In this document: positions 1-64,000 of the stretch, one piece after another | Numbering within the stretch: position 1 is the first letter of the stretch | How the letters are laid out: each line of letters starts with the position of its first letter | Source of the DNA: Paracoccus saliphilus | GTDB taxonomy: Bacteria; Pseudomonadota; Alphaproteobacteria; Rhodobacterales; Rhodobacteraceae | DNA: 64,000 bases | Assembly (NCBI RefSeq): GCF_028553805.1 | Contig: NZ_CP067140.1 | Location: 1,984,001-2,048,000 of the forward strand | Direction: 5' to 3' | The notes under the pieces: model-generated | Seen by the model: only the letters and a program-made list of their open reading frames with translations | What the model was told of the DNA's origin: nothing | Database searches by the model: none | Translations under genes and position numbers: made by a program

Positions 1-102
1 CGTAGTGAAATTCTCCAGGGTAAATTCCTGTTTCTCGACCAAAGGCTCATAACCCGCGGCCGGTCCAGCCAGCATCACGGCGATCAATATCGTCAAGCGC
101 AT
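1..102 (-). CDS. secreted alpha/beta hydrolase, MetX-like (N-terminal part only)
   Basis: Only the first 34 codons are inside the window; the gene runs off the left edge. It starts with ATG at 102, preceded by a good GGGAGG ribosome binding site. Residues 1-17 look like a signal peptide (short basic start, then a hydrophobic run ending near PAAG), so the product is probably exported. The mature start, with YEPLVEKQEFTLENF, resembles the beginning of homoserine O-acetyltransferase-like alpha/beta hydrolases found in many Proteobacteria. No catalytic residue is visible, so the family call rests on this short stretch alone. It is transcribed away from the beta-glucosidase gene; the 134-base gap between them must hold both promoters. 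Confidence 0.45.
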   Translation of the reverse strand, partial: MRLTILIAVMLAGPAAGYEPLVEKQEFTLENFTT

Positions 103-236
103 CCTTGTCCTCCCTCATTCCGCGTTCAGGGAACATCGCGAGGGCCGGAAAGTCCAGCGCCCCCGGCACGGAAACGGGTGGCCAGACCTGCCGGTCTTGC
201 CCTATGTTTGCGCCAACAGCACTGAAGGAGCCCGAC

Positions 237-1550
237 ATGCTACCCTCCCGTTCCGAATTCCCCGACGGTTTCGTTTTCGGCGCGGCGACCGCCGCTTACC
301 AGATCGAAGGATCGGGTTTCGGCGGTGCGGGACCGTCGCATTGGGACACATTCGCCGCCACTCCGGGCAATATCGCCGATGACAGCAGCGGAGCGCGGGC
401 CTGCGATCACTATCACCTGTGGGAAACCGATCTCGACCTGATGCGCGATGCGGGGTTTGACGCCTATCGCTTCTCGACCTCTTGGTCGCGGGTCATGCCC
501 GATGGCCGGACGCTGAATCCCGAGGGGCTGGATTTCTACGACCGCCTTGTCGACGGGATGCTGGAGCGCGGGTTGCAGCCCTTCCTGACCCTGTATCACT
601 GGGACCTGCCCGCGGCACTTGCCGATCAGGGCGGCTGGCGCAATCGCGACATCGCTGCACTGTTCGCCGATTACGCGACCACGGTACAGGGCCGCCTCGG
701 CGACCGGCTGACCAGCACCGCAACCCTGAACGAGCCCTGGTGCATCGCGTGGCTGTCGCATTTCCTTGGCCATCACGCTCCCGGTCTGCGCGACATTCGC
801 GCCGCCAGCCGTGCCATGCATCACGTTCTGCAGGCGCATGGCACCGCAATCGACGCCTTGCGGGCCGAAGGCGCATCGAATCTTGGCATCGTGCTGAATT
901 TCGAGACCTCGCATCCCGCAGATGACAGCCTTGAGGCAGCGGCATCCGCGGCGCGGCAGGATGCGATCTATAACCAGTGGTTCATCCGGGCGCTGATGGG
1001 GCAAGGCTATCCCGAGGCCGCGCTTGAGGGGATCGGGCCGCATCTGCCCGAAGGTTGGCAACACGATATGGAACGTATCGCCGCGCCGCTCGATTGGCTG
1101 GGTGTGAATTACTACACCCGCAAGCTGCACGGTCATTTGCCCGGATCATGGCCCAATGATCGGGCAGAGGACGGACCTCTGCCCAAGACCCAGATGGGCT
1201 GGGAAATCCGCCCCGAGGGGCTGACCGAATTCCTGGTTCGACTGGCCCGCGACCATACCGGCGACCTGCCGATCCTGGTGACCGAGAACGGCATGGCACT
1301 CGAAGCGCCCGAAGATGTCACCGAGGATGCAAGGCGTGTGGCCTTTATCGGCGACCACCTGCGGGCGGCTAGATCGGCACTGGATCAGGGCGTCAATCTG
1401 CGCGGTTTCTTTTACTGGTCGCTGCTCGACAATTACGAATGGGCCTTTGGCTACGGCCCCAGGTTCGGATTGGTCCATGTCGACTACCGGACCATGCAAC
1501 GCAGGCCCAAGAAAAGCTGGCACGCATTTCGGCGGATGCTGCACGGATGA
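237..1550 (+). CDS. GH1 beta-glucosidase
   Basis: This 437-residue protein is a family 1 glycoside hydrolase, which cleaves beta-linked glucosides or related disaccharides by a retaining mechanism. The family start FVFGAATAAYQIEG is present near residue 12. The acid/base glutamate is in TLNEPW (Glu166) and the nucleophile in VTENG (Glu350). Length is normal for a bacterial GH1 enzyme. The frame is open further upstream to 105, but ATG at 237 follows GAAGGAG at six bases and begins exactly where the family homology begins, so it is preferred. There is no signal peptide, so the enzyme acts on imported sugars in the cytoplasm. No sugar transporter is adjacent, so the real substrate cannot be read from context. 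Confidence 0.93.
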   Translation: MLPSRSEFPDGFVFGAATAAYQIEGSGFGGAGPSHWDTFAATPGNIADDSSGARACDHYHLWETDLDLMRDAGFDAYRFSTSWSRVMPDGRTLNPEGLDFYDRLVDGMLERGLQPFLTLYHWDLPAALADQGGWRNRDIAALFADYATTVQGRLGDRLTSTATLNEPWCIAWLSHFLGHHAPGLRDIRAASRAMHHVLQAHGTAIDALRAEGASNLGIVLNFETSHPADDSLEAAASAARQDAIYNQWFIRALMGQGYPEAALEGIGPHLPEGWQHDMERIAAPLDWLGVNYYTRKLHGHLPGSWPNDRAEDGPLPKTQMGWEIRPEGLTEFLVRLARDHTGDLPILVTENGMALEAPEDVTEDARRVAFIGDHLRAARSALDQGVNLRGFFYWSLLDNYEWAFGYGPRFGLVHVDYRTMQRRPKKSWHAFRRMLHG

Positions 1551-1823
1551 TTTATATGCAATGTTCACGCAGGGCAGTCGCGAATCAGGTTAAAATAGTT
1601 TAATGTCAATAGTTAAGTGGCAGTAAGCGGCTCCCTGACAGCCAACCAATAGACAATTGACTATTTTCGATAATCGTGTCCCCGCAAGTTTGTTCTCTGG
1701 TGTTGTTGTCGTTGTGATCTTGCGGGACGCAGGCTTCTCAAGGGCAAGCCGGTTCGCCAGATCGTTCAGCGGCATCTCGAAAGCAGGGAGCCCCTGTCAG
1801 CGCAGGTCATGTAACCGGCGCCA
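1551..1823. other. A+T-richer intergenic gap with a small palindrome
   Basis: This gap separates the convergent beta-glucosidase and GMC oxidoreductase genes and is richer in A+T than its neighbours. It holds an 18-bp imperfect palindrome at 1648-1665, with arms AATAG and CTATT around CAATTG. No convincing gene, terminator with a T run, or RNA was seen. Confidence 0.4.
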
Positions 1824-3440
1824 TCAGCGCGAATGCACAAACCCGCCGGCAAGAATCATGTCGGCGGCCTTTTCCGCGATCATCGTCACCGGTGCATGCG
1901 TGTTCCCCGAGGGAATCACCGGCATGATCCCGGCATCCGCGATACGCAACCCGCCGATCCCGCGCAGCCGCAACTCCGGATTCACGACGGCCATCGGATC
2001 ATTTCCCATTTTCGTGGTGCCGACCGGGTGAAAGATCGTCGTCCCCACTTCGCCCGCGGCCTGTGCCAGCTCGGCATCGCTTTGCAGATGCGCGCCGGGC
2101 TTGACTTCCTCGGGCCGGAATTCCGCCATCCGCCGCGTTTCCATCAGTCGCCGCGCGTGACGCAGGCTGTCGATCGCCGCCTGCCGATCCGCTTCCGTCG
2201 ATAAATAGCACGGAGCGATGGCGGGGCTAGCCATGGGATCGGATGCCGAGATATGGCTGTGCCCCCGGCTTTCCGGGCGCAGGTTGCAGACCGAAACGGT
2301 CAGGCCGGGGAAATCGTGCAAGGGGTCGCCGAATTTCTCCAGCGACAGCGGCTGCACGTGATACTCGATATTCGCCGTCTCGAACGCATCCGAAGATCTC
2401 GCGAAGATCCCCAGTTGACTGGGCGCCATCGCCATCGGCCCAGACCGCCGCAATGCATATTCCAGCGCGATCCCTGCCTTGCCCCAGATCGACCGCGCCC
2501 GGTCGTTCAGGGTCTGCGCGCCGCTGATCCTGAACACGGTGCGAAGTTGCAGATGATCCTGCAGGTTCTCTCCCACCCCCGCCAGGTCCAGAACGGTATC
2601 GATGCCCAGGGCCGAGAGCCGTTCGCCCTGCCCGATCCCGCTTAGCTCCAGGATCGCCGGAGAGTTGATCGCCCCCGCCGCAAGGATCACCTCGCCCCGC
2701 GCCTTCGCATGCATCCGGCGGCCCTTTTGCGTAAACACGACACCGGTGGCGCGGCCGCCCTCCAGCGTCAGGCGCTCGACCTGTGCATGGGTCTCGATCC
2801 GCAGGTTCGGGCGGGATTTCGCAGGGTCCAGAAAGGCCTTGCGCGAATTCCACCTTATCCCGCCATGTTGGGTCACGGGGAAATATCCGACCCCCTCATT
2901 GTCGCCGCTATTGAAATCGTCGCGGATCGGCAGCCCCAGCTCCTGCGCGGCCTCGGCCACGGCGTCGAGGATCGGCCAGCTCAACCGCTGCCGCTCGACC
3001 CGCAATTCGCCGCTGTCATTGTGGAACTCGTCGGCCGATCCGTAATGATGCTCGGAACGTCGGAAATAGGGCAGCACATCGTCCCAGCCCCAACCCGGAT
3101 TGCCCGCCTGCCGCCAACGGTCGTAGTCTCCCGCCTGCCCACGCATGTAGATCATGCCATTGATGGAGGAACAGCCGCCCAGCACCTTGCCGCGCGGATA
3201 GTTCAGGCGGCGGCCATTCAATCCCGGCTCGGCCTCGGTGCTATAACACCAGTCGAGCGTCGGGTCACCCATGGCATAGAGATAGCCAACCGGTACATGC
3301 ACCCAGAAACGGTTGTCGCTGCCCCCCGCCTCCAGCAGCAGGACACGATTGCGCGGATCGGCGGAAAGACGGTTGGCCAGCACGCACCCCCCCGAGCCCG
3401 CGCCCACGATGATGAAATCATACTCCCCGAAATCCTGCAT
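1824..3440 (-). CDS. GMC-family FAD oxidoreductase (choline dehydrogenase-like)
   Basis: This 538-residue flavoprotein belongs to the glucose-methanol-choline oxidoreductase family, which oxidises alcohols with FAD. The dinucleotide-binding motif VGAGSGGCVLANRL lies at about residues 11-24. The GMC signature around RGKVLGGCSSINGM follows near residue 80. The catalytic histidine is in the C-terminal IFHPVGTTKMG motif. A TTG at 3458 could start the frame, but ATG at 3440 follows AGAGGG and directly precedes the FAD fold. It lies downstream of putA on the same strand, 123 bases away, with a dispersed repeat between. The true alcohol is unknown. It could be a choline or a general alcohol dehydrogenase, and no bet genes are nearby to support choline. 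Confidence 0.88.
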   Translation of the reverse strand: MQDFGEYDFIIVGAGSGGCVLANRLSADPRNRVLLLEAGGSDNRFWVHVPVGYLYAMGDPTLDWCYSTEAEPGLNGRRLNYPRGKVLGGCSSINGMIYMRGQAGDYDRWRQAGNPGWGWDDVLPYFRRSEHHYGSADEFHNDSGELRVERQRLSWPILDAVAEAAQELGLPIRDDFNSGDNEGVGYFPVTQHGGIRWNSRKAFLDPAKSRPNLRIETHAQVERLTLEGGRATGVVFTQKGRRMHAKARGEVILAAGAINSPAILELSGIGQGERLSALGIDTVLDLAGVGENLQDHLQLRTVFRISGAQTLNDRARSIWGKAGIALEYALRRSGPMAMAPSQLGIFARSSDAFETANIEYHVQPLSLEKFGDPLHDFPGLTVSVCNLRPESRGHSHISASDPMASPAIAPCYLSTEADRQAAIDSLRHARRLMETRRMAEFRPEEVKPGAHLQSDAELAQAAGEVGTTIFHPVGTTKMGNDPMAVVNPELRLRGIGGLRIADAGIMPVIPSGNTHAPVTMIAEKAADMILAGGFVHSR

Positions 3441-3491
3441 TTGCCCTCTACCTATCAAGCGTCTTTGCCCCTCCGTCGAGGACTGAGGTCC

Positions 3492-3545
3492 GCTCCTTCT
3501 TCTTCATGTAAATATCCCGGGGGTCCGGGGGCTGGCCCCCGGCCA
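3492..3545 (-). repeat. dispersed hairpin-plus-tail repeat, copy A
   Basis: On the minus strand this reads as a GC hairpin (arms 3525-3532 and 3535-3542), then a CCCCC stretch, then the core GGATATTT-A-CATGAAGAAGAAG. The same 22-base core, with one variable position, recurs at 8617-8645 and 14168-14206. It follows the putA stop codon by about 20 bases, so the hairpin may also end putA transcription. Confidence 0.75.
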
Positions 3546-3563
3546 TCGCGGAATGCAATCCCC

Positions 3564-6500
3564 TTATTCCGCCGCCGCCAGCAACGAGGCATTACCCCCC
3601 GAAGCCGTCGTGTCGATGCACAGATGCCGCTCCAGCACCGCATAGGCAGGCAACTCCATCGAGGTCACCAGCGGAATGATCGCCCCCTCGCGCGCCGCCA
3701 ATGCCTGGCGGTATAGCCGCGCCTGATCCTCGGGACCGTCATAGGCCACAAGCGCCATGCCCGACAGCGTTCCAAGGGCGTCGGCGGGCAGGCTTCCCGG
3801 CACCTCGACGGTGGCGCAGCCTTTCGCCTGGGCGATGGCCGCCTGCCCGGCGCTGTCCGGGCCAAGGCACAGCACCGTGCCACGGGCATGGGTGGTCAGG
3901 CGGTTCGATTCCCCCGTCGGGCCGGGCAGCAACAGGGTTTCACGCGGGATCGCGCTATCGGTTCGCGCGGCATCCAGCGTTTTCTGCAGTGCCGCCGGAT
4001 CGGCCTCTGGTCCCTCGGATGCGGGCATCCGGTTCACCTTCGCTGCCCGGAAGCGCGGGACGTAATGCGGCCCGCCGGCCTTCGGCCCGGTCCCTGACAA
4101 ACCCTCGCCACCGAATGGCTGGCTGCCGACGATGGCGCCGATCTGGTTGCGGTTCACATAGAGATTGCCGACATTCACGAGGCTGTCGATATGCTGCACC
4201 CGGTCGTCGATCCGCGTATGCAGCCCAAAGGTCAGCCCGTAGCCCGAAGCATTTATCGTCTCGATCACCTGGTCCAACTCGCCGGCCTCGAAGCTGGCGA
4301 CATGCAGCACCGGGCCGAAGATCTCGCGCTCGACATCCTCGATCCCACTGACCTTGATCGTGACCGGCGCCACGTAATGCCCACGCCCCGGCGTCTTGAG
4401 CCGGTGCAGGATACGCCCGTCGCTGCGCGCCTTGGCAATATGGTCCTCGATCCCCTTCTTGGCGGTGGCGGTGATGACCGGGCCGACATCGCTGTCCAGA
4501 TACCATGGATCGCCGATATGCAGCTCGTCCATCGCGCCATGCAGCATGTCGAGCATCTTCTTCTCGACATCGCGCTGCACATACAGCACCCGCAGGGCCG
4601 AGCACCGCTGCCCCGCAGACTGGAACGAACTGGCAAGGATGTCGCGCACGGCCTGTTCCGGCAGCGCGGTGGAATCCACGATCATCGCGTTCAGACCGCC
4701 GGTTTCGGCAATCAGCGGCGCGTCGGGCGAAAGATTCGCGGCCATTGCACGGTTGATCGCCTGCGCCGTGGGCAGCGATCCGGTAAAGCACACGCCCGAG
4801 ACACGCGCATCGCTGCACAGCGCTGTGCCGACGCTTCGTCCCTCGCCCGGCAAAAGCTGCAGCGCAGTCGCGGGCACCCCGGCTTCATGCAGCAATTGCG
4901 TTGCCCGCCATGCGATCAGGCTGGTGGTCTCGGCGGGCTTGGCCAGCACCGCATTGCCCGCCGCCAGCGCCGCGCCGATCTGGCCGGTGAAGATCGCCAG
5001 CGGAAAATTCCACGGCGAGATGCAGGTGAACACACCGCGCGGAGCGTCCCCGGTCGCGAAACCCGCGTAATAGCGCAGGAAATCCACCGCCTCGCGCAAT
5101 TCAGCCACAGCGTCGGGCAGCGATTTACCCGCCTCGCGCGAGATCAGCGCGAACAGTTCGCCATAATGCTCCTCGTAGAGATCGGCGGCGCGACACAGGA
5201 CCCTGGCGCGTTCCTCGGGCGGGGCATCCCAGATCTGCGCCGCCGACAGGGCAGCCGCAACATCCGCTTCAGAGCACCATGCCACCTTGCCCACCCGATC
5301 ATTGCCATGGGCAGGGTTCACGATCTCTTCCACGTGACGCCCGCTCTCGTCCCCCGCCGCCGCCAGCAAGGGGCCGCCCGTCCAACGATGCTCGAGCCAG
5401 CGTGTGCGCTCGGCCTCGATCTCCGCGAGTTCCAATGGATCGCGCAAATCGAAGCCCTTCGAATTGACCCGGTCGGGAGCGAACAGCTCGACCGGTCGGG
5501 TAACGCCGGGCGCGGGCTTGCCCGCCACCGCCTGCCACTCGGCAAAGGGATCGGGGGCGACATCCTCGGGGGTGATATCCTCGTCCACGATCCGGTTGAC
5601 GAAACTTGAATTCGCGCCGTTCTCCAACAGGCGGCGGACCAGATAGGCCAGCAGATCCTCATGCGCACCGACCGGAGCATAGATGCGGCAGCGGGTATTG
5701 TTCTGCTCCTTGACGATCTCGTGCAGCGACTCGCCCATGCCATGCAGACGCTGGAACTCGAAATCCCTGTCCTCGCCCGCCAGATGCAGGATCGCGGCGA
5801 CCGAATGAGCGTTATGGGTGGCGAATTGCGGATAGATGCGCGGGCTGGCAAGCAGTTTCCGCGCATAACAGATCCAGGCGACATCGGTGGCCGATTTATG
5901 CGTCCAGACCGGGAAATCCGCCAGCCCTTCGACCTGGTAGCGCTTGATCTCGGTATCCCAATAAGCCCCCTTGACCAGCCGCACCATGATCCGGCGGTCG
6001 AGGCTTTCGGCCAGCGCCTCAAGCCAGTCGATCATCGCGGCCGCGCGCTTGCCATAGGCCTGCACCACGACGCCGAACCCGTCCCAACCGGCCAGCGAGG
6101 GATCGGACAGCACGGCCTGGATGACATCCATGGATATCTCCAGCCGATCGGCTTCCTCGGCATCGATATTCAGCCCCATCCGCGCCTCTTTCGCCTGCCG
6201 GCAAAGGCGCAGCACGATCGGCACCAACTCGGCCATGACCCGGTCGCGCTGCGGTTCCTCATAGCGCGGATGCAGGGCCGACAACTTGATCGAGATGCCA
6301 GGATTGTCGCGAATATCCCCGGCTTTCGCCTCGCCCGCCAGTTGCCGGATGGCACCTTCATAGGCCGCCTGATAGGCGCGGGCATCGGCCTCGGTCCGCG
6401 CCGCCTCGCCCAGCATGTCATAGCTGTAGCTATATCCCTCGCCAACCCGCTCGCGCCCACGCTTGATCGCCTCCTTGACGGTTTCGCCCAGCACGAATTG

Positions 6501-7007
6501 CTGCCCCATCTCGCGCATGGCGCGGTGAACGGCGGTGCGGATCACCGGCTCGCCCAAGCGGCGGATGGCGTTGCGCAGATGGCCCGCGATCCCCGGATGC
6601 GGCTCGTCGCGCAGAACCTTGCCGGTCAGCATCAGAGCCCATGTCGAGGCATTGACCAGCGACGAGGACGATTTACCCATATGCTGACCCCATTCCGAGG
6701 GCGCGATCTTGTCCTCGATCAGTTCGTCCATTGTCTCGGCATCGGGAACGCGCAGCAGGGCCTCGGCAAGGCACATCAGCGCCACGCCCTCCTCGGTGGA
6801 CAGACCGTATTCGGCCAGGAACACTTCCATCAGCCCCGGCTTGCTGTCAGAGCGGATCGCCCGGACCAGATCGGCGGCGCCGGTGGCGATGCTGTCGCGT
6901 GCCTCCTGATCGGGGGCATGGGATTGCACCAGCTCGCCTATCAGGGCCTCTTCGCTGCCCAGATGCAGGTCGCGGATCGACTGGCGGATATCGTCAAGCT
7001 GGCTCAT
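3564..7007 (-). CDS. putA: bifunctional proline dehydrogenase / L-glutamate gamma-semialdehyde dehydrogenase
   Basis: PutA converts proline to glutamate in two steps: FAD-dependent proline oxidation, then NAD-dependent oxidation of the semialdehyde. The protein has 1147 residues. The proline dehydrogenase barrel spans roughly residues 130-440 and contains RLVKGAYWDTEIKRY. The aldehyde dehydrogenase part spans roughly 500-970, with ETGG and the catalytic cysteine in AGQRCSA (about Cys802). A C-terminal tail follows. It lacks the N-terminal ribbon-helix-helix domain of E. coli PutA, so it is unlikely to repress itself. ATG at 7007 follows GGGAGAGAG. The short gap to the divergent membrane-protein gene (7008-7115) should carry its promoter. 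No PutR/Lrp regulator gene is adjacent here. Confidence 0.97.
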   Translation of the reverse strand: MSQLDDIRQSIRDLHLGSEEALIGELVQSHAPDQEARDSIATGAADLVRAIRSDSKPGLMEVFLAEYGLSTEEGVALMCLAEALLRVPDAETMDELIEDKIAPSEWGQHMGKSSSSLVNASTWALMLTGKVLRDEPHPGIAGHLRNAIRRLGEPVIRTAVHRAMREMGQQFVLGETVKEAIKRGRERVGEGYSYSYDMLGEAARTEADARAYQAAYEGAIRQLAGEAKAGDIRDNPGISIKLSALHPRYEEPQRDRVMAELVPIVLRLCRQAKEARMGLNIDAEEADRLEISMDVIQAVLSDPSLAGWDGFGVVVQAYGKRAAAMIDWLEALAESLDRRIMVRLVKGAYWDTEIKRYQVEGLADFPVWTHKSATDVAWICYARKLLASPRIYPQFATHNAHSVAAILHLAGEDRDFEFQRLHGMGESLHEIVKEQNNTRCRIYAPVGAHEDLLAYLVRRLLENGANSSFVNRIVDEDITPEDVAPDPFAEWQAVAGKPAPGVTRPVELFAPDRVNSKGFDLRDPLELAEIEAERTRWLEHRWTGGPLLAAAGDESGRHVEEIVNPAHGNDRVGKVAWCSEADVAAALSAAQIWDAPPEERARVLCRAADLYEEHYGELFALISREAGKSLPDAVAELREAVDFLRYYAGFATGDAPRGVFTCISPWNFPLAIFTGQIGAALAAGNAVLAKPAETTSLIAWRATQLLHEAGVPATALQLLPGEGRSVGTALCSDARVSGVCFTGSLPTAQAINRAMAANLSPDAPLIAETGGLNAMIVDSTALPEQAVRDILASSFQSAGQRCSALRVLYVQRDVEKKMLDMLHGAMDELHIGDPWYLDSDVGPVITATAKKGIEDHIAKARSDGRILHRLKTPGRGHYVAPVTIKVSGIEDVEREIFGPVLHVASFEAGELDQVIETINASGYGLTFGLHTRIDDRVQHIDSLVNVGNLYVNRNQIGAIVGSQPFGGEGLSGTGPKAGGPHYVPRFRAAKVNRMPASEGPEADPAALQKTLDAARTDSAIPRETLLLPGPTGESNRLTTHARGTVLCLGPDSAGQAAIAQAKGCATVEVPGSLPADALGTLSGMALVAYDGPEDQARLYRQALAAREGAIIPLVTSMELPAYAVLERHLCIDTTASGGNASLLAAAE

Positions 7008-7115
7008 TGGTCTCTCTCCCGATGGCATGACATCACGCTTGCTCGAATCGGCAAGCGGTTGCACGAGGTTGAAGCAAGGTCTATCTGCTGACGCAAAAGA
7101 TCAACCGAGGCCATC

Positions 7116-7280
7116 ATGATTGTCATCGCCGCCATTGTCATCGGCGCCCTTCTGGGCTGGCGCCGCGCCCTCGCACTTGGCGGGAATCGCCGTGATCGCG
7201 CCCAATATGCAGCCGCCTTCGCGCTGGCCTTCGCGGTGATCGGCCTCTTCGCCACTGTCATCATCGACCGGATGATGTGA
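7116..7280 (+). CDS. 54-residue two-helix membrane protein
   Basis: This short gene starts at ATG 7116 after CGAGG at five bases. The protein has a hydrophobic segment at residues 2-14, a basic loop with WRR and NRRDR, and a second hydrophobic segment at about 32-50. That predicts two membrane helices with the loop on the cytoplasmic side. Its TGA overlaps the ATG of the VWA gene (TGATG at 7278-7282), so the two are very likely translated together. Family unknown; a role anchoring or assisting the VWA protein is inference only. Confidence 0.72.
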   Translation: MIVIAAIVIGALLGWRRALALGGNRRDRAQYAAAFALAFAVIGLFATVIIDRMM

Positions 7281-8461
7281 TGTTCATTCCCTTCCTCGAT
7301 CAGCTGCGCAGGCATGGTGTGCCCGTCTCCCTGCGCGAATGGCTCGATCTGATGGGAGGCATGCAGGCTGGCGTCACCGGCTGGTCGGTCGATGGTTTCT
7401 ATCATTTCGCCCGCGCCGCACTGGTCAAGGACGAGCGCCATATCGACCGTTTCGACCGCGCCTTTGGCGAAGCCTTCGCCGGGCTGGAACATGTGCCTGT
7501 CGAGGCGCTGGTCCATGAGCAGACAATCCCGAAGGAATGGCTGGAAAAACTGGCCGAGAAACTGTTGAGCGAAGAAGAACGGGCGCAGATCGAGGGCAGC
7601 GGCAGTTTCGAAGAACTGATGAAGAAGCTGCGCGAGCGTCTGGCCGAGCAGGATTCCCGCCACCAGGGCGGCAACAAATGGGTCGGCACGGCAGGCACCT
7701 CGCCTTTCGGCGCCTATGGCTACAATCCCGAAGGCGTGCGCATCGGCCAACACGAGAGCCGCCACCGCCGCGCCGTCAAGGTCTGGGACAAGCGCGAGTT
7801 CCGCGATTTCGACGACAGCATGGAACTGGGCACCCGCAATATCAAGGTCGCGCTGAAACGGCTGCGGCAATGGGCGCGGCATGGCGCGAACGAGGAACTG
7901 GACCTGCCTGCGACCATCCGCGCCACCGCTGATCACGGCTATATCGACGTGAAGACCCGGCCTGAACGGCACAATGCCGTCAAGGTGCTGCTGTTCCTCG
8001 ACGTAGGCGGCAGCATGGACGACCATACGAGGCTGGTGGACGAGTTGTTCTCGGCCGCCCGCGCCGAGTTCAAGCATATGGAGCATTTCTACTTCCATAA
8101 CTGCCTCTATGAGGGTGTCTGGAAGGATAATCGCCGCCGCTGGACCGAGCAGACACCGACATGGGATATCCTGAATCGCTTCGGGCGCGATTACAAATGT
8201 ATCTTTGTCGGCGACGCCTCGATGTCCCCCTACGAGGTCGCCGTACCCGGCGGGGCCAATGAACATTGGAACGAGGAGCCGGGCGAAATCTGGCTGCGCC
8301 GTGCCTGCGAGACATGGCCCGACCATATCTGGCTGAACCCGGTGCCCGAGGCGCATTGGCGCTATACGCAATCCATCACCATGATCCGGCAGATATTCGA
8401 GAACCGGATGATGCCGCTGACACTGGAAGGGTTGACGCAGGCGATGCGGGTTCTGGGATAA
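7280..8461 (+). CDS. VWA domain protein, CoxE-like
   Basis: The 393-residue product has a long N-terminal region of the CoxE family and a von Willebrand A domain from about residue 230. The metal-site motif is DVGGSMD, with a glycine where many VWA domains have the first serine. CoxE-type proteins usually work with a MoxR AAA+ ATPase to insert metal or remodel a partner protein. Neither a MoxR ATPase nor a metalloenzyme lies next to it here. ATG at 7280 overlaps the stop of the small membrane protein; a GTG one codon upstream is a less likely start. There is no signal peptide, so it acts in the cytoplasm, perhaps held at the membrane by its small neighbour. Confidence 0.9.
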   Translation: MFIPFLDQLRRHGVPVSLREWLDLMGGMQAGVTGWSVDGFYHFARAALVKDERHIDRFDRAFGEAFAGLEHVPVEALVHEQTIPKEWLEKLAEKLLSEEERAQIEGSGSFEELMKKLRERLAEQDSRHQGGNKWVGTAGTSPFGAYGYNPEGVRIGQHESRHRRAVKVWDKREFRDFDDSMELGTRNIKVALKRLRQWARHGANEELDLPATIRATADHGYIDVKTRPERHNAVKVLLFLDVGGSMDDHTRLVDELFSAARAEFKHMEHFYFHNCLYEGVWKDNRRRWTEQTPTWDILNRFGRDYKCIFVGDASMSPYEVAVPGGANEHWNEEPGEIWLRRACETWPDHIWLNPVPEAHWRYTQSITMIRQIFENRMMPLTLEGLTQAMRVLG

Positions 8462-8507
8462 GTCTTCGTCAGGAATCGCCCGGAATCGGGCAATTCCACA
8501 GCACCTG

Positions 8508-8669
8508 GAGCAGTTTGCGGTTAATCAGGCTCAGTTCCGAATTGCGTCCCGCGATGGCCGGGGGTGCTGCCCCGTCGCCGGCGGATCTCTCGAACCAGTG
8601 GCGCGACCTCCCGGCGACCCCGGGATATTTGCATGAAGAAGAAGCGGGTCGATAAAGCGCAAATTGCTC
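8508..8669. mobile_element. MITE-like element with 19-bp imperfect inverted ends
   Basis: The ends are GAGCAGTTTGCGGTTAATC (8508-8526) and, read in reverse complement, GAGCAATTTGCGCTTTATC (8651-8669). They match at 16 of 19 positions. The 162-bp interior has no credible gene. It carries a copy of the dispersed ATATTT-CATGAAGAAGAAG repeat near its right side. The right end reaches the first base of the dacB stop codon. No clear target-site duplication was found. It could instead be a bidirectional transcription-end structure between the convergent vwa and dacB genes. Confidence 0.45.
8617..8645 (+). repeat. dispersed repeat, copy B
   Basis: This copy reads ACCCCGGGATATTT-G-CATGAAGAAGAAG and sits inside the element with inverted ends. 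It shares the 22-base core with copies at 3492-3545 (minus) and 14149-14206 (plus). The long GC hairpin preceding the core in the other copies is weaker here. Confidence 0.75.
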
Positions 8670-10090
8670 TAGCCGAACCGCGCCACCCAGCTCTCGATCA
8701 GGTCATGCTGCAGCCTCTTCGCGCGCCGGGTCCAGCTGCGGACACCTGCGGGCAAGTCCTGCCCCTGGCTTGCGGCGTGACGCGGACCATCCATGCACAA
8801 CGTCGCGAATGCCAGCCTCCGCCCCGAAGGCGCGGCGGCGTAACCGGCCAGGTTCGACACGAAATTCAGCGTTCCGGTCTTGGCGAAGACCTCGGCCCGG
8901 CGGGGGGTGTCCGCGTCCAGCACCTCGGCCAACGGATCGTGCTTGAGCAGGTCGGGCAATCCAGTCTTCAACCCCGGCCCCGCCAGCAACCGGACCATCG
9001 CCGCCGCGGTTACCCGGCTCTCGGCGGACAGGCCGGAATGATCGGCAAAGCTGAAGCCATCGGGCAATCCTTGATCCGCGACCCATTCTTGCATTCTCGT
9101 GGCAGAGGCCTTCAGGTCCGGCGCGTCGCTGGCATGAAGGCCGATAACCTCGGCGGTGAGATTGGTCGAGTAATAGAGCATATCCTCGACGATCTTGCTG
9201 AGCGGCGGGCTTTCATGGCTGACCAGTTCCTCGGCCGCGGGCAGGCTGTCGATCACCTCGGGCGCCGGCAGGACCAGCCCCTTGGCGCGGCACAGCGTCT
9301 GGAACACGTCCCCGGCATAAAGCTCGGGCTGACGAACCGGCAGCCAGCGGCTACCCGCCCGGCCCATCGCACTGCGCGAAACCGTCCAGACCTCGCGCCC
9401 CTCGTCGAAACGGTAGCTGAACAGATCCTGTTGTGCGCCGGGATGGGCCGCGATCGTATAGGCACGCGGGGAATTCCTGGCCGCCCGCGCCTCCAGCGAC
9501 ATTTGGTAGCCGCCATCCCCACGCCGCCAGCCCAGATACACCCGGTTGAAATTCAGGATCATGCCGGACAGCGCCGGGTTATAGGCGAGGTGATCGGCTT
9601 GCGGCGGTGCTATTTCCTCGATCCGCGGCAGCGCACCGCCCCATACGGCGAAGCGTTTGGGCTGTTCCTGCCCCGTATCCGCCAGCTTCGCCGCCAGATC
9701 CGCCAGATCATCGCTGGACAGTACCGGGTCCCCGGCCCCCACCAGCACCAGCATGTCGCCCGCCCGCATGACACGCGTGCGGAACCGATGCGACGGTCCC
9801 AACCGGTCCAGTGCATAAAGCGCCGTCACCATCTTGAGCGTGCTGGCGGGCGCAAGGGGCGTCCAACCCGCCCCGTCTTCCAGCATCGCGCCCCCTTCCG
9901 GATCGAACAGCGCATAGCAGACCTGCCCCGGCAGGGCGGCGCGGGCGATCAGCGATGCGCTTCCCGGCACCGGCTTGGCCGGTGGCCGCTGTGCAAGCCC
10001 CGTCGCCATTCCCTGGGCGACAGCGCCTCGCCCGGCCCATCCGGCGGCAAGCGCACCGGTCAGGATCGCTCGTCTGGAAATCAGGCTCAC
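8669..10090 (-). CDS. dacB: D-alanyl-D-alanine carboxypeptidase/endopeptidase, PBP4 type (S13)
   Basis: This 473-residue periplasmic enzyme trims and cuts peptidoglycan cross-links. All three penicillin-binding motifs are visible: SxxK in ASTLKM (Ser83, Lys86), SxN in YYSTNLTAE, and KTG in FAKTGTLNF. The N-terminus has SRRAIL followed by a hydrophobic stretch ending in GAVAQ, which looks like a Tat-type signal peptide. The start is GTG at 10090, overlapping the TGA of nadD as GTGA, so translation is probably coupled. Length matches the S13 family. It converges on the vwa gene, with the inverted-end element between. Confidence 0.93.
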
Positions 10091-10710
10091 TTCGCTGTCC
10101 CCTCTTCATCTGCCCGCATGTCGCCCCCGTTTCGGATCATCGTCGAGGAGAGCGGCGACATCGGCAGGTTCAGCAGCACCCATGCGGGCGGCTTCATCAT
10201 CGGCAACAGGCTTGCATAGGCTTCGGGCAGACGCCCTGCCCGCATGATCTGCGCCGCGCGAGATTGCCGGGCTGCCAGGCGCGTTCCCGGCCGCGCCAAT
10301 ACGCCGATAGGCACCCGCGCCGCAATCTCGGACCAACGTTCCCACCGATCGAACTGCACCAGGTTATCCGAGCCCATCAACCAGACGAATTGCACAGCCG
10401 GACAATGCCGCTGAAGCTCGGCGATGGTGTCGGCGGTCATGCGGGTGGCAAGCTGCGCCTCGATATCGGTGATCTCGACCCGTGGATGGCGCATGACGCG
10501 CCGCGCCGCCGCGATACGTTCGGCAAGCGGGGCTGGACCATGCTCTTTCAGCGGATTGCCGGGGCTGACCAGCCACCAGACCCGATCAAGCCCGAAACGG
10601 CGCAGGGCAAATTCGGTGATATGCGCATGCCCCTCATGGGCGGGATCGAAGGATCCGCCCAGAAGGCCGATGCGCATCCCCGGCCGCGCAATGGGAGTTT
10701 TCACCGTCAT
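10087..10710 (-). CDS. nadD: nicotinate-nucleotide adenylyltransferase
   Basis: NadD transfers AMP to nicotinate mononucleotide in NAD synthesis. The 207-residue protein starts with [17 protein letters not shown] and carries the nucleotidyltransferase motif [11 protein letters not shown] at about residues 18-28. The second nucleotide-binding motif is probably in the C-terminal [12 protein letters not shown] at 10710 is kept as the start, with AGGG just upstream; an internal ATG twelve codons later would also preserve the fold. It overlaps dacB by four bases. In many relatives nadD is next to rsfS and rlmH, but that is not the case here. Confidence 0.93.
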
Positions 10711-10782
10711 CGCCCTGACTTAGCGGATCGATCACGCCATGCCAACGCGGGAACGCATATTTGAAACACGGGCAACAGCCCG

Positions 10783-11850
10783 CTACAGGGAAGCAGGCAG
10801 CGAGGACGTGAGCTGGTTCTGTGGCGCGGTCAGGATCGACACTCTCCCGCGCCCATCCCTCTTGGAACTGTAGAGCGCCGAATCGGAATCGGCCAGAAGC
10901 TGCTCGGCGGTCGGGTGATCGTAACTGGTCGAAATGGCGATCCCGATACTTGCGGAAACCTGGCAGCGATTGTGACCGCATTCGACAGGCAGTTTGATCT
11001 CGCTGATGATGCGCTGTCCCAATTTGCGCAGCGATTTGTGATTGGTTGCGCCACGCAGGACCATGACGAATTCATCGCCCCCGATCCGGGCGGCAACATC
11101 GCCATCCCGGGTGGCATTCTCGAGCACCCGCGCAACGTGGCGCAACACCTCGTCACCCGCAGCATGGCCATACAGATCGTTCACTTCCTTGAAGTGATCA
11201 AGATCCACCTGTGCGACGGCGAAACCACCCCCGCTTCGGGCTTCCTCTTTGCCGCGTGTGGCATCGATCGCCAATTCCAGCGCCTGCTCCAGGCCGCGGC
11301 GGTTCTGCAGACCGGTCAAAGGGTCAGTATAGGAGCGGCTTTCAGCCTCGCGACGCGCATCGTTAAGCCGAACATTGAAAAGTGACAGTTCCCGCATAAA
11401 CTCCCGGTTGGCTTCATGCAGGAACAGCAACTCCATGGCATGACTGGATGCCGCAAAATCGCCGTCAGTCAGTTGCAGTTTTCTGACCGCCTCCGGCAGG
11501 GTCATCCCGAAACCCATGTTCAACAGGAACGTACCATCCGCCAAGCGTACCACATGACCGCGCAATTTGACCTCTTCATTTCCGGTCATCCGTAGCTCGA
11601 TCCGTTCATTGTGCAGTGCCGAATCCGTCAGAAGCTCTTCAAGGGGAACGGGTTTGGCCGGTCGGGTGATCACAAAGGCATCATGCAGAAACCGCGCATT
11701 CTCGGATAGAATTTTTCGGGCAGTTGGTCCGGCACCGAATAACCTCCCCTTCGCATCCACGAGCAGATGTTGAGGCAGGAGCGCCGCGAGATCCTCCGCG
11801 CTCAGCAGAACAGGTTTCGGGACAACGACATTCCTTTCATTGTCATTCAT
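10783..11850 (-). CDS. diguanylate cyclase with HNOBA-like N-terminal domain
   Basis: The 355-residue protein has two parts. Residues about 15-150 resemble the HNOBA domain that partners H-NOX proteins (key stretch LRGHVVRLADGTFLLNMGF at 97-115, then a helical linker). Residues about 170-345 form a GGDEF domain that makes cyclic di-GMP. The active site GGDEF is intact at 257-261, and an inhibitory-site RxxD (RDGD, 248-251) lies five residues before it, so the enzyme should be active and subject to product inhibition. Its ATG overlaps the stop of the H-NOX gene by four bases, so the two form a sensor/output pair. No transmembrane segment was seen. Confidence 0.93.
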   Translation of the reverse strand: MNDNERNVVVPKPVLLSAEDLAALLPQHLLVDAKGRLFGAGPTARKILSENARFLHDAFVITRPAKPVPLEELLTDSALHNERIELRMTGNEEVKLRGHVVRLADGTFLLNMGFGMTLPEAVRKLQLTDGDFAASSHAMELLFLHEANREFMRELSLFNVRLNDARREAESRSYTDPLTGLQNRRGLEQALELAIDATRGKEEARSGGGFAVAQVDLDHFKEVNDLYGHAAGDEVLRHVARVLENATRDGDVAARIGGDEFVMVLRGATNHKSLRKLGQRIISEIKLPVECGHNRCQVSASIGIAISTSYDHPTAEQLLADSDSALYSSKRDGRGRVSILTAPQNQLTSSLPASL

Positions 11851-12407
11851 CGTGCCGGTTCCTCGTTCTCACCAAGCAGGAAGCTGCGACCGGACGTGAA
11901 GAAACCATCCGATATCTGTACCGTCACGCTGTTTTCCTCGATCCCGATCACACCCAAGGCACCGTAATCATCCGCCATGCAGCGGATCAGGCCCGCCATG
12001 GCACATGCCCATTCATGCCCGTCCGAAGGGAAATCCACCCGAAGGCAATCGATACCATCTTCGGTCACTCGTATCCGAGGCATGAGAAAATCCGGTGCAA
12101 TCATGCGTACCCGGTCGCCCAGCATTTCGAGATTCAGCAGAAAATCGTGGAAATTTCGTCCCGAGAAGCGCAACAAACGCCGTATTCGTTCCTGCCGGGC
12201 GCTCCATGCCCCGAGATCCTCGAGCAAATCGTCCTTGGGCTTGCCCAGCATCTGCGCCGCCATCGCGATCAAATCCTGGCTGTTCAGATCATCAATGGAA
12301 CTGCGATACGAAGCCACTCCTGAGGATCGGCAAACGCGATGCCAAAGCGCGTCACTATAGGTTTCCCGCAGAAACGACTCGATGAATTTTCGGACCAGCC
12401 AATGCAT
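11847..12407 (-). CDS. H-NOX family protein with an apparently degenerate haem site
   Basis: This 186-residue protein has the length and pattern of H-NOX (haem nitric oxide/oxygen binding) domains, including the helical N-terminus, FLLNL, and AGLIRCMADDYGAL near the C-terminal half. In canonical H-NOX the proximal histidine follows the (L)NL..I element. My hand alignment puts Gly97 (LEMLGDRV) there. The YxSxR haem-propionate motif is also not seen; the region reads VDFPSDGHEW. The nearest histidines are His87 (NFHDF) and His131. It may bind haem differently or not at all. ATG at 12407 is chosen because GGAGG sits six bases upstream; a GTG at 12413 would overlap that site. It is translationally coupled to the cyclase. 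Confidence 0.85.
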   Translation of the reverse strand: MHWLVRKFIESFLRETYSDALWHRVCRSSGVASYRSSIDDLNSQDLIAMAAQMLGKPKDDLLEDLGAWSARQERIRRLLRFSGRNFHDFLLNLEMLGDRVRMIAPDFLMPRIRVTEDGIDCLRVDFPSDGHEWACAMAGLIRCMADDYGALGVIGIEENSVTVQISDGFFTSGRSFLLGENEEPAR

Positions 12408-12485
12408 GCTCACCTCCGGATGAACGATCCATAACGCGGAATCGTAAAGGAAGTGGAAATCCGGAAAATTCCAGAGCGTCGGAGT

Positions 12486-12776
12486 TCAATCCGGCTCCCA
12501 TCCGAAGCTGCCGGGACCGCCAAGCGCTATGCGTGCAGACAGGACCTCTTCGGGGCGAATCGACATCGATTTTGCGAATTCCAGTACGCGGCGGTCATCT
12601 TCGAGCAGGAAATCCAGGACATGCATGCAGAAATCCGGTTCCTGCGCCGCCTGTCTCAGCGCTTCGGGCTTAAGCCCGCTGCTGGCCAGAAGCGCCGAAG
12701 CAAGTTCCGGATGATCGGCGATATGGATCAATGCCCTGACCGCGAGCTCTTGCGCGGCTATTGCCGAATAACTCAT
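12486..12776 (-). CDS. DUF3572 family protein
   Basis: A 96-residue all-helical protein of a family confined largely to Alphaproteobacteria, function unknown. Features seen are ALIHIADHPEL near the start and FCMHVLDFLLEDDRRVLEFA in the middle. The ATG at 12776 follows AGGAGG. It lies 78 bases upstream of the H-NOX gene on the same strand and may share its transcript, but the family occurs widely without H-NOX, so a functional link is not implied. Confidence 0.82.
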   Translation of the reverse strand: MSYSAIAAQELAVRALIHIADHPELASALLASSGLKPEALRQAAQEPDFCMHVLDFLLEDDRRVLEFAKSMSIRPEEVLSARIALGGPGSFGWEPD

Positions 12777-12986
12777 TTCTCACCTCCTGAACGTGTATGG
12801 TCCGCGGCAAAGTCACGCAGCCATACCGCAAACTCTGGCCCCACGGGCGTCAAGTCATTATGTTACCGGCACGGGACAAGGCTTTGGCCAATTGCCGCAT
12901 GACCGCAATGTCCCGAATTCGGCCCTAACGGGTCATGCAAGGAACCCGGCCCATCGGCAAGGCGGATTGCGAATGGAGAGGACGGA

Positions 12987-13400
12987 ATGACCCAGATCGA
13001 CACGACCGGCCCCGGTGAAATCGAACGCCCCACGCGCGAAGCGATGTTGCGCGGCCTGCGCGGACGCTGCCCCGCCTGCGGAGAGGGACGATTGTTCAGC
13101 TCCTATCTCAAGGTCGCCGATCATTGTCCGAATTGCGACGAGGCGCTGCATCACCAGCGCGCGGATGACGGTCCGGCCTATCTGACGATCCTGCTGGTGT
13201 CGCATCTGGGCGCGCCACTGCTGCTGGCCTGTTACATGGCGTGGCGGCCCTCGGCGATGACGATGATCCTCACCTTCGGGATCGGCGCTGTGGTTCTGTC
13301 ACTGCTGCTGCTGCCGCGGATCAAGGGTGGCATGGTCGGGCTTCAATGGGCACGGCGGATGCATGGCTTTGGCTCCGCCTCCGAAACGGCTACGTCATGA
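12987..13400 (+). CDS. DUF983 membrane protein
   Basis: The 137-residue protein starts with a zinc-ribbon-like segment: CPACG near residue 31 and CPNC near residue 52. It continues with the family motif RADDGPAYL and then two hydrophobic helices at about 70-112. DUF983 proteins are common in Alphaproteobacteria; their role is not established, though they are often near cytochrome oxidase or NUDIX genes. The stop overlaps the NUDIX start as ATGA, so the two genes are coupled. A GAGAGG-type ribosome site precedes ATG 12987. Confidence 0.88.
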   Translation: MTQIDTTGPGEIERPTREAMLRGLRGRCPACGEGRLFSSYLKVADHCPNCDEALHHQRADDGPAYLTILLVSHLGAPLLLACYMAWRPSAMTMILTFGIGAVVLSLLLLPRIKGGMVGLQWARRMHGFGSASETATS

Positions 13401-14092
13401 CGGTCCAGGAGAGCCCACCGATCCGCGATGCCGCGACGATCGTCCTGCTCAGGCGTCATGCCGGGGGCAGTTCGGTCCTGATGGGCATGCGCGGGGTCAA
13501 GGCGGTCTTCATGCCGTCGAAATATGTCTTTCCGGGCGGGGCGGTGGATCCTGCGGATGCCCTAGCTCCTCTCGCCCGACCGCTCAGCGAGATGAACCGG
13601 CGCCGGCTGCTGGAGGAGCCGCGTGAGGGCCCGCCCCCCGATCCCCATGCCATCGCCGCCGCCGCACTTCGCGAACTGGCCGAGGAAACCGGCCTGTTGA
13701 TTGGCGCATCGCAGGGCCCCGCCAGCAATTGGCCGGGCTATGCCGAGACCGGGCTCAGCCCCGATGCGTCAAAACTGCATTATGTCTTTCGGGCCATCAC
13801 CCCACCGGGCCGCCCGCGCCGTTTCGACGCCCGTTTCTTCGTGGTAGATGCGGATGTGATCAGCGGAGATCCCGATGATTTCGGCCGCGCCTGCGATGAG
13901 CTGTCACATCTGCATTGGGTGCCGCTGCCAGAGGCGCGGGCTCTGGACCTACCTTTTATCACCGAAGTCGTGCTGGCCGAGATCGCAGAACTGACTGGCT
14001 CCGTCACCCATCACGATCCGCTGCCGCTACCCGATACCGTGCCGTTCTTTGACAATCGCGGCAGCGCGCCCCGTTTCGCGCAAATCGTGTAG
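13397..14092 (+). CDS. NUDIX hydrolase with inserted loop
   Basis: A 231-residue pyrophosphohydrolase that probably cleaves a nucleoside-diphosphate-linked substrate. The NUDIX box is split: FPGGAVD is followed by an insertion of about 40 residues before REL.EETGLLIG, whereas the usual box has a fixed short spacing. The same layout occurs in the NUDT19/NUDT7-like coenzyme A diphosphatase group, which suggests but does not prove CoA or acyl-CoA as substrate. The frame is open to 13241, but ATG 13397 overlaps the DUF983 stop and begins the homology. A repeat copy lies just after its stop. Confidence 0.87.
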   Translation: MTVQESPPIRDAATIVLLRRHAGGSSVLMGMRGVKAVFMPSKYVFPGGAVDPADALAPLARPLSEMNRRRLLEEPREGPPPDPHAIAAAALRELAEETGLLIGASQGPASNWPGYAETGLSPDASKLHYVFRAITPPGRPRRFDARFFVVDADVISGDPDDFGRACDELSHLHWVPLPEARALDLPFITEVVLAEIAELTGSVTHHDPLPLPDTVPFFDNRGSAPRFAQIV

Positions 14093-14148
14093 ATCCTGAA
14101 CCCTCTGCCGGTCCAACGCGTGGAAGACTTTTGCGTCCCGCGACAGCT

Positions 14149-14206
14149 GGGGGGCTTTGCGCCCCCCAAGACCCCCCGCAGGATATTTTCATGAAGAAGA
14201 AGGAGC
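14149..14206 (+). repeat. dispersed hairpin-plus-tail repeat, copy C
   Basis: A perfect 7-bp GC hairpin (GGGGGGC at 14149-14155, GCCCCCC at 14161-14167) is followed by AAGACCCCCC and the core GGATATTT-T-CATGAAGAAGAAG. It lies about 55 bases past the NUDIX stop in the convergent gap with the PaaG-like gene. Copies A and C share hairpin, C run and core in the same order. Confidence 0.78.
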
Positions 14207-14248
14207 CCGTCCGGTCTGCATGGCGCCCGACGCGTCCCCGTGCGTTCT

Positions 14249-15019
14249 TCAACTTCCGGTAAAGCGTGGTTTGCGTTTTTCCAGGAAGGCCGTCACGCCC
14301 TCGCGGAAATCGCTGCTGCGTCCGGCCTGCCCCTGCAGCTTCGCCTCGAGTTTCAGTTGCTCTTCCAGGTCATTGTCGAAGGATTCCGCTACCGCCTGGC
14401 GCACCGCGCGATAGGCGGAGGTCGGTCCCTGCGCCAGTTGGCGGGCACGCGCGGCGACGGTTTCGGCAAATTCGCCATCGGGCAATGCTTCCCAGATCAG
14501 GCCCCAATCGGCTGCCTGACGCGCCGGGATGGCGTCGGCGAAAAGCATCATGCCCATGGCCCGTGCCGCACCGACGGCCCGCGGAATGGCCCAGGTCCCG
14601 CCCGCATCGGGCACCAGGCCGATTCGAGTGAAGGCCTGGATGAAATCCGCGCTTTCCGCCGCGATCACCACATCCGCGACCAGCGCCAGGTTGGCCCCGG
14701 CCCCGGCTGCCGTGCCGTTCACCGCCGCGATAACCGGCACCGGGCAGTTGCGGACGGCATGCAGCATCGGTTCATATTCATCGCGCAAGGTCGCCTCGAG
14801 ATCGCGGGCCGCATTCGCGTCGGTCAGGTCCTGTCCCGAACAGAAGGCCCGGCCAGATCCGGTCAACACCACGCAGCGCACTTCCTTCGGCAGCGAGGTC
14901 AGGGCATGCGTGATCTCTGCCCGCATCCGGCTGTTCAGCGCGTTCATCTTGTCGGGCCGATCGAGAATCAGCGTCGCGATGCCGTCCCTGACGCCGAACT
15001 GAATGGTTTCGAAATCCAT
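14249..15019 (-). CDS. paaG: enoyl-CoA hydratase/isomerase family, PaaG-like
   Basis: This 256-residue crotonase-fold protein resembles the 2-(1,2-epoxy-1,2-dihydrophenyl)acetyl-CoA isomerase of phenylacetate breakdown. Seen motifs are GSGRAFCSGQDLTD, the oxyanion-hole stretch NGTAAGAGANLAL, GLVPDAGGTW, and the C-terminal FREGVTAFLEKRKPRFTG, which is nearly diagnostic for PaaG. ATG at 15019 follows AAGGGGG; an upstream in-frame start at 15046 has no such site. No other paa gene is in the window, so it could also be a general enoyl-CoA hydratase. Confidence 0.85.
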   Translation of the reverse strand: MDFETIQFGVRDGIATLILDRPDKMNALNSRMRAEITHALTSLPKEVRCVVLTGSGRAFCSGQDLTDANAARDLEATLRDEYEPMLHAVRNCPVPVIAAVNGTAAGAGANLALVADVVIAAESADFIQAFTRIGLVPDAGGTWAIPRAVGAARAMGMMLFADAIPARQAADWGLIWEALPDGEFAETVAARARQLAQGPTSAYRAVRQAVAESFDNDLEEQLKLEAKLQGQAGRSSDFREGVTAFLEKRKPRFTGS

Positions 15020-15085
15020 GATATCCCCCTTGTTCCTCGCAGCCATGATGGCGAAATTGGCGCGGGGGGAAAGCGCAACCCTGCG

Positions 15086-15544
15086 TCACTCGCGCATGAT
15101 CTCGTCCAGCCGGGATTTCTCTGTCTCGCTGAGCGTTGTCGTCGGGGGCGCGGCCCCCGATCGTCCGCGGATAAAGACCCATGCAATCAGCAGCCCCAAT
15201 AGCGCCATCACCGGCCCGGCCAGCCAGAGGATCAGGTTGCCACCACGGGCACGCGGTTCGAACAGCACGAATTCCCCGAAACGATCCACCACCGCGTCGA
15301 TCACTTCGGCATTGTTATCACCTGCCACCAGCCGTTCGCGGACATAGAGCCGCAGGTCACGGCTGATGGCGGCATTCGATTCATCGATGTTCTCGCCCTG
15401 ACAGATAGGGCAGCGCAGCTTTTGCGATATCTCGCGGGCCCGTGCCTCCAATGCCGGATCCTCCAGCACCTCGTCGGGCTGAACGGCCAGCGCGGGCGAC
15501 AAAAGCGCCATCAGCAGCACGAGGATCAGGGACAAGCGTTTCAT
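15086..15544 (-). CDS. ccmH: cytochrome c maturation protein CcmH
   Basis: A 152-residue membrane-anchored thiol-disulfide protein that keeps apocytochrome c cysteines reduced for haem attachment. It has a signal peptide (residues 1-21), the redox motif LRCPICQ near residue 42, and a C-terminal membrane helix at about 104-125 (LILWLAGPVMALLGLLIAWV). The start overlaps the end of ccmF by four bases. The C-terminal CcmI-type extension is absent and no ccmI gene is adjacent in the window. Confidence 0.95.
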   Translation of the reverse strand: MKRLSLILVLLMALLSPALAVQPDEVLEDPALEARAREISQKLRCPICQGENIDESNAAISRDLRLYVRERLVAGDNNAEVIDAVVDRFGEFVLFEPRARGGNLILWLAGPVMALLGLLIAWVFIRGRSGAAPPTTTLSETEKSRLDEIMRE

Positions 15545-17505
15545 TCCGCGGGAACCGCTGCCATGGGGCCGCGTTTCCTGGCTCCGGCCGCCACGCGATA
15601 GCGGCGATCCGACAGGCTGATCATTCCGCCAAGCGCCATCAGGATCGCGCCGGCCCAGATCCAGTTGGCGAATGGCTTCACGTAAGAGCGCACCGCCCAG
15701 CCCCCGTCCTTCTGCGCATCCCCGATCACCAGGTAGATGTCGCGGAAGATGCCATTGTCGATTGCCGCCTCGGTCGTGGGCATGGCCTGCACCGGGTAGA
15801 CGCGTTTCTCGGGGCGCAGCGTGGCGACTTGTCGTCCGTTCCTGGCCACATCGAGCGTCGCCATGGTCGAAAGATAGTTCGGCCCCTCGACCTCATCCAC
15901 CGCCTTCAAGGTGATCTGGTAACCCGCCACCTCGAATGGCTCGTCAATCTGTGCGACGCGGATATCCTCGGTCTGCCAGGCGGTCAGCAGGGCCACCCCG
16001 ATGAAGGTTACGCCAAGGCCTGAATGCGCCACCGCCTTGCCCCAATCCGCGCGCGGCAGGCGCAACAGGCGCGACAGGCCGGATTTCCCTGTGCGGTGGA
16101 TGAGCTCGGCGACCGAGCTGCCGATCAGCCAGGCGCCAAGCCCTGCCCCGATGATCGCGATGGCAGAACGCCCGGTCGAGACCGCGAAAACCAGCAGCAT
16201 GACGGCGGCGGCGAAGATCAGCGCTCCGCGCAAGGGCCGTATCGCCCGCGAAGGGACAGCGCGCTTCCATGGCATGATCGCCCCGAGGGGCAGCGCAACG
16301 GCCAGCACCAGCATGAATGGCGTGAAGGCCTTGTTGAAGAAGGGTGCGCCCACCGACAATTTGCGGTCCCACATCATCTCGGCGAAAAGCGGCCACATGG
16401 TGCCGATGAAGACCACGAAGGCCGACACCGCCAGCAGCACGTTGTTGAGCACCAATGCCCCTTCTCGCGAGACGGGAGCAAAGACCCCCTTCGCCGTCAT
16501 CTGCCCCGCCCGAGCGGCGTAAAGCGTCAGGGCCCCGCCGGTGAAGACGGCAAGAATGGCGAGGATGAAAACCCCACGCGCCGGGTCGCTGGCAAAGCTG
16601 TGGACAGAGGTGATTACGCCCGAGCGCACGATGAAGGTGCCGATCATCGAGAAACCGAAAGCCATGATTGCCAGCAGAATGGTCCAGCTTTTCAGCGCCT
16701 CGCGCTTTTCGACGACGATGGCCGAATGCAGCAGGGCGGCAGCCAGCAGCCATGGCATGAAGCTGGCATTCTCCACCGGGTCCCAGAACCAGAACCCGCC
16801 CCAGCCAAGCTCGTAATAGGCCCACCAGGATCCAAGCGCGATGCCGATGGTCAGGAACATCCAGGCCGCCAGCGTCCAGGGCCGCACCCATCGCGCCCAT
16901 GTCGCATCCACCCGCCCCTCGATCAGCGCGGCGACGGCAAAGCTGAAGGCCATGGAAAGCCCGACATAGCCCAGGTAAAGGAAGGGCGGATGAAAGGCCA
17001 AGCCCGGATCCTGCAGAAGCGGGTTCAGGTCACGCCCGTCGAACGGCGGATTCGCGAGACGCAGGAACGGGTTCGAGGTGAAGATGATGAAGGCGTAGAA
17101 GGCCGCCCCGATAGAGGCCTGCACCGCCAGCACCCGCGCCCTGAGGCTCGGCGGCAGGTTGCCCCCGAAAGCCGCCGCCGCCGCGCCGAACAGCGCCAGG
17201 ATCAGCACCCAAAGCAGCATCGAGCCTTCGTGGTTTCCCCAGACACCGCTGATCTTGTAAAGCATCGGCTTGGCGGTATGGGAATTCTCATAGACCAGCT
17301 TGAGCGAGAAATCCGAAGTGACGAAAGCCACGGTCAGCGCGGCGAATGACAGACCTGTCAGCAGGAATTGCGCCATGGCCGCGGGGCGGGCGCTGTCCAT
17401 CCATCCCTGCCATCCCTTTGCCGCACCGATCATCGGCACGATCATCTGATACAACGCCACGGCAAAGGCGAGGATCAGGGCGAAATGGCCGAATTCTGCG
17501 ATCAT
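15541..17505 (-). CDS. ccmF: haem lyase subunit CcmF
   Basis: This 654-residue polytopic membrane protein is the core of the haem ligation complex of System I cytochrome c maturation. The haem-handling WWD region is visible as GWGGFWFWDPVENASFMPWL. It has many hydrophobic helices and normal length. ATG at 17505 follows GGAGG at nine bases. Unlike the common ccmE-ccmF order, it is separated from ccmE by a holin/endolysin pair and by a terminator at 17544-17568. It therefore either depends on read-through or has a promoter inside 17506-17543. Confidence 0.96.
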   Translation of the reverse strand: MIAEFGHFALILAFAVALYQMIVPMIGAAKGWQGWMDSARPAAMAQFLLTGLSFAALTVAFVTSDFSLKLVYENSHTAKPMLYKISGVWGNHEGSMLLWVLILALFGAAAAAFGGNLPPSLRARVLAVQASIGAAFYAFIIFTSNPFLRLANPPFDGRDLNPLLQDPGLAFHPPFLYLGYVGLSMAFSFAVAALIEGRVDATWARWVRPWTLAAWMFLTIGIALGSWWAYYELGWGGFWFWDPVENASFMPWLLAAALLHSAIVVEKREALKSWTILLAIMAFGFSMIGTFIVRSGVITSVHSFASDPARGVFILAILAVFTGGALTLYAARAGQMTAKGVFAPVSREGALVLNNVLLAVSAFVVFIGTMWPLFAEMMWDRKLSVGAPFFNKAFTPFMLVLAVALPLGAIMPWKRAVPSRAIRPLRGALIFAAAVMLLVFAVSTGRSAIAIIGAGLGAWLIGSSVAELIHRTGKSGLSRLLRLPRADWGKAVAHSGLGVTFIGVALLTAWQTEDIRVAQIDEPFEVAGYQITLKAVDEVEGPNYLSTMATLDVARNGRQVATLRPEKRVYPVQAMPTTEAAIDNGIFRDIYLVIGDAQKDGGWAVRSYVKPFANWIWAGAILMALGGMISLSDRRYRVAAGARKRGPMAAVPAE

Positions 17506-17543
17506 GCGGGCGGTCCTCCGTATGAGCGCAGCATAGGGGTATG

Positions 17544-17568
17544 AAAAAGGGGGGGAAAGTCCCCCCTT
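17544..17568 (-). terminator. Rho-independent terminator after the holin gene
   Basis: On the minus strand a G6 arm (17566-17561), the loop ACTTT, and a C7 arm (17555-17549) are followed by five T (17548-17544). It lies 30-54 bases after the holin stop and 39 bases before the ccmF start, so it should insulate the lysis cassette from ccmF. Confidence 0.8.
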
Positions 17569-17597
17569 CGTCTTTACCTGTCAGTTTTCCGTGTGAC

Positions 17598-18119
17598 CTA
17601 TCCGCGCAGGCTCGCCGCCCAGTCCCGCAAGGCCGCGTTATCGGCAAAATCGTCCTCGGGCGGGACCGGGGCCGCTTCATCTTGCGCGGCGGGTGCGGCG
17701 GCAGATTTGCGCACGGGCCAGACACGATGGCGGAAGTAATGCGCCTCGCGCGCCCCGAAATAGAAACCGACAATCGCACCAAGCAACCACCAAAGCGGCT
17801 CGGGCACCTGCTGCAAACCCTCCATCCGCAATCCGAACCCCTCGGGCTCGACCATGGCATAGACGAACAGCCCCATCGTCCCCAATGCCAAGGCTGGTCG
17901 AGGAAGCCGGTTCAACCCGTTGATGAAACGATCGAACCGGCCTGAAGGGGCGATCCGGAACTCTTGCTCCATCTGATTGATCGCATGCCCATAAGCCTCT
18001 TCGTCCAGTTCCATGCGACGGGTCGCGTTCTGGACGAAAACCTCTGTCACACCACGTGCGGCAGCTCCGATTGCGGTCACCGTCGGAGCGCCTCCGACAA
18101 GGCGGTCGATCAGGCCCAT
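17598..18119 (-). CDS. holin family protein (3TM type)
   Basis: A 173-residue protein with hydrophobic segments around residues 75-92 and 107-120, a charged C-terminus rich in Ala, Pro and acidic residues, and a helical N-terminal region. It matches the holins paired with N-acetylmuramidases in Rhodobacterales. In Rhodobacter capsulatus a comparable holin/endolysin pair releases gene transfer agent particles. Holins open the inner membrane so that the endolysin reaches the wall. Its start overlaps the endolysin stop by ten bases and it is followed by a terminator. The lysis role is inferred from family and pairing. Confidence 0.8.
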   Translation of the reverse strand: MGLIDRLVGGAPTVTAIGAAARGVTEVFVQNATRRMELDEEAYGHAINQMEQEFRIAPSGRFDRFINGLNRLPRPALALGTMGLFVYAMVEPEGFGLRMEGLQQVPEPLWWLLGAIVGFYFGAREAHYFRHRVWPVRKSAAAPAAQDEAAPVPPEDDFADNAALRDWAASLRG

Positions 18120-18721
18120 TTCGCGATCCTTTCACGATGCTCGGTTTCTGTCAGGTGATAGCGGGGCGCGATGAATTGCTCGGCCCGCGTGATCCAGCCG
18201 CCTTTTCCGCCCGAGCGGTTGCGGGCATATTTGCGGCTAGCCGGGCGCCGATCTGCAAGCGCGTAATAATAATTGCGCCGGGCAATGCCATAGGCATCGG
18301 CCAGGTGATCCGGCGCGGCATTGGCGGCGGCACGCGCAGCAGCGATAGTTCGCGTTCCGATCATCCCATCGGCGACAGCGGGAAATCCCATCCGGGACAA
18401 CAACCGCTGCAGGATCTTCACTGCGTTGGCCCCGGCATTCACATACATGTCGAAAACGCTGGCCTGTATCGCCTGCGGCAGCTCCGACAATCGCGGTTTG
18501 TCAAAGTAATGCTCGATGAAGATCCGCTCGGCCTGTTCGGGCGTCAGAGCCTTTACATCGGCAGGATCGATCTTGCCGTTGCGGTCCAGATCCAGCCCCA
18601 GGGACCGAATCGTGCCGATGGTAACGCCGTGTTTCGTCGCCCCGCCCGGATCGTCCGGGTCATTCACATATCCGCCCTCGCGGGCAACGATTTCGCGCGC
18701 TATCTCGTCAACGCTTGCCAT
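18110..18721 (-). CDS. holin-associated N-acetylmuramidase (GH108-type endolysin)
   Basis: The 203-residue enzyme should cleave the peptidoglycan sugar backbone. The catalytic glutamate lies in the EGGY motif near residue 12 (AREGGYVNDPDDPGGATKHGVT region). A calcium-binding EF-hand-like loop, DLDRNGKIDPAD, follows near residue 44. The C-terminal part, with FPAVADGMIGTRTIAAA, is a peptidoglycan-binding-like domain of the GH108 group. There is no signal peptide, as expected if a holin exports it. ATG at 18721 follows GGAGGGG; an in-frame start at 18766 is unsupported. No phage structural gene lies nearby. Confidence 0.88.
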   Translation of the reverse strand: MASVDEIAREIVAREGGYVNDPDDPGGATKHGVTIGTIRSLGLDLDRNGKIDPADVKALTPEQAERIFIEHYFDKPRLSELPQAIQASVFDMYVNAGANAVKILQRLLSRMGFPAVADGMIGTRTIAAARAAANAAPDHLADAYGIARRNYYYALADRRPASRKYARNRSGGKGGWITRAEQFIAPRYHLTETEHRERIAKWA

Positions 18722-18840
18722 TGCATCCCCTCCTGACCACGCCGCCGGAATCAGCGGACGGGCCAAGAGTGCCGCGTGCCGGTTAATCTCGCCTTAACCA
18801 GGCGTGCGTTGCAAAATTCGTGCTTTGTCAGCTTCGGAGA

Positions 18841-19299
18841 TCAGCTTTCCGGCTCTTTATACACGCCGCTTTCCTTAAGTGTATCGACCACTTCACGCGG
18901 CATATAGGTCTCGTCATGCTTCGCCAGCAGGTCACGGGCCTCGAAGCGGCCATCGCGGTAGTGACCCTTGGCAATGGTACCCTGCCCCTCCTTGAACAGA
19001 TCGGGGCGGGGGTCGTTGCCAATGTAGCTCACCGGGATCTCGACCGCGCCATCGGTGATGACGAAATCGAAGGAAACCCCGTCGCCATTCACGATGGAAC
19101 CCTCCTTCACCAGCCCGCCAAGCTGAAAGTACTCTTCCGGCGCAGGGGCATTTTCACTGACCTGCGTGGGAGAACGATACAGGTTGATGCCATCCCGAAA
19201 GCCATAGCCGATCAACCCGACCGCGATCACCAATGCCACGGCGGCCCCCAGAAGGACCTGGATGCGACGGCGTTTCTTCAGTGATTTCAAGCCGGCCAT
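18841..19299 (-). CDS. ccmE: cytochrome c maturation haem chaperone CcmE
   Basis: A 152-residue protein with a basic N-terminus, one membrane helix at about residues 13-30, and a periplasmic OB-fold domain. The haem-binding histidine is in AKHDETYMP. CcmE carries haem to CcmF. Its ATG follows GAGGAGG, and murI ends right after on the upstream side, nine bases away. The endolysin gene lies downstream, 119 bases off. Confidence 0.95.
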   Translation of the reverse strand: MAGLKSLKKRRRIQVLLGAAVALVIAVGLIGYGFRDGINLYRSPTQVSENAPAPEEYFQLGGLVKEGSIVNGDGVSFDFVITDGAVEIPVSYIGNDPRPDLFKEGQGTIAKGHYRDGRFEARDLLAKHDETYMPREVVDTLKESGVYKEPES

Positions 19300-19308
19300 C
19301 CTGCCTCC

Positions 19309-20121
19309 TCATGCTGCTTCGAAACGGATCGGACGGCGCAGGAATTGCACCGCCTTACCCGAGACCCGGACCGGATCGCCCGTCGTCAGGAAACGCGACT
19401 GCGTGCCCTCGCCCAGGAATTCAGGTCTGCGCTCAAGGTAATCCGCCAGGCTTTCCGCCACCAATCCCGGCTGGCTGTAAACCGTCACCTGCGAACCAAG
19501 GGCACGCTGGAAAACGGCCTCGACCAGCGGATAATGGGTACAGCCGAGGATTGCCGCCTCGGGTTGCGGCATCCGGCGCAGCAGGGCCTCGACATGGCTG
19601 GTCACCAGCGCTTCGGCCAGGATCTCGTCTCCCTGCTCGATCGCATCGACGACGCCCCCGCATGGCTGCGCCTCGACATCCACACCCACGGCCCGGAACG
19701 CCAGTTCCCGCTGAAAAGCACGGCTGGCAACGGTGGTCGGAGTAGCGAACAACGCCACCTGCTTGACCACCACCTCGCGCGGCGGCGAATTGTCGCCCCA
19801 TCCACGCTCGGTAAGCGCCTCGATCATCGGCACGAAAACCCCGAGGACACGCTTGTTTTCCGGCAACCAGGTCTCTTGCATCCGGCGCAGGGCGGCGGCG
19901 CTGGCGGTATTGCAGGCAAGGATCACCAGATCGCACCCCTCCTGCCATAGCCTTTCGACGCTCGCGCAGGTCAGATCGAAAATGTCGTCGGCATCGCGAA
20001 CCCCGTAGGGAGCGTTGGCGTTGTCGCCCAGGTAGACGAGCGGCAGATCGGGCAGCCTTTCGGCGATGGCCCGATGGATCGTCAGCCCGCCCAATCCCGA
20101 ATCGAAAATTCCGACCGCCAT
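19309..20121 (-). CDS. murI: glutamate racemase
   Basis: MurI makes D-glutamate for peptidoglycan. The 270-residue protein begins with [11 protein letters not shown], and both catalytic cysteines are present: Cys70 in LACNTAS and Cys194 in GCTHYP. ATG at 20121 follows GAGGGAG. It is the first gene of the minus-strand run that continues into ccmE nine bases later, so the two are probably co-transcribed. Confidence 0.96.
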
Positions 20122-20229
20122 GTCATTGCTCCCTCACCCGCGCGATGCCGTTCTAGGCTGCCGCGCGGGATTTGGAAATGACACAAATGTTTGAGGCCGG
20201 GATTCCAACGCCTCGTTACGGCGCGGATA

Positions 20230-23200
20230 TCATTCCGCCGCCTCGCGGATCGGAGCGCCGCCCGAACGGAACTGCGCCAGCAATTCCTTGCGACGCGGCG
20301 CCGCCTCATCGGCCGCCTTGTCCTTGATCAGGCCATATCCGCGTATAGTCAGCGGCAGTTCCGCCAATTCAATCGCGATGGGCATTGTCGCGTCGGTCAC
20401 CTTGTCCAGAACCTCGCGCATATCGGCTTCATATTCGCGGATCAGGGCACGTTCCCGACGCCGCTCGGCCATGTAGCCGAAAGGATCGAACGGGGTGCCG
20501 CGCAGGAATTTCATCGCCGCCAGCAGCTTGAACGCCTTCAGCATCCATGGTCCGAATTCGCGCTTTTTGGGTCGGCCTTCCGCATCCGTGCCCGGCAGCA
20601 TCGGGGGAGCGAGATGGAAGGACAGCCTCACATCGCCTTCCCATGTCTCGGCAATTTGCTCGGCGGTGCTCAGATGTAGCCGCGCCACCTCGTATTCATC
20701 CTTATATGACAAGAGCTTGTAATAACCTCTTGCAACGGATTCCCGAAGCGGAGCGGGCGCGGAATCGACCAGCTTGCGGAATTTCCTCGACAGCCCCTTG
20801 CCTTGGTAATCGACCAGGTGGGCGGCACGGTACTCGACCGGATCGACAGGAAGTTCAGTGACTTCCGCAGGCTTCTTCGCCTGATCCGGGAAGGTGACGG
20901 CCCAACGCCCGATCTGGAAGGCGCGCTGGTTTTCCTCGACCTTGGTGCCGTTCAGGCGGATCGCCTCCATGATCGCCTCGAAACTCAGCGGCAACAGACC
21001 GCGCTGCCAGCAGGCCCCGAGCACCAACATGTTGGAATAGATCGAATCCCCCAACAGTCTCAGCGCCAGCTCATTCGCGTCGAAAAAGGCCGATTTCTCG
21101 CCCAACCGGGCCTCTAACGACAGTTTCAGCCGGTCCGAAGGCACCTGGAAATCCCTGAATCGCGTGAAATCGCCGGTGATGATCTCGTGATCGTTGACGA
21201 CGGCACCGGTCCGGCCATTGGTCATCAAGCCAATCGTCTTGGCACCCGCGGTCACCACAAGATCGCCGCCGACGATGCAATCGGCCTCGCCCACCGCCAC
21301 GCGGATGGCGCTGATATCCTCGGGCCGCTTGGCCAAGCGCAGATGGATATGCACGGCGCCGCCCTTTTGCGCCAGCCCTGCCATTTCCATCATGCCCGCA
21401 CCCTTGCCATCGACATGCGCCGCCTGCGCCAGTACCGCGCCGATGGTCACGACCCCGGTGCCGCCGACACCGGTGATCACGACATTATGCGTGCCGTCTA
21501 TTTCGGGAAGCGCGGGCATGGGCAGGTCTGGCAGTTCGAACGCCTCGGCCTTCGGCTTGCGCAGCTTGCCGCCCCGGACCGAGACGAAGCTGGGGCAGAA
21601 GCCGTTCACGCAGGAGTAGTCCTTGTTGCAGCTCGACTGGTCGATCTGGCGCTTGCGGCCCAGTTCCGTGTCCAACGGCACCACCGAGACGCAATTCGAC
21701 TGCACCCCGCAATCGCCGCAGCCTTCACAGACCTCGGGATTGATCCAAATGCGCCGATCGGGATCGGGGAAAGTCCCCTTCTTGCGGCGGCGGCGTTTCT
21801 CGGCGGCGCAGGTCTGGATATAGAGGATGGCGCTGACGCCCTCTGCCGTCTCCAGTTCGCGCTGCACATTCATCATCTCGGCGCGCTCCTCGAAACGCAG
21901 CCCCGAGGGGAATTCCTTGCGTTCGACATCCTCCTTCTCGTCATAGACAACGATCACCGGATCGACGCCCATCGCCTCCAGCTCACGGGCGATCTGCGGC
22001 GCGGTCAGATCCCCCTCGTTGGGCTGACCACCCGTCATCGCCACGGCGTCGTTATAGAGGATCTTGTAGGTGATATTGGTGCCGGCCGCCAAGGCCGCCC
22101 GGATCGCCAGAACTCCGGAATGGTTATAGGTTCCGTCGCCAAGGTTTTGAAAGACATGAGGTCTCTTACTGAATGGAGCCTCTCCGACCCAGTTCACCCC
22201 CTCGCCGCCCATATGGGTGAACCCTTCGGTCTCGCGGCCCATCCACTGCACCATGTAATGGCAGCCGATCCCGGCATAGGCGCGGCTTCCCTCGGGCAGT
22301 CGCGTCGAGGTGTTATGCGGGCAACCCGAGCAATACCACGGCGTGCGCGTGGCGATCTCGGGCGCGTTGTCGTTTCGCAGAACCTCGGTCAGACGTTCCA
22401 GCCCGGCCTTGATATGCTCGGTGCCGCGGCCCTCCTCGATCAGGATGCCGCCGATCTTCTGCGCGATCATCACCGGGTCCAGTGCATAGCGAGTCGGAAA
22501 CAGCTCCTCACCGGTCCGGTCATGCTTCCAGCCATGGATCCGGCGTCCGTGGCGATTGTCGAAAATCGCCTCTTTCAACTGCACCTCAATCAGCTTGCGC
22601 TTTTCTTCAACACAGACGATAAGTTCAAGATTTTCAGACCATTCCTGCATGGACTTCATGTCCAAAGGCCAGGTCTGCCCGACCTTGTAAGTGGTCAGTC
22701 CCAACCGCTCTGCCTCGGCTTCGTCGATGCCCAGAAGCGACAGCGCATGAACCAGGTCCAGCCAGTTCTTGCCCGCCGCGACGAAACCGATCTTGGCGCC
22801 CGGCTTGCCCCAGACCTTGCGATCGATGCGATTGGCACGGCTGAACGCCTCTGCCGCCCACCGCTTGTGATCGATCATCCGCGCCTCTTGCAGCACCGGG
22901 GTGTCGCCAAGCCGGATATTCAACCCGCCCTCGGGCATGTCGAAATCGGGAGTCACGAATTTCAGCCGATGCGGATCGCCATCGACCACCGCCGTCGCCT
23001 CGACCGTGTCCTTCATGGTCTTGAGGCCGGTCCAGACCCCGGCAAAGCGAGACAGCGCAAAGCCATAAAGGCCATAATCCAGGATTTCCTGAACGCCCGC
23101 CGGGGACAGCACCGGGATATAGGCGTCGATCATGGCCCAATCCGACTGATGCAGCACGGTCGAGCTTTCGCCGGTGTGATCGTCACCCATCGCCATTACG

Positions 23201-23619
23201 ACGCCGCCATGTTTCGACGAGCCCGCCATATTGGCATGGCGCATCACGTCGCCGGTCCGGTCCACCCCCGGCCCCTTGCCATACCAAAGGGCATAGACGC
23301 CGTCATATTTGCCCTCGCCGCGCAGTTCCGCCTGCTGGCTGCCCCAGATCGCCGTCGCAGCGAGATCCTCGTTGAGGCCGGGCTGAAAGAGAACACCGGA
23401 CTCGGTCAGCCGCTTGCCCTCACGCATCATCTGCAGGTCGACGCCGCCCAAAGGGCTGCCGCGATAGCCGGTCACGTAACCTGCCGTATTCAGAGCTGCG
23501 GCTTTGTCACGTGCTGCCTGCATAAGCATCAGCCGGACCAGTGCCTGCGTGCCGTTCAACAATACGTGCGATTTCGACAGATCAAAGCGGTCGGCTAGCG
23601 AGAATTCTTGCTTGCTCAT
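20230..23619 (-). CDS. indolepyruvate ferredoxin oxidoreductase, fused subunits
   Basis: This 1129-residue protein fuses the two subunits of a 2-oxoacid:ferredoxin oxidoreductase that decarboxylates aryl pyruvates to acyl-CoA. The N-terminal thiamine-diphosphate-dependent part carries YRGSPLGGVD and GDDHTGESS. A cysteine cluster CEGCGDCGVQSNC with further cysteines (CNKDYSCVNGFCPSF) binds iron-sulfur near residues 640-690. A gamma-type domain follows with GVGGTGVVTIGAVLAQAA. ATG at 23619 follows GGAGGAG. A LysR regulator diverges from it, with a palindrome in the shared gap, which suggests control by aromatic amino acid or organic acid status. The long antisense open frame over this gene is a codon-bias shadow. 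Confidence 0.94.
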   Translation of the reverse strand: MSKQEFSLADRFDLSKSHVLLNGTQALVRLMLMQAARDKAAALNTAGYVTGYRGSPLGGVDLQMMREGKRLTESGVLFQPGLNEDLAATAIWGSQQAELRGEGKYDGVYALWYGKGPGVDRTGDVMRHANMAGSSKHGGVVMAMGDDHTGESSTVLHQSDWAMIDAYIPVLSPAGVQEILDYGLYGFALSRFAGVWTGLKTMKDTVEATAVVDGDPHRLKFVTPDFDMPEGGLNIRLGDTPVLQEARMIDHKRWAAEAFSRANRIDRKVWGKPGAKIGFVAAGKNWLDLVHALSLLGIDEAEAERLGLTTYKVGQTWPLDMKSMQEWSENLELIVCVEEKRKLIEVQLKEAIFDNRHGRRIHGWKHDRTGEELFPTRYALDPVMIAQKIGGILIEEGRGTEHIKAGLERLTEVLRNDNAPEIATRTPWYCSGCPHNTSTRLPEGSRAYAGIGCHYMVQWMGRETEGFTHMGGEGVNWVGEAPFSKRPHVFQNLGDGTYNHSGVLAIRAALAAGTNITYKILYNDAVAMTGGQPNEGDLTAPQIARELEAMGVDPVIVVYDEKEDVERKEFPSGLRFEERAEMMNVQRELETAEGVSAILYIQTCAAEKRRRRKKGTFPDPDRRIWINPEVCEGCGDCGVQSNCVSVVPLDTELGRKRQIDQSSCNKDYSCVNGFCPSFVSVRGGKLRKPKAEAFELPDLPMPALPEIDGTHNVVITGVGGTGVVTIGAVLAQAAHVDGKGAGMMEMAGLAQKGGAVHIHLRLAKRPEDISAIRVAVGEADCIVGGDLVVTAGAKTIGLMTNGRTGAVVNDHEIITGDFTRFRDFQVPSDRLKLSLEARLGEKSAFFDANELALRLLGDSIYSNMLVLGACWQRGLLPLSFEAIMEAIRLNGTKVEENQRAFQIGRWAVTFPDQAKKPAEVTELPVDPVEYRAAHLVDYQGKGLSRKFRKLVDSAPAPLRESVARGYYKLLSYKDEYEVARLHLSTAEQIAETWEGDVRLSFHLAPPMLPGTDAEGRPKKREFGPWMLKAFKLLAAMKFLRGTPFDPFGYMAERRRERALIREYEADMREVLDKVTDATMPIAIELAELPLTIRGYGLIKDKAADEAAPRRKELLAQFRSGGAPIREAAE

Positions 23620-23661
23620 CCTGCGTCTCCTCCAATGCCCGAAGGCTTCAAGGGCATTATA

Positions 23662-23678
23662 GGTCAGAATAGCTGACC
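23662..23678. promoter_or_regulatory. palindromic LysR-type operator candidate
   Basis: GGTCAG-AATAG-CTGACC is a perfect 6-bp inverted repeat with a T-N11-A core, the pattern bound by LysR regulators. It lies between the divergent oxidoreductase and lysR genes, 43 bases from the oxidoreductase start. Confidence 0.5.
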
Positions 23679-23780
23679 GATAAAGGGTAATTTCCCTGCT
23701 TGACGTAAAGCGCGCGGACAGGCAGGTGATTGGCAGATTTGCAAAAAACGCATGGCTGCCAAGGCAGGATTGTAACAGCG

Positions 23781-24686
23781 ATGGACTGGGACAAGTTAAG
23801 AATATTTCACGCGGTTGCCGATGCGGGCAGCCTGACGCATGCTGGCGATACGCTGCATCTGTCGCAATCCGCCGTCAGCCGCCAAATCCGCGCGCTCGAG
23901 GAGGCACTGGGGACCACCCTGTTCCACCGCCATGCCCGCGGCCTGATTCTCACCGAACAGGGAGAACTTCTGTTCGACGCCACCTCTTCGATGGCCCGCA
24001 AGCTGGACAGCGCCTCGGCGCGGATGCGCGACAGTGCCGAGCATGTTCTGGGCGAGTTGAAGGTCACGACCACGGTCGGCTTCGGCACGTTGTGGCTGGC
24101 CCCGCGGCTGGTCAAGCTCTACGAGAAGTTTCCCGATCTCAAGATCGACCTGATGCTGGAGGAGCGCGTCCTCGACCTGCCCATGCGCGAAGCGGATGTC
24201 GCCATCCGCATGAAGGAACCCAGCCAATCCGACCTGATCCGCCGCCGCCTTCTGAATATTCGCATGAGGCTTTACGCGACGCAGACCTATCTGGACCATG
24301 CGGGCATTCCGGAAAGCATGGAAGACCTGACCAGCCATCGGCTCATCTGCCAGAAGATCGATCAGCCGCAGGTCGCCGCGGGCGCCCGCCTGATCCAGGA
24401 TATCATGGCGCAGGAGATCACCTCGACCCTGACGGTGAACAATTATTTCGGCGTCTTGCAAGGCGTGCTGGCCAATGTCGGGATCGGGGTGCTGCCCGAT
24501 TACCTGACGGCGGATCACCCGGAACTGGTGCGGGTGCTGCCCGATATCGATTCGGCCGAGGTTCCGGTTTTCCTCGCCTATCCCGAGGAACTTCGCCAGA
24601 CCCGTCGCGTCGCGGCCTTTCGCGATTTCGTCCTAGAAGAGATCCAGGCCTATCGTCGCATGCAAAGCGAAGGCGCAACTCGGTAA
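23781..24686 (+). CDS. LysR-family transcriptional regulator
   Basis: A 301-residue regulator with the N-terminal winged helix (DWDKLRIFHAVADAGS, then LHLSQSAVSRQIRALEEALG at about 28-47) and a C-terminal effector-binding domain. ATG at 23781 begins exactly at the family homology but has only a weak ribosome site; the frame is open to 23730. It diverges from the indolepyruvate oxidoreductase gene with a T-N11-A palindrome between, so that gene is the likely target. The effector is unknown. The gene is followed by a 440-base gap holding a small RNA. Confidence 0.92.
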   Translation: MDWDKLRIFHAVADAGSLTHAGDTLHLSQSAVSRQIRALEEALGTTLFHRHARGLILTEQGELLFDATSSMARKLDSASARMRDSAEHVLGELKVTTTVGFGTLWLAPRLVKLYEKFPDLKIDLMLEERVLDLPMREADVAIRMKEPSQSDLIRRRLLNIRMRLYATQTYLDHAGIPESMEDLTSHRLICQKIDQPQVAAGARLIQDIMAQEITSTLTVNNYFGVLQGVLANVGIGVLPDYLTADHPELVRVLPDIDSAEVPVFLAYPEELRQTRRVAAFRDFVLEEIQAYRRMQSEGATR

Positions 24687-24915
24687 GACATGCCCGGAAA
24701 GGCGGATCATCGCCTCCCTGATCGAAAATGCGCCAAAATGAAAATTCCCGGCGCGTCATCACCCTTGCCAAAATCAGGAAGGGCGGGGCTCAAGGCACTT
24801 CACGCCATCGGCAGAAACACGCCGAGTATGCGTTTTTCTCAGGAAATATACGACTTTCTCATGTAGCCATTCGGTCACTGCATGTCCGCTATGCTGCGTG
24901 CGCAGCATGATTTCT
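24687..24915. other. gap upstream of the small RNA, no feature recognised
   Basis: Between the lysR stop and the small-RNA promoter there is an A+T-richer stretch with no credible gene. A short palindromic patch GCTGCGTGCGCAGC occurs at about 24892-24905, and no T run follows it. Confidence 0.35.
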
Positions 24916-24944
24916 CTTGAACGGCGCACTATCTGCACATAAAT
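24916..24944 (+). promoter_or_regulatory. sigma-70-like promoter of the small RNA
   Basis: CTTGAA (24916-24921) and ATAAAT (24939-24944) are spaced by 17 bases. Transcription would start near 24950, just before the first stem-loop of the small RNA. Confidence 0.5.
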
Positions 24945-24949
24945 CGGTC

Positions 24950-25034
24950 TTCGAAGGCGATGGTTTGCGTAATAGCTCATCACCTTCTACCTCCCTGTTG
25001 GACTTAGGCCGGGCTTCGTGCCCGGCTTTTTTTT
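24950..25034 (+). ncRNA. small RNA with exposed CCUCCC and strong terminator (MmgR/alpha-r8-like candidate)
   Basis: The predicted transcript is about 85 bases with a classic small-RNA layout. First is a 10-bp stem with one mismatch (GAAGGCGATG at 24953-24962, CATCACCTTC at 24978-24987). Then comes an unpaired stretch with CCTCCCTGTTGGACTTA. It ends with a perfect terminator: GCCGGGC (25008-25014), TTCGT, GCCCGGC (25020-25026) and eight T. The CCUCCC is complementary to ribosome binding sites, so it could block translation of targets. The motif order is like that of the alphaproteobacterial alpha-r8/MmgR family tied to polyhydroxybutyrate control, but this family match is from memory. The gene sits between lysR and purL. 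Confidence 0.7.
25008..25034 (+). terminator. Rho-independent terminator of the small RNA
   Basis: A seven-pair GC stem with a TTCGT loop is followed by eight T. It is the clearest intrinsic terminator in the window. Confidence 0.9.
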
Positions 25035-25127
25035 ATCCGCATCCCGGTAAGACGGCCGCAGCACCCTTTCCATGCGGCGCAACTCGCCATAAAAGGCGCG
25101 TGAACGCACGGGCAGGAAGGGCCAATC

Positions 25128-27308
25128 ATGCAGGAACCGACGATCACCCCGGAATTGATCGCCGCGCACGGGCTGAAGCCCGACGAATATGACCGCATCC
25201 TGCAGATTATCGGACGCGAACCGACATTCACCGAGATGGGCATTTTCTCTGCGATGTGGAACGAACATTGTTCCTACAAATCGTCGAAGAAATGGCTGCG
25301 CACCCTGCCGACCGAAGGCCCGCAGGTCATCTGCGGCCCCGGCGAAAACGCGGGCATCGTGGATATCGGCGACGGTCAGGCCGTGGTCTTCAAGATGGAG
25401 AGTCACAACCACCCCTCTTACATCGAGCCTCATCAGGGCGCCGCGACCGGCGTTGGCGGCATCCTGCGCGACGTATTCACCATGGGCGCGCGCCCCATCG
25501 CCGCGATGGATTCACTGTCATTCGGCCGTCCCGAACATCCCAAAACCCCGCATCTGGTCAAGGGCGTGGTCGAGGGGATCGGTTCATACGGCAACTGCTT
25601 CGGTGTACCCAATGTCGGCGGCGAGGTGCGGTTCCACGCCTCCTATGACGGCAACTGCCTCGTGAACGCCTTTGCCGCCGGACTGGCCGATACCGACAAG
25701 ATCTTCTACTCGGCCGCTTCGGGCGTCGGCATGCCGGTCGTCTACCTGGGGGCGAAAACCGGGCGCGACGGAGTCGGCGGCGCAACCATGGCCAGTGCCG
25801 AATTCGACGACACGATCGAGGAAAAGCGCCCCACCGTTCAGGTTGGCGATCCCTTTACCGAGAAATGCCTGCTGGAAGCCTGCCTCGAGCTGATGGCGTC
25901 CGGCAGCGTGATTTCCATTCAGGACATGGGCGCCGCCGGTCTGACCTGCTCGGCCGTCGAGATGGGCGACAAGGGCGGGCTCGGCATCAAGCTGATCCTC
26001 GACGAGGTGCCACAGCGCGAAACAAGTATGACCGCCTATGAGATGATGCTGTCCGAAAGCCAGGAACGCATGCTCATGGTGCTCAAGCCCGAGAAAGAGG
26101 CAGAAGCGCGGGCGATCTTCGAGAAATGGGACCTGGATTTCGCCATCGTCGGCGAGACCATCCCCGAGGACCGCTTCCTGGTCCTGCATGGCAATGACAT
26201 AAAGGCCGATCTGCCGCTGTCGAAACTGTCCTCCAGCGCGCCGGAATATGATCGCCCATGGGTCGAAACCCCGGCAGCGGGTCCTGCCCCAGCCCTGCCC
26301 GCGATTACTCCGGTTTCCGCGCTGAAAGCCCTGATCGGCAGTCCCAATTATGCCCATAAGGCATGGGTATGGGAGCAGTATGATACGCAGGTCGGCGCCG
26401 ACACGATCCGCCGCCCCGGTCTTGGCGCAGGCGTGGTGCGCGTTCACGGCACCCGCAAGGCGCTGGCATTCACCAGCGACGTCACCCCGCGCTATGTCCG
26501 CGCCAATCCATACGAGGGCGGCAAGCAGGCCGTGGCCGAGGCTTACCGGAACCTGTGCGCGACCGGTGCGCAGCCTCTGGCCACCACCGACAATCTCAAT
26601 TTCGGCAATCCCGAAAAGCCCGAGATCATGGGCCAGCTCGTCGGCGCCATCAAGGGCATCGGAGAGGCTTGCGCGGCGCTGGATTTCCCCATCGTCTCGG
26701 GCAATGTCTCTCTGTATAACGAGACCGATGGCAAGGGCATCCTGCCCACCCCCACCATCGGCGGCGTCGGCCTGATCTCGGATATCGATGACCTGATCGC
26801 GGGTCAGCCCTCCGAAGGCGATCTGGCACTGGTCATCGGCGAGACAGCGGGACATCTGGGCCAATCCGCGCTGGCCCATGAGGCTTTCGGCATAGAGGCA
26901 GGCGACGCCCCGCATGTCGATCTGAAGGCCGAGCGGAAGCATGGCGAATTCCTGCGCGCCAATCGCAAACATCTAAGCGCCGCAAGCGATCTTTCCGACG
27001 GCGGTCTGGCTCTGGCTGCGTTCGAGATGGCCGAGGCCGCGGGGACTGGTCTGACGCTCGACAGCGCCGATATCGCCCAACTTTTCGGCGAGGATCAGGC
27101 CCGCTACCTGATCGCATGCCCGCTCGATGCCGTGGAACCCCTGCTCGACGCCGCGAAATCCGCCGGGGTGCCTGTCGCGACCGTGGGGCGCTTTGGCGGG
27201 GATCACGTCACCCTGGGCGATGACCGGGCACTGCTCTCCGATCTGTCGGAACTGTATCGCAGCGCCTTTGCCAGCGCCATCAAGGGCGACATGCCCGACC
27301 ACGCATGA
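25128..27308 (+). CDS. purL: phosphoribosylformylglycinamidine synthase subunit II
   Basis: PurL makes FGAM from FGAR, ATP and ammonia in purine synthesis. The 726-residue small-type protein lacks the fused glutaminase, so it needs PurQ and PurS from elsewhere. Motifs seen include [13 protein letters not shown] near residue 44, [14 protein letters not shown], and [23 protein letters not shown] in the first half, repeated in related form in the second half ([13 protein letters not shown]). ATG 25128 follows GGAAGGG. Its stop overlaps ispDF by four bases, so purine and isoprenoid genes share a transcript. Confidence 0.97.
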
Positions 27309-28450
27309 GAGTGCGCGCGCCCGCAGGCCATGCCGCCATCGTCCTTGCTGCCGGGCGCGGTGTCCGTGCTGGGGGCACGCAGCCGAAACAATGGTGCGAT
27401 CTCGGCAGCCGCCCGGTGCTGGCCCGTGCACTGGATGCCTTCGCCGGGTTCGAGCGGGTCGTTCTTGTGGTTCACGAGGACGATATGGGGGCGGCCATTG
27501 CCCAATTCTCAGGCCCGGTCACCATCGTCACCGGCGGCGAAACCCGCTCGGCCAGCGTTCTGGCCGGGCTGACGGCACTGGAAGGTCAGGCTAGTCATGT
27601 CCTGATCCATGACGGCGCCCGCCCCCTGACGCCCGCACCGGTCATCCAGGGGGTCATCGATGCGCTGGAAGGTGGCGCCATCGCCGCCGCCCCCGGTCTG
27701 CCCGTGTCTGACACGCTCTGGCGCGGCGAGGCCGGACATGTCTCGGACATCACTCCGCGCGACGGGCTTTATCGCGCCCAGACCCCGCAGGGGTTCCGCC
27801 TGCCCGAGATACTTGCCGCCCATCGCGCCCATCCCGAGGGCGCGACCGACGACGTGGCCCTGGCCTTGAAGATGGGTCACCCCGTTGCCATTACCGAAGG
27901 CAGCGAAGACAACCTGAAGATCACATGGCCGGGAGATTTCACCCGCGCCGAGAAGCTGTTGGGGGGCGCGGTGGATATCCGTTTGGGTAATGGTTTCGAC
28001 GTGCATGCCTTTGGGCCGGGTGATCACGTCTGGCTCTGCGGCGTGCGAATCCCGCATGAGGCCGGGCTGGTCGGTCATTCCGACGCCGATGTCGGCATGC
28101 ACGCCCTGACCGACGCCATCTATGGCGCGCTGGCCGAGGGCGATATCGGCCGCCATTTTCCGCCCTCCGATCCGCAATGGAAGGGCGCGGCCAGCGATAT
28201 CTTCCTGCGCCACGCCATCGACCTGGCGCGTGCGAAGGGCTTTCGCCTGGCCAATGGCGATGTGACCCTGATCTGCGAGGCACCGAAAATCGGCCCCCAT
28301 GCAAGCGCCATGCAAGCCCGGCTGTCCGAGATCTTGCAGGCCGAAGCAGACCGCATCAGCGTCAAGGCCACCACCTCGGAACGGCTCGGCTTTACCGGGC
28401 GCGGCGAGGGCATCGCGGCAATCGCAACGGCCAGCCTTATCAAGGGATAG
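27305..28450 (+). CDS. ispDF: bifunctional IspD/IspF of the MEP isoprenoid pathway
   Basis: The 381-residue fusion carries two enzymes of isoprenoid precursor synthesis. Residues 1 to about 225 are the cytidylyltransferase IspD, with a nucleotide loop in [11 protein letters not shown] and a PKQW motif. Residues from about 226 are the cyclodiphosphate synthase IspF, with the metal-site motif GFDVHAFG and [18 protein letters not shown]. The fused form is typical of Alphaproteobacteria. The start overlaps purL by four bases; pgpA follows after three. Confidence 0.97.
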
Positions 28451-28453
28451 ATC

Positions 28454-28945
28454 ATGGAAAGACTTCTCTGCACCTGGTTCGGCACGGGGCTTCTTCGCCC
28501 CGCCCCTGGCACATGGGGCTCTGCCGTCGCCGTCGCCTTGGGCGTGCTCTTGCATCGCGTCGGCCATTTTCCCCTGCTCGCCATCGCCACCATTGCTGTC
28601 ACGGTCGCGGGCTTCTGGGCCGTTCGCCGCTATACCGCTGGCATGAGCGATCCCGACCGCAGCGAAATCGTCATCGACGAGGTGGCGGGCCAGTGGCTCG
28701 CCCTTTGTTTCCCCTCGGCGGCCTTCTTCTTTGCACAAATACCTTCCAGCACCTTTCCCTATCCCGGCTGGCTGGCCGCCTTCGCCTTCTTCCGTCTCTT
28801 CGACATCTGGAAACCCTGGCTGATCGGACGCGCTGACCGCGAGGGCGGCGTGAAGGGCGTGATGACAGACGATCTCTGGGCAGGGCTGTTCGCCGGTATC
28901 GCCACGCTGATCGCCGCCGCAATCGCGCATCTGGTGCTTCTATGA
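28454..28945 (+). CDS. pgpA: phosphatidylglycerophosphatase A
   Basis: PgpA removes phosphate from phosphatidylglycerophosphate to make phosphatidylglycerol. The 163-residue membrane protein shows the family motifs FGTGLLRPAPGTWGS near residue 9 and EIVIDEVAGQW near residue 70, with several hydrophobic helices. It lies between ispDF and pncC; its stop overlaps pncC by four bases. This ispDF-pgpA-cinA order is common in the family. Confidence 0.95.
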   Translation: MERLLCTWFGTGLLRPAPGTWGSAVAVALGVLLHRVGHFPLLAIATIAVTVAGFWAVRRYTAGMSDPDRSEIVIDEVAGQWLALCFPSAAFFFAQIPSSTFPYPGWLAAFAFFRLFDIWKPWLIGRADREGGVKGVMTDDLWAGLFAGIATLIAAAIAHLVLL

Positions 28946-29412
28946 GCCTCGCCGCCGACGTCCTGGAGGCCGCCCGCGCCCGCAACGTCGTCATTGCCAC
29001 CGCGGAAAGCTGCACAGGCGGCCTGATCGTCGGAGCACTGACCGAAGTGCCCGGTTCTTCCGATGTGGTGGATCGTGGCTTCGTCACATATTCCAACGCC
29101 GCCAAGCAGCAGATGCTAGGCGTACGCCCCACAACGCTGGCAACCCATGGCGCGGTCAGCGAAGCTGTCGCGGTCGAGATGGCCTCGGGCGCGCTGACCC
29201 ATTCTGACGCCACCCTCACCGTCGCCGTTACCGGCATCGCGGGTCCAGGCGGGTCGGAGCACAAGCCCGAGGGCCGGGTCTGCTTTGCCATCGCCAATGC
29301 CTTCGGTGTCACCACCGAAACCGTCGAATTCGGCGCCATTGGCCGGGGACAGGTTCGCGCGGCCACCGTGGATCATGCGCTGCGACTGCTGCTGGCAGAG
29401 CTCGAGCAGTAA
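28942..29412 (+). CDS. pncC: CinA C-terminal domain protein, probable NMN deamidase
   Basis: A 156-residue single-domain CinA protein. Such proteins hydrolyse nicotinamide mononucleotide to nicotinate mononucleotide and so recycle NAD. The signature TAESCTGGLI is at about residue 15, and AVTGIAGPGGS is near residue 92. The N-terminal ADP-ribose-pyrophosphatase-like domain of full CinA is absent. It is last in the purL-ispDF-pgpA-pncC run. Confidence 0.92.
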   Translation: MSLAADVLEAARARNVVIATAESCTGGLIVGALTEVPGSSDVVDRGFVTYSNAAKQQMLGVRPTTLATHGAVSEAVAVEMASGALTHSDATLTVAVTGIAGPGGSEHKPEGRVCFAIANAFGVTTETVEFGAIGRGQVRAATVDHALRLLLAELEQ

Positions 29413-29459
29413 CGACTGCCCGGCTCAGCTTTCCAGAACGCGCCTACGGAAAGACGGGC

Positions 29460-29699
29460 TCAGGAATCATCCACGGCTGGCCCGATGTTGACGCCGGAAG
29501 TATCGTCATCGTCCGACGCGATCGCAGCAACCACCCCCAACAGGAGCAGAGAAGGAACGACGAGACCAGTATTCGACGACGCTGGTTGTTCCTCCACAAT
29601 CACGGGCTCGACGTCGATGACAGGGGCAACATATCCTCCTGCCAGTGCTGAAGAGGCGGTTAGTCCGAAAATAGCGGAATAAGTGGCGAGTTTGATCAT
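29460..29699 (-). CDS. small exported protein with one membrane helix
   Basis: A 79-residue protein with a clear signal peptide (MIKLATYSAIFGLTASSALA, cut near residue 20), a Val/Pro/Glu-rich linker, a hydrophobic helix (LVVPSLLLLGVVAAIA, about 46-61), and an acidic tail with four aspartates. A TTG at 29717 could also start the frame, but ATG 29699 is preceded by AAGG and opens the signal peptide. Small proteins of this layout are common in Rhodobacteraceae and have no known function. It converges on pncC. Confidence 0.7.
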   Translation of the reverse strand: MIKLATYSAIFGLTASSALAGGYVAPVIDVEPVIVEEQPASSNTGLVVPSLLLLGVVAAIASDDDDTSGVNIGPAVDDS

Positions 29700-29949
29700 T
29701 ACCTTGCTCCATTTCAATTTTTACAATGACGATCATCGCCACATGCACGAAAATATGTATACAAATAAACCTGTTTGATTATCAAGCGTTAGAGGCCCCA
29801 AAACTATCTAAAACTCGAATGATCACAACCGGAACGGAGCCTGGATGCTTGGTTGGTGCCCATCGGGAAATACCCGGTCAGTTGTACCGGACTTGCAATG
29901 ACACCCCTGCCGGACTAATCCGCTGGAACCAGCAAGAGGCAAGCACGAT
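29700..29949. other. A+T-rich promoter gap and structured leader of metZ
   Basis: The left half is the most A+T-rich stretch of this region and should hold the promoters of the small exported protein and of metZ. The right half is a possible metZ leader. It has hairpin arms CCGGT/ACCGG (29874-29878, 29886-29890), GCTGG/CCAGC (29922-29933), and CTTGC (29892-29896) that can pair with GCAAG (29932-29936) just before the AGAGG ribosome site. I could not match it to a known SAM or SAH riboswitch. Confidence 0.4.
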
Positions 29950-31137
29950 ATGAGCGTCACGTCAGCCAAGGGGCTTCATCCCCGCACTCAGGCCGTCCAT
30001 CACGGAACCCGCCGCAGCCAATATGGCGAAATGGCCGAAGCGATCTACCTGACGCAGGGCTTCGTCTATGACAGCGCCGCGCAGGCCGAGGCCCGTTTTG
30101 TCGAAAGCGGCCCGGACGAATTCATCTATGCCCGCTACGGCAACCCCACCAGCCGCATGTTCGAGGACCGCATGGCCGCGCTGGAAGGCACCGAGGACGC
30201 CTTTGCGACTGCCAGCGGCATGGCGGCGGTGAACGGCGCGCTGTTTTCGCTTTGCGCGCCGGGGGATCACGTGGTTGCGGCACGGGCGCTGTTCGGTTCC
30301 TGCCTCTATGTCCTGGACCTGCTGGCAAAATTCGGGGTCGAGGTTTCCTATGTGGACGGCACCGATCTGGATCAGTGGAAATCCGCGATCCATCCGGGCA
30401 CCAAGGCGGTGTTTTTCGAGTCGGTCTCGAATCCCGGGCTGGAAGTGATCGACATGAAGGCCGTTTCCGATCTGGCCCATGCAGTGGGCGCACTCGTCGT
30501 GGCGGATAACGTCTTCGCCACCCCGGTCTTTTCCCGTGCCGTCGAACTGGGCGCCGATATCATCGTTTACTCCGCCACCAAGCATATCGATGGCGGCGGG
30601 CGGGCGCTGGCCGGCGTGGTCTGTGGCACGCGCGACTATATCCGCGGCACGCTGGAGCCCTATCTGAAACATACCGGCGGTGCGATCAGCCCGTTCCATA
30701 GCTGGATCATGCTGAACGGGCTGACAACGATGGATTTGCGGGTGCGGGCGCAGGCCGATAGCGCCGCGACGATCGCGAAGGCGATGCATGGCCATCCCCG
30801 GCTGAAACAGGTCATCTATCCCGGCCTGCCCGAACATCCGCAGCATGACCTTGCCATGCAACAGATGGGATCGGGCGGCACCATGATCGCGATGGAGATC
30901 GAGGGCGGCAAGGATGCCGCTTTCACCGCTCTGGACCGGCTGCAGATCGTCAAGATCTCCAACAATCTGGGCGACGCGAAATCCATCGTGACCCATCCCG
31001 CGACGACCACGCATCAGCGCCTATCCGACGAGGACAAGGCGCGGCTTGGCATCACACCGGGCCTGCTCCGCCTTTCGGTGGGGCTGGAGGATGCGCAGGA
31101 CCTGATCGGGGATTTGCGGCAGGCATTCGGCAACTGA
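29950..31137 (+). CDS. metZ: O-succinylhomoserine sulfhydrylase
   Basis: A 395-residue PLP enzyme of the Cys/Met metabolism family that makes homocysteine from O-succinyl-homoserine and sulfide. Seen are ARYGNPTSRMFEDRMAALEG near residue 60, ATASGMAAV, and the PLP lysine in YSATKHIDGGGR at about residue 207. The MetZ type is favoured over cystathionine gamma-synthase by the HPRTQAVHHGTRRSQYGE start. It stands alone, with a structured leader upstream and folE2 116 bases downstream. Confidence 0.93.
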   Translation: MSVTSAKGLHPRTQAVHHGTRRSQYGEMAEAIYLTQGFVYDSAAQAEARFVESGPDEFIYARYGNPTSRMFEDRMAALEGTEDAFATASGMAAVNGALFSLCAPGDHVVAARALFGSCLYVLDLLAKFGVEVSYVDGTDLDQWKSAIHPGTKAVFFESVSNPGLEVIDMKAVSDLAHAVGALVVADNVFATPVFSRAVELGADIIVYSATKHIDGGGRALAGVVCGTRDYIRGTLEPYLKHTGGAISPFHSWIMLNGLTTMDLRVRAQADSAATIAKAMHGHPRLKQVIYPGLPEHPQHDLAMQQMGSGGTMIAMEIEGGKDAAFTALDRLQIVKISNNLGDAKSIVTHPATTTHQRLSDEDKARLGITPGLLRLSVGLEDAQDLIGDLRQAFGN

Positions 31138-31207
31138 TTCCGTAAAAACACCGGAATTGGTCGGTTTTCGGGGGTGATTTACGTTAACCGGCTCTTTAGA
31201 ATGGTGC

Positions 31208-31237
31208 GGATTGTGCCCATATAGACGGGCGCAATCC
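31208..31237 (+). promoter_or_regulatory. 11-bp inverted repeat abutting the folE2 ribosome site
   Basis: GGATTGTGCCC (31208-31218) and GGGCGCAATCC (31227-31237) pair over 11 positions with one G-U wobble and an 8-base loop. The AAGGAGG ribosome site begins two bases later. A TAGAAT box at 31197-31202 could start the transcript right at the hairpin. It may be an operator, or an RNA stem that tunes translation. Confidence 0.45.
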
Positions 31238-31253
31238 CAAGGAGGATGACCGC

Positions 31254-32216
31254 ATGACCGAAGCCCGCCCCATGGTTCCGGCCTATCCGGCGCTCAGCCG
31301 TGATTACGACGCCGAGTTCCGCGTCGATGATGCCTACAAGGCCAGTCTGCCCGATCTGCAGAACGGCCCGGCCAGCCTGATCGTCGGCGCCCGCGCGCCC
31401 ATTCAGCATGTCGGCATCTCGAATTTCCGGCTGCCGATCCGCTATCAGACCCGCGATGGCGGAGAGATCGCGCTGGAAACCAGTGTTACCGGCACGGTCA
31501 GCCTGGAAGCAGATCGCAAGGGCATCAACATGAGTCGGATCATGCGCTCGTTCTATGGTCATGCCGATCATCTTTTCAGCGTCAAGGTTCTGGAAGCCGC
31601 GCTGGACGACTACAAGGCCGACCTCGAGGCATTCGATGCGCGGATCCAGATGTGTTTCTCTTATCCCATCCGGGTGGACTCGCTGCGCTCCGGCCTGTCT
31701 GGCTGGCAATATTACGACATCTCGCAAGAGGTGATCGAACATCAGGGCCAGCGGCTGCGGGTCATGCATTTCGACTATGTCTACTCGTCGACCTGCCCAT
31801 GCTCGCTGGAACTGTCGGAACATGCGCGCGAGGCGCGAGGGCGCCTGGCGACGCCGCATTCACAACGCTCGATCGCGCGGATCTCGCTGGTGATGAACGG
31901 ACCCGAGAAAATCTGGTTCGAGGATATCGTCGACCTGTGCCGCCGCGCCGTGCCGACGGAAACACAGGTCATGGTCAAGCGCGAGGATGAACAGGCTTTC
32001 GCCGAACTGAATGCCGCGAACCCGATCTTTGTCGAGGATGCGGTGCGGGCCTTCGCCAAGGAATTGCAGGCCGAGCCCCGGATCGGCGATTTCCGCATCA
32101 TCGCCAGTCACCAGGAATCGCTGCATTCGCATGACGCGGTCAGCCTGCTTGTCGATGGTCCGACCTTCGCGCAATCCTCGCTCGATCCGATGACCTTCGC
32201 GGGGCTGCGGGCGTAA
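31254..32216 (+). CDS. folE2: GTP cyclohydrolase FolE2
   Basis: FolE2 (type IB GTP cyclohydrolase) opens GTP to dihydroneopterin triphosphate for folate synthesis and works with metals other than zinc. The 320-residue protein shows VGISNFRLPI, the cysteine motif STCPCSLELS near residue 185, and SQRSIARI. ATG 31254 follows AAGGAGG at eight bases. In bacteria folE2 is often induced by zinc shortage. No clear Zur box was seen, but a hairpin sits directly before the ribosome site. Confidence 0.94.
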   Translation: MTEARPMVPAYPALSRDYDAEFRVDDAYKASLPDLQNGPASLIVGARAPIQHVGISNFRLPIRYQTRDGGEIALETSVTGTVSLEADRKGINMSRIMRSFYGHADHLFSVKVLEAALDDYKADLEAFDARIQMCFSYPIRVDSLRSGLSGWQYYDISQEVIEHQGQRLRVMHFDYVYSSTCPCSLELSEHAREARGRLATPHSQRSIARISLVMNGPEKIWFEDIVDLCRRAVPTETQVMVKREDEQAFAELNAANPIFVEDAVRAFAKELQAEPRIGDFRIIASHQESLHSHDAVSLLVDGPTFAQSSLDPMTFAGLRA

Positions 32217-32237
32217 AACCCCACCCGGCACATCATA

Positions 32238-32270
32238 CCGGCGGGGCCCGTCAGCCGGCTTTGCTTTGCA
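32238..32270 (+). terminator. weak terminator-like hairpin after folE2
   Basis: CCGGC (32238-32242) and GCCGG (32254-32258) can pair, followed by the T-rich run CTTTGCTTTGC. The stem is only five pairs and the T run is interrupted, so this is tentative. Confidence 0.3.
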
Positions 32271-32307
32271 TTTTCGCAGGGCCGTTTTGCCGGATTCCCA
32301 TGCTGCA

Positions 32308-32332
32308 AATCTTGCAACACTCTCGCAAGATT
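32308..32332. promoter_or_regulatory. 8-bp inverted repeat upstream of the valine operon
   Basis: AATCTTGC and GCAAGATT form a perfect inverted repeat with a 9-base spacer, 50 bases before the acyl-CoA dehydrogenase start. TTGC/GCAA half-sites recall operators of regulators of short-chain acyl-CoA metabolism. The regulator gene is not in the window. Confidence 0.5.
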
Positions 32333-32381
32333 CGGATATTAAACGAACCGTCAATTCGTCACGGCTGAGGGGAGACAGCTT

Positions 32382-33527
32382 ATGGATTTCGCGCTGAGCG
32401 AGGAACAACAGGCCATATTCGACATGGCCCGCGATTTTGGCCAGACCCGCATTGCCCCTCATGCCCGTGAATGGGAAGTTGCAGGCACGATCCCCAAGGA
32501 TTTGTGGTCCGAAATTGCCCAGCTTGGCTTTGGCGGTCTCTATGTCAGCGAGGAATATGGCGGCTCGGGGCTTTCGCGGCTCGACGCGACGCTGGTATTC
32601 GAGGCACTGGCGATGGCCTGTCCAGCCGTGGGCTCTTTCCTGTCGATCCATAATATGTGTGGCGGCATGATCGACAAATTCGGCAGCGACGACACCAAGG
32701 CACGCTGGCTGCCAGAACTGTGCAGCATGGAAAAGGTGTACAGCTATTGCCTGACCGAGCCCGGCAGCGGATCTGACGCCGCCGCGTTGCGGACCAGGGC
32801 CGAGCGAACCAACGAGGGTTATCGCCTGAACGGAACCAAGGCCTTCATCTCGGGCGGCACCTATTCGGATGCCTATATCACCATGGTCCGCACCGGCGAT
32901 GACGGGCCGAAAGGTATCAGCACGGTGATCGTCGAAGACGGTGCAAAGGGTCTGTCCTTCGGATCGCTGGAGGACAAGATGGGCTGGCGCGCACAGCCCA
33001 CGGCACAGGTGCAATTCGACGATTGCGTGGTCCCTCATGACAATCTGTTGGGCGAAGAGGGCAAGGGTTTTGCCTATGCCATGGCCGGGCTGGATGGCGG
33101 GCGGCTGAACATCTCGGCGGGAGCCTTAGGCGGCGCACAGGCCGCGCTGGATGCGACCCTAGCTTATATGGGCGAAAGAAAGGCCTTCGGCAAATCGCTC
33201 GATCAATTCCAGGCATTGCAATTCCGGCTGGCCGAGATGGAAACCGCCCTGCAATCATCGCGGATTTTCCTGCGTCAGGCGGCGTGGAAACTTGACAATG
33301 GCGCGCCGGATGCGACCAAGTTCTGCGCAATGGCCAAGCTGCATGTCACCGACCGCGCCTTCGAGGTTGCAAACCAATGCCTGCAACTGCATGGCGGCTA
33401 TGGTTATCTGGCCGATTACGGTATCGAAAAGATCGTCCGCGATCTGCGCGTGCACCAGATCCTGGAAGGCACCAACGAGATCATGCGGCTGATCATAGGC
33501 CGTACCATGCTGGCTGAACGGGGGTAA
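32382..33527 (+). CDS. acyl-CoA dehydrogenase, isobutyryl-CoA type
   Basis: A 381-residue FAD enzyme that probably oxidises isobutyryl-CoA to methacrylyl-CoA in valine breakdown. Family motifs are CLTEPGSGSDAAALRT near residue 125, GGYGYLADYGIEKI, and the C-terminal LEGTNEIMRL region. Substrate specificity is inferred from the two downstream genes, which act on the next valine intermediates. ATG 32382 follows GGGGAGA. The next gene starts four bases after the stop. Confidence 0.92.
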   Translation: MDFALSEEQQAIFDMARDFGQTRIAPHAREWEVAGTIPKDLWSEIAQLGFGGLYVSEEYGGSGLSRLDATLVFEALAMACPAVGSFLSIHNMCGGMIDKFGSDDTKARWLPELCSMEKVYSYCLTEPGSGSDAAALRTRAERTNEGYRLNGTKAFISGGTYSDAYITMVRTGDDGPKGISTVIVEDGAKGLSFGSLEDKMGWRAQPTAQVQFDDCVVPHDNLLGEEGKGFAYAMAGLDGGRLNISAGALGGAQAALDATLAYMGERKAFGKSLDQFQALQFRLAEMETALQSSRIFLRQAAWKLDNGAPDATKFCAMAKLHVTDRAFEVANQCLQLHGGYGYLADYGIEKIVRDLRVHQILEGTNEIMRLIIGRTMLAERG

Positions 33528-33531
33528 ATCT

Positions 33532-34539
33532 TTGAGCGACCTGAATATCCGCAAATCCGGCCAGGCGGGCCGCATCACCTTCAACCGGCCCAAGGCGCTG
33601 AACGCGCTGACCCATCAGATGGCGCTGGATCTGCATGCCGCCCTGAATGAGTGGCGCGACTATCCGCAGGTCGCGCTGGTGATCATCGATGCCGAGGGCG
33701 AAAAGGCCTTCTGCGCGGGTGGCGATGTCGCGGCGGTCTACCACGCCGGGTTGCGGGGCGATCACCAGGCCGGGCGCGACTTCTTCCGGGACGAATACCG
33801 GATGAATGCCGCGATCGCGGATTATCCCAAGCCGATCGTGGCCTTCATGCAGGGCTTCGTCATGGGCGGCGGCGTCGGGGTGGCCGGCCATGCGGGGCAC
33901 CGGATTGTCGGGGATACGACCCAGATCTCCATGCCGGAAGCCGGGATTGGCCTGATTCCCGACGTGGGCGGAACCTGGCTTCTCGGTCGCGCTTCGGGCC
34001 GGATCGGCGAATACCTGGCGCTGACCTGCGGGCGGATTGCGGCGGGGGATGCCATTCATGCGGGCTTTGCCGACAGCTACCTCCCCGAAGCGGAATGGCC
34101 CGGCCTGATCTCGCTGCTCGAGGAAACCGGCGATGCGACCCGGATCACCGGGATAGACCCTCCGCCAGTTTCGCTGGCCGCGCGCGACCTTTCGGCCTTT
34201 GGCGAAAGGAATGTATCTGATATCATCGCGGCACTGGAAAAGAACGGTGACGAAGAGGCCCTGAAACCCATCCGTCGCAACTCGCCCCTGTCGATGGCCG
34301 CGGGGCTGGCGATGGTCCGGGCGGCGCGAGGCGACCGGCGGATGCAGGAATCGCTCAGCCGCGAATACCGCTTCACCTGGCGGGCAACCAAGCACAGCGA
34401 TTTCCTGGAAGGTGTGCGTGCCCAGATCATCGACAAGGACCGCAAGCCGCAATGGTCGGCTGATCCGTCGGAAACACATGTGCAGAAACTGCTGTCGCCC
34501 CTGGGCGAGAACGAATTGCGTTGGAAGGAAAAGGCATGA
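33532..34539 (+). CDS. 3-hydroxyisobutyryl-CoA hydrolase (crotonase family)
   Basis: The 335-residue protein has the crotonase fold with FCAGGDVAAVYHAG near residue 62, MGGGVGVAGH, and MPEAGIGLIPDVGGTW. The glutamate and aspartate of these motifs are those of hydroxyisobutyryl-CoA hydrolases, which split the CoA ester to free 3-hydroxyisobutyrate. The start is TTG at 33532, five codon-positions after GGGGG; there is no ATG in a better place, so this is a real rare start or marks low translation. The stop overlaps the next start as ATGA. Confidence 0.9.
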   Translation: MSDLNIRKSGQAGRITFNRPKALNALTHQMALDLHAALNEWRDYPQVALVIIDAEGEKAFCAGGDVAAVYHAGLRGDHQAGRDFFRDEYRMNAAIADYPKPIVAFMQGFVMGGGVGVAGHAGHRIVGDTTQISMPEAGIGLIPDVGGTWLLGRASGRIGEYLALTCGRIAAGDAIHAGFADSYLPEAEWPGLISLLEETGDATRITGIDPPPVSLAARDLSAFGERNVSDIIAALEKNGDEEALKPIRRNSPLSMAAGLAMVRAARGDRRMQESLSREYRFTWRATKHSDFLEGVRAQIIDKDRKPQWSADPSETHVQKLLSPLGENELRWKEKA

Positions 34540-35405
34540 AAATCGGTTTCATCGGCTTGGGAAACATGGGCGCTCCAATGGCCGCCAATCTGGCCGAGGC
34601 CGGACATGAGGTCACGGGATTCGACACCGCCGCGCCCGTTCCCGCGGGGATCACCACCGCCAGCAGCGCGGCAGAGGCCGCCCGCGATGCAGATGTCGTC
34701 ATCACCATGCTGCCCAACGGCCCGATCCTGAAAATGGTCTCGCAACAGGTCATCCCGGCGATGAAACGAGGTGCGGTGTTCTGCGATTGCTCGACCGTGG
34801 ATGTGGACTCTGCCCGCGTGGTCGCCTCGCAAGCCAGCGCTGCGGGACTGGGGGCGTTGGACGCGCCGGTCTCAGGCGGGATCGGCGGCGCACAGAACGG
34901 CACCTTGACCTTCATGGTCGGCGGCAGTGGCGCGGCCTTTGCCACGGTCTCGCCGCTCTTCGATATCATGGGACAGAAGGCCGTCCATTGCGGCGAGGCG
35001 GGTTCCGGCCAAGCCGCCAAGATCTGCAACAACATGATCCTCGGCGCGACCATGATCGTCACTTGTGAGGCCTTTGCGTTGGCCGACAAGCTTGGGCTGG
35101 ACCGGCAGAAGATGTTCGACGTCGTCTCGACCAGCTCGGGCTATAGCTGGTCGATGAATGCCTATTGCCCCGCCCCTGGAATCGGCCCGCAATCACCCGC
35201 TGACAATGACTACAGGCCCGGTTTCGCGGCCGAACTGATGCTGAAGGATCTCAATCTCGCGCAGGCCGCGGCGCAGTCCACCGGCGCCCAGACACCGATG
35301 GGCAGCATGGCGGCGCAACTCTACGAGCAATTCGTAGAGCAGGAGGACGGGCGTGGCCGCGATTTCTCGGCGATGCTGCCCAGGTTCGTGAAAATGAATG
35401 GCTGA
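34536..35405 (+). CDS. mmsB: 3-hydroxyisobutyrate dehydrogenase
   Basis: A 289-residue NAD enzyme that oxidises 3-hydroxyisobutyrate to methylmalonate semialdehyde. The dinucleotide motif IGFIGLGNMGAPMAANL opens the protein, DAPVSGGIGGA lies near residue 115, and the catalytic lysine is in GSGQAAKICNN at about residue 170. ATG 34536 follows GGAAGG and overlaps the previous stop. The last step enzyme, MmsA, is not in the window, so the pathway continues elsewhere. Confidence 0.95.
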   Translation: MKIGFIGLGNMGAPMAANLAEAGHEVTGFDTAAPVPAGITTASSAAEAARDADVVITMLPNGPILKMVSQQVIPAMKRGAVFCDCSTVDVDSARVVASQASAAGLGALDAPVSGGIGGAQNGTLTFMVGGSGAAFATVSPLFDIMGQKAVHCGEAGSGQAAKICNNMILGATMIVTCEAFALADKLGLDRQKMFDVVSTSSGYSWSMNAYCPAPGIGPQSPADNDYRPGFAAELMLKDLNLAQAAAQSTGAQTPMGSMAAQLYEQFVEQEDGRGRDFSAMLPRFVKMNG

Positions 35406-35514
35406 AACTGGCGCAGTACCCCGACAACCGCAGCTATGGAACCTGTCAAGCCGTGAGAAGTTACCTATCTGAACAAGTCACGTAGCAAGTAGAAGCCAAG
35501 GACTTATATTCCAG

Positions 35515-35823
35515 ATGGGTTATGTTCGCATTCTTGTAACCATTGTTACCGCGGCTGTCCTGACGGTCGGTGTCGTCGACGCAACTTTCCTGCAGCATTC
35601 GTTCACTGCGGCGGCGGCGGACGCGGAAACGGTAAACTTCGATGTCGGCGATACGCTTCCTCCCGACCAGATCCACATCGTCACCAAGCCCGGACTTTAC
35701 GGTCTCGGCCCCGAACCGGCCAACAGCAAATATGCGGTCGCGCACGGCAAGCTGATCCGGATCGATCCTAAAACCGGACAGGTCCTCTCGATCCTGCGCA
35801 GCCAGACCGAGATCCTGGACTGA
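35515..35823 (+). CDS. small secreted protein with RcnB-like C-terminal pattern (1)
   Basis: A 102-residue protein with an N-terminal hydrophobic segment (residues about 5-22), probably a signal peptide or anchor. The C-terminal half reads VTKPGLYGLG, then YAVAHGKLIRIDPKTGQVL, then SILRSQTEILD. This pattern recurs in the next gene and resembles the C-terminal end of RcnB-like periplasmic proteins, where a Y.R...G..L.I....G.I...I segment is typical. Function is unknown. The ribosome site is weak (AAGGA about 12 bases before ATG 35515). Confidence 0.65.
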   Translation: MGYVRILVTIVTAAVLTVGVVDATFLQHSFTAAAADAETVNFDVGDTLPPDQIHIVTKPGLYGLGPEPANSKYAVAHGKLIRIDPKTGQVLSILRSQTEILD

Positions 35824-35934
35824 CTCATCACTGCCGCAACCCTGCCCGGTAGAAATTCATCTGATCGCACAACCGTGACGGAACCATGTCCCCCGAGGGC
35901 AGTTGAGCAGGCAAAAGCATCAAAGGAGCCTGAC

Positions 35935-36381
35935 GTGAAACCACAGCACCGACTGGTCGCGGCAACAGCGGGTCTGTTGCTGGCGATATCACCCATTTCC
36001 GCTTTTGCGGAGCCGCCCGCCCATGCCAAGGCCAACAAGGCCAGCCGGTCGGTCGACAAGGGTAAGCAGCATGTCATCGTGAAACGTGACAATGCCGAAC
36101 GCCGGATCATCGTGGCAGGAAACTGCCCTCCCGGCCTCGCCAAGAAAAGCCCGGCCTGCGTACCTCCGGGACAAGCGAAAAAGCATGGCATCCATCTTGG
36201 CGTCGGTGACATCATCAATTGGAATGACGTGCATGTCGTGACCCGCCCGGGCCGCTACGGTCTCAGCATGCCGCCCGACGGCAATCGCTATGCCATCGTG
36301 GATGGGCAATTGGTGCGCGTGAACGAGGATAGCGGCAAGATCCTGTCGATCCTGCGCCTGGTGGACGCCATTCTCGACTGA
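35935..36381 (+). CDS. small secreted protein with RcnB-like C-terminal pattern (2)
   Basis: A 148-residue exported protein starting at GTG 35935, seven bases after AAAGGAG. The signal peptide ends near ISAFA (about residue 24). A basic middle segment holds NCPPGLAKKSPACVPPGQAKK, with two cysteines. The end, VTRPGRYGLSMPPDGNRYA to SILRLVDAILD, matches the preceding gene at most fixed positions, so the two look like diverged paralogues. An extracytoplasmic role, perhaps metal-related, is a guess from RcnB-like similarity. Confidence 0.72.
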   Translation: MKPQHRLVAATAGLLLAISPISAFAEPPAHAKANKASRSVDKGKQHVIVKRDNAERRIIVAGNCPPGLAKKSPACVPPGQAKKHGIHLGVGDIINWNDVHVVTRPGRYGLSMPPDGNRYAIVDGQLVRVNEDSGKILSILRLVDAILD

Positions 36382-36412
36382 TCCTGACGGATGATCTTCT
36401 TGTGCGGAGTTC

Positions 36413-37585
36413 TCAGCCCGCAGCCCTCATGACTTCCTCGAGGGATGCTACAGATAACGCCGCCGGATTGGCCTTCATTGACGAAGAGCTTGCCGCGGCC
36501 CTAGCCGCCGCCTCCTGCGCCTGTGCATCCACGCCCAGCCCTGTCAGCGATGACAATTCGTTGGCGCGCGACCAGTCGGCCAAGGCACTCGCCGATTGCC
36601 CGAGCCCTTCGGCCGGAAGGTCGAAGGCGTAACCAATCCACGCACCGACCTCGTCCAGCCGCGCGGCAAGGTTTTGATCCGTCACGGCAGCCCGGTTCGC
36701 TATCAGGACATGCGGCAGCAATATTCCGCAAATGGCCCCATGCGCGGCCCCGGTCAGCCCTCCGAGAGGTCCGGCCAGCCCATGCACCGCCCCAAGCCCC
36801 GCATTGGCCAGGGCCAATCCACCGCAAAGACTGACCCAAGCCATCTCGTCGCGGGCCCGCGCATCTTCTGCCTCCATCAAGCGGCGAAGCGCCGCCAACC
36901 CGCGCGGAATAGCATCGCGGCAAAGCGCGTCGGTCATGGGATTGGCGCGGGTACAGACATAGGGCTCGATCACCTGCGTGATCGCGTCCAGTCCCGAAGA
37001 GAGCGTGACGGCGCGTGGGCAGCCATCGGTCAGCGCCGGATCGACGATCGCCAGCCGTGGCAGCATCCTTGCGTCGCGCAGGCTGACCTTGCGACGATGC
37101 TCGGGCACGCCGATCACCGCATTGCGCGTCACCTCGGCACCGGTGCCCGCAGTAGTAGGCATGGCCACGAAAGGCAGCGGGTCGAGATCCAGCGACAAGC
37201 CCTGCCCCACGACCTCCAGATGATCGAGCATGGGCCTCGTCGCGGGCACCAGTGCGGCGATGGCCTTACCGGCATCGATCACCGCGCCACCGCCAATCGC
37301 GACTATGGCCTGTGCACCCACCTCGCGGGCCTTGTCGACACCGGCTTCGATCATCATCATGTCGGGTTCGGCACCAACAGGATAATCCGCGACCTTGCAG
37401 CCAGATGCCGCCAGACCGCGTCTCAGCCATTCGCTGCGCGCGGGATTGCTGCCATGAACCAGCAGCACCCGCTGACCCAAACCCGTGATCCGGGCCGGAG
37501 CCTCGGCAGCCTGACCGCGACCGAACAGGATTTCGGTCGCGGTCGCAAAGGCGAATGGGGTGGGCATTGTGCGGGTCCCTGTCAT
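36413..37585 (-). CDS. iron-type alcohol dehydrogenase
   Basis: A 390-residue group III dehydrogenase that likely converts an alcohol and aldehyde with NAD(P). The nucleotide motif is IVAIGGGAVIDAGKA, followed by MPTTAGTGAEVTRNAVI. Metal ligands fit the aspartate in SSGLDAITQVIEPY and the histidines in GAVHGLAGPLGGLTGAAHGAI. The C-terminus is rich in Ala and Ser. Start choice is unclear: ATG 37585 has a weak site, and ATG 37567 has AGGGA upstream. Substrate unknown; relatives include maleylacetate reductases and hydroxybutyrate dehydrogenases. Confidence 0.88.
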   Translation of the reverse strand: MTGTRTMPTPFAFATATEILFGRGQAAEAPARITGLGQRVLLVHGSNPARSEWLRRGLAASGCKVADYPVGAEPDMMMIEAGVDKAREVGAQAIVAIGGGAVIDAGKAIAALVPATRPMLDHLEVVGQGLSLDLDPLPFVAMPTTAGTGAEVTRNAVIGVPEHRRKVSLRDARMLPRLAIVDPALTDGCPRAVTLSSGLDAITQVIEPYVCTRANPMTDALCRDAIPRGLAALRRLMEAEDARARDEMAWVSLCGGLALANAGLGAVHGLAGPLGGLTGAAHGAICGILLPHVLIANRAAVTDQNLAARLDEVGAWIGYAFDLPAEGLGQSASALADWSRANELSSLTGLGVDAQAQEAAARAAASSSSMKANPAALSVASLEEVMRAAG

Positions 37586-37643
37586 TGGCTGCGTCCCGAC
37601 ACAGATACCCGATCACGGGCGGCCAGTGTAGGCCCTGCCGCGG

Positions 37644-38120
37644 TCAGGCGACCGCTGCGCGATCCTCGGCGGCCAGTTGCGCATCCAGCGCCAGGACCTG
37701 CCGCACCGCTTCGGCAGCCTCGCGGCCCTTCTTGACGAAATGCTCGCGGAAGAAGGCGGTCAAGACCTCGACCTCCTGGTAATTATGCGGCGTCAGCGAG
37801 ACCGAGAAGCAGGGCACCTCGGTTTCCAGCCCGACATTCATCAGCCCGGCCACGACCGCATCCGCCACGAAGTCATGGCGATAAATGCCGCCATCGACGA
37901 CGAAAGCCGCCGCGACCACAGCGTCATATTTGCCGGTCTTGGCCAGTTTCTTGGCCAGCAGTGGCATCTCGAAGGCGCCGGGGACGTCATAGGCGTCGAT
38001 CTGCGCACCGGGGATGATCCGGCCCGCCTCGTCGGTGAACCCCTCATGGGCGCGGTCGACGATATCGGCGTGCCAGCGGGCCTTGATGAATGCGATACGG
38101 GGAGTGGTTGTCTTGGTCAT
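37644..38120 (-). CDS. ribH2: lumazine synthase, RibH2 type
   Basis: The 158-residue enzyme makes 6,7-dimethyl-8-ribityllumazine, the riboflavin precursor. It fits the type II lumazine synthase of Brucella and Mesorhizobium: IAFIKARWHADIVD at the start, YDVPGAFEMPLLAKKLA, DGGIYRHDFVADAVV, and TPHNY. In such organisms RibH2 differs from the housekeeping RibH1 in the rib operon. Here an FMN riboswitch lies directly upstream, so the gene is expected to switch on when FMN is low. No other rib gene is nearby. Confidence 0.93.
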   Translation of the reverse strand: MTKTTTPRIAFIKARWHADIVDRAHEGFTDEAGRIIPGAQIDAYDVPGAFEMPLLAKKLAKTGKYDAVVAAAFVVDGGIYRHDFVADAVVAGLMNVGLETEVPCFSVSLTPHNYQEVEVLTAFFREHFVKKGREAAEAVRQVLALDAQLAAEDRAAVA

Positions 38121-38198
38121 CGTTTAGGAACCTTCCGTTCAATTGCGTCAGGTCCCAGAGCATGAGCCATGACCAGCCCATGGGAAGGGGATCGGCCA

Positions 38199-38326
38199 CG
38201 GTTCTCTTCCATCCGGACTATACCGTCGGCCCCGGAATTTCACCGGATCTGCTGACCCTTCCCGAAAGGAAGGCGCTCGCGGGCTATCACCGCCGGTGGG
38301 GAATTGCACCCCGCCCTGAGAACGGG
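38199..38326 (-). promoter_or_regulatory. FMN riboswitch (RFN element)
   Basis: Read on the minus strand, the conserved RFN blocks appear in order: GTTCTCAGGGCGGGGTG, CAATTCCCCACCGGCGGT, AGCCCGCGAGC, then CAGATCCGGTGAAATTCCGG, GGCCGACGGT, ATAGTCCGGATG and AAGAGAACC. The first and last blocks can close the outer stem. The riboswitch ends about 79 bases before the ribH2 start. Binding of FMN should lower ribH2 expression. Confidence 0.95.
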
Positions 38327-38427
38327 AATCGCATAGCACGACATATCGGCCTCGCCAAGAGATATTGCGACGGTCGCGTCTCGGACAAAAGTCGGATGAA
38401 ATTTGTCCAGCAAACCGCCTCACGAGG

Positions 38428-39465
38428 TCACGGCTGCACCATCGCCGCATTCCATTCCGCCAGAAGGCCGGCCCTGCGCAGCTGGTCGTCATAGACCAGC
38501 AGTCCTGTATCCAGCCTGATCGGCCGCAGATGGATCGACGGTTTCGGTCCGGTTTCGGGGATCAGGGCGACATTGGCACTGGCCGCGATCTTGCGCTGTG
38601 CCGGTTCCGACAGCAGGTAGGACAAAAGATCGGTCGCATCCTGGGAATTGGGCGCGTTCGTGGGCACCAATGCCGAACGAACGATGGCCAGCGTATAATC
38701 CTCGAGCGCGACCCGGACGATATCGGGATCTTCGGGTGCGAACCGCGCCGCGTAGCTGGCCACGACATTGTAGGCGATGGCGACGCGGCCCGCGCGCAAT
38801 TCGTCGATCATCTCGCCGGAACAGCAGAAAAGACGCGCATTCAGGCGTCCCATGACCTCGGCAAGGCGCCAGAAGCCTTCGGATTGGCGGCTGTCCTGCG
38901 AGATCAGGAAATAGCCCACACCGGATTCCTGGGGATCGTAGCTGGCGATACGTCCGTCGAACCGCTCGGGATGTTCGCGAAGCATCGCAATCAGATCGCG
39001 GCGCGTCCGCGGCACCGGCAGATCGCCCAGCCCCTGCCGCGACGCCAATGTCACGACCGGCTCAAGCCCCACGCCATAAAGCTGATCCCGCCAGCGCGCC
39101 CAGCTTGGCAAGGCCCCGGTTTCAGGCGAGATCGAAGCGGCGAACCCGTCATTGGCCAGCTTCATCTGCAGATCCATGGCCGAGGACATGACAAGGTCGA
39201 AAGGCACGCGCTCTTCATGAATGGCGCGAAACACCTCGACACTGGCGGCCTGCTCATACCGAATCCGCTGGTTCGGATGGCTGGCGATGTAGTCTTCGAG
39301 CACCGGAGCGATGGAGTCCAGATCGGTCGTCGACAGCACAGAGATCTCGCGCCCGCCTTCGGGGCCGAAATAACGCTCTTCCTCGACCTCGTATGCGGCG
39401 GCGGATGCCGCCAGCGTCAGGAAGAGGAAGGCGGCTCGGATAGCGGCAAGAACAGGATCGCGCAT
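38428..39465 (-). CDS. periplasmic solute-binding protein linked to TctDE
   Basis: A 345-residue exported protein (signal peptide to about residue 24) of the iron/solute-binding ABC family, with an STTDLDSIAPVLEDY start. Proteins of this kind often lie next to TctDE-type two-component systems and may help the kinase sense its ligand. No ABC permease is present, so a sensory role is more likely than transport. It begins at ATG 39465 after GAGAGGGG, inside the kinase gene, so the two reading frames share 49 bases. It is the last gene of the minus-strand tctD-tctE unit. Confidence 0.82.
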   Translation of the reverse strand: MRDPVLAAIRAAFLFLTLAASAAAYEVEEERYFGPEGGREISVLSTTDLDSIAPVLEDYIASHPNQRIRYEQAASVEVFRAIHEERVPFDLVMSSAMDLQMKLANDGFAASISPETGALPSWARWRDQLYGVGLEPVVTLASRQGLGDLPVPRTRRDLIAMLREHPERFDGRIASYDPQESGVGYFLISQDSRQSEGFWRLAEVMGRLNARLFCCSGEMIDELRAGRVAIAYNVVASYAARFAPEDPDIVRVALEDYTLAIVRSALVPTNAPNSQDATDLLSYLLSEPAQRKIAASANVALIPETGPKPSIHLRPIRLDTGLLVYDDQLRRAGLLAEWNAAMVQP

Positions 39466-40823
39466 GTGCCCCTCTCTGCTCGGGATTTCAGGGTGAAGCG
39501 GCCACCATGCGCGGCCGCGACTTCGTTCACGATGGTCAGGCCGAGGCCCGAGCCGACAACATCGCCGACATTGCTGCCCCGGCGGAAACGGGCGGTCAGA
39601 TCGTCATCTCCGGGACCGAGCCCCCTGCCCTCGTCCAACACCGTCAATTCGGCCATGCCGTCGCGGCGGGTCAGGCGGACCAGCACCTCACCCTCGTCCC
39701 GCGAATATTTCAGCGCGTTGTCGAGGATATTGCGCAGCGCAACCTCGATCATCCGTTCGTCCCCCGAAACCTGGCAGGCTGCATCCAGCCCCTCTGCGCG
39801 CATGTCGATCTCGCGCATCTCGGCGATGGGCCGGACGGATTGCAATACAGCCGCAGACAGAGCCGCGAAATCGACGGGCGCGGCAGAGAACTGGTCGCTG
39901 CGATAAAGCACCGTCGCATGATCGAGGATCTGGTTGGCCGAACGGCTGCTTTCCCCGATCGCGCGGACCATCCGGCGCAGCCGTTGTCGGGTCGCCTCGT
40001 CCGAAGTTTCCGCCAGCGCGATCTCGGCCTCGGTGCGGACCAGTGAAAGCGGCGTCCGGATGCGATGAGCAGCCTCGAAGATGAAGGTTTCGGCCAGCGC
40101 GAGCGTGCCGCGCAGCCGGGCAATGAAGCCGTTCAGGGCACCGACCAGCGGCAGCAATTCCTGCGGAGTCGGATGCCTGACCGGACGCAGATCATGCGGG
40201 CCACGCCGCGCGACCGCCTTCGCCAGACGATCGACGGGCCGGATCACCGCCCGCGCCGCCCAGAGCGCGAGCGGCAGGGCCAGGACGAAAAACCCCAGCC
40301 CTATCCATGCCGAGCTGCGGGCAGTCTCGCGCGCAATGGCCGCCTGGCCATAGCGGGTCTGACCCAGCACCACGGTGATCTCTTCGATCCTCGTATCCAC
40401 CAGAACGCGGCGCGAGATCGCGGCCAGGCGCAACCGGTTGCCGCGATAATCCGCATCCCAGAACACCGGGGACAGATCGCCGGGCACCTCGGGAGCCGGG
40501 GGCAGATTGCCGTAACCGGTAATCAGCCGTTCCTCCGTGGACAGGCTGTAGAATACCCGCTCGTCCCCCATCGCGCCCAGCATCGAGAATGTCGCATAGG
40601 GCAGATCGAGCTCCAGCCCTTCATCCACCGGACGCAACCCGTCTCCGATCGAGATGACGGCCGCGCCCAGAACAGCGTCCTGACTGGCACGGGAGGCGCG
40701 CTCTGCCGCGAATCGAACCGCGAAGAACAGCGCAAGGACAAGTAACGCGGACAGGGCGACGAATTGCCAGATCAGCCGCCTGCGCAAGGAAAAACGGGCC
40801 GGTCGTGCCGCGCCGGGCCTCAT
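39417..40823 (-). CDS. tctE: sensor histidine kinase, TctE-like
   Basis: A 468-residue membrane kinase with helices near residues 18-35 and about 165-188 bounding a periplasmic sensor domain. The phosphorylated histidine is in AAHRIRTPLSLVRTE, the N box in NILDNALKYS, and the G boxes in LDEGRGLGPG and GSGLGLTIVNEVAAAHGG. It overlaps the tctD stop by four bases. With TctD it should control the divergent tctCBA transporter, as in tricarboxylate systems of other bacteria. The ligand is not known here. Confidence 0.9.
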   Translation of the reverse strand: MRPGAARPARFSLRRRLIWQFVALSALLVLALFFAVRFAAERASRASQDAVLGAAVISIGDGLRPVDEGLELDLPYATFSMLGAMGDERVFYSLSTEERLITGYGNLPPAPEVPGDLSPVFWDADYRGNRLRLAAISRRVLVDTRIEEITVVLGQTRYGQAAIARETARSSAWIGLGFFVLALPLALWAARAVIRPVDRLAKAVARRGPHDLRPVRHPTPQELLPLVGALNGFIARLRGTLALAETFIFEAAHRIRTPLSLVRTEAEIALAETSDEATRQRLRRMVRAIGESSRSANQILDHATVLYRSDQFSAAPVDFAALSAAVLQSVRPIAEMREIDMRAEGLDAACQVSGDERMIEVALRNILDNALKYSRDEGEVLVRLTRRDGMAELTVLDEGRGLGPGDDDLTARFRRGSNVGDVVGSGLGLTIVNEVAAAHGGRFTLKSRAERGTCAILFLPLSEPPSSS

Positions 40824-41488
40824 TCCGGTATCAGCCGGTAGCCGACACCCCGAAGCGTTTCCAGCCTTGCGCCGGACCCCTCCAGCTTGCGACGCAGGCG
40901 GGCAATATAAACCTCGATGGCGTTATCGCTGACTTCTTCGTCAAAGGAGAACAGGCGATCGATCAGATGCGCCTTGGAATAGGTCTGACCGGGGCGCGAG
41001 AGCAGGATTTCAAGCAGCCGCAATTCCCGTGCGCGCAGTTCCCGCACCTCCTCGCCGATGCTCAGCGTGGCGGCCAGCGCATCGAAGACAAAACCCGCGT
41101 AATGCTGTCGACTATCTGCAACCCCGGCATGGCGGCGACGCAAAACCGCCCGGCAACGGGCCTGAAGTTCGGCAAAATCGAAGGGCTTGGTGATATAATC
41201 ATCCGCACCCTGATCCAGCGTGTTCACGCGATCGCTGACCGAAGCACTGGCCGTCATCATGATGACAGGGGTATCGTGCCGGGCCATCCTCTCACGCCGA
41301 AGAAAATCTCGTCCGTCGCCATCAGGAAGAGAAATATCTAGCAATATCAGATCATAAGGGGCTGATTTTAGAAACTCCCCGGCCTCGGACAAACTTGCTG
41401 CCCGGTCGACGCCATGCCCATCCATCGCCAGCCGCGAGACCACGGCAGCCGCCAGTTCATCACTGTCTTCAACCAACAGAAATCGCAT
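40820..41488 (-). CDS. tctD: response regulator, TctD-like (OmpR family)
   Basis: A 222-residue regulator with a receiver domain and a winged-helix DNA-binding domain. The phospho-acceptor aspartate lies in LILLDISLPDGDG and the conserved lysine in YITKPFDFAEL. The C-terminal domain has the OmpR pattern ELRLLEILLSRPG and YIARLRRKLEG. It faces the tctCBA genes across a 112-base gap holding an inverted repeat, so it likely activates them. Confidence 0.92.
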   Translation of the reverse strand: MRFLLVEDSDELAAAVVSRLAMDGHGVDRAASLSEAGEFLKSAPYDLILLDISLPDGDGRDFLRRERMARHDTPVIMMTASASVSDRVNTLDQGADDYITKPFDFAELQARCRAVLRRRHAGVADSRQHYAGFVFDALAATLSIGEEVRELRARELRLLEILLSRPGQTYSKAHLIDRLFSFDEEVSDNAIEVYIARLRRKLEGSGARLETLRGVGYRLIPE

Positions 41489-41511
41489 TCGCTCAACTTT
41501 AAGGCAGCACG

Positions 41512-41574
41512 TGACAGGTTCATGTCAGCTTTTCATCAAATTGTAGTTATCGCAATCCCGCGATCCGTCGCGGG
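41512..41574 (+). promoter_or_regulatory. inverted repeat and leader hairpin upstream of tctC
   Basis: TGACA (41512-41516) and TGTCA (41523-41527) form an inverted repeat with a 6-base spacer, a possible TctD site. Farther on, CCCGCG (41557-41562) and CGCGGG (41569-41574) form a 6-bp hairpin in the likely leader, 27 bases before the tctC start. Confidence 0.35.
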
Positions 41575-41600
41575 GGAACCAAATCCTATGGGAGGATATC

Positions 41601-42560
41601 ATGAAGAACTGGACCCGTGCGGCCGCTGCCGCAATTTTGACGAGTATCGCTGTGCCTGCGGCCGCCGAGGAATGCATTGCCCCCGCCAATCCGGGCGGTG
41701 GATGGGATTTCACCTGCCGTCAGATCGGCCGGATCATGACCGAACTGGGTGTCGTGCCTGACCTGGTGCAGGTCACCAACCTTGCCGGTGCCGGCGGAGG
41801 CGTGGCCTATTCGCAGGTCGTGAATGAACGCAATAACGATCCGGATGTCTTCATCGCAGCGTCATCTGCGACCACCACGCGCCTCGCCCAGAACGCCTTT
41901 GGCGGCGCAACGCCCGACCAGGTCCGTTGGGTCGGCACCATCGGTGGCGATCCCGGCGTGATCGTGGTGGCAGCCGACAGCGAATATGAAAGCCTGACCG
42001 ACCTGGTCGAGGCGATCAAGGCCGATCCCTCTTCCGTGGCCTTCGCGGGCGGTTCGGCCGTGGGCGGTTTCGATCACCTGAAAGTCCTGATGACGCTGGA
42101 CAAGGCCGGCTTCACGGATATCCGCAAGGTCAAGTATATCGGTGTCGATGGCGGCGCGGATGCCATCACCCAGACCGTGGGCGGTTTCGCGCAGGCGATG
42201 ACCGGCGATCTGTCGGAAATCACCGGCTTCATCAAGTCCGGCGATGTGCGGCCCATCGCAGTGCTGTCGGAAGAGCGGGTGGAAGGTTTCGAGGACGTGC
42301 CGACCGCCAAGGAGCAGGGCATCGATATCGTCGCAATGAACTGGCGCGGCGTCTATGTGCCCAAGGATATCAGCGACGAGGACTACCAGAAATGGGTCGA
42401 TGCGCTGAAGCAGGTCGGCGAAAGCGAGGAATGGCAGAAGGTCATGACCGAGAACGGCCTTGCGCCCTACAGCATCTATGGCGATGAATTCGAGACCTTC
42501 GTGGCTGACAATATCGCCCAGATCCAGAAGATCTCGAAAGATATCGGGTTGCTGCAATGA
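41601..42560 (+). CDS. tctC: tripartite tricarboxylate transporter binding protein TctC
   Basis: A 319-residue periplasmic binding protein with a signal peptide (to about residue 22, SIAVPAAAEE). The Tct/Bug family ligand motif APANPGGGWDFTCR follows at once. The family binds carboxylates, and the ligand of this one is unknown. ATG 41601 follows GGGAGG. It opens a plus-strand operon with tctB, tctA, atuA-like, DUF4387 and AbrB-like genes. Confidence 0.94.
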   Translation: MKNWTRAAAAAILTSIAVPAAAEECIAPANPGGGWDFTCRQIGRIMTELGVVPDLVQVTNLAGAGGGVAYSQVVNERNNDPDVFIAASSATTTRLAQNAFGGATPDQVRWVGTIGGDPGVIVVAADSEYESLTDLVEAIKADPSSVAFAGGSAVGGFDHLKVLMTLDKAGFTDIRKVKYIGVDGGADAITQTVGGFAQAMTGDLSEITGFIKSGDVRPIAVLSEERVEGFEDVPTAKEQGIDIVAMNWRGVYVPKDISDEDYQKWVDALKQVGESEEWQKVMTENGLAPYSIYGDEFETFVADNIAQIQKISKDIGLLQ

Positions 42561-43000
42561 TCCGTGGCGACCGTATCTTCGGAGCGGTCATGATCGTGCT
42601 GGCGTTGGGGTATATCCTCACCGCCAGTCGTATCGGGACCAGCTTCATGTCCGACCCGGTCGGGCCGCGCGTCTTTCCCTACATGGTCGCGGGGGTGATC
42701 ATCCTGTGCTCGGTGAGCATGATCCTGCGCCCCGATCCCGACGCTGAATGGCCCGCCGGACCGATGTTGCTGCAACTGGGCATCGCCTTTGCCGCGTTGA
42801 TCGGATACGCTTTTGCAATCAAGCCATTGGGTTTCATCCTGCCAACGGTGATCGTCGCAGGTATCCTGAGCTGGCAGATCGGCGGCCGCCCCATGCGCGC
42901 TGCGATTTCCGGCATCGGGCTGGGCATTGGGCTCTTCGTGCTCTTCCGGGTCATACTTGGCCTGGGGCTCAGGGGCCTACCCGCAGGCTGGGGGTTCTGA
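42557..43000 (+). CDS. tctB: tripartite tricarboxylate transporter small membrane subunit TctB
   Basis: A 147-residue membrane protein with four hydrophobic segments and the SDPVGPRVFPYMVAGVI stretch typical of the family. TctB is the small membrane subunit that works with TctA. It overlaps tctC by four bases and lies three bases before tctA. Confidence 0.92.
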   Translation: MIRGDRIFGAVMIVLALGYILTASRIGTSFMSDPVGPRVFPYMVAGVIILCSVSMILRPDPDAEWPAGPMLLQLGIAFAALIGYAFAIKPLGFILPTVIVAGILSWQIGGRPMRAAISGIGLGIGLFVLFRVILGLGLRGLPAGWGF

Positions 43001-43003
43001 ACC

Positions 43004-44527
43004 ATGGATATTCTGAACAATCTCGCGATGGGCTTTTCCATCGCCGCCTCTCCCTACACGCTGCTCTTGGCGGTGATCGGCTGTTTCGTCGGCACGATCA
43101 TCGGCGCCCTGCCCGGGCTTGGTCCGGCAAACGGCGTGGCACTGCTGATCCCGATCTCGTTCTCGATGGGTCTGGATGCGATCCCGGCCCTCGTGCTGCT
43201 GACCTCGGTCTATTACGGGGCGATGTATGGCGGGCGGATCAGCTCCATCCTGCTGAACATTCCCGGCGACGAACCGGCGATGATGACGACGCTGGACGGC
43301 TATCCCATGGCCAAGCAGGGCAAGGCCGGCGAGGCGCTGGTCGTATCGGGCGTGGCCTCTTTCGTTGGTGCATTCGTCGCCACGATCGGGCTGATGATCT
43401 TTGCCCCCTACCTGGCCCGCGTCGCCTTCAAGTTCGGCCCGGCGGAATATTTCGCGCTTTACATGCTGGCCTTCTGTACGCTTGGCGGGATCGGATCGAA
43501 CAACCAGGCCAAGGCTGCGATGGCTGCCGCAATCGGTCTTGGCATTGCCATGATCGGGCTGGACAAGACCACCGGCATGCCGCGCTTTACCTTTGGTGAA
43601 TTGCATCTCCAGGACGGGGTGGATTTCCTTGTCGCCATCGTCGGGCTGTTCGCCGTCGCCGAAGTGTTCTTCTTCATCGAGACCCACGGCAAGAACAGCG
43701 CCATCGGCGTGAAGCTGGGAAAGATCCTCGTGCCATGGCGGATGCTGAAACAGACCTCGGGCGCGATGATGCGCGGCACCGGGATCGGCTTCATCGCCGG
43801 GGTGCTGCCGGGAGCGGGTGCGTCACTGGGTTCATTCCTCGCCTATACGGCCGAGAAATCCGCAGCGCGCGACAAGTCACAATTCGGCAAGGGCGATCCC
43901 CGCGGTGTCGCCGCGCCGGAGGCTGGCAACAACTCTGCCGCCGGTGGTGCGCTGGTGCCGATGCTGACGCTTGGTGTGCCGGGATCGGGCACGACCGCAG
44001 TGCTGCTGGCGCTGCTGCTGACGCTCAACATCACGCCGGGGCCGCTGCTGTTCACCGAACGGCCCGAGGTCGTCTGGTCGCTGATCGCGGCGCTGCTGAT
44101 CGCCAATATCGTGCTGCTCTTGATGAACGTACCGATGGTCAAGGTCTTCGTGCATATCCTGTCGGTCCCGGCATGGATCCTGCTGCCGGGCGTGACCATG
44201 GTCGCCTTCGTGGGCATCTACTCGCTGACCGGTTCCAGCTTCGACATGCTGATGATGGTTGGTTTCGGGGTGTTGGGCTATATCATGCGCAAGCTTGAAA
44301 TCCCGACGGTTCCGGTGATCCTCGGCATCCTGCTGGGCAACGCGATGGAGGACAACCTGCGCCGCGCCATGGTGCTGTCGGACGGGGACTGGACCTTCCT
44401 GTTCAGCTCGCCTATCGCAGTCGGGCTGTGGATCGCGGCGGTTCTCGGCTTCATTGCGCCGATCTTCCTGCGGCAATTCCTGAAGAAGCCGCCGCTGCCG
44501 GAAACCGAACCCAAGGTAGGAGACTGA
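43004..44527 (+). CDS. tctA: tripartite tricarboxylate transporter large membrane subunit TctA
   Basis: The 507-residue main transport subunit has about twelve membrane helices. Family motifs are GALPGLGPANGVALLIPISF near residue 32, YYGAMYGGRISSILLNIPGD, and a repeated form, GVLPGAGASLGSFLAY, in the second half. Transport is expected to be driven by an ion gradient. It is followed one base later by the AtuA-like gene, so the transporter and the downstream enzymes should be made together. Confidence 0.95.
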   Translation: MDILNNLAMGFSIAASPYTLLLAVIGCFVGTIIGALPGLGPANGVALLIPISFSMGLDAIPALVLLTSVYYGAMYGGRISSILLNIPGDEPAMMTTLDGYPMAKQGKAGEALVVSGVASFVGAFVATIGLMIFAPYLARVAFKFGPAEYFALYMLAFCTLGGIGSNNQAKAAMAAAIGLGIAMIGLDKTTGMPRFTFGELHLQDGVDFLVAIVGLFAVAEVFFFIETHGKNSAIGVKLGKILVPWRMLKQTSGAMMRGTGIGFIAGVLPGAGASLGSFLAYTAEKSAARDKSQFGKGDPRGVAAPEAGNNSAAGGALVPMLTLGVPGSGTTAVLLALLLTLNITPGPLLFTERPEVVWSLIAALLIANIVLLLMNVPMVKVFVHILSVPAWILLPGVTMVAFVGIYSLTGSSFDMLMMVGFGVLGYIMRKLEIPTVPVILGILLGNAMEDNLRRAMVLSDGDWTFLFSSPIAVGLWIAAVLGFIAPIFLRQFLKKPPLPETEPKVGD

Positions 44528-44528
44528 C

Positions 44529-45890
44529 ATGCCGACTCGCGTTCTGGTGCCTTCGGGCGTTCTTGGTCTCGGCTTCGACCGCAAGGCGCTGACACGCGGG
44601 GTGGCCATGAAGCCCGACATCATCTGCATCGACGGAGGGTCCACGGATAGTGGGCCCTTCAGTCTTGGCGCCGGGCAGTCGAAATATTCCCGCGCCGCGA
44701 CCAAATCCGAATGGCGCATCCTGATGCAGGCCCGCGCCGAGGCCGGCGTGCCGCTGGTCATCGGCACCGCAGGCACCTGCGGCACCGACAGCACGGTGGA
44801 CTGGATGCACGACATCACCACCGAACTGGCCGAAGAGTTGGGGCAAAGCCTGAAAATCGCACGGCTTTATTCCGGCCAGCCGGCAGGGCGGATCGCCCGG
44901 GCGCTTGAGGCCGGGGATGTCACCCCGCTCACCCCGGCCCCCGAGATCCGGCTGGACGACCTGACCAATATCGTCGCCCTGGCCGGGGCCGAGCAGATAC
45001 AGGCCGCGCTCGCCACCGGCGCCGATATCGTCATCGCGGGCCGCACCACCGATACCGCGACCATTGCCGCCCTGCCGCTCTCGCGCGGGGATGCCGCCGG
45101 GGGTGCTTGGCACGGCGCCAAGATCGCCGAATGCGGGGCGTTGTGCTCGACCAACCCGACCTCTGGCGTGATCATGGTGGATTTCGACACGGATGGTTTC
45201 ACGGTCGAACCCATGGCCGAGAATGCCGCCTGTACCCCGCATTCGGTCTCGGCCCATATGCTCTACGAGAATTCCGATCCGTTCCAACTTTATGAACCGG
45301 GCGGGTATCTGAACGTGACGAGCGCGCGCTATACCGCGCTGGACCATCGCCGCGTGCGGGTGGAGGGCTCGGAATGGGTGCCCGGCCCCTATACGGTCAA
45401 GCTGGAGGGCGCGCGCATCGCCGGATATCAGACCACGATCCTCGCCATCCTGCGTGACGCCCATTACGTGAAAAACGCCCAGGCATGGGTCGAGCGGCTG
45501 ACCACCTACCTGACCGGCGAGATCGAGAGCCGGATGGGGCTGACGCAAGGCGATTACGGCCTCGAATTCCGGCTGATCGGGGTGAACGGGGCGCTTGGAC
45601 AGCTCGAGAACCGTGCCGGCGATCCGGTCGAGATCGGGGTGCTGGGCATCATCACAGCGACCTCTCAACCCATCGCCGCCGAGATCGGCAAGCTGATCAA
45701 TCCCTTCGTGTTGCATTACCCGCTGACCGATAGCGAGGAATTGCCGACCTTCGCATTCCCCTATTCCCCCGCGACGACCGACCGGGGCCCATTGTATGAG
45801 TTCGCGCTGAACCATGTCATGCGGCTGAAAGACCCGATGGAGGCGTTCCGGATCGAACTCAGCCAGATCGGCGCGGAGGTTCCGGCATGA
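44529..45890 (+). CDS. AtuA-like (DUF1446) protein
   Basis: The 453-residue protein belongs to the acyclic terpene utilisation AtuA family. Seen are IDGGSTDSGPFSLGAGQSKY near residue 35, GTAGTCGTDSTVDWM near residue 80, IVIAGRTTDTATIAAL, and ECGALCSTNPT. The biochemical role of AtuA proteins is not firmly known; they occur with citronellol/geraniol genes in Pseudomonas, and as pairs with DUF4387 proteins beside Tct transporters. Here it overlaps the DUF4387 gene by four bases. No terpene-degradation genes are in the window, so its substrate is open. Confidence 0.88.
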   Translation: MPTRVLVPSGVLGLGFDRKALTRGVAMKPDIICIDGGSTDSGPFSLGAGQSKYSRAATKSEWRILMQARAEAGVPLVIGTAGTCGTDSTVDWMHDITTELAEELGQSLKIARLYSGQPAGRIARALEAGDVTPLTPAPEIRLDDLTNIVALAGAEQIQAALATGADIVIAGRTTDTATIAALPLSRGDAAGGAWHGAKIAECGALCSTNPTSGVIMVDFDTDGFTVEPMAENAACTPHSVSAHMLYENSDPFQLYEPGGYLNVTSARYTALDHRRVRVEGSEWVPGPYTVKLEGARIAGYQTTILAILRDAHYVKNAQAWVERLTTYLTGEIESRMGLTQGDYGLEFRLIGVNGALGQLENRAGDPVEIGVLGIITATSQPIAAEIGKLINPFVLHYPLTDSEELPTFAFPYSPATTDRGPLYEFALNHVMRLKDPMEAFRIELSQIGAEVPA

Positions 45891-46186
45891 GGCTTGGCGA
45901 TCTCGTCCTGAAACTGCGTTCCAAGAATGCCGGCCCGTTCTGGGTCACCATCGACATCTTCTGCGACACGCCCGAGATCTTTCGGCAGGTCCGCTACAAC
46001 CTGCCCACCCGCACGGTCGCAGAATTGTATCAGGTGCCCGAGCAACTGCTGAAACGCTTCGACATCGAGGACCTGCGGGTCGTCAAGTTCAGCATTCCGC
46101 GTCCGGTGGTGCAAGGTTCCGCCGCCGATCGCGACATGCACGGCGCCCAATATGCCGCGTTGCTGGAAGAATATGAGTTCGACTAA
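45887..46186 (+). CDS. DUF4387 family protein
   Basis: A 99-residue protein with the family start KLRSKNAGPFWVTIDIF and a C-terminal AADRDMHGAQYAALLEE. DUF4387 genes commonly follow AtuA-type genes and probably encode a partner subunit. Its ATGA start overlaps the AtuA-like gene, and the AbrB-like gene begins inside its last codons (14-base overlap). No signal peptide or membrane helix. Confidence 0.85.
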   Translation: MRLGDLVLKLRSKNAGPFWVTIDIFCDTPEIFRQVRYNLPTRTVAELYQVPEQLLKRFDIEDLRVVKFSIPRPVVQGSAADRDMHGAQYAALLEEYEFD

Positions 46187-47207
46187 ACGCCGTATCCTGA
46201 CCTTTACACTCGCCGCCATTGGCGCAGGAATCTTCCTGCTCTTCGGCCTGCCCCTGCCCATGCTTCTGGGTCCCATGCTGGCCTGCCTGATCGCGGCGCT
46301 AGCTGGTGCGCCCCTGATGGGAGCGGGCAGTTTCGCCGTCTTCATGCGGACCTTCCTGGGCGTCGCGGTGGGCGCCTCGATTACCCCCCAGGTCCTGGGT
46401 CAGCTGCCGGGCTTCGCCGCCTCGCTGGCCTTCGTGCCGCTGTTCATCGCGATCATCGCGTTGATCGGTTATCCGATGTTCCGCCGGGTCTTCGGTTTCG
46501 ATCACCCGACAGCGTGGTATGCGGCTATGCCCGGCGGGCTGCAGGACATGCTGGTCTTTGGTGAAGAGGCGGGAGGCGATGTTCGTGCGCTGTCCCTGAT
46601 CCATGCCACGCGGGTCCTCGCCCTCGTTACCTTCGCGCCCATGATCATGCATGCCTATTGGGGCGTGGACCTGTCGCAACCGCCCGGCGCGCCGATCAGC
46701 TCCACCGCCCCTGCCGAGATCCTGCTGATGATCGCCTCGGGCTTCTTCGGCTGGAAGATCGCGGAAAGGCTCGGGCTGTTCGGCGCCTCGATCCTCGGTC
46801 CGATGATCCTGACCGCGATCCTGTCGCTCTCCGGCATCATCCAGCATCGCCCCCCGGCCGAGATCCTGCAGGCGGCGCAATTCTTCATCGGCATCACGGT
46901 TGGCGTGAAATATGTCGGTATCACCGGGCGGGAATTGCGTATCGACGTGTCGGCGGGGCTGTTTCACGCGATCATACTCGCATTCATCAGCCTGATCTTC
47001 TTCGAGATCATCGTGCATCTGCAACTTGCCCCGGCGCTGGATGCCGTCCTGGCCTTTCTGCCCGGCGGTCAGGCAGAGATGGTCGTGATCGCCATCATCG
47101 CTGGCGCCGACCTGGCCTATGTCGTCAGCCACCACCTGTTGCGGATCATCATCGTGATCATGCTGGCCCCCGTCGTCGCCAGGATCATGAGTCGCTCTCG
47201 ACGCTAG
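46173..47207 (+). CDS. AbrB/AmoA-like membrane protein (PF05145 type)
   Basis: A 344-residue polytopic membrane protein with two similar halves. Each half starts with a GASITPQVLGQLP- or KYVGITG-type segment, and internal AWYAAMPGGLQDML and AFLPGGQAEM motifs recur about 190 residues apart. Such proteins are labelled AbrB family or ammonia monooxygenase in databases, although they look like transporters. ATG 46173 follows TGGAAG; the frame is open to 46152. As the last gene of the tct operon it may be an efflux or second uptake route for the same compound. Confidence 0.85.
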   Translation: MSSTKRRILTFTLAAIGAGIFLLFGLPLPMLLGPMLACLIAALAGAPLMGAGSFAVFMRTFLGVAVGASITPQVLGQLPGFAASLAFVPLFIAIIALIGYPMFRRVFGFDHPTAWYAAMPGGLQDMLVFGEEAGGDVRALSLIHATRVLALVTFAPMIMHAYWGVDLSQPPGAPISSTAPAEILLMIASGFFGWKIAERLGLFGASILGPMILTAILSLSGIIQHRPPAEILQAAQFFIGITVGVKYVGITGRELRIDVSAGLFHAIILAFISLIFFEIIVHLQLAPALDAVLAFLPGGQAEMVVIAIIAGADLAYVVSHHLLRIIIVIMLAPVVARIMSRSRR

Positions 47208-47242
47208 TTCCGGGCGCTCCCTTCACATTTGCCGAGCAGATG

Positions 47243-47272
47243 TCTTTGCCTTTCCTGCGGCAAAGATATTAT
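47243..47272 (+). promoter_or_regulatory. palindrome overlapping the gpt promoter
   Basis: TCTTTGCC (47243-47250) and GGCAAAGA (47259-47266) form a perfect 8-bp inverted repeat. A TATTAT box (47267-47272) follows directly, with TTTGCC at the -35 distance inside the left arm. A repressor bound here would block the polymerase, so this looks like an operator for gpt. Confidence 0.45.
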
Positions 47273-47335
47273 ACGGCATGAAACAGGCCACTGATGAGCG
47301 CCGACAGGATTCCGCGATATGCAAGGAGAGTGACA

Positions 47336-47821
47336 ATGGACCGCCTGCCCCACGAAAAGGGTTTCCACGTAAGCTGGGACCAATTGCATCGCGATGCCCG
47401 CGCCCTGGCATGGCGGCTGGACGGAACCGATTGGCGCGCGGTCGTCGCGGTAACGCGCGGCGGACTGGTTCCGGCGATGATCGTCGCGCGGGAACTGGAT
47501 ATTCGCACCATCGACACGATCAGCATCAAGTCCTACCGCAAACAAGAACAGGGCGGACTGGAAGTCCTGAAACGTCCGGATGCAGAGTTGATGGGCGATG
47601 GCGATGGAATCCTTGTCGTCGACGATCTGGTCGATTCCGGCCGCACGCTGGAACTGATCCGCGAAATGTACCCCAAGGCGCATTTTGCCACGGTATACGC
47701 CAAGCCGAAAGGCAAGCCGATGGTCCAGAGCTATGTGACCGAGGTCAGCCAGGACACCTGGATCTTCTTTCCCTGGGACATGGCGTTGCAATATGTGCAG
47801 CCATATCGCGGCGAGGATTGA
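47336..47821 (+). CDS. gpt: xanthine-guanine phosphoribosyltransferase
   Basis: The 161-residue enzyme salvages guanine and xanthine by joining them to phosphoribosyl pyrophosphate. The phosphate-binding signature [17 protein letters not shown] is at about residues 92-108, and [14 protein letters not shown] is near residue 40. ATG 47336 follows AAGGAG; the open frame upstream to 47294 has no site. It stands alone, with a palindrome over its predicted promoter. Confidence 0.94.
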
Positions 47822-48117
47822 GGCGCTCCCGAAGTTCCTCAAAATTACTGACACAGTCACGTTCAGGAATGGCTATCGTTTGCATATTGGGCGACCGGCA
47901 CTCTGCCGCCGCGACCAGGAAAACATGCAATCGGTTGTTTCAAATAAATAAACCCGCGCCCCAACGGTGATTCCTTCCTGCTGCGCAATGAAAAGCGGCA
48001 AAATCATGCTCAGATTTCCGCAGCAGGGGAACCGAATGACCGCGCAACTCATTGTCTCATTGCAATGCGTCGAACGAGTTCACCGGCGCAACGCAACTGG
48101 TAAAAAGGAGACATGTG
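47822..48117. other. intergenic stretch, nothing recognised
   Basis: The 296 bases between gpt and the PRC-barrel gene have an A+T-rich patch near 47935-47955. I see no gene, clear terminator or RNA. The AAAAAGGAG ribosome site of the next gene is at its right end. Confidence 0.4.
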
Positions 48118-48825
48118 ATGCGTAAGCTTTTTATGACGACTGCTATTGTGCTGCCCTTTGCCTTGGCACCTGCCTTCGCGCAGGAGACGACCACCGAGGA
48201 ACCTGCAATGGACCCGGCAGCGGAGGCTCAAACCGATCCGGCAGCCGATGCTGCCGCGGCAGAGGCCGAAGCAGCCGCAGCCGCAGAGGAAGCGCTGAAA
48301 GCCGAGGTCGCGGAAAGCGGCAAGGTCGCGCAAGAGCAGGCCGCGAACGAGCTTCGTCTGGACTGGGTCACCGATGCGACAGTAACTGCGCCTGACGGCA
48401 CCTCGATCGGCAGCATCAACGACCTGATCCTGGATGGAGAATCCGGTAGCATGATTGCTGCTGTGATCGGTGTCGGCGGTTTCCTTGGCATTGGCGAAAA
48501 GCAGATCGCCGTTCCCTGGGAGCAGTTGACGGTCAACGCCGATGCGCAAGAGATCACGAGCGATCTGACCAAGGAAGAAGCCGATGTCGCCCCGGCATAT
48601 GTGTTCCGTGAACGTGCCGAGGCTCCGGGTGCTGCAACGGATGATGCGATGGCACCTGCGGATGACGCGATGGCACCGGCTGACGATGCTGCCGCACCTG
48701 CGGATGACGCAATGGCACCGGCTGACGACGCTGCCGCACCCGCCGATGACGCAATGGCACCGGCTGACGATGCTGCCCCTGCTGAAGGCGAGGCCATGGA
48801 AGGCGAAGAGCCGGCCAGCAACTGA
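48118..48825 (+). CDS. exported PRC-barrel domain protein with Ala/Pro/Asp repeat tail
   Basis: A 235-residue secreted protein with a clear signal peptide (cut after APAFA, residue 21). An Ala/Glu-rich coiled-like stretch follows at about residues 22-78, then a PRC-barrel domain at about 80-170 (LRLDWVTDATVTAPDGTSIG to VPWEQLTVNADAQE). The tail consists of repeats of the APADDAMAPADDAA type (about residues 180-222). PRC-barrel proteins in the periplasm of Alphaproteobacteria have no settled role. ATG 48118 follows AAAGGAG at seven bases. A terminator lies just past the stop. Confidence 0.85.
   Translation: MRKLFMTTAIVLPFALAPAFAQETTTEEPAMDPAAEAQTDPAADAAAAEAEAAAAAEEALKAEVAESGKVAQEQAANELRLDWVTDATVTAPDGTSIGSINDLILDGESGSMIAAVIGVGGFLGIGEKQIAVPWEQLTVNADAQEITSDLTKEEADVAPAYVFRERAEAPGAATDDAMAPADDAMAPADDAAAPADDAMAPADDAAAPADDAMAPADDAAPAEGEAMEGEEPASN
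48640..48782 (+). repeat. in-frame tandem repeat of the PRC-barrel protein tail
   Basis: Units of about 15 and 30 bases encoding APADDA-M or -A blocks are repeated several times; GCACCGGCTGACGA and GATGACGCAATGGC recur closely. Such arrays can change length by slippage, so tail length may vary between strains. Confidence 0.7.
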
Positions 48826-48842
48826 TGAGCAGATGACATCAA

Positions 48843-48866
48843 GGCGGCCCCGCGGGGCCGCCTTTT
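48843..48866 (+). terminator. Rho-independent terminator after the PRC-barrel gene
   Basis: GGCGGCCCC (48843-48851) pairs with GGGGCCGCC (48854-48862) and is followed by four T. It lies 18 bases past the stop and also sits close to the end of the convergent trpE gene. Confidence 0.85.
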
Positions 48867-48904
48867 CCTTACTTCCCAGAAGATTACGTCCCCCTTTTCG
48901 GGGC

Positions 48905-50410
48905 TCAGCCGTTACCACGCACGAAACGAGCTGCACTTTCGGCCGCACGTTGCAATGCACGGCTTTTGTTCACGGTTTCCTGAAATTCCGCTTCGGGATC
49001 GCTGTCATAGACCACCCCGCCTCCAGACTGGATATACAACGCCCCATCCTTGACCAGCCCGGTCCGAAGGGCGATGCACATATCCATCTCGCCATTGGCG
49101 GCGAAATAGCCGACCGCTCCGCCATAGACACCACGCTTTTCGGGTTCCAATTCGTCGATGATTTCCATCGCGCGAACCTTCGGTGCGCCCGAAACCGTTC
49201 CAGCGGGCAGCCCGGCCAACAGGGCGGATAGCGCATCCTCCCCGTCACGTAATTCTCCGACAACATTCGAGACGATATGCATGACATGGCTGTAGCGTTC
49301 GATCACGAATTGCTCGGTCGGGCGCACGGTGCCGGTCTTCGCCACCCGCCCCACATCGTTGCGCCCCAGGTCCAGCAGCATCAAATGCTCGGCAAGTTCC
49401 TTCTGATCGCCTAGCAGATCGGCCTCCAGCGCCCGGTCCTCGGCCTCGTCACCGCCACGCGGCCGGGTGCCGGCGATCGGACGAATCGTCACCTCGCCAT
49501 CGCGCAGCCGCACCAGGATCTCGGGACTGGCACCAATGATCTGAAACCCGCCCATGTTCAGATAGAACATGAATGGCGAGGGGTTGGTGCGCCGCAAACT
49601 GCGATAGAGCGCGAAGGGTGGCAGCGGGAAATCCATCCGCCAACGCTGTGACGGCACCACCTGAAAGATATCCCCCGCGCGGATATATTCCTTGGCCCGC
49701 TCGACCGCGGCGAGGTAATCCGGCTTGGCAAAATTCGAAACCGGCTCGCCTATGGCCGCGTCACGCCCCAAGGCCCGCGGCTCGGATGGCTGGCGATCCA
49801 ACGAGCGCAACGCATCCATCACCCGCTCGGCTGCGCGGGCATAGGCGGCGCGGGCATTCTCGCCCGACACATGCCATGCCGGGGCGCAAAGCGTCACCTC
49901 GCCCTTCACCCCGTCCAGCACGGCCACGACCGAGGGCCGCATCAGCATGGCGTCGGGCACGTCCAGCGGATCGGGATTCACATCCGGCAAATGCTCGACC
50001 AGCCGGATCATGTCGTAGCCCAGATAGCCGAACAGCCCCGCCGCAACCGGAGGAACACCGTCGGGCATTTGCTCGATCCGGCTTTCGGCGATCAGGGCGC
50101 GCAGGCTGTCCAGTGCCGGACGCTCATCCGCCAGGAAATCGTTCGAGAACCGCGCATGACGATTGATCCGGGCCTGTCCGTCGCGGCATTCCCAGATCAG
50201 GTCGGGTTTCATGCCGACAATGGAATAGCGGCCGCGGATCTCGCCCCCGGTCACAGATTCCAGCATGAAGCTCATCGGCGCAGCCTCGGCCAGCTTCAGC
50301 ATCAGGCTGACGGGAGTGTCCAGATCGGCGGCCAGCCGAATGGTGACAAGCTGATTATGTCCCTTGGCCCAGCCCGCCTCGAATTCCGTGAAATCGGGGG
50401 ACAGTTCCAT
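48905..50410 (-). CDS. trpE: anthranilate synthase component I
   Basis: TrpE makes anthranilate from chorismate, with ammonia supplied by TrpG. The 501-residue protein carries the chorismate-binding signature IRPIAGTRPRGGDEAED, plus HLMLLDLGRNDVGRV and GTVSGAPKVRAMEIID. The tryptophan-feedback residues near LLES are visible as FMLESVTGGEIRGRYS. ATG 50410 overlaps the ppiD stop as TGATG, so the protein folding gene and trpE are coupled. trpG and trpD are 4 kb away on the other strand. Confidence 0.96.
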   Translation of the reverse strand: MELSPDFTEFEAGWAKGHNQLVTIRLAADLDTPVSLMLKLAEAAPMSFMLESVTGGEIRGRYSIVGMKPDLIWECRDGQARINRHARFSNDFLADERPALDSLRALIAESRIEQMPDGVPPVAAGLFGYLGYDMIRLVEHLPDVNPDPLDVPDAMLMRPSVVAVLDGVKGEVTLCAPAWHVSGENARAAYARAAERVMDALRSLDRQPSEPRALGRDAAIGEPVSNFAKPDYLAAVERAKEYIRAGDIFQVVPSQRWRMDFPLPPFALYRSLRRTNPSPFMFYLNMGGFQIIGASPEILVRLRDGEVTIRPIAGTRPRGGDEAEDRALEADLLGDQKELAEHLMLLDLGRNDVGRVAKTGTVRPTEQFVIERYSHVMHIVSNVVGELRDGEDALSALLAGLPAGTVSGAPKVRAMEIIDELEPEKRGVYGGAVGYFAANGEMDMCIALRTGLVKDGALYIQSGGGVVYDSDPEAEFQETVNKSRALQRAAESAARFVRGNG

Positions 50411-52371
50411 CACTGTACCTGAGCGTTGATCGCGTCGATGGCGGATTGATTGATCTTCACCCCGGCCTTTCGTTGCGCGGCACGGGCGTAATATTCAAAG
50501 ATATCAGCCTGCAACGACTGCGACATACGCTGCCGGATACGGTCTTGCACCTCCTTGGCATCCTCGCTGTCGAGATCGGCTTCCTCGATCGTATCAAGGC
50601 GTACCAGGAATACGCGATCATCTGTATCGACGATCTCGATATCGCCCGTTTCTTCGATCTCGAAAGCCTGAGTAATGAGTTCGGCCGGCAAGCCATCGAT
50701 CCAGCCGTCACGGGTCAACCCGGTCTCTGCGGTCCAGCCAAGGTCCGGCGCGACATTGACGGCCGCGGTTTCCTCGTCAACCTCGCTTTCCTGCGAGTCG
50801 GATGGCGATTCCGCCACCGTTTCCTCACCATCTTCCCCGTTTCCGGCATCCGGATCGGGGGTCGTGGAAGAGATCTCCTGCAGCCGCTCTTCCTCGGCAC
50901 GGGCCAGCAGGAGGCGATGAATTTCCGCGGCGCGCCAGTCTTCGGCAACCTCATCGCGGATCTCGTCAAAGGGGATAAGCGTCGGCGGCACCACCTCATC
51001 CAGGCGCAGCGCGAAGATGCCGCCGTCATTCAGCCGCCCGATCTGCGGGAAATCGCCCTCGCCGACTTCGTCTGCAAGTTCCCGGAAAGCCGGGTATCCC
51101 GCGATGCTGCCCTCTTCCGGTTTCATATCCGATGACCAGGCGAGGGTTCCGAATTCCATCGGGGTCTCTTCCGAAACTTCTTCCAGCGTCGCGCCACTGG
51201 CCAGAAGATCCTCGTATTCCCCCATCCGGTCTTCGATTGCCCGTGCCGCGCGATCCAGGGCGGCTTCGGCGCGCAGATCCTCGCGTGCCTCTTCGAAGGA
51301 AATATCGATGGGCTCGAGAATCGCGTTCATCGATATCAGCGCCGGGCCAAGATCGGTCTCGACCGGTCCGACAACCCCCGGAGCATCCAGCCCGAAGACC
51401 GTATCCCCCGCCTGCCCCAGATCTTCCCTGGTAACTTCGCCTTGATCAACGTCCTCCATCGTCAGGCCGCGTTCGGCCACCAGCGCATCGAATGCCACTT
51501 CACCCGCATCGAGCCGATCCCTGGCGGATTGCGCGTCCTCCATCGACGGATAGACCAATGTGCTGACCATGCGCCGTTCGGGCTGACGAAAGTGCTCGAT
51601 CCGCGCTTCATAGACATCGCGAAGGGCGGCCTCGTCCAGGTCCACCTCGTCCGAATGCATATTGGGCGTCAGCCAGACATAGCTCAGCTTGCGCTTTTCC
51701 GGCGCAGTGAAACGATCGGTATTCGCCTTGTGCCAAGCCTCCAGCGTTTCTTCGTCCGGTTCTGAAATCGGTGAGGTCAGATGGCCCTCTCCCACTTCGT
51801 GCCAACTGAAATCGCGCTGTTCCAGCAACCATTTCGCGGTCTGATCGATCATGGATTCCGGCGCGACGACTCCGCCGCTGACTGCGCGTTGCAGTAGCAC
51901 CCGCGCCTCGTCCACGCGAACCTGTTGTTCGAACTCGGCTTCGGACAGGCCTTCGCGGCGCAGGATCTGGGAATAGGCGCTGCGGTCGAAACTTCCATTC
52001 GGTCCCTGAAATGCCGGCGCGGTCGAGATGCTCTCGGCAACCCGCTGATCGCCGACAGAGATGCCGAGACGGCGAGTTTCCTCTTCCAGAGCGGCGGCTG
52101 TGAAAAGCTGACCCTGAATCGCCCGAGGCAATCCTATCGATTGCGCCTGTGCCATGGTGAATTGCTGCCCCGCCTGCTGCGAATAAGCGCTCAGTTCCGA
52201 ACGCAGCGCGCGGGTATAATCCTCTGCCGTGACCTTGGTCGCGCCAACCGATCCGATCTCGCTCGAGCCTCCCGAGAAACTGGTCACGCCAAAACCGCCC
52301 AACCCCAGGATCAGAAGACCCATCAATATCCAGACGATGGTCGATTTTCCTTTGGTGCGCAGGTTCGTCAT
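50410..52371 (-). CDS. ppiD: SurA/PpiD-like peptidyl-prolyl isomerase, membrane-anchored
   Basis: A 653-residue periplasmic folding factor. An N-terminal membrane helix (IVWILMGLLILGLGGFGV, about residues 12-29) anchors a SurA-type chaperone domain and a PPIC-like isomerase domain around residues 240-350. An acidic linker (EEETVAESPSDSQESEVDEE, about 535-555) precedes a last helical part. The isomerase part is poorly conserved, so the activity may be mainly chaperoning. It precedes and overlaps trpE, an arrangement seen in Rhodobacteraceae. Confidence 0.85.
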   Translation of the reverse strand: MTNLRTKGKSTIVWILMGLLILGLGGFGVTSFSGGSSEIGSVGATKVTAEDYTRALRSELSAYSQQAGQQFTMAQAQSIGLPRAIQGQLFTAAALEEETRRLGISVGDQRVAESISTAPAFQGPNGSFDRSAYSQILRREGLSEAEFEQQVRVDEARVLLQRAVSGGVVAPESMIDQTAKWLLEQRDFSWHEVGEGHLTSPISEPDEETLEAWHKANTDRFTAPEKRKLSYVWLTPNMHSDEVDLDEAALRDVYEARIEHFRQPERRMVSTLVYPSMEDAQSARDRLDAGEVAFDALVAERGLTMEDVDQGEVTREDLGQAGDTVFGLDAPGVVGPVETDLGPALISMNAILEPIDISFEEAREDLRAEAALDRAARAIEDRMGEYEDLLASGATLEEVSEETPMEFGTLAWSSDMKPEEGSIAGYPAFRELADEVGEGDFPQIGRLNDGGIFALRLDEVVPPTLIPFDEIRDEVAEDWRAAEIHRLLLARAEEERLQEISSTTPDPDAGNGEDGEETVAESPSDSQESEVDEETAAVNVAPDLGWTAETGLTRDGWIDGLPAELITQAFEIEETGDIEIVDTDDRVFLVRLDTIEEADLDSEDAKEVQDRIRQRMSQSLQADIFEYYARAAQRKAGVKINQSAIDAINAQVQ

Positions 52372-52436
52372 GCCGCAGCTTTCCTCTCGGTCGTGTCAGG
52401 CCGTCTTTAGGACGCGTGCGGGTCGGCGGCAAGCCT

Positions 52437-53612
52437 TCAGGCGACGAAGTTGTCAAGCCTTTCGGCCAGTTCGGCAATTCCGACGCGGTTCACATTGGCA
52501 AAGGCGATGCGCAGATGCCGGGCACCGGACGAATCCGTTCCCGGCACGAACATCGTTCCCGGCAATGCCAGAACACCGATCTCGGCCACCATGCGCGGAG
52601 CCAGATCGGCCGAAGAAATGTCGAAAGGATGTTCGATCCATGCGAAATAGGCCCCGGCGCTTTTCAAGCGCCAGGCGGGCAGTCCCGAGATCGCCTCGAC
52701 GCTTGCGGCACGGCGCGCAAGGATCTCGTCCCGCTCCCCTGCAAGCCATCCGCGCAAGTTCCGCATTCCCCACAACGCACCGATCTGCCCCAGTTGCGAG
52801 GTAGAGATCGCCACGGTGTCGAGAAATTTCTCGATCTCGGCCATGCGCGCCTGCGACGCGATCATCGCGCCCACCCGGTGCCCTGTCAGCCGGTATGCCT
52901 TGGAAAAGGAGTAAAGCTGGATCACCGTCTCGTCCCAATCGGGCCGGGTCAGCAAGTCATGCGGGGGACCAGTCCTGCTGTCGAAATCGCGATATGTCTC
53001 GTCGAGGATCAAGGCCAGCCCATGCCGCTGCGCCAGCTCGAAGAAGGCGGCGACCAGCTCCGCCGGATATTCCGCGCCCGACGGGTTGTTCGGTGTCACC
53101 AGCACGATGGCACGGCTGCGCGGCGTGATCAGCTTCGCGGCCCTGTCGGGGTCGGGCAGCATATCCTCTTCGCAAACCAATGGCCGCGTCACGACGCCCT
53201 GCATGTCCAGCCACATCTTGTGATTGAAATACCAGGGCGTAGGCAGGATGATTTCGTCTCCCGCCCCGGCCAGTGTGCTGATCGCTGCACAGAACGCCTG
53301 GTTGCAACCCTGCGTGATCGCCACCTGTTCGGGCCTGACGGCTCCGCCATATGCGCCCGAAAATTCTGCCGCGACGGCCTCGCGCAATTCGGTATTGCCC
53401 AGAACGGGCCCGTAAAGATGTGCCTCCGGCCGCTCCAGTGCCGCCTCGGCAATCGCGCGGCGCAACCCATCGGGCGGAGGCTCGACAGGGGCGGCCTGGC
53501 TGACATTGATCAATGGTCGGTCAGGTGGAAAATCGACGCCTTGCAGCCAGCGCCGGGCCTCCATCACGGGTGGTGCGAATGTTCTGGTGATATTCGGGTT
53601 GACCGGATGCAT
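52437..53612 (-). CDS. PLP-dependent aminotransferase, class I/II
   Basis: A 391-residue aminotransferase. The cofactor lysine is in YSFSKAYRLTGHRVGAM, the aspartate that holds the PLP ring in ILDETYRDFD, and TPNNPSGAEYP is the usual motif. The substrate is not certain; aspartate or aromatic amino acids are likely, and it follows the trpE/ppiD unit. The frame is open much further upstream (to 53948), but that part overlaps another gene and lacks homology. ATG 53612 is the first good start, with a weak GGA site, one base past the stop of the next gene. Confidence 0.9.
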   Translation of the reverse strand: MHPVNPNITRTFAPPVMEARRWLQGVDFPPDRPLINVSQAAPVEPPPDGLRRAIAEAALERPEAHLYGPVLGNTELREAVAAEFSGAYGGAVRPEQVAITQGCNQAFCAAISTLAGAGDEIILPTPWYFNHKMWLDMQGVVTRPLVCEEDMLPDPDRAAKLITPRSRAIVLVTPNNPSGAEYPAELVAAFFELAQRHGLALILDETYRDFDSRTGPPHDLLTRPDWDETVIQLYSFSKAYRLTGHRVGAMIASQARMAEIEKFLDTVAISTSQLGQIGALWGMRNLRGWLAGERDEILARRAASVEAISGLPAWRLKSAGAYFAWIEHPFDISSADLAPRMVAEIGVLALPGTMFVPGTDSSGARHLRIAFANVNRVGIAELAERLDNFVA

Positions 53613-53613
53613 T

Positions 53614-54591
53614 CTAATTCCGTTGCAATCTGCGCAGATCGGACAGATCCGGCGGTGTGGACAGATCGAGCGACGGAGACGGCAAAACAGGTGCCGCGCT
53701 GTCCTGATCGCTTTCCGATGCGTCTGGATCCGCGGTTGAAGCGAGGGATTCCGTCCCGTCCTGTCCGGCCTCCTCCTGTCCGGCCGCATCCGTTTCTTCA
53801 GCCATCTCTGTTCCCTCAGCCGGCGTTTGCGAGTCAATCGCCTCGGCCGATGAGGATTCAGGCAGGCTGTCCTGATCGCTCGCACGGATCTTTCCAGGCA
53901 TCTCGATCGACGCTGGGGCAGATTGCGCAGAAGGCCTCTCGAGTGCACGACCGTCGTCAGCCTCGGGCGCCTCGGTCTGCGACAGGTCGCTGCCGGGCAT
54001 TGCGGTTTCGGGCGGCAGGTTCACGGCCGTGGCTCCGACAGGTGCAGGCTCGGCCGCGGGGGCGCTGACCGCAGGAGGCTCGGATTGCCCGAATTGCGAA
54101 TTGGGAGTCAGCGGCGTGGGCAATGCCGGCAGCATGTCGCCACCGCGCCCGAATTCCGACCCGACGGGCAAGTCGATCGCCGCTGCCTGCGGTCGATCAG
54201 CTTCTTCCTCGGTCACAGGTTCGACCACAATGTCCGTCGTCCCGATCTCCGGGGACTCGGTCGGAGATTCGGATTCGGTTCCACGAGAAGCCGTGTCGGG
54301 CTCGGCCCCGTCGTCCGATTCCGCCGAACCGTCCGTAGCCGGTCGTGTCCCCACATCGGCACCGGATACCGTCGAGGCGGGTTTCACAGCCACCACTTCG
54401 GGATCGGCAGCGATTGCCGCCTCCTTTGGCGCTGATTCGACCGTTTCAGCCGCGTTCCCGGCACTTGCATCGGCCCCCGGCGCGGGGGGCACGTCCTGCT
54501 CTGGCAGCGGTGTCAGCAATGACAAGGCCGCCAGCCCTACCGCGCTGATTCCCGCGCCATGCAGCAAACCTTTCCAGAAACCACGTGCCAT
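53614..54591 (-). CDS. membrane-anchored Ala/Glu/Pro/Ser-rich protein, no catalytic domain seen
   Basis: A 325-residue protein with an N-terminal basic motif and membrane helix (MARGFWKGLLHGAGISAVGLAALSLL region, residues 1-26). About 300 residues of acidic low-complexity sequence follow, rich in Ala, Pro, Glu, Ser and Asp. The start resembles the anchor of divergent polysaccharide deacetylase (YibQ-type) proteins in Rhodobacteraceae, but the deacetylase domain that would follow is absent and the gene ends at the aminotransferase start. It is either a shortened form or a separate anchored linker protein. ATG 54591 has AGAGGCGG before it. Confidence 0.65.
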   Translation of the reverse strand: MARGFWKGLLHGAGISAVGLAALSLLTPLPEQDVPPAPGADASAGNAAETVESAPKEAAIAADPEVVAVKPASTVSGADVGTRPATDGSAESDDGAEPDTASRGTESESPTESPEIGTTDIVVEPVTEEEADRPQAAAIDLPVGSEFGRGGDMLPALPTPLTPNSQFGQSEPPAVSAPAAEPAPVGATAVNLPPETAMPGSDLSQTEAPEADDGRALERPSAQSAPASIEMPGKIRASDQDSLPESSSAEAIDSQTPAEGTEMAEETDAAGQEEAGQDGTESLASTADPDASESDQDSAAPVLPSPSLDLSTPPDLSDLRRLQRN

Positions 54592-54695
54592 CCGCCTCTT
54601 CTTCCCTTGGCCGGGCTTGACCCCCCGGCGCGCTTTGCCCCATCTATAGCGAACCCGTATGCGGGGGGAAACCGCCCCGGAACCAAGGCAAGACA

Positions 54696-55286
54696 ATGAT
54701 CCTTCTGATCGACAATTATGACAGCTTCACCTGGAACCTCGTGCATTACCTAGGGGAAGCGGGGGCCGAGGTGGTCGTAAGGCGCAATGATGCGCTCTCT
54801 GTGGAAGAGGCGCTGGCGATGAAACCTGACGGCATCGTGATCTCTCCGGGCCCATGCGATCCGGCGCAGGCGGGGATCTGCATCGATCTGATCCGGGCGG
54901 CAGCGGAAAGCGAACTTCCGCTGTTCGGCGTCTGCCTGGGCCATCAGGCCATCGGCGAGGCATTCGGTGGCAAAGTCGTCCGCGCGGGCCGCATCCTGCA
55001 CGGCAAGGTCGATACGATCCGCCATGACGGCAGCGGCGTCTTCACTGACCTGCCCTCGCCACTGAAGGCGACGCGCTATCACTCGCTGACGGTCGAGCCC
55101 GACAGCCTGCCGAATTGCCTACGCGTCACTGCCACTTCGGATGACGGGACGATCATGGGATTGATCCACGCCGATTTGCCTGTCGAAGGCGTGCAATTCC
55201 ATCCCGAGTCCATCGCATCCGAGCATGGGCACGAGATGATCCGCAATTTCCTTGCCCGCTGTCACCCGGGAGAACAGGCCGCATGA
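54696..55286 (+). CDS. trpG: anthranilate synthase component II (glutamine amidotransferase)
   Basis: The 196-residue protein provides ammonia from glutamine to TrpE, and in some bacteria also serves PabB. The nucleophile is the cysteine in [16 protein letters not shown] (about Cys79), and the His-Glu pair is in [13 protein letters not shown] near residue 168. The N-terminal [15 protein letters not shown] is typical. It overlaps trpD by four bases. Confidence 0.96.
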
Positions 55287-56302
55287 CCGATATCCGCCCG
55301 CTGATCGGCATTGCCGCCACTCGCCCCCTGACCGGCCCCGAGGCTGAATCGGCCTTTTCCGCCCTGTTCGACGGCGCTGCCACCCCGGCACAGATTGGCG
55401 GGTTGCTGATGGCACTGCGCGTGCGCGGCGAAACCGTGGACGAGATCGCCGCCGCAGCACGGGCGATGCGGGCGCGGATGAACCGCGTGCAGGCCCCCGA
55501 GGGCGCGATGGATATCGTTGGCACCGGCGGGGACGGCAAGGGCACGCTGAACATCTCGACCGCAACGGCTTTCGTCGTCGCCGGTGCGGGTGTGCCGGTC
55601 GCCAAGCATGGCAATCGCAACCTATCCTCGAAATCCGGCGCGGCGGATGCGCTGACCCAGATGGGGATCAATGTCATGGGCGGTCCGGCCATGGCACAGC
55701 AGGCGCTGGACCGGGCTGGCATCTGCTTCATGATGGCGCCGATGCATCATCCCGCCATGCGCCATGTCGGCCCGCCCCGCGCCGAACTGGGCACCCGCAC
55801 CGTCTTCAACCTGCTGGGGCCGCTGACCAACCCGGCCTCGGTGCGCCGCCAGTTGACCGGCGCATTCAGCAGCCAGTGGCTCCGCCCGATGGCCGAGGTG
55901 CTGCGCGACCTTGGCTCCGACGCGGCATGGCTGGTCCATGGCAGCGACGGCACTGATGAAATCAGCATCGCGGGCGAAACCCATGTCGCCGCGCTCAAGG
56001 ATGGCGAGGTCAGCGAATTCACCGTCACGCCCGAGGATGCGGGCCTGTCCCGCCACCCCTTCGACGCCATTGTCGGAGGAGAGCCCGCATATAACGCCAA
56101 GGCCTTTCGCGCACTTCTGGATGGCGAGACAGGGGCCTATCGTGATGCGGTCCTGCTGAATGCCGCGGCATCCTTGCTGATCGCGGGAAAGGCCGCCGAT
56201 CTGCGCGAAGGGGCAGCACTCGCCGCCGAAGCCATCGATCGCGGCGATGCCAAGGCCCGGTTGACCCGGCTGGCCGAAGTCACCGGCCCGCCCGAAGCGT
56301 GA
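55283..56302 (+). CDS. trpD: anthranilate phosphoribosyltransferase
   Basis: TrpD joins anthranilate to phosphoribosyl pyrophosphate. The 339-residue protein has the phosphate-binding [20 protein letters not shown] at about residues 75-94, followed by [17 protein letters not shown] and [14 protein letters not shown]. Both overlaps, with trpG before and ung after, are four bases. trpC, which usually follows trpD in relatives, is not here. Confidence 0.96.
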
Positions 56303-56937
56303 CACCGCCCGAGACCTGGGCCCATCTGCCCTTCTTCGCCAATGACTGGCCCGCGATTCGCGACCGGCTGCTGAACATACATGACTGGCTGCCCGGTCCG
56401 GACCGGGTCTTCGCAGCATTGGAAGCCGTGCCCCCCGAAAAGCTGCGGGTCGTGATCCTTGGGCAAGATCCCTACCCGACACCGGGCCATGCCAACGGGT
56501 TGGCATTCTCGGTCGAGCCCGACATCCCCCTGCCCCGCTCGCTGCGCAACATCTATGCCGAAATGCGCGAGGATATCGGCGCCGCCCCCGAAAATGGCGA
56601 CCTGTCGCATTGGGCGCGTCAGGGCGTGTTGTTGCTGAACACCTCGCTATCGGTTCCCGCCGGGTCCGCAGGCGCCCATGCCAGATGGGGCTGGCACAAG
56701 CTTGCCGGGCAGGCCATCGCAGAGGCGCAGCGGCACGGTCCGCTTGCTTTCCTGCTTTGGGGCGGACATGCGCAGAAAGCCGCCGCCGGGCTGCCCCGGC
56801 CGCAGGATCTGATGATCGCCACGGCCCATCCCTCGCCGCTTTCCGCCCGGCGGGGTTTCTTCGGTAGCCGACCCTTCAGCCGGATCAACGACTGGCTGAC
56901 CACGCAGGGATATTCCCCGATTCACTGGATGAACTGA
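56299..56937 (+). CDS. ung: uracil-DNA glycosylase, family 1
   Basis: The 212-residue enzyme removes uracil from DNA. The catalytic aspartate is Asp57 in LGQDPYP, followed by GLAFSV; the histidine loop is [13 protein letters not shown] near residue 176. It starts with GTG at 56299, overlapping the trpD stop as GTGA. No better start lies upstream within the shared frame, so translation should depend on trpD. Length is a little short of E. coli Ung, but the core is intact. Confidence 0.92.
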
Positions 56938-56980
56938 CGGCGGTTCCTCGCGGAAACTTCCACGAACCACAAAAACACCC

Positions 56981-57766
56981 TCAGGGCCGCAGCGCCGGTG
57001 ATATCGAATTCGCCGTGTCCAGAAGTCCCGGCAGAATCTCGGAGTGCAGCCGCTCGTCATCCCAGGTATAGGCCGAGACGGAACATTGCACCCCCGCCAA
57101 CGCACGCCCATCCGGTCCCAGGATCGGTGCTGCGATGGCGACTTCGTTCAACAGCATCTGATCGCGTGTCACCGAGAACCCGTTTGCAGTCGTCTCGTTG
57201 ATACTCTGGCGGATTTCATCGCGATCCATGACCGTCCGTGGGGTAAATACCTTCAATGGCCATGTCTCGATGGCGGCTTCGCGCTCGGCCTCGGGCCAGG
57301 TCGACAGGATCGCACGGCCAACCGAAGTGGACAGCGCCGGCAGCCGCCGCCCGATGATCGTGGCCGCGAAATAGGTGCGTTTGCACGGCAGGCGCGAGAC
57401 ATAGATGATATGATCGCCCGAAATCTCGGCGAGGTTGATCGTCTCGCCCAATTGCCGGGACAACTCGATCAGCTTCGGCACCGCCATGCCGACCAGCGGA
57501 TCCGACCAGTAATAGCAATAGGCCAGCTCCAGCCAGGCATGCGAGGGACGCAGGCGCCGGGTATTGGGGTCCTTGTCCAGGTAACCCTCGTGATGCAACG
57601 TATTGGCGAGACGCTGAATCGTGCTCTTGTCCATGCCCGTGCGCCGCGCCAGTTCACCCAGGCTCATCTCGGGCTTGCTTTCATCGAATGCCCGCAACAC
57701 GCGCAAGCCCTTGGCGAGTGCTCCCACGAACAGCGTATCGCGCTTGGTTTCGCCGCTATCGGTCAT
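56981..57766 (-). CDS. IclR-family transcriptional regulator
   Basis: A 261-residue regulator with an N-terminal winged helix (MSLGELARRTGMDKSTIQRL at about residues 34-53) and a C-terminal effector domain ending in the VAIAAPILGPDGRALAGVQCSV stretch. ATG 57766 follows GGAGGG; a start at 57811 is possible but unsupported. It diverges from the peptide ABC transporter genes, so it probably controls them, likely as a repressor lifted by a peptide or amino acid. Confidence 0.92.
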   Translation of the reverse strand: MTDSGETKRDTLFVGALAKGLRVLRAFDESKPEMSLGELARRTGMDKSTIQRLANTLHHEGYLDKDPNTRRLRPSHAWLELAYCYYWSDPLVGMAVPKLIELSRQLGETINLAEISGDHIIYVSRLPCKRTYFAATIIGRRLPALSTSVGRAILSTWPEAEREAAIETWPLKVFTPRTVMDRDEIRQSINETTANGFSVTRDQMLLNEVAIAAPILGPDGRALAGVQCSVSAYTWDDERLHSEILPGLLDTANSISPALRP

Positions 57767-57793
57767 CAATCCCTCCACCCTCGAGCAAAATAC

Positions 57794-57859
57794 TTGACCT
57801 GTGGGCAACAAGTCTGCTTACTTAATCATAATAAGATTTAGCGTATCACTATGCGATAC
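57794..57859 (+). promoter_or_regulatory. promoter and operator candidate between iclR and the transporter
   Basis: TTGACC (57794-57799) could be a -35 box, with weak -10 sequences (TTACTT or TACTTA) about 18 bases on. GTATC (57843-57847) and GATAC (57855-57859) form a 17-bp inverted repeat, a size suited to an IclR dimer. It lies 38 bases before the binding-protein gene. Confidence 0.4.
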
Positions 57860-57897
57860 AGCAAACAACAACAATCACATCACGGGAGAGTCTGACA

Positions 57898-59412
57898 ATG
57901 GTACAAATGATGTTGCGCAGCGGCACGGCCGCAATCGCCCTTATGGCCGCAGGCGCCGCCTATGCCGACAAGGCAAGCGACACGCTGCGCGTCGCCTTCA
58001 CCAAGGAACTCGAAAGCGTCGACAGCTATTTCAACTCGGCCCGCGAGGGCGTGGTGCTGCAGCGCGCGATCTGGGACGGATTGCTTTACTCCGATCCGGC
58101 GACCGGTGAGTACAAGGGTAACCTGGCGACCGAATGGGAATGGGTCGATGACACCACGCTGGAACTGAAGCTGCGCGAAGGCGTGAAGTTCCACGATGGC
58201 AGCGATTTCACCGCCGATGACGTGGTCTACACGGTGAATTTCGTCGCGGACGAGGCGAATGGCGTAGTGACACAGCGCAATGTCAACTGGATGGATCATG
58301 CCGAGAAGGTGGATGACTACACCGTCCGCATCGTCACGAAGGAGCCCTTCCCCGCCGCCATCGAATACCTGTCCGGACCGGTCTCGATGTATCCTTCCGA
58401 TTATTACGAAGAGGTTGGGCCAAGCGGCATGGGGCTGGAGCCGGTCGGCACCGGGCCCTACAAGGCTGTCAGCGTGGAACCGGGCAAGCATTTCGTGCTG
58501 GAACGGAACGAGGACTATTTCGACGGGCCAAAAGGCCAGCCCGCCATCGCCAAGATCGACGTCCGGACAATCCCGGACGTGAACACCCAGATGGCCGAGA
58601 TCTTCAGCGGCCAGTTGGACCTGATCTGGCAGGTTCCCTCGGATCAGGCCGAACGGATGGCCGAGATGGGGCAGTTCACCGTCGCGAATGAAAGCACGAT
58701 GCGGGTGGGTTACCTGGCGATGGATGCAGCCGGACGATCCGACCCGGAGAACCCGTTCACCAAGCTGGAAGTCCGGCAGGCCGTGAACCATGCGATCGAC
58801 CGTGAGACCATCGTGAACGAACTGCTGAAGGGCAAGTCGACACCGATCCACACCGCCTGCTTCCCCAGCCAGTTCGGCTGTGTTCAGGATGTCACCGAAT
58901 ATGAATACGATCCCGAAAAAGCCAAGGAGTTGCTGGCCGAAGCCGGTTATCCCGATGGCTTCACCACCGAGTTCTATGCCTATCGCGACCGCGAATATGC
59001 CGAGGCCATCGCCAGCTATCTGAACGCCGTCGGCATCGAGACCGATTTCAAGATGCTGCAATATTCGGCGCTGCGCGATCTGAACATGAAGGGCGAGGTG
59101 CCGATCTCGTTCCAGACATGGGGCTCGTTCTCGATCAACGACGCCTCGGCCATGGTCAGCCAGTTCTTCAAGCATGGCGAACTGGACGATGCCCGCGACG
59201 ACGAGGTGCTGGCCGAACTGGACATCGCCGACAGTTCCATCGATCCCGAGACCCGCATCGAGCATTACGGTATCGCGCTGCAACGCATCGCGGATCAGGC
59301 CTATTGGGCGCCGCTCTTTTCCTACAACACCAATTACGTGTTCACGAAAGAGGTCGCCTATACCCCCACCCCGGACGAGGTTCTGCGCTTCCATACCGCG
59401 GCCTGGAACTGA
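57898..59412 (+). CDS. peptide ABC transporter substrate-binding protein
   Basis: A 504-residue family 5 solute-binding protein (DppA/OppA/GsiB type). The signal peptide ends near GAAYA (residue 22). Seen are TLRVAFTKELESVDSYFNS at the mature start, GNLATEWEW, LREGVKFHDGSDFTADDVVY, and a C-terminal two-cysteine segment HTACFPSQFGC. It captures peptides in the periplasm for the downstream permeases. Because the operon ends in a gamma-glutamyltransferase, gamma-glutamyl peptides or glutathione are likely ligands. Hairpins follow the gene. Confidence 0.92.
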   Translation: MVQMMLRSGTAAIALMAAGAAYADKASDTLRVAFTKELESVDSYFNSAREGVVLQRAIWDGLLYSDPATGEYKGNLATEWEWVDDTTLELKLREGVKFHDGSDFTADDVVYTVNFVADEANGVVTQRNVNWMDHAEKVDDYTVRIVTKEPFPAAIEYLSGPVSMYPSDYYEEVGPSGMGLEPVGTGPYKAVSVEPGKHFVLERNEDYFDGPKGQPAIAKIDVRTIPDVNTQMAEIFSGQLDLIWQVPSDQAERMAEMGQFTVANESTMRVGYLAMDAAGRSDPENPFTKLEVRQAVNHAIDRETIVNELLKGKSTPIHTACFPSQFGCVQDVTEYEYDPEKAKELLAEAGYPDGFTTEFYAYRDREYAEAIASYLNAVGIETDFKMLQYSALRDLNMKGEVPISFQTWGSFSINDASAMVSQFFKHGELDDARDDEVLAELDIADSSIDPETRIEHYGIALQRIADQAYWAPLFSYNTNYVFTKEVAYTPTPDEVLRFHTAAWN

Positions 59413-59439
59413 TCCGGCCACGCCCCTACGCCCGCCGCA

Positions 59440-59487
59440 GGATGGCCGGACAACCGGCCATCCCAAACCCGGCTCGATATGCCGGGT
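59440..59487 (+). promoter_or_regulatory. intercistronic hairpins between binding-protein and permease genes
   Basis: GGATGGCCGG-ACAA-CCGGCCATCC (59440-59463) is a perfect 10-bp stem without a T run, followed by a 6-bp stem ACCCGG/CCGGGT (59467-59487). Such hairpins after binding-protein genes often protect the 5' message and keep binding protein more abundant than the permease. Confidence 0.6.
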
Positions 59488-59512
59488 CATGCAAGCAAGG
59501 ATGTGAATTCAG

Positions 59513-60430
59513 ATGCTTCGCTTCATCCTCAAGCGATTGGGCCTGGCGCTTCTCGTCGCGCTCACCGTTTCCTTCATCAGCTTCAGCCTGCTGTTCCTCG
59601 CGGGTGATCCGGCAATCGCCATCGCGGGCGAAAGCGCCAATGCCGAGGATATCCAGTCGATCCGCGAACTCTATGGCTTCGACCGGCCGATGCTCGTGCA
59701 ATATGCCGACTGGCTGTGGAACGCGCTGCGCTTCGATTTCGGGCAAAGCTATTACTTCAAGCTGCCCGTCGCCGACCTGATCGCCGAGCGGCTGTCGGTC
59801 ACGATGACCCTCGGGGTCTGCGGCATCCTGTTCGCGCTGTTCACCGCCGTGCCCCTGGGCGTGATCGCGGCGATCCGCCCCAATTCGCTGATCGACCGGA
59901 TCGCCCTGTTCCTGTCGGTCGCCGGTCAGGCAATGCCCAGCTTCTGGTTCGGACTGATCCTGATCGTGATCTTTGCCATCCAGCTTGGCTGGCTGCCCGC
60001 CTCGGGCGCGTCCAGTTGGCAGCATTTCATCATGCCGACCGTGGTGCTTGGCTATTACGCCATGCCTGCGATCATGCGACTGACGCGCGCCGGGATGCTC
60101 GAAGTGCTTTCCGCCGACTATATCCGCACCGCCCGCGCCAAGGGCGCGCCCGAAGGCCGGGTGCTGTTCAAGCATGCGCTGCGCAACGCGATCATCCCGG
60201 TCGTCTCATTGGCGGCGGTGCAGATGGGCTTCATGCTGGGCGGTTCCATCGTGGTCGAGTCGATCTTCGCTCTGCATGGCGCGGGTTACCTTGCGTGGGA
60301 ATCAATCGGCCGCAACGATCTGCCCACCGTGCAGGCGCTGATCCTCGTCTTCGCCCTCTTCTATATCGTCTTCACCTTTCTGGCCGATGTGCTGAACGCA
60401 TGGCTGGATCCCCGTATGAGGAGCAGCTGA
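59513..60430 (+). CDS. peptide ABC transporter permease (DppB type)
   Basis: A 305-residue inner-membrane permease with about six helices and the ABC-permease loop RTARAKGAPEGRVLFKHALRN near residues 204-224. The N-terminal FILKRLGLALLVALTVSFISF is typical of the DppB/GsiC subunit. It pairs with the DppC-type subunit encoded two bases downstream. The AAGGA ribosome site is rather far, at about 12 bases. Confidence 0.94.
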   Translation: MLRFILKRLGLALLVALTVSFISFSLLFLAGDPAIAIAGESANAEDIQSIRELYGFDRPMLVQYADWLWNALRFDFGQSYYFKLPVADLIAERLSVTMTLGVCGILFALFTAVPLGVIAAIRPNSLIDRIALFLSVAGQAMPSFWFGLILIVIFAIQLGWLPASGASSWQHFIMPTVVLGYYAMPAIMRLTRAGMLEVLSADYIRTARAKGAPEGRVLFKHALRNAIIPVVSLAAVQMGFMLGGSIVVESIFALHGAGYLAWESIGRNDLPTVQALILVFALFYIVFTFLADVLNAWLDPRMRSS

Positions 60431-60431
60431 G

Positions 60432-61322
60432 ATGACAGCTCTTCCCGATGCCGCAGAGATCACCGGTCCCACGCCCGGCCAGCAATTGCGCAAGCGCATG
60501 TTCGGTCACCAGGGGTTCATGATCGGCGCGGTCTTCCTGGTGCTTCTGGTTCTGGTCGCGATCTTTGCCCCGGTCCTGGCACCGCATGATCCCTATGCCC
60601 AAAGCCTCGGCGACCGGATGCTGCGCCCGGTCTTCATGGATGGAACATGGGACCATCCGCTCGGCACCGACCATCTGGGCCGCGACTACCTGTCCCGGCT
60701 GATCTATGGCGCGCGCATCTCGCTGCTGATCGGGGCGGTCGCGGCGCTGATCTCGGGCCTGATCGGCACGGCGCTCGGTGTCGCCGCAGGATATTTCGGC
60801 GGGCGTGTCGATGCGGTCGTGACATTCCTCATCAATGTCCGGCTGGCGATGCCGGTGGTGCTGGTCGCCTTGGCCGTGGTCGCGATCCTTGGCGGGTCGC
60901 TGAACGTGGTGATCGGGGTTCTGGGCCTGTTGCTCTGGGACCGCTTTGCCGTGGTCATGCGCGCCTCGACGCTGCAAATCCGAGGCCGTGAATTCGTTGC
61001 CGCCGCCCGCGCGATCGGCTGCTCGACCCCGCGCATCCTGCTCTCCGAGATCCTGCCTAACATTTTCAACAACCTGATCGTCGTCGTCACGCTTGAAATG
61101 GCCCATGCGATCCTGCTGGAAGCGGCGCTATCCTTCCTCGGCCTCGGGGTGCAGCCGCCGAACCCAAGCTGGGGGCTGATGGTGTCCGAGGGCAAGAACA
61201 TGATGCTGTTCGAGCCATGGCTGGTGCTGATCCCCGGTGCGGTGCTCTTCGTGCTGGTGCTGGCAATCAACCTGATGGGCGACGGGCTGCGCGACGTGAC
61301 CGCGCCCGAGAACCGCAATTGA
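60432..61322 (+). CDS. peptide ABC transporter permease (DppC type)
   Basis: A 296-residue inner-membrane permease with an N-terminal cytoplasmic extension, the HPLGTDHLGRDYLSRLIYG stretch near residue 74, and the ABC loop EFVAAARAIGCSTPRILLSEI at about residues 186-206. It forms the channel together with the DppB-type subunit. The next gene begins 11 bases after its stop. Confidence 0.94.
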   Translation: MTALPDAAEITGPTPGQQLRKRMFGHQGFMIGAVFLVLLVLVAIFAPVLAPHDPYAQSLGDRMLRPVFMDGTWDHPLGTDHLGRDYLSRLIYGARISLLIGAVAALISGLIGTALGVAAGYFGGRVDAVVTFLINVRLAMPVVLVALAVVAILGGSLNVVIGVLGLLLWDRFAVVMRASTLQIRGREFVAAARAIGCSTPRILLSEILPNIFNNLIVVVTLEMAHAILLEAALSFLGLGVQPPNPSWGLMVSEGKNMMLFEPWLVLIPGAVLFVLVLAINLMGDGLRDVTAPENRN

Positions 61323-61333
61323 GGGGACGAGAC

Positions 61334-62334
<1,001 letters not shown>

Positions 62335-62338
<4 letters not shown>

Positions 62339-63315
62339 CCGACAATCCCGTTCTAGAACTGAAGAACGTCTCCAAGACCTACACGGTCAAGCAGGGGCTT
62401 TTCGGCAAGCCGCGCCCCTTGCGGGCGATCAACGATGTCTCGCTCAAGCTGGGGCGGGGCGAGGTGCTGGGGCTGGTCGGCGAATCCGGCTGCGGCAAAT
62501 CCACGCTCGCCAAGATCCTGCTGGGGCTGGAGGCCCCCACCGAGGGGCAGGTTCTGGTCGATGGCCAGACGCTTGCCGGTCAGGACCGCATCGCCCTGTC
62601 CCGGCGCATACAGCCGATCTTTCAGGACCCCTATTCCTCGCTGAACCCGCGCAAGAGCATCGAGGATATCGTCAGCCTGCCCCTTCGTGTCCACCAGATC
62701 GGAGACTCAGCCAGCCGGCAAAAGAAGGTGCGCGAGATGCTGGATATCGTCGGCCTGCCCGTCCGGGTCGCGCGCAGCTATCCCAACCAGATGTCCGGCG
62801 GTCAGCGCCAGCGCGTCGCCATCGCCCGCGCCCTGATCATGAATCCCGAGATCGTCATCTGCGACGAGCCGACCTCGGCGCTGGATGTCTCGGTGCAGTC
62901 GCAGATCCTGAACCTGTTGGGCGATCTGCGGCAGGAATTCGGCCTGACCTATCTGTTCATCAGCCACAATCTCGCCGTGGTCGAGCATCTCGCCACCCGC
63001 GTGGCCGTGATGTATCTGGGCCGGATCGTGGAAGAGGCCGGCGTGGCCAGGCTGTTCGAAGAGGCACGGCATCCCTATTCCCGCGCTCTGCTGGAATCGG
63101 TGTTGACTCCCGATCCCGGCCTCGGCGTGCCCGACACACAGCTTGGCGCGGCCTATCCCAATCCGATCTCTCCCCCTTCGGGCTGCGCCTTCCATCCGCG
63201 CTGTGCGAAAGTGATGCCGCATTGTTCGCAGATCGCACCCACCCCCATTGCAACGCCGGATGGCCATGTCGAATGCCATCTTTACGACGACACGCCCGCA
63301 CGCGCGGCAAGCTGA
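62335..63315 (+). CDS. peptide ABC transporter ATPase (DppF type)
   Basis: A 326-residue ATPase with Walker A GESGCGKST near residue 57, signature MSGGQRQRVAIARAL, and Walker B EIVICDEPTSALDVS. The C-terminal extension carries CAFHPRCAKVMPHC cysteines, as in oligopeptide ATPases. It works as a heterodimer with the DppD-type subunit. The gamma-glutamyltransferase starts 10 bases later. Confidence 0.94.
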
Positions 63316-63325
63316 GGATCAGGCC

Positions 63326-64000
63326 ATGAATTCATCGCTGTCGCGCACGCAAACGGTGCGCAAAACGGTTGTGGAAACTCCGCGCGGTGTGGTGGCCGCG
63401 CAGAACTCGCGCGCGGCGCAGGCCGGGGCCGAGGTTCTCGCGGCCGGAGGAAACGCGGTCGATGCGGCGGTGGCGGTCTCCTTCGCCATCGGCGTGCTCG
63501 AACCCTGGATGAGCGGCCCCGCAGGCGGCGGCGGGATGATGCTGTGGCATGCCGACAAGGGCGAGGCCGAGGCGCTGTTCTATGGCATGCGTTCGCCCGC
63601 GGCGCTCGACCCGGCGGATTATCCGCTGGCGGGCAGCGGCAAGGCCAGCGACCTGTTTCCATGGGACGCGGTCGAGGGCGACCGGAACATCCGCGGCGCG
63701 ACCGCGGTGGCGGTGCCGGGCGTCGTGGACGGGATCGGGCAGGCCCATGCCCGCCATGGCCGCTTGCCATGGCGCGATTTGCTGGCCCCCGCCATCGGTT
63801 TCGCGCGCGAAGGACTGCCGGTGGACTGGTATGCATCGCTGATGATCGCCTCGGCCACGCGCGCATTGGCGGATGACCCGGATGCCGCCGCGATGTTTCT
63901 CGAGGACGGGCGATGGCCGACCATCGCAGGCTGGACCAGCACCGCGGGCAAGACTCTCGCCATGGACGCCATGGCCGCGACCCTGGCCGAGATCGCCGAA
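63326..64000 (+). CDS. ggt: gamma-glutamyltransferase (N-terminal part; no signal peptide)
   Basis: The first 225 codons of a gamma-glutamyltransferase, which splits gamma-glutamyl peptides such as glutathione. Seen are ETPRGVVAAQNSRAAQAG, LAAGGNAVDAAVAVSFAIGV, GPAGGGGMM and AVAVPGVVDGIGQAH, all typical of the large subunit. The catalytic threonine at the start of the small subunit lies beyond the window. ATG 63326 has AGG directly before it. Unlike the periplasmic E. coli enzyme, the N-terminus (MNSSLSRTQTVRKTVVE) is polar and not a signal peptide, so it probably acts in the cytoplasm on peptides brought in by the adjacent transporter. Confidence 0.9.
   Translation, partial: MNSSLSRTQTVRKTVVETPRGVVAAQNSRAAQAGAEVLAAGGNAVDAAVAVSFAIGVLEPWMSGPAGGGGMMLWHADKGEAEALFYGMRSPAALDPADYPLAGSGKASDLFPWDAVEGDRNIRGATAVAVPGVVDGIGQAHARHGRLPWRDLLAPAIGFAREGLPVDWYASLMIASATRALADDPDAAAMFLEDGRWPTIAGWTSTAGKTLAMDAMAATLAEIAE

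Follow-up and report, generated by a model that had tools for sequence, protein, structure and literature searches.

An AtuA-like/DUF4387 gene pair of Paracoccus saliphilus as a putative CoA-free lyase in a predicted sense-import-cleave module

The divergent gene cluster at 38428-47207 of the window (the whole analysed stretch of 64,000 nucleotides from Paracoccus saliphilus) is read here as a self-contained module that would sense, import and cleave a hydroxy-polycarboxylate with a CoA-free lyase pair, the probable substrate class being 2-substituted malates, and we give this reading a probability of about two in three. The gene order, family membership, fold, clade, repeat motif and invariant residues on which it is based were all computed, and from them we infer the signal, the binding of the regulator to its operator, the reaction and the substrate.

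The cluster consists of two divergent arms, which are separated by a 112-bp intergenic stretch. The minus arm contains the genes of a periplasmic solute-binding protein (SBP; 38428..39465; PF13531, 48.8 bits), a TctE-like sensor histidine kinase (39417..40823), in which 2CSK_N, HAMP and HATPase_c are above their cut-offs and HisKA is just under (25.1 bits against 26.9), and an OmpR-type response regulator (40820..41488), whose nearest NCBIfam model is TctD, with 183.7 bits and thus below the equivalog cut-off of 337. The SBP and kinase genes overlap by 49 bp, the kinase and regulator genes by 4 bp. On the plus strand, tctC (41601..42560; PF03401, 97.2 bits), tctB (42557..43000; PF07331, 68.1 bits) and tctA (43004..44527; PF01970, 501.2 bits) encode the solute-binding protein, the small membrane subunit and the large membrane subunit, and the presence of all three families in a single operon identifies a tripartite tricarboxylate transporter. 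They are followed by genes for an AtuA-like protein (44529..45890; PF07287), the putative large subunit of a CmlAB-type lyase, a DUF4387 protein (45887..46186; PF14330), the putative small subunit, and an AbrB-type membrane protein (46173..47207; PF05145/TIGR03082). The junctions in this arm are a 4-bp overlap (TctC-TctB), gaps of 3 bp (TctB-TctA) and 1 bp (TctA-AtuA), a second 4-bp overlap (AtuA-DUF4387) and, as we prefer 46173 over 46152 as the AbrB start, an overlap of about 14 bp between DUF4387 and AbrB. All nine genes of the preliminary description were thus recovered with their families and their tight coupling. The 4.62-Mb genome has 11 TctA matches, including that of the window, and a single match each to PF07287 (the AtuA-like protein) and PF14330. 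Scans for sigma-70 promoters and terminators gave results at chance level.

To describe the conservation of the gene set, we used the best 80 of 335 confirmed stretches from a genome search with the AtuA-like protein; these loci are relatives of each other, so the counts are not independent events. DUF4387 follows the AtuA-like gene in 78 of the 80 by tblastn, and in the other two (L047 and L077) the contig stops at the AtuA match or close to it. Counting called genes with more than 40% identity to those of the window, we found TctA in 61 of the 80 loci, TctC and TctB in 54 each, the kinase in 48, the SBP in 47, the regulator in 45 and AbrB in 25, where several loci are cut by contig ends and the codon-model caller still missed some genes. 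The spacing between AtuA and DUF4387 in 71 loci ranges from -68 to 84 bp and is mostly -8 or -4, the overlap of kinase and SBP genes is kept in 46 of the 47 relatives measured, and where AbrB and DUF4387 were both called on one strand (23 loci), the two overlap in 18 and AbrB lies farther away in five. The gene order, which had been expected to recur in relatives, does so, and this recurrence indicates that the arrangement is not a product of chance. Other layouts exist as well: in L054, L059 and L063, AtuA-DUF4387-TctC-TctA-AbrB is accompanied by a PF00180 dehydrogenase and a regulator of the GntR type, L040 and L041 have a divergent TctC-TctB-TctA-AbrB arm (partial in L043, L047 and L048), and a Shinella plasmid shows the order GntR-AtuA-DUF4387-TctCBA-Ldh-isomerase-cupin.

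Between the two arms, a direct repeat on the plus strand at 41512..41531, TGACAGGTT-CA-TGTCAGCTT, is a probable binding site of the response regulator, as predicted from the sequence. OmpR-family regulators bind tandem repeats, and the element fits this behaviour. Its pattern, TGWCAGSTT-N2-TGWCAGSTT, occurs once in the window with 0 mismatches; with up to three mismatches 0.06 occurrences are expected, and 6 of 100 shuffles contained one. This is also the only exact match in the 4.62-Mb genome, where one further site has one mismatch and four have two, while the reversed-pattern control gave no matches. Upstream of tctC, 41 of 48 kinase-bearing loci but 0 of 6 kinase-less ones have the repeat with no more than one mismatch; when up to three mismatches are allowed, the numbers are 45 of 48 and 1 of 6, respectively, compared with 3 of 2,346 background tiles reaching three mismatches. 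Seven of the 48 kinase-bearing loci have at least two mismatches, three of these more than three. The motif was read from the same loci in which it was counted, so that the count describes more than it tests; its absence from the kinase-less loci is the more independent point. Of the sense-import-convert(-export) system proposed earlier, the regulated import-convert module with a shared operator is supported, and export through AbrB is neither supported nor contradicted. A sequence search gave no significant solved relative for the AbrB protein, which may be an accessory transporter. The best solved relative of the SBP, presumed to be the sensor partner of the kinase, is 3c9h (E 7.5e-49), with the 7f6e group also matched. 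Naming the substrate from these SBP relatives or through TctC homology was tried and given up, in the case of TctC because its solved relatives are too distant to assign a ligand.

The AtuA-like/DUF4387 pair appears, from sequence and fold comparison, to be a lyase with two subunits that belongs to the superfamily of CmlAB (citramalate lyase), a label that rests on the names given by the PDB depositors. The pair has adjacent genes for a PF07287 large and a PF14330 small subunit, a fold shared across the whole large subunit and invariant polar residues in both subunits. One of the row sets used in the analysis, A1, consists of 37 rows picked by hand. Its nearest solved enzyme is named citramalate lyase and was crystallised with pyruvate; the structure title of 9evf includes ADP. 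Beyond 9evf, the structural comparison (VIA) extended mainly over residues 297-424, which are ferredoxin-like. The large chain of CmlAB (PDB 9erq and 9evf) is more than 90% identical to a protein of the enterobacterial glutamate-fermentation cluster, and the window subunits are about 35% identical to the enterobacterial citramalate-lyase-type subunits. Literature searches returned no paper on a CmlAB enzyme (including "citramalate lyase" since 2018) and no publication on DUF4387. The match to 9evf supports the earlier suggestion that the pair is itself the enzyme, and a CoA-free lyase feeding central metabolism would explain an operon without CoA ligase, hydratase or dehydrogenase.

In the proposed mechanism, the SBP and the TctE-like kinase would sense a hydroxy-polycarboxylate outside the cell, and the TctD-like regulator would bind the tandem repeat at 41512-41531 and switch on the operon. 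TctCBA would bring the acid into the cell, and the AtuA-like/DUF4387 pair would carry out a CoA-free retro-aldol cleavage that yields a 2-oxo acid and, as the two-carbon acetyl product, acetate or acetyl phosphate. The ADP in 9evf suggests an activation of the carboxylate by ATP, with an acyl phosphate as the activated form. Acetate could then be taken up by acetyl-CoA synthetase, which is encoded in the genome (1023.9 bits against a cut-off of 724.95), and the 2-oxo acid would enter central metabolism. The most likely substrates are 2-substituted malates, with R = CH3 (citramalate), CH2OH (itatartarate) or CH2COO- (citrate).

To place the window enzyme among its relatives, we built a tree from the large subunits of the window and of 84 further loci (85 rows), with AtuA rows taken from HMM searches. 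Fifteen of the 84 come from the best 80 loci and were chosen so that loci lacking Tct genes are represented; the rest are 18 of 19 plasmid stretches and 51 loci from the survey. All 84 are near DUF4387 by selection. The survey took 54 stretches from 71 distinct DUF4387 matches outside the own genome; L223, L225 and L226, in which no Tct gene was seen, were dropped for lack of a full AtuA row. The window falls in a clade of 27 rows (support 100/100), apart from the E. coli-type CmlA clade of 9 rows (100/98) with the near-identical relatives of the solved enzyme. The 51 survey loci were selected through DUF4387, irrespective of the transporter; of these, 9 of the 10 in the window clade and none of the 41 others have TctA within 6 kb. 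The full set of 84, which was picked, gives 22 of 26 and 0 of 58, and TctC alone is near two loci outside the clade (L089 and L094). For fumarase within 6 kb, the numbers are 6 of 9 in the CmlA clade and 0 of 75 elsewhere, which indicates that substrate supply differs between the clades. Neither methylaspartate nor fumarase (mesaconase) genes neighbour the window pair, and the genes called in the best 80 loci, taken from the 335 stretches, gave no fumarase or MAL match. From the separate clade and these neighbourhood patterns, the window enzyme is assigned by sequence to a Tct-fed branch of its own and is not an ortholog of citramalate lyase. With about 35% identity and a separate clade, the reaction may have changed. 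Some members and sister lineages have dehydrogenases of the D-2-hydroxyacid, Ldh-type and PF00180 families, which act on malate- or tartrate-like acids, one being a tartrate dehydrogenase above its cut-off, and these genes point to 2-substituted malates or close kin.

It is possible, if unlikely, that the pair is a plain citramalate lyase, which forms pyruvate and an acetyl product from either enantiomer of imported citramalate, (R) or (S). The name and the pyruvate of the nearest solved enzyme and the conserved residues speak for this, and the coupled PF00180 dehydrogenases of some relatives would, by pathway logic, fit the 3-methylmalate isomer. The different, fully supported clade, the low identity and the lack of a fumarase/mesaconase gene within 6 kb in the window clade argue against it.

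Cleavage of another 2-substituted malate, for example itatartarate to hydroxypyruvate and an acetyl product, is a rather doubtful option. The downstream genes in Shinella (63.5% identical) include an Ldh-type dehydrogenase and a hydroxypyruvate-isomerase-like protein, D-2-hydroxyacid dehydrogenases are near the sister-lineage loci L087, L089, L222 and L227, and that of L087, the only one scanned, resembles phosphoglycerate dehydrogenase and glyoxylate/hydroxypyruvate reductases. Itatartarate is also a known fungal product (PMC11626831). However, the family scores in Shinella and L087 are all under curated cut-offs, and the window operon has no gene of the Ldh-type, D-2-hydroxyacid dehydrogenase or hydroxypyruvate-isomerase-like kind.

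The same fold might serve another chemistry, with the pair acting as an ATP-using ligase, hydrolase or isomerase of a carboxylate instead of a C-C lyase. The ADP in 9evf and the very mixed neighbours in other clades (ABC importers, hydantoinases, CoA transferases) would suit it, but we consider it quite improbable, as the core residues are common to the citramalate lyase clade and to one-chain AtuA, which is itself termed an acetate lyase (PMC4847356). A terpenoid-acid degradation system, suggested by the AtuA name, by the PF07287 match and by the preliminary description, is hardly credible and was rejected: the operon has no carboxylase, dehydrogenase or CoA ligase, and the window protein resembles CmlAB far more than one-chain AtuA, to which it is only distantly related (H50, with 26.5% over 53% of the query).

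The window protein has 453 aa with PF07287 only (77-331) and is not a chain of about 600 aa with PF07287 and PF23544, as in the terpene enzyme. In profile comparison, DUF4387 matched PF23544, the C-terminal ferredoxin-like domain of one-chain AtuA, with a probability of 95.2% (P 2.5e-8, 75 columns), while 30 column-shuffled controls reached at most 1.8% and 19 unrelated families at most 0.5%. An AtuA-type large domain was present in all 31 PF23544 loci (30 returned from 46 genomes with matches, and L097), in the same open frame in 15 and in another frame in 16, of which L139 and L150 are ambiguous, their PF23544 frame itself exceeding 600 codons. Two-gene and one-gene forms therefore exist. 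G171, R172, D175, E201, C202, E247, P251 and K291 are identical in 85 of 85 DUF4387-partnered, 13 of 13 fused and 10 of 10 PF23544-partnered proteins; the aligned rows of the last two groups represent 13 of 15 one-frame loci and 10 of 16 two-frame loci. D35, S38, K198, H243 and E293 are found in 83 to 85 of the 85 DUF4387-partnered proteins and give way to other residues in most or all fused and PF23544-partnered ones. A shared retro-aldol chemistry across these forms is plausible. More tentatively, and with the odds against the proposal as a whole, PF07287 proteins that come with DUF4387 or with the AtuA ferredoxin-like domain might form one C-C lyase superfamily. Its DUF4387 branch would activate a free carboxylate with ATP as acyl phosphate; the cleavage of a beta-hydroxy acid would then need neither coenzyme A nor acyl carrier protein and would give acetyl phosphate together with a 2-oxo acid. 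The window clade would be a distinct branch, fed by Tct, whose substrate is a 2-substituted malate from the environment but not citramalate.

The sense-import-cleave reading offers a testable function for two widely annotated unknowns, DUF1446/AtuA-like and DUF4387, and ties both families to a solved enzyme and to terpene AtuA. It also points to the missing citramalate-cleaving step in enterobacterial glutamate fermentation. In the Tct-linked branch, a small system with a single operator and no helper enzymes, the ligand, the regulator and the reaction are all accessible to tests.

Compared with known systems, the window pair differs from CmlAB (9erq, 9evf) by its identity of about 35% and its separate clade, and it is associated with a Tct importer and a sensor of its own, whereas CmlAB is linked to methylaspartate and fumarase genes. 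With one-chain AtuA it has in common the homologous large domain, the core R, D, E, C, E and K, and a ferredoxin-like domain, C-terminal in AtuA and homologous to DUF4387. One-chain AtuA differs in its single chain of about 600 aa, its CoA-ester substrate, the biotin-carboxylase neighbours in the Rhodococcus record and the residues at D35, S38, K198, H243 and E293. The TctCBA-TctDE and BctCBA-BctDE citrate importers likewise place a tripartite importer under TctD/TctE-type control by an adjacent two-component system, and in Bordetella, citrate-bound BctC itself signals to BctE (PMC5812351). Unlike these importers, the window has a separate SBP gene overlapping the kinase gene, and its transporter operon includes the putative lyase and the AbrB protein.

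The lyase-type pair is common in enterobacterial data, since P0241, the cluster of the E. coli-type large subunit, alone contains 5597 member sequences. As for the PF23544 domain, which forms the C-terminal ferredoxin-like part of one-chain AtuA proteins, 46 of 190 genomes from the class encode it, and among the loci L131-L160 it also occurs as a stand-alone small gene adjoining an AtuA-type gene.

Gene calling splits the response regulator of Paracoccus methylarcula into two pieces (L003:4292-4959), although the kinase and the probable operator, the direct repeat between regulator and tctC, are retained. In the window, a 42-bp unit is repeated three times with 94% match (48652-48777) within the ORF at 48052-48825, and these units encode runs of DDAMAPADDAAAPA in its protein. 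Besides, two small ORFs (35515-35823 and 35875-36381) adjoin each other and are probably tandem paralogs, judging from their similar C-terminal ends (KTGQVLSILR and DSGKILSILR).

CmlAB-type pairs are also located on plasmids, and 12 Klebsiella plasmid records contain an AtuA match. For example, in the conjugative Klebsiella plasmid pHNLC3 (L084:7977-16036), genes for two aldehyde dehydrogenases, two further dehydrogenases and a fumarate hydratase come after the pair, with resistance genes a few kb upstream of this run. A Neorhizobium galegae plasmid carries ferredoxin, agmatinase, cytochrome P450, coniferyl-alcohol dehydrogenase, the CmlAB-type pair and fumarate hydratase in a single run (L092:2641-9189), which is perhaps another supply route feeding the same lyase clade. 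Plasmid pPAN3 of Paracoccus pantotrophus (L099) contains a distinct AtuA/DUF4387 pair, which shares 37% identity, belongs to another clade and lies near a D-2-hydroxyacid dehydrogenase.
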